Shown in pieces: positions 1 to 23,523 of a stretch of DNA of 23,523 bases. Every line of letters begins with the position of its first letter. Position 1 is the first letter of the stretch. Under the pieces are notes generated by a model. That model was not told where the DNA came from, searched no databases, and worked only from the letters and a program-made list of their open reading frames with translations. Source of the DNA: an uncultured Beijerinckiaceae bacterium. Lineage in GTDB: Bacteria > Pseudomonadota > Alphaproteobacteria > Rhizobiales > Beijerinckiaceae. The position numbers and the translations under genes are program-made. The stretch covers positions 1-23,523 of the forward strand of contig CALMGA010000178.1 in the NCBI GenBank assembly GCA_937863205.1. The letters run 5' to 3'.

Positions 1-283
1 CCAGCGCCAGCTCGTTGGTCGCGGCCGCGTCGGCCGGCTCGCGCCAGGCGGCGGCGAGCAGCACCGCGTCGGCGCGTGGTGCCCCATGGTGGAGCAGATC
101 GTCGATCCAACCGGCGAGGTCGGCCGCCCCGGCGACGTCGCCGGCCTCGACGGCCCATTCCAGCCCGCCCGAGAAACTGAACCCACCCACGGGGAAGGAC
201 GGCGACAGCCAGACCAGCAACTTGAGACGGGCGAGGGTTTCTCCAAGCGCCTCGCCCTGCGCCTCATCCGTGCCGGTGGCCAT
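1..283 (-). CDS. ureF: Urease accessory protein UreF (N-terminal part, cut by window edge)
   Basis: UreF works with UreD and UreG in the chaperone complex that inserts nickel and carbamate into urease. Only the first 94 codons are here; the rest lies beyond base 1. The readable N-terminus contains [20 protein letters not shown], the conserved opening segment of UreF, followed by a helix with [20 protein letters not shown]. The ATG at 281-283 lies inside the end of ureE, giving an overlap of about 20 bp, so translation is probably coupled. No other start in this frame fits the family. Its place directly after ureE matches the common order ureE-ureF-ureG, so ureG is expected just outside the window. 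Confidence 0.93.
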
Positions 284-808
284 GCCGGCCGTGGTCCCCG
301 TGCGCCTGGTCCCCGTGCGCTTGCTCCTCGTGCCCGTGGTGCCCGCCGGCATAGGCGCCGCCTTCGGGGTCGAACGGGGCTTCGATGGCCCGCAGCGTCC
401 CGCCCAGCCCCTCCACCATCGCCTCGATAACGTGGTCGCGGCGGATGCGCAGGCGCTGCCCGGCGAGTTGGACGGCCAAGTGCCGGTTGCCGAGGTGCCA
501 CGCGATGCGGATGGTCGCCGCCTCATCGCGCGAGCTGATCTCGGCCAGCGGCTCGGGCGCGGCGACGACCTCCACCAGACCGCCGTCCTCCAACACCAGC
601 GCGTCGCCGCCGCACAGCGCCGCCGCTTCGGGCAGATCGAGCAGGAAGCGCAGGCCGCGCACGCCCGTCATGGCGAGGCGGCGGCGATGGCGATCGTCGA
701 AGCCGAGCACCACGACGTCGCAAACCTCGCCGCGCCAGTGCCCCTTGGCGCGCAAGGCGCACGCCCTCGGCAGGGTCGGCGCGCGGGGCGGCCCGGCGGG
801 ATCCGCCA

Positions 809-809
<1 letters not shown>
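264..809 (-). CDS. ureE: Urease accessory protein UreE with histidine-rich nickel-binding tail
   Basis: UreE is the nickel metallochaperone that delivers Ni(II) to the urease activation complex in the cytoplasm. The 181-residue product has the UreE peptide-binding domain ([20 protein letters not shown], then [14 protein letters not shown]) and the metal-binding domain ([31 protein letters not shown]). It ends in a tail with nine histidines in the last 29 residues, as in Klebsiella-type UreE. The start ATG (807-809) overlaps the ureC stop as TGATG, a sign of translational coupling; a longer reading in the same frame runs backwards through ureC and was discarded. A 15-bp tandem duplication (293-322) encodes part of the His tail. 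Confidence 0.96.
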
Positions 810-2520
<1,711 letters not shown>

Positions 2521-2521
<1 letters not shown>

Positions 2522-3144
2522 CAGTCGAGCGATCCCATCACGGCACCCCTGAACCCGTACACCTCGCGCGCGCCGCCGAGCGGGATCAGCCGCACGGCCC
2601 GCGTCTGCCCCGGCTCGAAGCGCACGGCCGTGCCGGCGGTGATGTCGAGCCGTCGGCCGCGCGCGGTGGCGCGGTCGAAGGCGAGCGCCGGATTGGTTTC
2701 CGCGAAATGGTAGTGCGAGCCGACCTGGATCGGACGGTCGCCGGTGTTGGCGACCTCCAGTTCCACCGCCTCCGCGCCGGCGTTCATCATGATCTCGCCC
2801 GGTGCGACGACCACCTCGCCCGGCACCAGCCCCGGCGCGGCGCCGCGGATCGGCTCGTGAACGGTGACGAGCTTGGTTCCGTCGGGGAAGGTCGCCTCGA
2901 CCTGCACGTCGGCGATCATTGCGGCGATGCCGTCCATCACCTGATCCGCCGTGACCACATGCGCGCCGGCGTCCATCAGCTCGGCGACGGAGCGTCCATC
3001 GCGGGCGCCCTCGACCACGAAGTCGCTGATCAGCGCCACCGCTTCGGGATAGTTCAGCTTGACCCCGCGCGCGAGGCGCTTGCGCGCCACCTCGGCCGCC
3101 ATCGCCACCAGGAGCTTGTCCTTTTCGCGCGCCGTCAACCTCAT
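2521..3144 (-). CDS. ureAB: Fused urease gamma/beta subunit UreAB
   Basis: One 207-residue protein carries both small structural subunits of urease. Residues 1 to about 100 are the gamma domain ([61 protein letters not shown]). Residues from about 104 to 207 are the beta domain ([47 protein letters not shown]). Most bacteria encode these as separate ureA and ureB genes. Fusions are known, Helicobacter UreA being the classic case. The gene starts 10 bp after the ureD stop and ends overlapping the ureC start, so it is part of one operon. Confidence 0.97.
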
Positions 3145-3153
3145 GCGGAGAGT

Positions 3154-3948
3154 TTAGCGCCAAGCGGAGGGCAGGTGAAATCCAGGGCAGGTCTCGATCA
3201 TGGCGGCGATGCAGGGGCGCAAGTCGGACGCCGAGCGCGCGAGCAGCCTCGCAAGGACGATGCCGTCCTTGGCGCTGACGCCCCCGTCCAGGAAAGGATC
3301 CCGCGACCGGAACGGGGCGAGAACCGCCTCCAGCCGCTCGCCGCAGCCGGCCACTTGCGGCGCCGTGAACAGGAGCTGGGCGACGGCGCGGGCGCCGCCG
3401 GCCGTGGCGGGTCGATCGAGCACGTCGCCGATCGCGCCCTCGATGCGGCTTTCTTCGGCATGGATCAGCCGGCCGTCGCGCCGGATGCGCCAGCTGTCCT
3501 GCAGGCTGCCGTGCGTCGCGTGCTCGCCGTAGGCGGGGCGGCCGAACTGCATCGTTTCGCAGGCGAGGAAGGTCGCATCGGCGGCGACGTCGACCGTGAA
3601 GCGGCGGTGGAGCCGCGCACCATCGAACAGGATCGTCTCCTGGGGCAGCCACGCCAACCGGGTCGCGGCGGCGGCAGCGAGCGCGGTGCCGACTGTGCTC
3701 GCAGCCCCGTCGCTGCGATAGATCTTCTCGGCCGACGCGCTTGACACCGTGACCTCGGCGCCACGCTGGAGAACAACGGCGATCGACACCGCGTCCCCGG
3801 CGACGAGGCCGCCACCCGTGTTGACGGCGAGAGCTTCGCAGGTTGCGCCGCGGGGATGGCGCAGCCGCAGGGAGCCGGTCTCGAAGCGATGGGTCGCCGA
3901 GGTCCGCCCCGACCTGTTCTCGTAAGTGACGCGCAGGTGATGGTGCAT
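3154..3948 (-). CDS. ureD: Urease accessory protein UreD
   Basis: UreD (UreH) is the scaffold chaperone that binds apo-urease and recruits UreF and UreG for nickel insertion. Family landmarks are [20 protein letters not shown], the nearby [13 protein letters not shown] segment, [14 protein letters not shown], and a C-terminal domain ending in a conserved tryptophan region (FHLPSAWR). The ATG at 3946-3948 gives 264 residues and follows a GAGAGG ribosome-binding sequence. An in-frame ATG at 3970-3972 would add eight residues but lacks a good ribosome-binding site. It is the first gene of the urease set. The gap of about 80 bp to the upstream hydrolase means both could be on one transcript. Confidence 0.95.
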
Positions 3949-4025
3949 GTGCCTCTCGCGACCGTCTCGCATCGTGAGGGCAGGCGCGGCCTGCCACCAC
4001 GTCTTTGAGCCTTGCGGAAGCCCGC

Positions 4026-5570
4026 TCAGCCCGCGAGGAGCGGGAAGGTGACCGCGATCGCCCAGGCGAAGGCGAGCGCGTTGGAACAGCCGCCGACCAG
4101 CGGATGGCGGGTCGAGCGGTAGGCCCAGGCGCTGAACAGCCCGTAGACGAGGAAGAACAGCACGATCACCGCGGCGATGATGATGAGGAAGAAGAGCCGC
4201 CTGAGGTTCAGCGCGACGGCAAGGGCGAGCGACACGACGAAGCAGAGCTTGGTGAAGGCGTAGGCGCCCCTCGGTGCATCGGCGCCGCGGGTGAGCCATT
4301 CGTCGGCGGTGCAATACGGCAGTGTTCCCACCAGCATCGCGAGGACGAGCGGCAGGCGCACCGGGATCGGCCGGAACGAGGCCACGAACCAGTCGATAGG
4401 CAGGCCGAAGACGAGGACGCTGTAGGCGGCAAGGCCGGCCAAGCCGAGCGCGAAGCGCGGGACCGGGACGGGCTCGAACGGCCAGGCTCCGCCGTCGCCG
4501 CGACGCGCGAGCCCCAGGCCGACCCATGTGAGAAGCCCGTAGACGAGGAAGTGCGCGGCGAGGTAGTCGCCGAGGAGCAGCGGCAGGAAACGCGTCGGCG
4601 CCTTCCACAGGATCAGCGGCGTGAGGAGCGCCGGCGCCATCGCGACGGGCAGGAGGCGTCGCCAAGGCAGGCCCGCCCCCCGATACCGCTGGGACACTTT
4701 GGGCAGCAGGGCGAGCAGCGGCCGGGCGAGCACCACGAGGCCGCCGAAGAGCAGACCGAGCCAGCGGCCACGCACATCCAGGAACCCGGAGCCGCGGTGC
4801 GCGAAGACCGCATCGAGCCAGTCCAGGGCTTCGCGCAGGCTGTCGCGGCTGTAAAGCACGCCGATGTGTTCGACGTCGCTTGAGAACGACACGCGTCGCG
4901 CGGTCCCGGCGGTCAGGCTGCCGTAGGTCGTGCGCGGCACCACGGGACCATGCGCCGCCATCGCCGCAGCCTTGATCCCCTGGTCGCGCAGGATCTGCGG
5001 CTCCCAGGCGCCGACGACCACCAGGAGGTCGCGCGGGCTGGTCGGGGTGAGACCGGTCGCGAACATCGAGACGGCGACCGTCGCCGCGACGTCGGGGTGC
5101 GCCTGCGCGTAGCGCACGACGATGTCGGACGCCATGGAATGGCCGAGCAGCGCGATCCTGCCGTCGGCGCCCGGCGCCGTCCTGGCGAAGGCGACCACGG
5201 TGCCGAGCTGATCGACGAGCGCCTCCGCCGCGCCGTCGCCGCCGGCGAGGCTGCCGGGCAGCGGATGCGGGTTCTTGCCATGGCCGAGGGCGTCGAAGGT
5301 GATCGCCACGTAGCCGTTGCGGGCGAAGGTGATGGCGAACGGCTGCATCAGCTCGCGCGAGCCGGCGAATCCGTGCGCGATGACCACCGCCGGCGCGGGC
5401 CGAGCGTCCGAAGGTCGGAAGAGCGTCGCCGGCGTGCCGGCGATGTCGATGGTTTCGACGACGAGCCCCGACGTGGCGCCGACGAGGTGGAGCAATGCGA
5501 TGCCGACCGCCGCGAGCGCCAGCAGCGCGACGACGCATCCGGCAAGGGCCTTCCATGCCCTGGCGCGCAT
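4026..5570 (-). CDS. Membrane-anchored alpha/beta hydrolase with polytopic C-terminal domain
   Basis: The predicted 514-residue protein has an N-terminal membrane anchor (residues about 8-30). An alpha/beta hydrolase domain follows: oxyanion-hole segment IAHGFAGS (about 65-71), a GHGKN turn, and a nucleophile elbow GHSMAS with Ser145. From about residue 270 the protein becomes very hydrophobic, with six or more likely membrane spans (for example [20 protein letters not shown]). The substrate is unknown; an esterase or peptidase-like activity at the membrane is plausible. The start ATG at 5568-5570 precedes the anchor; a much longer reading frame upstream overlaps glxB on the other strand and is spurious. 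It is transcribed towards ureD, but no link to urease is known. Confidence 0.85.
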
Positions 5571-5651
5571 GCGGGCGTCCCGGTCCGAGGCAGCCCCATC
5601 TGGATGCACTCGACCGCTCCGCGACGAGCCGTGTCGGAGGCTCTCAAGCCC

Positions 5652-5722
5652 AAGTACCGCTGCGTGGCGAGCCCGGCAAGGTCGACAAAGTGCGCTGCAT
5701 GGTCCCCAAGTGCGCTGCATGG
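5652..5722 (+). repeat. Iteron-like direct repeats in the divergent hydrolase/glxB control region
   Basis: AAGTGCGCTGCATGG occurs at 5688-5702 and again, identical, at 5708-5722, a period of exactly 20 bp or two helical turns. A degenerate third copy, AAGTACCGCTGCGTGG, lies at 5652-5667. The array sits about 100 bp upstream of the candidate glxB promoter and in the leader side of the divergent hydrolase gene. Position and helical phasing suggest an operator for a transcription factor, possibly a GlxA-type regulator. That role is inference. Confidence 0.55.
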
Positions 5723-5823
5723 CTCCAATTGCCTGGTGTCCACGCCCATGACCTATCCGTCGATCATCTCTTCGAGGATCGACCGGCGCTGATTTCCTTT
5801 GAAGACGCCTGTATCCTTCGAAA

Positions 5824-5852
5824 TTGACACGCTGTGGGCGCGCCGACATATC
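5824..5852 (+). promoter_or_regulatory. Candidate sigma-70-type promoter for glxBCD-glnT
   Basis: A perfect -35 hexamer TTGACA (5824-5829) is followed after 17 bp by CATATC (5847-5852), a weak -10 match. Transcription would start near 5859, giving a leader of about 15 nt before the glxB ATG at 5874, with GGAG as ribosome-binding site. Confidence 0.45.
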
Positions 5853-5873
5853 AGACTCCGCCGGAGCGGATGC

Positions 5874-6767
5874 ATGTGCGGGATCGTCGGACTGTTCTTG
5901 AAGGCGGAAACGCTTCAGCCGCGCCTGGGCGAACTGACCGCCGGCATGCTGGTCACGATGACCGACCGTGGGCCCGACAGCGCCGGCTTCGCCATCTACG
6001 GCGGCGATGGGCCCGGCGTGAAGATCACGCTGCGAAGCATCGAGCCGTCGCTTCTCGAAAGCGCGGTCGCCGGATTGGAAACGGCGCTGCGGCGGACGTT
6101 TGAGACGACGATCCGCGACACCCATGCGGTCGTCACGGTCCCGCGCGGATGCGAGGACGAAGCCCGCGCCTGGGTCGAAACGCATGCGCCGCGCGTCGAC
6201 GTGGTGAGCGTCGGCCACCGCATGGAGGTCTACAAGGAGACCGGCCTGCCGGCCGCCGTCGCCGAGCGCTTCGCGCTTCCAAGCATGCGCGGCACCCATG
6301 CCATCGGGCACACGCGGATGGCGACGGAAAGCGCCGTGACAACCACCGGCGCGCACCCTTTCTCGACCGGCCTCGACCAGTGTCTCGTCCACAATGGTTC
6401 GTTGTCGAACCACAACGGCGTGCGCCGCAGGCTGCAGCATCGCGGCTTGCGTTTCGCCACGGAGAACGACACGGAGGTGGCCGCCGGCTACCTGACCTGG
6501 CGCCTCCGCGAGGGCGCTTCGCTGCGCTCGGCGCTGGAGTCGAGCCTGACCGACCTCGACGGCTTCTACACCTTCGTGGTCGGCACGGAAACGGGGTTCG
6601 CCGTCGTGCGCGACCCGATCGCCTGCAAGCCGGCCGTGATGGCCGAAACGGACGACTACGTCGCGTTCGGCTCGGAATACCGCGCCCTCGTCGGCCTGCC
6701 CGGCATCGCCCATGCGCGGGTGTTCGAGCCCGAGCCGGCCACCGTCTACGCCTGGGACCGCCGGTGA
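5874..6767 (+). CDS. glxB: Class II glutamine amidotransferase GlxB (N-methylglutamate synthase subunit A-like)
   Basis: This is a stand-alone Ntn-type glutaminase subunit. It would release ammonia from glutamine (or the amine from a gamma-glutamyl amide) and pass it to a synthase partner. The start at 5874 is fixed by the catalytic cysteine, which must be residue 2 (MCGIVGLF); longer upstream readings would bury it. Other class II landmarks are DRGPDSAGFAIYG, GHTRMATESAVTTTGAHPF and VHNGSLSNHN. The product has 297 residues, matching GlxB of Sinorhizobium and MgsA of methylotrophs. It is the first gene of glxB-glxC-glxD-glnT, and its TGA overlaps the glxC ATG by one base. Confidence 0.93.
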   Translation: MCGIVGLFLKAETLQPRLGELTAGMLVTMTDRGPDSAGFAIYGGDGPGVKITLRSIEPSLLESAVAGLETALRRTFETTIRDTHAVVTVPRGCEDEARAWVETHAPRVDVVSVGHRMEVYKETGLPAAVAERFALPSMRGTHAIGHTRMATESAVTTTGAHPFSTGLDQCLVHNGSLSNHNGVRRRLQHRGLRFATENDTEVAAGYLTWRLREGASLRSALESSLTDLDGFYTFVVGTETGFAVVRDPIACKPAVMAETDDYVAFGSEYRALVGLPGIAHARVFEPEPATVYAWDRR

Positions 6768-7452
6768 TGCGCAGGGTCGACCTGCGGACGACCTCCCGTC
6801 GCGAGTTGAACGAAGCGCTGCATCGGTTGCGTCCCGACACCACCGAGCGCTGGCATGTCGCGCACCCCGACGGCCAGCACGCGATCGCCGTCGGGCTGGA
6901 CGTGCCGGTCAGCATCGAGATCGACGGCAGCGTCGGCTACTACTGTGCCGGCATGAACAGCGGAGCCAGCGTCACCGTGCGTGGCAATGCGGGGGTTGGC
7001 GTCGCCGAGAACATGATGTCCGGCACGGTACACGTTCAAGGCGACGCGAGCCAAGCGGCGGGCGCCACCGCGCACGGCGGCCTGCTGGTCATCGACGGCA
7101 ATGCCGGGGCGCGCTGCGGCATTCGATGAAGGGCGTCGACATCGTGGTGAAGGGATCGATCGGCCACATGTCGGCCTTCATGGCGCAGGCCGGCACGCTG
7201 ACCGTTCTCGGCGATGCCGGCGAGGCGCTGGGCGACTCGCTCTACGAAGCCAGGCTGTTCGTGCGAGGCTCGGTGCGGAGCCTGGGGGCCGACTGCGTGG
7301 AGAAGCCGATGCGCGACGAGCACCGCGCGATCCTCCTCCGCAAGCTGGACGCGGCCGGACTCGTGGGCAGCGTCGACGTCGGGGAGTTCAAGCGCTACGG
7401 CTCGGCGCGTACGCTCTACCACTTCCACGTCGACAATGCGGGACTCTACTGA
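6767..7452 (+). pseudogene. glxC: GlxC (glutamate synthase GXGXG-domain protein), split by a one-base frameshift
   Basis: GlxC/MgsB corresponds to the C-terminal GXGXG beta-helix domain of glutamate synthase and pairs with GlxB and GlxD. Two adjacent frames together cover a normal GlxC. Codons from 6767 end at TGA 7127-7129 after 120 residues (NMMSGTVHVQGDASQAAGAT ... GNAGARCGIR). The second frame starts at ATG 7126 and runs to 7452 (MKGVDIVVKGSIGHMSAFMA ... YGSARTLYHFHVDNAGLY). Family members I recall read ARCGIS-MKG without a break. Here ATT-CGA-TGA stands where ATT-TCG-ATG is expected, so one T is missing at 7122-7124. Repair gives 228 residues, the expected length. It may be a true mutation, a homopolymer sequencing error, or two chains coupled by the ATGA overlap. 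Confidence 0.85.
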
Positions 7453-7468
7453 TGGCTGGAGCCTACTG

Positions 7469-8803
7469 ATGGACGAAAAGGCCCGCGTGGTGCGCACGGC
7501 GCCGCGGTTTTCCGCCACGTTCGATCCCGGCACCATGTCGGAGATCCGCCGCGCCGCCGCGACCGGCATCTACGACATCCGCGGCGCCGGCGCCAAGCGC
7601 AAGCTGCCGCATTTCGACGACCTGCTCTTCCTCGGCGCCTCGATCAGCCGCTACCCGCTGGAAGGCACCCGCGAGCGTTGCGGCACCGACGTGGTGCTCG
7701 GCACACGGTACGCCAAGACGCCGGTCAGGCTGAAGACGCCGGTCATGGTCGCCGGCATGAGCTTCGGCTCGCTGTCGGCCAACGCCAAGGAGGCGCTGGG
7801 ACGGGGCGCCACCATCGCCGGCACCTCGACCACCACCGGCGACGGCGGCATGACGCCGGAGGAGCGCGAGCATTCGCAGATCCTGGTGGTCCAATACCTG
7901 CCCTCGCGCTACGGCATGAACCCGCAAGACCTGCGCCGCGCGGATGCCATCGAGATCGTGATCGGCCAGGGTGCCAAGCCCGGCGGCGGCGGCTTGCTGC
8001 TCGGCCGGAAGATCAGCGATCGCGTCGCCGGCATGCGCTCGCTGCCCCCCGGCATCGACCAGCGCTCGGCCTGCCGCCATCCCGACTGGACCGGACCCGA
8101 CGATCTCGCGATCAAGATCGAGGAACTGCGCGAGATCACCGACTGGGAGAAGCCGATCTACGTCAAGGTCGGCGCCAGCCGGCCCTATTACGACACGGCG
8201 CTGGCGGTGAAGTCCGGCGCCGACGTGGTGGTGATCGACGGCATGCAGGGCGGCACGGCGGCGACGCAGGACGTCTTCATCGAGCACGTCGGCATCCCCA
8301 CGCTGGCGGCGATCCGGCCGGCGGTTCGCGCGCTGCAGGAACTGGACATGCACCGCAAGGTGCAGCTCGTCATCTCCGGCGGCATCCGCTCCGGGGCGGA
8401 CGTGGCCAAGGCGCTGGCGCTCGGCGCCGATGCGGTGGCGATCGGCACGGCCGCCCTGATCGCGCTGGGCGACAACGATCCCCGCTACGAGGCGGAATAC
8501 GAGGCGCTCGGCACCGTCGCCGGGGCCTTCGACGCTTGGCACGAGGGCCGCGACCCGGCCGGCATCACCACGCAGGACCCCGAGCTTGTCGCGCGGCTCG
8601 ATCCCGTGCTGGGCGGGCGCCGGCTTGCCAACTATCTCGCCGTGATGACGCTGGAAGCGCAAACGATCGCGCGGGCCTGCGGCAAGTCGCATCTCCACAA
8701 CCTCGAACCGGAGGATCTCGTCGCGCTGACGATCGAGGCGGCGGCGATGGCCGGCGTGCCGCTCGCGGGCACGGACTGGATCCCGGGCAAAGCCGCTTTC
8801 TGA
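7469..8803 (+). CDS. glxD: FMN-binding glutamate synthase family protein GlxD (N-methylglutamate synthase subunit C-like)
   Basis: This is the FMN-binding synthase subunit, equivalent to the central/FMN domain of glutamate synthase, and would make glutamate or an N-alkylglutamate from a 2-oxoglutarate imine. Landmarks in the 444 residues are PVMVAGMSFGSLSANAKEAL, the glycine-rich QGAKPGGGGLLLG, KVGASRPYYDTALAVKSGAD, GMQGGTAATQ and the phosphate-binding ISGGIRSGADVAKALALGAD. The segment before AGITTQDPEL has Asp and Trp instead of the cysteines that bind the 3Fe-4S cluster in GltB. The ATG at 7469 has GGAG seven bases upstream. A 10-bp duplication (CTACTGATGG at 7446-7455 and 7464-7473) creates a five-codon decoy start in between. 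Confidence 0.94.
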   Translation: MDEKARVVRTAPRFSATFDPGTMSEIRRAAATGIYDIRGAGAKRKLPHFDDLLFLGASISRYPLEGTRERCGTDVVLGTRYAKTPVRLKTPVMVAGMSFGSLSANAKEALGRGATIAGTSTTTGDGGMTPEEREHSQILVVQYLPSRYGMNPQDLRRADAIEIVIGQGAKPGGGGLLLGRKISDRVAGMRSLPPGIDQRSACRHPDWTGPDDLAIKIEELREITDWEKPIYVKVGASRPYYDTALAVKSGADVVVIDGMQGGTAATQDVFIEHVGIPTLAAIRPAVRALQELDMHRKVQLVISGGIRSGADVAKALALGADAVAIGTAALIALGDNDPRYEAEYEALGTVAGAFDAWHEGRDPAGITTQDPELVARLDPVLGGRRLANYLAVMTLEAQTIARACGKSHLHNLEPEDLVALTIEAAAMAGVPLAGTDWIPGKAAF

Positions 8804-8861
8804 GCGGTCGCGACGGCGGGTTCTTCGGATGGGCGCCGGCCGGCGGCGCAGGAGGCCAGCG

Positions 8862-10187
8862 ATGATCGACCTCGAAGCCGCCGCGCGCGATCGCGGCATC
8901 AAATATTTCCTGATCTCCTTCACCGACCTGTTCGGGACGCAGCGCGCCAAGCTGGTGCCGGCCACGGCGATCAAGGCGATGGCGGCCGACGGCGCCGGCT
9001 TCGCCGGCTTCGCGACCTGGCTCGACATGACGCCGGCCGACCCCGACCTGTTCGCCAAGCCCGATCCCGACAGCCTGATCCCCTTGCCCTGGAAGCCGGA
9101 GGTCGGCTGGCTCGCCGCGGACCTTTGGATGAACGGCGAGCCGGTCGCGCAGGCGCCGCGCGTCCTGCTCAAGCAGCTCATCGCCGAGGCGGCGAAGAAC
9201 GGCACCGCGATGAAGACGGGGGTCGAATGCGAGTTCTTCCTGATCGCGCCCGACGGCTCGTCCCCCGCCGATCCGTCCGACCGGCAGGTGAAGCCCTGCT
9301 ACGACCAGTCGGCCCTGATGCGGCGCTACGACGTGATCGCCGAGATCTGCGACGCCATGCTGGCGCTGGGCTGGGGCCCCTACCAGACCGATCACGAGGA
9401 CGCCAACGGCCAGTTCGAGATGAACTGGCGCTACGACGACGCGCTCGTCACCGCCGACCGCCACGCCTTCTTCAAGTACATGGCGCGATCGGTCGCCGAG
9501 AAGCACGGCCTGCGCGCGACCTTCATGCCCAAGCCCTTCGCCGACCTCACGGGTTCGGGCTGCCATGCCCACGTCTCGCTCTGGCAGGTCGGCAAGGATG
9601 GGCAGGGCGAGCGCAACCTGTTCGTCCATCGGGCGGGCGATCCGGGCGGCGAACTCGGCCTGTCGCGGGAAGCCTATCACTTCATCGGCGGCCTGATGCA
9701 CAGCGCGCGGGCGCTCGCCGCACTCACCAACCCGACGGTGAACTCCTACAAGCGCCTCAACGCGCCACCCACGCTGTCGGGGGCGACATGGTCGCCGAAC
9801 ACCGTCACCTACGGCGGCAACAACCGCACGCACATGATCCGCATCCCGGAGCCCGGCCGCTTCGAACTGCGCCTCGCCGACGGCGCCGCCAACCCCTACC
9901 TGCTGCAGGCCGGGATCCTTGCCGCCGGGCTCGACGGCCTGCGCAACCGCCGCGACCCCGGCAAGCGCCTCGACGTCAACATGTACACGCACGGCCACAC
10001 CGTGGAGAACGCCGAAACGCTACCGCTCAACCTGCTCGATGCGATCCGCGCCCTGCAGGGCTGCGACGTCCTGACGGGAGCGCTCGGCAGCTTCGTCCCA
10101 TCCTACGTCAAGCTCAAGACCGGGGAATGGAACGCCTACGCGCGCCATCTCACCGATTGGGAACGCGACAACACGCTCGATTGCTGA
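8862..10187 (+). CDS. glnT: Glutamine synthetase family protein GlnT (gamma-glutamyl amide ligase type)
   Basis: This ATP-dependent ligase of the glutamine synthetase superfamily has 441 residues and closely resembles rhizobial GlnT (ISFTDLFGTQRAKLVPATAI near the N-terminus). Catalytic landmarks are VECEFFLI, DHEDANGQFEMNW, the ammonium/glutamate-site GSGCHAHVSLW, NPTVNSYKRLN and the arginine motif NNRTHMIRIPEPGRFELRL. Relatives include GmaS, which joins methylamine to glutamate, so the amine could be ammonia, methylamine or another primary amine; sequence alone does not decide. The start is fixed by AGGAGG at 8850-8855, six bases before ATG 8862. It ends the glx operon, 58 bp after glxD. Confidence 0.92.
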   Translation: MIDLEAAARDRGIKYFLISFTDLFGTQRAKLVPATAIKAMAADGAGFAGFATWLDMTPADPDLFAKPDPDSLIPLPWKPEVGWLAADLWMNGEPVAQAPRVLLKQLIAEAAKNGTAMKTGVECEFFLIAPDGSSPADPSDRQVKPCYDQSALMRRYDVIAEICDAMLALGWGPYQTDHEDANGQFEMNWRYDDALVTADRHAFFKYMARSVAEKHGLRATFMPKPFADLTGSGCHAHVSLWQVGKDGQGERNLFVHRAGDPGGELGLSREAYHFIGGLMHSARALAALTNPTVNSYKRLNAPPTLSGATWSPNTVTYGGNNRTHMIRIPEPGRFELRLADGAANPYLLQAGILAAGLDGLRNRRDPGKRLDVNMYTHGHTVENAETLPLNLLDAIRALQGCDVLTGALGSFVPSYVKLKTGEWNAYARHLTDWERDNTLDC

Positions 10188-10209
10188 AGCCGGGCAGGGG
10201 CATTGTCGC

Positions 10210-11352
10210 TCACGTCATGCGGCCAGCCATGCGGAACAGCGCCATTGCGTCGCCGGGCTCGTGGCCGTCGGCCATGTCGGCCAGGACTTGGCCGAACAGG
10301 CTCGCGAACTTGAAGCCGTGGCCGGAACACGGCGAAGCGAGCACGATGCGCGGGTCGGCGGGCGAGCGGTCGATGAGGAAGTGCCCGTCGTCCGTGCGCG
10401 TGTACATGCAGGTCGTCATCCTGGTGGCGGGAGCGCCGACCTCCGGGAGGTAACGGGCGAGCATGCGCACGATCCGGGCCTCGTCCTCCGCATCCGCGGC
10501 CATGTCGAGTTCGTTCGCGTGGCGCAGCGTGCGTCCGCGCAGGTGGGACGCCGCCTTGACACCCGTTCCGGCAAGGTCGGGGAAGCCGTAGCAATGGTCG
10601 TCCTCTCCATCCAGGATGAAGACCGGGCACCGGCCCACGGCGAACAGGGCGGGCGTGCGCGGCGGAAACCAGCCGACCACCTGCCGCGTGATGGCGAGAT
10701 GTTGATCGAGGAACGGCGCGAAATCCTTGATCCAGGCGCCTGCCGCGACGATCACCGTTGCCGCCTCGATCGAACCGCCCTCGGTGTGCACCACCACGGC
10801 ATTTGCCTTCGGTTCGAGCGCAAGGACGCGGCACCCCGAGCGCACGTCCGCCCCGCGTTGCTTCGCCACCGACGCGAAGCGCACGACCGCCTTCTCCGGG
10901 CGCAGGAAGCCGCCGTCGGGCTGGAACAGCCCGTGCCAGTCGGCCGGCAGGTCGAAGGCGGGAAAGCGCCTGCCGATCTCCCGTCCGTCCATCTCCGTGT
11001 GCCGCAGGCCGTGGGCGCGCGCCGCGCTCAGCGAGTCCGCCACCGACGTCGATCCGGGGTGGCCGGCCTCGAGGATGCCCGTGATCGTCAGCAGCGATCC
11101 CGCCTCGCCGCCGTCGACGGTCTCGAAGGCGCGCCACGCCTCGTAGGCCTTGCGCATCAGCGGCACGTAGGAGGCGTCCTCGAAGTATGACAACCGGATG
11201 ATGCGGCTTTCGCCATGCGACGAGCCGCGGCCGTGCCCCGGTTCGAACTGCTCGAAGCCGACGACCCGGCGCTTGCGATCGGCAAGGTTGTACAACGCGG
11301 CGCTCCCCATGACGCCCAGACCGATCACCGCTGCATCGTAGCTGTTTCTCAC
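10210..11352 (-). CDS. Monomeric sarcosine oxidase / N-methyl amino acid oxidase family flavoprotein
   Basis: This FAD-dependent amine oxidase would oxidise an N-methyl amino acid to the amino acid with release of formaldehyde and hydrogen peroxide. Using the GTG at 11350-11352, the 380 residues begin VRNSYDAAVIGLGVMG, placing the FAD dinucleotide fold at residues 9-16 as usual; the next in-frame ATG would delete it. Cys315 (TTCMYTRTDDGHF) matches the cysteine that carries covalent FAD in monomeric sarcosine oxidase. Lys266 and His270 match its oxygen-activating Lys and active-site His. It converges on glnT with 22 bp between stops, so it is a separate transcript. The substrate could be sarcosine, N-methylglutamate or N-methyltryptophan. 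Confidence 0.9.
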   Translation of the reverse strand: MRNSYDAAVIGLGVMGSAALYNLADRKRRVVGFEQFEPGHGRGSSHGESRIIRLSYFEDASYVPLMRKAYEAWRAFETVDGGEAGSLLTITGILEAGHPGSTSVADSLSAARAHGLRHTEMDGREIGRRFPAFDLPADWHGLFQPDGGFLRPEKAVVRFASVAKQRGADVRSGCRVLALEPKANAVVVHTEGGSIEAATVIVAAGAWIKDFAPFLDQHLAITRQVVGWFPPRTPALFAVGRCPVFILDGEDDHCYGFPDLAGTGVKAASHLRGRTLRHANELDMAADAEDEARIVRMLARYLPEVGAPATRMTTCMYTRTDDGHFLIDRSPADPRIVLASPCSGHGFKFASLFGQVLADMADGHEPGDAMALFRMAGRMT

Positions 11353-11487
11353 CGCTCGTTCCCGTAAATTCGGCTTTGCTCGCGTCGTGCGGTCAGGATG
11401 GTCGGCACCGGCCCTCGCGACCGAAGCTGGATGAGGCAGGGTTGACGAGGATGAAGGCGGCATCCTGGCCGGACTGGGTGCCGGAAC

Positions 11488-12558
11488 TCAGCGCCAAGCC
11501 GGTACTTGCGCAAGGAAGTGGACCAGCGCCGGCGCCCAAAGGTCGGGGTGCGTCAGCGTTTGATGGCCATAGCTTGCGGCGCCTGCCGGCAGCATCACCT
11601 TCGTGTAATTGGGCGCATCGGGTAGATCGAGGAGTTCGGGTGGGTTGAGCAGGTCGTCGGCGAAGTTGATCGTGAGCATGGGCTTGGCGACGGCGTCGAC
11701 CCGTGCCGCCGGATCGTAATCGGCCGAGCTTTCGAAGACGTAGAGGAAGTCGTTGGCGTCGACGTTGGCCACGCGCTCGCTCAGGGAGCGCACCAATGCC
11801 GCCGCATCCCGACGCGACGGCGCCTTCTTCTGCAGCTGTTCGGGATTTTCCGTCATCACGGCGAACAGCGGCAGAGCGGTCCGGGCCCAGGCACGCGGCG
11901 GCCTGTCGGCCGTATAGTCGCCGCCGTGCCAGTCCGGATCATTGCGGATCGCGTCGGCGATCATGAGGCGCCACATCGCGTTGCGGCCATTGAGCGCCGC
12001 CGGCGTCGCTGCGATCGCAACCAGCGCATCCATGTCCTGCGGATAGGTTTCACCCCAAAGCCAAGTCTGCATCCCACCCATGGAGGTGCCGAGCACGAGC
12101 TTGAGATGAGTGATGCCCATCGCCGCGAGCATGTCGTGTTGCGCGCGAACCTGATCGTGGTAGCCGTAACGCGGGAAGTGCGCGTGCAGCCCGTCCGACG
12201 GCTTGGACGAGCCGCCGGCTCCGATCCCATCGGGGATCACGATGAAGCTGCGATCGGCGTCGAGAGGCTTGCCGGAGCCGTAGAGCGCCTGCTCGAAGGC
12301 CGGCGCGAGCATCGTCTCGGCCGTTCCCGTGGTGCCGTGCAACAGCAGCACGGCATTGGTCACCTGCCCGGCGCCGTTTCGCCGGGGTGTGCCCATCGTG
12401 CGATAATGCAGCGTCAATGACGCCAGTTGCTCGCCGTCGTTGAAACGGAAAGCGTGAAGTTCGACGCTGCCCGCGCCTGCCGATGCAGCCCTCGCGCGCG
12501 CCGCGCCTGCTGCCAGCAGCACTGCGACGAGGAAAACCTGGATCAGAGTCATGCGCAT
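11488..12558 (-). CDS. Exported alpha/beta hydrolase, homoserine O-acetyltransferase (MetX)-like
   Basis: The 356-residue protein opens with a signal peptide (MRMTLIQVFLVAVLLAAGAA, probable cleavage after the ARA-A region) and so probably acts in the periplasm. The body follows the MetX fold: LLLHGTTGTAETM, the nucleophile elbow LGTSMGGM with Ser159, an acidic site NFADDLLNP, and a C-terminal GHQTLTHPDLW histidine. MetX itself is cytoplasmic, and proteins of this exported type are usually annotated only as alpha/beta hydrolases; the substrate is unknown. Two close ATG codons (12558 and 12552) are possible starts, and I use the longer. Neighbours give no functional clue. Confidence 0.86.
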   Translation of the reverse strand: MRMTLIQVFLVAVLLAAGAARARAASAGAGSVELHAFRFNDGEQLASLTLHYRTMGTPRRNGAGQVTNAVLLLHGTTGTAETMLAPAFEQALYGSGKPLDADRSFIVIPDGIGAGGSSKPSDGLHAHFPRYGYHDQVRAQHDMLAAMGITHLKLVLGTSMGGMQTWLWGETYPQDMDALVAIAATPAALNGRNAMWRLMIADAIRNDPDWHGGDYTADRPPRAWARTALPLFAVMTENPEQLQKKAPSRRDAAALVRSLSERVANVDANDFLYVFESSADYDPAARVDAVAKPMLTINFADDLLNPPELLDLPDAPNYTKVMLPAGAASYGHQTLTHPDLWAPALVHFLAQVPAWR

Positions 12559-12817
12559 TCCATCATGTTCCAGCCTCGTCATCACCTCGCAGATGCGGCG
12601 CCACGAAGCGAGGGCGATCGCGATCGGCTGGTTGGGCGATCCGTCGCCCTTGTCCGTTGCGGCGAGGATCACGGTCAGTTCGCCCAAGGTCTGGGCGGCT
12701 GCGATGCCAACGGCCGTCGCCCGGCCCTGCCACTTGCCGAAGTGGTGAAGCGGATGCCGCGAGCGATGATAAACCGGCGGACATCGGCACCCACGTCCCG
12801 CGAGCCGGCAGATGCGC
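12559..12817. other. Intergenic stretch without a recognisable gene
   Basis: This stretch lies between the starts of the divergent MetX-like hydrolase and the small gene at 12868. Minus-strand translation in the hydrolase frame stays open and contains a segment resembling a real protein (FGKWQGRATAVGIAAAQTLG), which could be a gene remnant, but I cannot assign it. The promoter and operator of the downstream gene begin at 12818. Confidence 0.4.
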
Positions 12818-12847
12818 TTGTCCTTCGGGAATGTTCTTTCTATGTTC
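12818..12847 (+). promoter_or_regulatory. Promoter overlapped by a LexA-type operator (GTTC-N7-GTTC)
   Basis: GTTC TTTCTAT GTTC occupies 12833-12847, the direct-repeat SOS box of alphaproteobacterial LexA. It overlaps a candidate promoter with TTGTCC (12818-12823), a 17-bp spacer and TATGTT (12841-12846). Bound LexA would cover the -10 element. The small gene at 12868 starts 21 bp downstream. The T-rich spacer and the position argue against chance. The repressor itself is not in this window. Confidence 0.68.
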
Positions 12848-12867
12848 CAGCCATCGGAGAGCCTCCC

Positions 12868-13119
12868 ATGGCGACCAACTTCATCATCCTGCCCTTCGTC
12901 GTCGCGAAGCGCGGCGGCAAACTCGTACCCTGCCCAGCCCAGAAGGCGAAGGATGCATCGAGGGCCATCGCCGCCGCCGAGCGCATGGCCGGGCAATACG
13001 CTGGCATCGTCGTCCTGGAGGAGTATTCGGATCCCGAGCAGGACATCTATGCCGAACCCAAGCTGTTGCGCGCCATCGGCCGGTTTCCCGAAGAGATGAT
13101 CGAAAGCCTCGCAGCTTAG
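12868..13119 (+). CDS. Small conserved-looking protein of unknown function, candidate SOS gene
   Basis: The 83-residue product begins MATNFIILPFVVAKRGGKLV, continues with an alanine-rich helix (KDASRAIAAAERMAGQYAG), a strand VVLEEYSD and an acidic stretch, and ends RAIGRFPEEMIESLAA. It looks like a compact folded cytoplasmic protein with no membrane segment or known catalytic motif. I believe similar small proteins occur in other Rhizobiales but cannot name a family. ATG 12868 follows GGAG at 12856-12859. The TAG stop (13117-13119) lies inside the first arm of a hairpin repeat, which may serve as terminator. The LexA-type box over its promoter suggests DNA-damage induction. Confidence 0.78.
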   Translation: MATNFIILPFVVAKRGGKLVPCPAQKAKDASRAIAAAERMAGQYAGIVVLEEYSDPEQDIYAEPKLLRAIGRFPEEMIESLAA

Positions 13120-13221
13120 AGCATCGGACCGAAAAGTGCGCAGCGGTTTTCGGACAAATCCGATGCGGCACAGCGACTTAGAGCATCGGGCCGAGTCCGT
13201 TTAAAAAATCCGATGCTCTAA
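13116..13221 (+). repeat. Rhizobiales-type hairpin repeat, stem variant A (intact copy)
   Basis: The element has two hairpins. In the first, GCATCGGA (13121-13128) pairs with TCCGATGC (13159-13166), and an inner stem CCGAAAA/TTTTCGG (13129-13135 with 13147-13153) encloses the 11-nt loop GTGCGCAGCGG. In the second, TTAGAGCATCGG (13178-13189) pairs perfectly with CCGATGCTCTAA (13210-13221). The arm sequence occurs at both ends, as in a small inverted-repeat element. It starts at the stop codon of the preceding gene and may terminate its transcript. Confidence 0.85.
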
Positions 13222-13286
13222 GTACCCGTTTCAGAACAAAATGCATGAACCGAGCAGCCTGTGACTCAAGGCTGGCCAGCGCGGCG

Positions 13287-13476
13287 TCACCCGAGCGAGA
13301 TCGTGAGCGGATCGATGGTCGTTCCGGGCACGTGCCGGGGACTGGCGATGCCGAGGCGCTGCACGATCTTGGTGAAGTTGCCGGTCGCGTCGTTGGTCGC
13401 GACCGGCGCGAAAGCGGCGCCGGACGCCGCGAGATTGGTGAAGCGGCGGGCGTCGGCCTGCGGCAGGGTCAGCTTG
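13287..13476 (-). pseudogene. Remnant of an EmrA/HlyD-type membrane fusion protein (C-terminal fragment)
   Basis: In the frame ending at TGA 13287-13289 the translation contains RFTNLAASGAAFAPV followed by ATNDATGNFTKIVQRL. The phrase NATGNFTKIVQR is characteristic of the C-terminal barrel of EmrA-type multidrug efflux adaptors. The expected following strands (VPVRI and so on) are lost and replaced by unrelated residues, and no start or upstream domains remain. This is therefore the decayed tail of an efflux gene, lying between the hairpin repeat and the reductase gene. The family call rests on this one motif. Confidence 0.55.
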
Positions 13477-13526
13477 GCTCTCGTCCAGCACGCGTCCGCG
13501 GTTCGTCCCCGCTTCCGCGGCCCACT

Positions 13527-14477
13527 TCAAAGGTCGAGCGTCACCGCCACGCGCGCGCGTGACACGCAGGGCGCCAAACGATCCTGACGCTCGGCGAGCG
13601 GAAGCACCGCGTCGCGGTGGATCACCGTACCGTCGCGGTAGCCGCAGATGCAGGAACCGCAGACGCCCATTTCGCAGGACGAGGGCACGGAACGCCCGCT
13701 CGACCGCAGCACGTCGAGGATCGATCGGTCGGCGGGAACGTGGAGGACTTCGCCGGTGGACGCGATGTGCACGTCGAAGGGCTCGGGCCTGAAGTTCTCG
13801 TCCAGTGCCGCTTGGAACACCTCGGCGTGGACCCGGTCGTCGGGCCAACCCGCGGCGGCGGCGCCGGTCCTGATCGCGTCGAGCAGGCCGCGGGGACCGC
13901 AGGCGTAGACGTGCGCTCCCTCGTCGGGGCCGCCCAGGACGGCGGGGTCGAATTTCCGGCCTTCGGAGGAAAACCAGCGGACGAGGCGGTCGCGGCAGAC
14001 CTCGTCGAGTTCGGCCAGCAGGGGCGCTTCCGCAGATGAGCGCGCGCAGAGGTGGACGGTGAAGTCGGCGCCCGAGGCGGCAAGCGCGTGCGCCATCGCC
14101 GCGAAGGGCGTGATGCCGATGCCGCCGCCAACCAGTACGTGCCGGCGCGCGTTCGCGACGAGCGGGAAATTGTTGCGCGGCGCGGACACGTGGGCGATCG
14201 ATCCGGCTTGCGCGAGGTTGGCATGTGCCCAGCGCGACGTTCCCCGGCCGGCGTCTTCGCGCTTGATGGCGATCTCGTAGCGGGTCGGATCGGAGGGGTC
14301 GCCGCACAGAGAGTATTGCCTGACGCGACCATCCGGCAGCCGCAGGTCGACGTGCGCGCCGGCTGTCCAAGCGGGCAGATGCGGGCGCAGCGGATGCACG
14401 AAGGTGAGGTGCAACACGTCGGGCGTCGTCCAGCACGCCCGCTCGACGCGCAGTTTCATGATCAGGCGTGCGGTCAC
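13527..14477 (-). CDS. PDR/VanB-family oxidoreductase (FMN/NAD reductase with 2Fe-2S ferredoxin domain)
   Basis: A 316-residue electron-transfer protein of the phthalate dioxygenase reductase type moves electrons from NAD(P)H through FMN to a 2Fe-2S cluster. The domains in order are: flavin-binding barrel with RQYSLCGDPSD (about 54-64), nucleotide-binding domain with VGGGIGITPFAAM, and C-terminal plant-type ferredoxin with Cys268, Cys273, Cys276 and Cys304. The GTG at 14475-14477 overlaps the upstream MOSC stop as GTGA and has GGAAG before it. The in-frame ATG at 14459 has no ribosome-binding site. No oxygenase partner is nearby; coupling to the MOSC gene suggests that protein as electron acceptor. 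Confidence 0.9.
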   Translation of the reverse strand: MTARLIMKLRVERACWTTPDVLHLTFVHPLRPHLPAWTAGAHVDLRLPDGRVRQYSLCGDPSDPTRYEIAIKREDAGRGTSRWAHANLAQAGSIAHVSAPRNNFPLVANARRHVLVGGGIGITPFAAMAHALAASGADFTVHLCARSSAEAPLLAELDEVCRDRLVRWFSSEGRKFDPAVLGGPDEGAHVYACGPRGLLDAIRTGAAAAGWPDDRVHAEVFQAALDENFRPEPFDVHIASTGEVLHVPADRSILDVLRSSGRSVPSSCEMGVCGSCICGYRDGTVIHRDAVLPLAERQDRLAPCVSRARVAVTLDL

Positions 14478-15112
14478 GACTCGACTTCCAGCAGTTCGAT
14501 GGGATCGCCCGGCCGGATCACGCCGCCCCGCTCGATGCCGCAGTTCAGCCCGGAACGGTTGTAGAGCGGCAGGAACACCGGCAAGCCGAGGATTTCCTCA
14601 AGGTACCTGCAGGGGAAGTTGAGCCGGCCGCCGCGCAGCACCACCTCGCCGACCCGGAAGCGGCGCCCCACCAGATGGTTCAAGGGCACGCCGCGAACGG
14701 TGAGGTTGCGGCGGTGGTCGCCGGGGCCGAGGTTGAGCTTGCGATCCTGCAATGGCGGGTCGTTGCGGGCGAGGGCGTCGAGGGCCTCCTGCTCGATCAG
14801 GGTGACCTCGCGCACGTCGGGCTTTGGCGAATAGGTTCCCGTGCCTTCGAAGTAGCGGTCCCCGACGATGCCGCGGCCGGCGATGCACTGCGCTTCGAAC
14901 AGTTCCTCCATCTCGTAGCTCGCGGCGGGGGCGACGTGAATGTTCAGCAACGTGCCGCGCCATCCGGCGGCGCCACCCTGCGTCCCTCGCGCGACCGAGC
15001 CCGCGGGGTGGTCGAACGCTTCCGTCATGGGGGGATGCTTGCCCGGCCGAGGCGGATTGCGCAGGCCGGCGTCCGCTCCCTCGTCGCTCCCACGTTCAAG
15101 AGGCGCATCCAT
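14474..15112 (-). CDS. MOSC-domain protein (YiiM-like, molybdenum cofactor binding)
   Basis: MOSC domains bind the molybdenum cofactor; relatives such as YiiM and YcbX reduce N-hydroxylated compounds. Landmarks are GTLLNIHVAPAASYEMEELF, the GRGIVGDRYFEGTGTYS segment, LNLGPGDHRRNLTVRGVPLN and the conserved cysteine motif GGRLNFPCRYLEEILG, whose Cys is the predicted molybdenum ligand. The ATG at 15112 is chosen for its GGAG seven bases upstream and gives 212 residues. The ATG at 15028 (184 residues) is closer to the usual length but has no ribosome-binding site, so the extra N-terminus is uncertain. The gene is translationally coupled to the downstream reductase. Confidence 0.85.
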   Translation of the reverse strand: MDAPLERGSDEGADAGLRNPPRPGKHPPMTEAFDHPAGSVARGTQGGAAGWRGTLLNIHVAPAASYEMEELFEAQCIAGRGIVGDRYFEGTGTYSPKPDVREVTLIEQEALDALARNDPPLQDRKLNLGPGDHRRNLTVRGVPLNHLVGRRFRVGEVVLRGGRLNFPCRYLEEILGLPVFLPLYNRSGLNCGIERGGVIRPGDPIELLEVES

Positions 15113-15329
15113 GCCGGATCTCCAGATATGTTGTTTGCACACCCATCGAAGGGGAAAGTGCCGTCGCCGTTCCAGATCGATCAGGAGTGAACACAAGTGC
15201 GTGGACCAACGATCTCGGGCGCCGCAGGTTCGAGCCGCGAGCGGTCGTGGAGGAGCGTCGCCGTCCGGTTCGCCATCGACGCCGCCGGGATCGGGGCAGC
15301 CCGTGCCCGGCTGCTGCCGACCGTGGGAG

Positions 15330-15530
15330 CCGAGATCGATCTGCTGATCGATCCAGACCGTTCCCGCCTCGAGTTCAAGCACGACCTTTCAGGCGCTCCC
15401 GATCGGTGGAGCAGACCGAGGCGCGTGCCTTCCGCCGTGTCCCCCACGATGATCGGCCGCACGACGTAGCCGACGCCGTCGAGCACTTCTCCGTAGGCGA
15501 CGACGCGGCCCCCGTCGACGAGATGGCAGC
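15330..15530 (-). pseudogene. Decayed aldehyde dehydrogenase (C-terminal fragments)
   Basis: Minus-strand translation in one frame reads GGRVVAYGEVLDGVGYVVRP (about 15449-15510) followed by IIVGDTAEGTRL, the pre-cysteine-loop region of NAD-dependent aldehyde dehydrogenases. It then jumps frame to LELEAGTVWIDQQIDL (about 15335-15379), the segment that normally lies about 50 residues further on. The intervening part (EQFGPVLP to the second Rossmann segment) is deleted and the frame is shifted. No catalytic domain is present. An open frame of 147 codons covers the region but matches the family only in part. Confidence 0.65.
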
Positions 15531-15607
15531 GTTGGGTCATCGCCCGGATCCCGTCGATGTTCTGCTCGACCCGGACCACCGCGAGGCCGGCGCCGGCATC
15601 ATCGACC

Positions 15608-16240
15608 TCAGTTGACGCAGGCACTCAGCACAGGTGGGAACTGGGTCAAGTTCGCCGCGCGCGCGCGATCGTACTCGATGATGCGGGCGGTCTCAGCCGC
15701 GACGCGTGACCCGAGCATCCGTTCAATCAGAAGCAGCGTCGCATCGATGCAGAGCGATACGCCGCCGCCGGTGACCACGCCACCCGCGTCGACGAGGCTC
15801 GCTTCAAGCGCGATGACCTCGGGATGATCGCGCCGCAGGATATCAAGAGGCGGTTCCTCCGAGCCGACGACGTTGCGCTTGGTCGTGGCCGGCAGCCCGT
15901 CCAGGACGCCGCTGGCGGCAAGGATCATCGCCCCCGTGCACACGGACGCGATCGAACCCGTTGCCGCAACCTCGCGAAGGTAACGCAAGGTCGGTTGGGC
16001 CCGAGCCTGCTGGGTCCAACCCGGGCCGCCGGTGACGATGACGACGGCGCAGGGCGGCGCGTCATCGATGCCATAGTCCGCATTGACCTTCAAACCATTC
16101 GACAGCGCGACCAGGCCCGCCTCCGGAGCGATGGTGACGATCTCGATCTCGGGCGCCACGCGACGGGCCATCGACAGCACGCCGAACGTCGCGAGATCGA
16201 TCGGTTCGACGCCGGGATAGATGAAGATTCCAAAGCGCAT
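15608..16240 (-). CDS. DJ-1/PfpI family protein (isonitrile hydratase-like)
   Basis: The 210-residue protein has the class I amidotransferase-like fold of the DJ-1/PfpI superfamily. It starts MRFGIFIYPGVEPIDLATFG, has VIVTGGPGW, and the nucleophile elbow SVCTGAMILAASGVLDG with Cys101, followed by TTKRN. This pattern resembles isonitrile (isocyanide) hydratases and the N-terminal domain of GlxA-type regulators, but no AraC DNA-binding domain follows, so it is probably an enzyme. Its ATG lies 5 bp after the transporter stop, without a clear ribosome-binding site, so translation likely depends on the upstream gene. Confidence 0.88.
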   Translation of the reverse strand: MRFGIFIYPGVEPIDLATFGVLSMARRVAPEIEIVTIAPEAGLVALSNGLKVNADYGIDDAPPCAVVIVTGGPGWTQQARAQPTLRYLREVAATGSIASVCTGAMILAASGVLDGLPATTKRNVVGSEEPPLDILRRDHPEVIALEASLVDAGGVVTGGGVSLCIDATLLLIERMLGSRVAAETARIIEYDRARAANLTQFPPVLSACVN

Positions 16241-16245
16241 GATGA

Positions 16246-17553
16246 TCAGCCGGCGAGGGGATCATGCAGTGTTTCGCGGGCGTAAAGCGCCGCAACCAGG
16301 GTTATCACCGCCAGCCCGATCAGCATGATCGAGACACCCAGCGTTCCGCCGGATAGGCCGAGCAGCCAGGTCGCCAGCAAAGGGGACAGGCCGCCACCGA
16401 TCGCAGCCGAGATCTGGAACCCGAAACTCGCGCCGGTGCAGCGGACCGGACCCTTGAAGAGTTCCGGGAAGTAGGTCGCTTCCGGTCCGAACATCATGCC
16501 GTGGCCGAGGTTCATTCCGACCACGACCGCCAGCGTGACCAGGACAGGCGACTTGCTGTCGAGCATCCAGAACAACGGAAACGCGAAGGCGATCGTGAAC
16601 AGCGCGCCCGCGATGTAGAACGGTCGGCGTCCGATGCGATCGGAAAGTCAGCCGAAAACGGGGATGGTCACGAGTTCCAGCAGGGCGGCGCAGAGAACGC
16701 TGTTGAGGATCAGCGCCTTTGACAGATGCAAGCGCGTCGTCGCATAGACGACGATAAACACGGTCAGGATGTAGACCCACGAGACTTCCGTCAGTTTCAA
16801 GCCGATCGCAGTGAGGAAACTGCCGCGAGCCTTGAAGACGGCATCGGCGACGGGATTTTTCGCCAATGTCATCGTTCGCTTCATTTCCAGGAAGACCGGT
16901 GTTTCCGCCACTCTGGCCCGCACAAAGGCGCCGAGGAGGAAGAGAACCGCACTGAGCAGGAAGGGCAGACGCCAACCCCAGCTCAGGAAGTCGGCTTCGG
17001 GCAGCTTCGCGACGGTTGAGACCACGAAGGTCGAAAGAACGAGGCCGAGCGGAAACCCGACCTGGACGAGGCTGCCGTAGAAGCCGCGCTGTGCCGGCGG
17101 CGCGTGCTCGATGACCATCAGCGCCGCGCCACCCCACTCGCCGCCGAGCCCGATGCCCTGGACGATGCGCAACGAGACGAGCAGGATCGGCGCCCATATC
17201 CCGATATGGGCATAGGTCGGCAGCAAGCCGATCGCGAAGGTCGCCATGCCCATGAGGAGCAGTGTCGCCATCAGCATCGACTTGCGGCCGACGCGGTCGC
17301 CGAAATGCCCGAACAGCGCCCCTCCGAGCGGGCGGGCAAAGAAGCCGACGGCGTAGCTGCCGAGGGCGGCAAGCGTCCCGACGAGGGGATCGACCGCGGG
17401 AAAGAACAGCTTGTTGAAGACCAGGGCTGCCGAGGTCGCGTAGATCAGGAAATCGTACCACTCGATGATGGTGCCGATGGACCCTGCCATCACAACGGAG
17501 CGCATGGAATGCGCACGGCCGATGGGGATTTCGAGCTCGGTGACGGCGGTCAT
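16246..17553 (-). pseudogene. MHS-type major facilitator transporter interrupted by in-frame TGA
   Basis: This is a metabolite:H+ symporter-type MFS protein (family of ShiA, ProP and KgtP) with about 12 membrane spans. Landmarks are GTIIEWYDFLIYATSAALVF, GHFGDRVGRKSM in the 2-3 loop, GLGGEWGGAALMVIEHAP and a second LSDRIGRRP in the 8-9 loop. The reading frame is continuous from ATG 17553 to TGA 16246-16248 (436 codons including the stop) except for TGA at 16648-16650, codon 302. It stands where the family has tryptophan (IPVFG-W-LSDRIGRR), so one base changed TGG to TGA. AGGAG lies about ten bases before the start. The product would be truncated after about eight spans unless the stop is read through or is a sequencing error. 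Substrate unknown. Confidence 0.88.
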
Positions 17554-18083
17554 GACCTGAGATCTCCTGCGGGCGACTGTTTCTCTTTTGGCTGCTGCTT
17601 TCGTCGGGAAACGTGCCGTTCTTGACCGATGTCCCCGAGCTGCGCGTTTGTCCTGACATCCGCCTTTGACATCGACGGATCATTGGTGGGCGCCATGGAT
17701 GAGACTGCTCGCTTGCGATGCATCTTCGCAGATCCATAGGTGATTACGAAAAGGTTGTCCGCCGCAAGGTCCGAGGCGATCAAGCTGTCGGAGACTCGTC
17801 CCCTCGTCAGGTCCTTGCGATCGAAAGGCTGCCGGTTGCGATAGACCCGCGACCAAGGCGAGGCGACGAGCGACCGGCCGGCATGTCCACTGGCCAACGA
17901 GGGTGTCCCTGCCGGTTGGCGGCCATCGCGTCTGCCTTGCTGCTGTGGGGCGGACAAGCTTTCACCCGCACCGCCCTCTGCTATGGCAGAGGCGGAATAG
18001 AGGCTGCGCAACTCTGCTTGCATTCGCCAGTCGGTTTCAGCCTGCGTCGTTGCGGATACCGCTGTTGAATCTGGTGAGCGCAT
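17554..18083. other. Gene-free stretch upstream of the transporter
   Basis: About 530 bp lie between the transporter start and the repeat at 18084. A minus-strand open frame of 177 codons spans it, but the translation is rich in Arg, Ser and Lys without recognisable domains, and no strong ribosome-binding site precedes it. I see no RNA gene. It should contain the promoter of the transporter/PfpI unit, which I could not pinpoint. Confidence 0.4.
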
Positions 18084-18195
18084 CCAGCCTCAGCAGGTTT
18101 CGCAAAAGTGCCCCGCGGTTTTGCGATCCAAACCTGCGGCCCATCCAAGAGCTCAGCGGATGAAGCGTTGGCCTGCCAACGCGAACCTGCTTAGC
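18084..18195 (+). repeat. Hairpin repeat, stem variant B (left, direct copy)
   Basis: The outer stem GCAGGTTT (18093-18100) pairs with AAACCTGC (18130-18137). The inner stem CGCAAAA/TTTTGCG (18101-18107 with 18119-18125) encloses the loop GTGCCCCGCGG. A second hairpin GCGTTGGC-CT-GCCAACGC (18165-18182) follows, and the element closes with GCGAACCTGCTTAG, the inverse of the opening arm. The layout equals the element at 13116-13221, but the stems differ in sequence. An inverted copy lies at 19101-19210. Confidence 0.85.
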
Positions 18196-18627
18196 GGCGA
18201 GAGCGGTCGCTTCCTCCGCGATCTGCTTGAGTGCCGCAGCGTCGGAAGGCCGTATCGGTGCGAGATTGCGAGTCGTTTCGGCGCCGGTCTTGGACGGGCA
18301 AGCGAGTTGGCGCAGTTCAACGGCTCCGTCCATGAAACGGCTTCGAGGTGCAACATCAATGATCGGATCGCACGTATTACGACGCTCACACCTGCGGGTG
18401 ATGAGGATCGCGCTGTGGCCAACATCTTGCTGCCGTTGCAGGACGATTTGGTTCTCCCGATGCTCATCGCGCCATGGCGAGGCGTGCGGACGTTCCAGGA
18501 TCTCGAACCATAGGGGACGCCGGCAACGGCGGTGGAGCGCGGGGCCGCACATGGATTTGGCCATGTGAAGGCCGACCTGATCTTGAACATGCTTCCCCGG
18601 CCTTCGCCGACCTGATTGAGAGCGGGC
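18196..18627. other. Gene-free stretch between repeat and SMR-like gene
   Basis: About 430 bp. Both strands carry open frames of 110-180 codons, but none has a recognisable domain, a good start or plausible composition. It could be eroded coding DNA, but I cannot say of what. Confidence 0.35.
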
Positions 18628-18963
18628 ATGAAGATCCTGTTTCCGCTCGGCCTGCTCGTCCTCGCGACCGTGATGGAGGCCGGTGGCGACGCCATCATCA
18701 GGGTCGGGCTTAAGCCTCATCCCGTTCCGCTGCGCATCCTCCTGATGCTCGCGGGCGGCGTCACGCTGTACTTCTACGGGCTGTTCCTGAACCTTGCCCC
18801 GCTCGATTTCGGCCGGCTGATCGGCGCCTACGTGGCGACCTTTTTCGTGGTCGGACAGATCATCAACCTCGTTGCCTTCAAGACGGCTCCGACGCTGCCG
18901 ATCATGGTGGGTGGCGTTTTCTTTATTGCCGGAGGCCTCATCATCACCTTATGGCAGCGGTGA
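18628..18963 (+). CDS. Small multidrug resistance (SMR)/EamA-like four-helix membrane protein
   Basis: The 111-residue protein has four predicted membrane helices (about 2-23, 34-52, 61-83 and 88-108), the size and layout of SMR transporters such as EmrE. Glu17 in the first helix (ATVMEAGGDAIIRVG) aligns with the essential proton-coupling Glu14 of EmrE (AEVIGTTLMK). The remainder diverges, so the substrate is unknown and it may belong to a broader DMT subgroup rather than true drug exporters. ATG 18628 follows a GAGAGCGGG sequence. The gene stands alone, flanked by inverted copies of a ~107-bp repeat, and has no obvious partner gene for a heterodimeric SMR pair. Confidence 0.8.
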   Translation: MKILFPLGLLVLATVMEAGGDAIIRVGLKPHPVPLRILLMLAGGVTLYFYGLFLNLAPLDFGRLIGAYVATFFVVGQIINLVAFKTAPTLPIMVGGVFFIAGGLIITLWQR

Positions 18964-19100
18964 GAGTTGAGCGGCGAAAGGGCGTGGTCATGTGGCGCTT
19001 GGCGCCCACCCGCCAGCGCTTCCCGCCGGGTCGTGATCCGCACCTCGGCCCGCAGCGGCGCTCGCCAGATCCGGCCGCAGCTGCGCCAGCACGTTCCAGG

Positions 19101-19210
19101 AACTAAGCAGATTCGCGTTGGCAGGCCAACGCTTCACCCGCTTAGCCCTTTGACATGCCGCAAGTTTTGATCGCAAAACCGCGGGGCGCTTTTGCGAAAC
19201 CTGCTTAGGC
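19101..19210 (-). repeat. Hairpin repeat, stem variant B (right, inverted copy)
   Basis: The reverse complement of this segment aligns over its whole length with 18084-18195. Both have the same loop (GCGCCCCGCGG here), inner stem CGCAAAA/TTTTGCG (19172-19178 with 19190-19196), outer AAACCTGC (19197-19204) against GCAAGTTT (19160-19167), the same GCGTTGGC/GCCAACGC hairpin (19114-19131), and terminal CTAAGCAG and CTGCTTAG arms. Differences are scattered substitutions. Confidence 0.85.
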
Positions 19211-19243
19211 TTCCGATGCCGGCACGACGGGACACGTCAGGGC

Positions 19244-19271
19244 GCCAGCGCTCGGCAGCCAGCGCTCGGGA
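19244..19271 (+). repeat. 14-bp tandem duplication
   Basis: GCCAGCGCTCGG occurs twice head to tail with a 14-bp period (19244-19257 and 19258-19271) in the non-coding stretch between the right repeat and the nitrilase gene. No function is apparent. The rest of 19211-19434 holds only a GC-only 16-bp palindrome (19380-19395). Confidence 0.5.
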
Positions 19272-19434
19272 GGCCCTCGCACCTTCTTTGAAATCCAGCC
19301 TCTTCGTGCCGTTGCTGTGCCTCCAATCCTCGCCCGCACGTTCCTCGTGAACGTACAAACTTCACCGACAGGCTTGCACCCGCGGGCGCCCGCGGCGATG
19401 CTGCGGCGCAAGCCGCGGATCAGCCGGAGCCGTC

Positions 19435-20265
19435 TTGAAAGCCTCGCTCGTTCAAATGAACTCGATCGGCGACAAGCCGGCCAACATCGCCGCCGCCGCG
19501 TGCCTGATCGAGGAGGCGGTCGCCTTCGACAGGCCGGACTGGATCGCCCTGCCGGAGTGCTTCGATTTCCTCGGTGGGCGGCGCGACGACAAGATGGCGG
19601 CGGCCGAAGTGCTCGGCGACGGACCGGCCTACCTCGCGATGAGCCGCCTGGCCGCCGCGCACGGCGTGTTCATCCACGCCGGCTCGCTGCTGGAGCGCGT
19701 GCCCGGCGAGGCGCGCATCCGCAACACCAGCGTGGTGTTCGACCGCCGGGGCCGCGAGGTCGCCCGCTACCGCAAGATCCATATGTTCGACATCGAAACA
19801 CCCGACGGCATGAGCTATCGCGAAAGCGCCTCGTTCGAGCCCGGCGGGGAGGTGGTCACCTATGACTGCGAGGGCGTCACGATCGGCTGCGCGATCTGCT
19901 ACGACCTCCGTTTTCCCCGGCTTTTCGCCGCGCTCGTCGCGCGCGGCGCGCAGGTCATCGTTCTGCCCTCGGCCTTCACCCTGCAGACCGGCAAGGACCA
20001 CTGGGAGGTGCTGTGCCGCGCCCGCGCCATCGAAACGCAGACCTACCTGCTCGCCCCGGCGCAGACGGGGACGCATCGCGTGGGCGACGAGGTCCGACAA
20101 ACCTTCGGCCATTCGCTCGCGGTCGATCCCTGGGGCCACGTCGTCGCCCGCGCCTCGGACGGACCCGGCTTCACGACGGCGCGGGTCGAGCCGGATCGCG
20201 TCGCCGCCGTGCGCCGGCGGATGCCGGTGCGCGATCACGCGGTGACGTTTCCCGACGCTCAGTAG
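19435..20265 (+). CDS. Nitrilase-superfamily carbon-nitrogen hydrolase (Nit1/Nit2-like amidase)
   Basis: A cytoplasmic thiol amidase of 276 residues. Its catalytic triad is visible: Glu41 (ALPECFDF), Lys114 (YRKIHMFD) and Cys155 (CAICYDLRFP). The CYDLRFPRLF segment and length fit the Nit1/Nit2 branch, which hydrolyses deaminated glutathione or omega-amides of 2-oxo acids. The start appears to be TTG at 19435, with GGAG six bases upstream; no ATG or GTG lies in frame before the first beta strand (KASLVQMN). The gene converges with, and overlaps by 7 bp, the DUF2125 gene on the other strand. In many alphaproteobacteria a nitrilase of this type sits near glutaredoxin genes, which are not seen here. 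Confidence 0.92.
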   Translation: MKASLVQMNSIGDKPANIAAAACLIEEAVAFDRPDWIALPECFDFLGGRRDDKMAAAEVLGDGPAYLAMSRLAAAHGVFIHAGSLLERVPGEARIRNTSVVFDRRGREVARYRKIHMFDIETPDGMSYRESASFEPGGEVVTYDCEGVTIGCAICYDLRFPRLFAALVARGAQVIVLPSAFTLQTGKDHWEVLCRARAIETQTYLLAPAQTGTHRVGDEVRQTFGHSLAVDPWGHVVARASDGPGFTTARVEPDRVAAVRRRMPVRDHAVTFPDAQ

Positions 20266-21275
20266 AGGGGCGTCAGCTCGATCCCCGTCGTCACCGGGCC
20301 GATCCCGAGATGCCCGTTGCCCAGCGTGATCGGCAGGGCGAGGCTGCCGGGCGTCGCCGGCGCCTTGCGCGGTCCGCCGCCGAACAGCGTGCTGACCAGC
20401 GAGCCAACGGCGACCAGGTTGCCGCTGATGCCATAGCGCGCCAGGATCGGTTCGAGGCCGAAGAACTCCGCGTCGAGCTTGCCCCTGGGTCGGTGCCCGT
20501 CGTCGAGGCGGACGGTGCCCGTCGCCGTCATGCGGGCGGCGGCGCGGGCGGCGGCGAAGCGGTCGACATCGAGGCGGCCGCCGTTGAGACGCCAGCGTTC
20601 CATCGCCTGCGCCGGTGTCTGCACGTCGCCGACGTCGGCGTGATGCAGGCGGCCGCCGAGGCTGGCATCGACCGGCGCCGTGCCGCCGAGCAGGTCGTCG
20701 ATCTGTGGCAGGATCGCGGCCTTGAGGCTGACGGCGAAGGCCAGCGTCGGGTTGGCGTCGTCCGGCAGCAGCGTCGCCCTCGCATCGAGCGCGTCGGCGC
20801 GGCCGCTTTCGTTGGCGCCGACAAACGTGCCGCCCACGGCGACGTCGCTGCCGCGCAGGGCGAGCATCCTGATGTCAGGCAAGGTGGCGAGATCCAAGGC
20901 AAGGCTGCGCCAGCCTCCCTCGACATCGGTGGCCCCGTCCGATGTCTTGAAGGCGAAGGGTGGCTGCAGGGTCACGACGAGGTGGCGCGGGCTGCCGAGG
21001 CTCACGCTGGCGGTCGCACCGGCGAGGCTCGCTTGGACGTGCTGCCCCATCGCCTGCCCGCTGTAACTCGGCCGGTCGCAGCTGATCCTCAGGGCGAAGG
21101 GATAGCCGCCGATCTGGCGGTCGGGGCAGCTCCAATCCCGGCCTCTCCCGGCTTCGGCGGTGATCCAGGCCTGCGTCCGCTCGCCAGCCTCATGCGCGGC
21201 GAGAACCCACAGCGCGCTCCAGCCGGCCGCGAGCAGTAGCGCGGGAACAAGCAGCCGCACGGCGATCTTTCGCAT
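20259..21275 (-). CDS. DUF2125 domain-containing protein
   Basis: A 338-residue protein with an N-terminal signal anchor (VRLLVPALLLAAGWSALWVL, residues 7-26), so most of it should face the periplasm. It then shows the DUF2125 pattern: RDWSCPDRQIGGYPFALRIS with two cysteines, followed by repeated beta-rich segments and alternating hydrophobic strands resembling AsmA-like or other periplasmic beta proteins. The function of the family is unknown. It is largely restricted to alphaproteobacteria, which supports the taxonomic reading. The gene stands alone, divergent from the ChaC-like gene with about 120 bp between starts. Confidence 0.88.
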   Translation of the reverse strand: MRKIAVRLLVPALLLAAGWSALWVLAAHEAGERTQAWITAEAGRGRDWSCPDRQIGGYPFALRISCDRPSYSGQAMGQHVQASLAGATASVSLGSPRHLVVTLQPPFAFKTSDGATDVEGGWRSLALDLATLPDIRMLALRGSDVAVGGTFVGANESGRADALDARATLLPDDANPTLAFAVSLKAAILPQIDDLLGGTAPVDASLGGRLHHADVGDVQTPAQAMERWRLNGGRLDVDRFAAARAAARMTATGTVRLDDGHRPRGKLDAEFFGLEPILARYGISGNLVAVGSLVSTLFGGGPRKAPATPGSLALPITLGNGHLGIGPVTTGIELTPLY

Positions 21276-21395
21276 CCCTGGGTCATGCTCCGGCCCCGCA
21301 CGGGCGGTACGAGGTGCCCGTTAAGGCGGCGGACCGTGGCGCGAGCGTGACCGAACGGGCCGGCGTCGGATGGGACGAGGGAGCAGGGCGGCGAA

Positions 21396-21959
21396 ATGGC
21401 GGCTGGGACGGACTTCTGGGTGTTCGGTTACGGTTCGCTGATGTGGCGACCGGGCTTCGACTTCGCCGAGCGGACGCTGGCGACGATCCGCGGCTACCGG
21501 CGGGCGCTGTGCGTGTATTCGCATCACCACCGCGGCACGCCGGAGCGGCCGGGCCTCGTGCTCGGACTCGACCGCGGCGGCTCCTGCAAGGGCGTGGCAT
21601 TTCGTGTCGAGGCTGCGCGCGCCGACGACGTCCTCGCCTATCTGCGCGCCCGCGAGCAGGTCACGATGGTTTATCGCGAGGTCCGCGCCCGCATCAACCT
21701 GGCCGACGGCCGCGAAGTGATCGCCCTGTCCTACGCGGTCGACAGGCGTCACAAGCAGTATGCCGGTGCGCTGGAGCTGAGCGCGCTGGAGCGCCTCGTG
21801 GCGCAAGGTGTCGGGCTTTCCGGGGCCAACCCGGACTATGTCCGGCAGACCTATGAGCATATGGTGGAACTCGGTATCCACGACCGGCTGCTCGCGACGC
21901 TGGTTGCGCGCCTGCCGGCATCCCCGGCTGCGGCGCCGGTCCCTACCGTGGGACTTTGA
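21396..21959 (+). CDS. ChaC-like gamma-glutamylcyclotransferase
   Basis: This 187-residue enzyme of the ChaC family cleaves glutathione to 5-oxoproline and Cys-Gly. The substrate-binding loop VFGYGSLMW (residues 9-17) and the probable catalytic Glu87 in AYLRAREQVTMVYREV are present, as is the C-terminal NPDYVRQTYEHMVELGI segment typical of the family. The length matches bacterial ChaC. ATG 21396 is preceded by purine-rich GGGAGCAGGG. With the nitrilase nearby, which in its best-known form repairs deaminated glutathione, the pair may reflect glutathione turnover, although the genes are not in one operon. Confidence 0.92.
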   Translation: MAAGTDFWVFGYGSLMWRPGFDFAERTLATIRGYRRALCVYSHHHRGTPERPGLVLGLDRGGSCKGVAFRVEAARADDVLAYLRAREQVTMVYREVRARINLADGREVIALSYAVDRRHKQYAGALELSALERLVAQGVGLSGANPDYVRQTYEHMVELGIHDRLLATLVARLPASPAAAPVPTVGL

Positions 21960-22034
21960 GTCTCAGGTCGGCTTCATCCGGACCATCGGCTTTTCCTGAA
22001 ATGCGCTGCGCACCTTCGCGTCCGGTGAACGGGA

Positions 22035-22388
22035 TCAGGCCTGGGCCTGCCGCAGGTCGTCCACCGCCGCCTTTCGCATCGCCCCATCCTCGACGAGGAG
22101 ATGAACGTGCCATTCCTCGGCGCCACCCGCCAGTCCGGCCGCTCGAAGCGAACGAACATCGCCGTGGTGTTCGACCTGCCGAACGAAGAGGGGGAGGCGC
22201 GCCGCCCCTCGACGCCGAACAGGAATGACGATGCAGCCGTCGAAGTCGGGCAGGCCGCACTCGGATGTGCCGCCTTCGACAGGAAAGACGGAGACGATGT
22301 AGCGGCGCCCGCTCGCGCCAAGCCAGCAATGGAAGCGCGAAGCGATCGACGTTTGCGCGGTGCTGCGCACGCAGGCATCAATGTTCAC
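22035..22388 (-). CDS. Small protein of unknown function, candidate SOS gene
   Basis: Starting at GTG 22386-22388, which has a strong GGAGGG seven bases upstream, the product has 117 residues. It contains GRRYIVSVFPVEGG, CGLPDFDGCIVIPVRRRG and EEWHVHLLVEDGAMRKAAVDD, a pattern of beta strands and a final helix that looks like a real folded domain. I recognise similar hypothetical proteins in Rhizobiales but no function. Cysteines at CVRS, FHC, ECG and DGC are spread out, not a metal motif. Its promoter contains a LexA-type box, so it may be part of the DNA-damage response. Confidence 0.75.
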   Translation of the reverse strand: MNIDACVRSTAQTSIASRFHCWLGASGRRYIVSVFPVEGGTSECGLPDFDGCIVIPVRRRGAARLPLFVRQVEHHGDVRSLRAAGLAGGAEEWHVHLLVEDGAMRKAAVDDLRQAQA

Positions 22389-22410
22389 GGCTGTTCCCTC
22401 CGGCAAACAC

Positions 22411-22439
22411 AAGATACGAACAGAAAAGGAACAGGTCAA
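22411..22439 (-). promoter_or_regulatory. Promoter with LexA-type operator between -35 and -10
   Basis: On the minus strand TTGACC (22439-22434) and TATCTT (22416-22411) are separated by exactly 17 bp. The spacer contains GTTC CTTTTCT GTTC (22432-22418), the GTTC-N7-GTTC SOS box of alphaproteobacteria. Transcription would start near 22404, leaving a short leader with the GGAGGG site before GTG 22388. Confidence 0.72.
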
Positions 22440-22555
22440 GATCGAACCGGCACTCCTCGCAGAGCCGGCCTCTAAGTCGGGTGCGCCTGTCGATTCCACC
22501 ACAGCCGATGACGGAGGGAGGGGCGATCGGCTATGCCCGACCCGCTGATGGCACA

Positions 22556-22651
22556 GGAGCCTCGGACCGAAAATGCGCAGTGGTCTTCGGACGAAGTCGA
22601 TGCGGCGCAGCAGGTTAAGGCATCGGCCCCGATCGGGTGTTCCATGGTCTA
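22556..22651 (+). repeat. Hairpin repeat, stem variant A (eroded copy)
   Basis: This segment aligns with 13119-13221 along its length (CTCGGACCGAAAATGCGCAG, then TCTTCGGACGAAGTCGATGC, then AAGGCATCGG). Substitutions break several stem pairs and the terminal arm is degenerate (TGTTCCATGGTCTA). It lies between the divergent-side promoter of the 117-residue gene and the end of the small membrane protein gene. The rest of 22440-22679 shows nothing recognisable. Confidence 0.75.
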
Positions 22652-22679
22652 GGCGTACGGTCGCTCCAGACTCTCGCGC

Positions 22680-22952
22680 TCAGGGAGCGGGGCGATCCTT
22701 CTGGCAGACATCCGCGGCCCCGCGCCCCAGCGGCAGACACTCCCAGCCTGGGCCGTGACCGCGACTGTTCCAGAAATCGAGACCGGGGTAGCGTGAGACC
22801 ACGACGAACAGGCTGGCGCCGGCCACAATCAAGACGACGGACGCCGACGCCGCCAGCGCGGCCCTCGTGGAGTCGAGCATCCGATAGCTGTCATAGGCGA
22901 GCCAGAAAAGCACGCCGGCACCGACGAGGCAGAAACCGGAAAAGACAAACAT
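22680..22952 (-). CDS. Small two-helix membrane protein, hypothetical
   Basis: The 90-residue product has two hydrophobic helices (about 1-20 and 32-53) joined by a short polar loop (DSYRMLDSTRA), then a soluble tail with GLDFWNSRGHGPGWECLPLG and VCQ. The two tail cysteines could form a disulphide if the tail is periplasmic. The composition is typical of real inner-membrane proteins. The start at ATG 22952 has only a weak GGCGG before it. No function is known to me. It follows the GNAT gene on the same strand after 57 bp and may be cotranscribed. Confidence 0.62.
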   Translation of the reverse strand: MFVFSGFCLVGAGVLFWLAYDSYRMLDSTRAALAASASVVLIVAGASLFVVVSRYPGLDFWNSRGHGPGWECLPLGRGAADVCQKDRPAP

Positions 22953-23009
22953 CCGCCGAAGCCACGAGCATAGGAGGCAATCAATAGCAGCAAAGAATTC
23001 TGCGACCGT

Positions 23010-23523
23010 CTACTGGCTTTCGCTGGCGACCGGGCCCTTCGCCGTTCGGGGTGACTGCTGCGCCATGCCCGGCAGACGTCGCAGCCGGCCGCGCAGCCAG
23101 TCGCTGCGCTCGCGCCGGAAGAACTCGCAGGCAAAGGTGCCGCCGCGCGCCGGCAGGTGGTGAGGCCTCGTGTCGGTGTGGACGAAGCCGCACTTTTCCA
23201 GAACGCGGCGCGAGGCGGGGTTGTCCAGGCGGCTGTTGGCGACGAGGGCGCGGACTTCGCTGAGGTTGAAGACGGCGTCGACCAGGGCGGCCGTGGCTTC
23301 GCCGGCATAGCCGCGTCCGGCCTGAGCCGGAGCGATGAGGTATCCGATCTCGATCTCGCCGCGCTCCATCACTTGCGCGCTGATGATGCCAAGCAGCGTG
23401 CGTGCGCGATTCTTCGCCGTCACCGCGAGAACGAGGGCATCGCCGCCGGCCGTGGTCGCGCGGGCGTGAAGGATGAAGCGTTCGGCCTCGCCCGGCGGGA
23501 CGGGATGGGGGCTGGGCGCGGTC
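23010..23523 (-). CDS. GNAT family N-acetyltransferase (N-terminus beyond window)
   Basis: The visible 170 residues show the GCN5-related acetyltransferase fold: IEIGYLIAPAQAGRGYAGEA with the acetyl-CoA pyrophosphate loop QAGRGYA, then the ANSRLDNPASRRVLEKCGFV signature of the RimJ/RimL-type branch (an SxNxxS-like helix followed by GF). The frame continues to the right edge (PHPVPPGEAERFILHARATT), so the start lies outside; a GTG at 23423 is internal and should not be used. The C-terminus after FFRRERSDWLRG is basic and longer than usual. The acceptor substrate is not predictable. Confidence 0.9.
   Translation of the reverse strand, partial: TAPSPHPVPPGEAERFILHARATTAGGDALVLAVTAKNRARTLLGIISAQVMERGEIEIGYLIAPAQAGRGYAGEATAALVDAVFNLSEVRALVANSRLDNPASRRVLEKCGFVHTDTRPHHLPARGGTFACEFFRRERSDWLRGRLRRLPGMAQQSPRTAKGPVASESQ

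What the first reader, a model, noticed from the sequence alone, without database searches (positions are those of the whole stretch)
22035..22439. Second unknown small gene with an SOS box placed between -35 and -10
The minus-strand promoter TTGACC-17-TATCTT contains GTTC-CTTTTCT-GTTC exactly in its spacer, an ideal repression site. The 117-residue product is uncharacterised. Two LexA-type boxes with similar T-rich spacers, each in front of a small orphan gene in one 23-kb window, is more than expected by chance and hints at a scattered SOS module.
Basis: partly seen in the sequence, partly recalled or inferred. Interest (0 to 1): 0.74.

Follow-up and report, generated by a model that had tools for sequence, protein, structure and literature searches.

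The report
Uncharacterised SOS-box gene of Hyphomicrobiales
A small gene of unknown function carries, in its promoter, the DNA switch that bacteria use to turn on DNA-repair genes, and this switch is kept in front of many of its relatives across rhizobia and related bacteria, which points to an overlooked part of their response to DNA damage.

Summary
GTTCCTTTTCTGTTC (minus strand, 22418-22432) lies exactly between TTGACC and TATCTT, just upstream of a GTG-start gene of 117 residues. The decisive test is conservation. Relatives occur in 212 of 397 genomes of the order. Of 154 distinct relatives, 87 have GTTC-N7-GTTC upstream and 11 only its reversed form; altered-spacing and reversed-letter controls give 0-3. 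The same operator precedes lexA in 24 of 26 genomes. In most relatives that have it the -10 hexamer lies in or overlaps the operator; the window's spacer position is rarer. The protein matches no Pfam, NCBIfam or PDB sequence family. Its predicted fold is closest to GIY-YIG endonuclease domains, but their catalytic residues are mostly lost while a W-G-SG-Y / E-H-H / D set is nearly invariant. Viral contigs carry relatives too, 7 of 10 beside an S24-type repressor. I read it as a LexA-repressed gene for a repurposed GIY-YIG-like protein. LexA control is well supported but untested at the bench; the biochemical role is inferred. The 'scattered module' idea is not supported.

The parts
22434..22439 (-). 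-35 hexamer TTGACC
   Evidence: 5 of 6 letters of TTGACA
22418..22432 (-). LexA-type operator GTTC-CTTTTCT-GTTC, in the 17-nt spacer
   Evidence: conserved upstream of relatives
22411..22416 (-). -10 hexamer TATCTT
   Evidence: 4 of 6 letters of TATAAT
22396..22401 (-). Shine-Dalgarno-like GGAGGG
   Evidence: sequence
22035..22388 (-). 117-residue protein (GTG start), GIY-YIG-like predicted fold, catalytic residues of that family mostly lost in its family
21396..21959 (+). chaC-type gamma-glutamylcyclotransferase gene, convergent neighbour; conserved context
   Evidence: Pfam PF04752; convergent chaC downstream in 78 of 154 relatives, many with short flanks, so a lower bound
20259..21275 (-). 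DUF2125 gene, conserved context
   Evidence: Pfam PF09898; found downstream in 22 of 154 relatives, many with flanks too short to reach it

Best explanation
The gene is a LexA-repressed member of the SOS regulon of Hyphomicrobiales. Without damage, LexA sits on GTTC-N7-GTTC across the promoter and blocks RNA polymerase; after damage RecA-stimulated LexA cleavage frees the promoter and a single small protein is made. The protein probably descends from a GIY-YIG-fold DNA endonuclease domain, has lost the canonical catalytic tyrosine and arginine in most members, and keeps a nearly invariant W-G-SG-Y / E-H-H / D set; it most likely binds damaged, branched or single-stranded DNA (or the UvrC-type repair machinery) and helps processing during the SOS response. 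Shown by computation: operator, promoter geometry, conservation, the same operator at lexA in relatives, family and conserved residues. Inferred: LexA binding and induction, descent from GIY-YIG, and the DNA-directed role.
Confidence: 0.62

Rival explanations
1. Active nuclease: the conserved W-G-SG-Y / E-H-H / D residues form a new catalytic site on the GIY-YIG-like scaffold, and the protein nicks damaged DNA like UvrC or Cho.
For: W 154 of 157, E 151 of 159, H 156 of 159, H 150 of 159, D 157 of 158, more constant than a plain scaffold would need; Caulobacter has a small UvrC-like gene (CC3518, COG2827) with an SOS box (PMC1839093, section 7 read).
Against: The bridge protein that keeps the canonical motif also has most of these residues, so they may be structural; no nuclease test exists.
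Confidence: 0.2
2. SOS-induced checkpoint or prophage-type regulator: the protein acts on a protein partner (division, replication, ribonucleotide reductase) rather than on DNA.
For: Caulobacter makes small division inhibitors after DNA damage (SidA, SOS-controlled, recalled; DidA, SOS-independent, from the abstract start of PMC4211646 seen). 41 of 154 relatives lie downstream of a ribonucleotide reductase gene (identity checked by Pfam on one of them). Viral copies stand next to repressors.
Against: 65 of 154 relatives lie downstream of plsC instead, so the upstream neighbour is not constant; the model is a compact alpha/beta domain with short helices, unlike a membrane inhibitor (inference).
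Confidence: 0.15
3. The operator is a chance match or serves another regulator; the gene is not LexA-controlled.
For: 56 of 154 relatives lack it; GTTC-N7-GTTC is not rare in these genomes.
Against: 98 of 154 against 0-5 for the control patterns; same operator at lexA; fixed distance to TTGAC.
Confidence: 0.03

Closest known systems
Caulobacter CC3518 (small UvrC-like protein, COG2827, SOS box)
   Same: Small single-domain protein related to the UvrC N-terminal endonuclease domain, SOS box, alphaproteobacterium (PMC1839093, section 7 read)
   Different: This family has mostly lost the GIY-YIG motif and is not matched by PF01541; the CC3518 sequence itself was not compared here
E. coli Cho, damage-inducible UvrC homologue
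   Same: Damage-inducible protein with the UvrC endonuclease domain (PMC1839093, section 7)
   Different: Cho is larger and cuts DNA (same section); no direct comparison was made
GIY-YIG-domain exonuclease (COG0847) predicted under LexA in Bacteroidetes
   Same: GIY-YIG domain under SOS control (passage of PMC8565304)
   Different: Fused to an exonuclease, other phylum and other LexA motif
UvrC N-terminal GIY-YIG domain (1yd6, 1yd2, 1yd3) and plant glutaredoxin N-terminal domain (2lwf)
   Different: Catalytic Tyr and Arg not conserved in most members; extra N-terminal hairpin W-x-G-x-SG-x-x-Y
Bradyrhizobium barranii WP_231146028.1, 'GIY-YIG nuclease family protein' on plasmid pCC829_3
   Same: Related by sequence (E 2e-8, 33% identity)
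   Different: Keeps YVGQSENLRDRL..H; on a plasmid between transposase genes

Membership tests
LexA (SOS) regulon of Alphaproteobacteria | GTTC-N7-GTTC operator in the promoter | tested here: met
LexA (SOS) regulon of Alphaproteobacteria | Operator conserved upstream of relatives | tested here: met
   98 of 154 distinct relatives; control patterns 0-5
LexA (SOS) regulon of Alphaproteobacteria | A LexA with the same operator in the same genomes | tested here: met
   In relatives: LexA in 26 of 26 genomes, operator at lexA in 24 of 26. The window's own genome is not held
LexA (SOS) regulon of Alphaproteobacteria | LexA binding and damage induction | not testable with these tools
   needs EMSA and expression data
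GIY-YIG endonuclease superfamily | GIY-YIG fold | tested here: inconclusive
GIY-YIG endonuclease superfamily | Match to a curated profile (PF01541 or PF20815) | tested here: not met
   No family for the window protein; no GIY-YIG family among those matched by 32 members; bridge proteins below cut-off
GIY-YIG endonuclease superfamily | Catalytic YIG tyrosine, helix arginine and glutamate | tested here: not met
   Tyr column mostly A 51, W 42, S 23 of 159, Tyr not among the seven commonest; Arg in 18 of 144; Glu in 53 of 158 (register taken from the bridge protein)

The most novel reading that the evidence does not exclude
An unreported, order-wide SOS effector of Hyphomicrobiales: a GIY-YIG scaffold whose active site was replaced by a new W-G-SG-Y / E-H-H / D site, kept under DNA-damage control in two independent ways, by LexA on chromosomes (with the operator moved and inverted in different clades) and by S24-type repressors in prophages.
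Probability: 0.3. Interest if true: 0.78.

Novelty: new variant of a known kind. Interest (0 to 1): 0.6.

Why it matters
If LexA control is confirmed, rhizobia and relatives have a widespread SOS gene (relatives in 212 of 397 genomes of the order; operator in 98 of 154 distinct relatives) that is not named in the text I read on the predicted LexA regulon of Rhizobiaceae and Brucellaceae (sections 7 and 8 of PMC3323433). It would give a damage-response protein that uses an endonuclease-like fold without its known catalytic residues, and a natural series of operator positions (over the -10, in the spacer, inverted after the -10) on one gene for studying how LexA operators are rewired.

Tried and rejected

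Literature: nine searches; in the listings and passages I saw, no paper describes this family as SOS-regulated. Erill et al. 2004 is not held, figures and supplements were not seen, and RegPrecise could not be consulted, so an unnamed 'hypothetical' entry there is possible.

Counts to read with care: of the 212 genomes with a match I fetched loci for 130, the best-scoring rows, plus G122 through; the lower-scoring rest were not looked at. With the 21 loci and 6 this makes 156 loci (L001-L158 without L022 and L052, copies of L002); 154 after removing two identical domains. L015 has only 141 nt upstream. One search counted 89 of 156 before that; one search used another match start and counted 81. 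In one search the minus-strand loci were not yet turned; one search repeats it correctly. Of the 7 rows that one search puts in the 'spacer' class I use only the window and L080; the other five have implausible promoter positions.

Full report
What is in the sequence. On the minus strand the window reads TTGACC, one base, GTTCCTTTTCTGTTC, one base, TATCTT, then GGAGGG and a GTG start at 22388; the frame runs to 22035 and gives 117 residues. GTTC-N7-GTTC occurs four times in the window against 0.50 expected; the other T-rich one (12833-12847) stands 20 nt before the ATG of the 83-residue frame. No whole genome is held for the window.

The gene is real and conserved. Thirteen relatives beyond the window's own entry were found at E <= 0.001, the nearest 74% identical over 92%; a profile of 34 sequences finds 372 proteins, and none of the 120 listed has a precomputed Pfam domain. 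The genome collection gave 21 loci; those with informative names are mainly Beijerinckiaceae, with Rhodoblastus, Phreatobacter and Salinarimonas. In the order of Methylocapsa acidiphila 212 of 397 genomes have a relative, two of them with two copies. A class-wide draw gave 7 of 385, at least three of them of the same order (G001, G047, G122). In these draws it is therefore nearly confined to the order. Many copies share a neighbourhood: convergent chaC downstream in 78 of 154, plsC upstream in 65, a ribonucleotide reductase upstream in 41 (the reductase was checked by Pfam on one locus, PF02867 and TSCPD). Flanks were often short, so these are lower bounds. The window itself shares chaC and DUF2125.

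The operator is conserved. Of the 21 loci, 14 have the exact box within 300 nt upstream (L001-L010, L013, L016, L018, L020); L021 has it reversed, and L011, L014, L017 have a one-letter variant. In 154 distinct relatives 87 have GTTC-N7-GTTC and 11 only the reversed GAAC-N7-GAAC within 330 nt upstream; controls in the same region give 0-3 for altered spacing and reversed letters and 2 and 5 for the mixed orientations, and the same length downstream gives 2 and 1. The 56 without it cluster on a FastTree tree (11 changes against a shuffled mean of 46); the tree has few columns and weak forks, so I use it only to show clustering. Nine of the 11 reversed cases form one group, and for 9 of 11 the scan puts the operator just after a -10.

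The operator is tied to the promoter. TTGAC lies within 30 nt upstream in 68 of 81, at 13-15 nt in 62. Of 87 same-sense operators, the -10 hexamer lies inside the seven spacer bases in 52 (TATATTT is the commonest spacer, 9 of 81), overlaps a half-site in 12, and 16 gave no promoter. The window differs: its box is between -35 and -10, as in L080. In several clades the box ends 1-2 nt before the ATG.

LexA. All 26 genomes examined have LexA, and 24 have the operator upstream of it, there read as GAAC-N7-GAAC in the direction of lexA; the two without it (G307, G321) also lack it at this gene. Of the 11 genomes chosen because this gene lacked a box, 9 have it at lexA, so loss at this gene is not loss of the LexA system. 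The motif is the published alphaproteobacterial one (passages of PMC8565304; PMC3323433; PMC12700426). I read sections 7 and 8 of PMC3323433 on the predicted LexA regulon of Rhizobiaceae, Brucellaceae and Rhodobacteraceae: for the alpha group the text names lexA, recA, dinB or polB, uvrA, imuA-imuB-dnaE2, recG, ruvCAB, parE, tag, comM, dnaE and splB, and no such gene (its Figure 4 was not seen).

What the protein is. AlphaFold2 gives a confident model (pLDDT 88.9). VIA-align ranks five GIY-YIG entries first (2lwf 7.1; UvrC 1yd6, 1yd2, 1yd3 6.5; T4 EndoII 2wsh 6.3), other folds from 5.2; that 2lwf and EndoII are GIY-YIG domains is recalled, the UvrC entries are named so. A Phreatobacter member, modelled less well (pLDDT 77.4), again ranks 2lwf (5.9) and UvrC 1ycz (4.5) first. 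A family member matches a Bradyrhizobium plasmid protein annotated as GIY-YIG nuclease at E 2e-8, which keeps YVGQSENLRDRL..H. Against this, profile-profile comparison with 29 GIY-YIG domains is not significant (1.5-3.2%, best shuffle 0.8%) and Pfam scores of the bridge proteins stay below cut-off. I therefore call it GIY-YIG-like, probably descended, and do not file it in the nuclease family. Among 159 distinct domains W is kept in 154 of 157, G 156 of 157, S 150 of 157, Y 153 of 158, E 151 of 159, H 156 and H 150 of 159, D 157 of 158, while the YIG tyrosine (not among the seven commonest letters), the helix arginine (18 of 144) and the glutamate (53 of 158) are not.

Viral copies. Ten IMG/VR contigs carry relatives; among the 154 chromosomal-locus domains their best matches are all in the reversed-operator group. 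In six an HTH + Peptidase_S24 repressor lies upstream on the same strand, and L263 has a 98.9% identical one; one of ten has a GTTC-N7-GTTC upstream. None matches chaC, DUF2125 or plsC nearby. Repressors of this type are cleaved in the SOS response (established knowledge), so these copies may also be damage-controlled, but adjacency is not proof.

Mechanism and limits. LexA repression is strongly supported by comparison, not by experiment. What the protein does is inference: a repurposed DNA-binding domain is my first choice; an unusual nuclease or a protein-binding regulator are the rivals. The precedent for a small SOS-controlled UvrC-like protein in this class is Caulobacter CC3518 (PMC1839093, section 7).

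Noticed in passing
window 12833-12847 (+) and 12868-13119 (+): Box GTTCTTTCTATGTTC before the 83-residue frame; 66 other relatives by protein search, but distant ones in only 7 of 199 genomes, 2 of 7 with a reversed box.
   Followed up: partly
L255-L264: Viral-contig copies of the family; 7 of 10 with an S24-type repressor upstream, L256 and L264 beside an integrase, L259 followed by an Nmad5 gene.
   Followed up: partly
G005:C10, G137:C3, G070:C1: In these three genomes the gene lies about 4-6 kb from an open frame of 684-689 codons with a GIY-YIG domain, the size of uvrC.
   Followed up: no
L051, L059, L061 and their group; L083, L084, L087, L092, L093, L097, L099, L117: Large groups keep the protein but not the operator; what controls them is unknown. 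G307 and G321 also lack the usual box at lexA.
   Followed up: no
L023-L036, L038, L039, L043: The operator ends 1-2 nt before the ATG, with little room for a leader; leaderless transcripts are possible.
   Followed up: no
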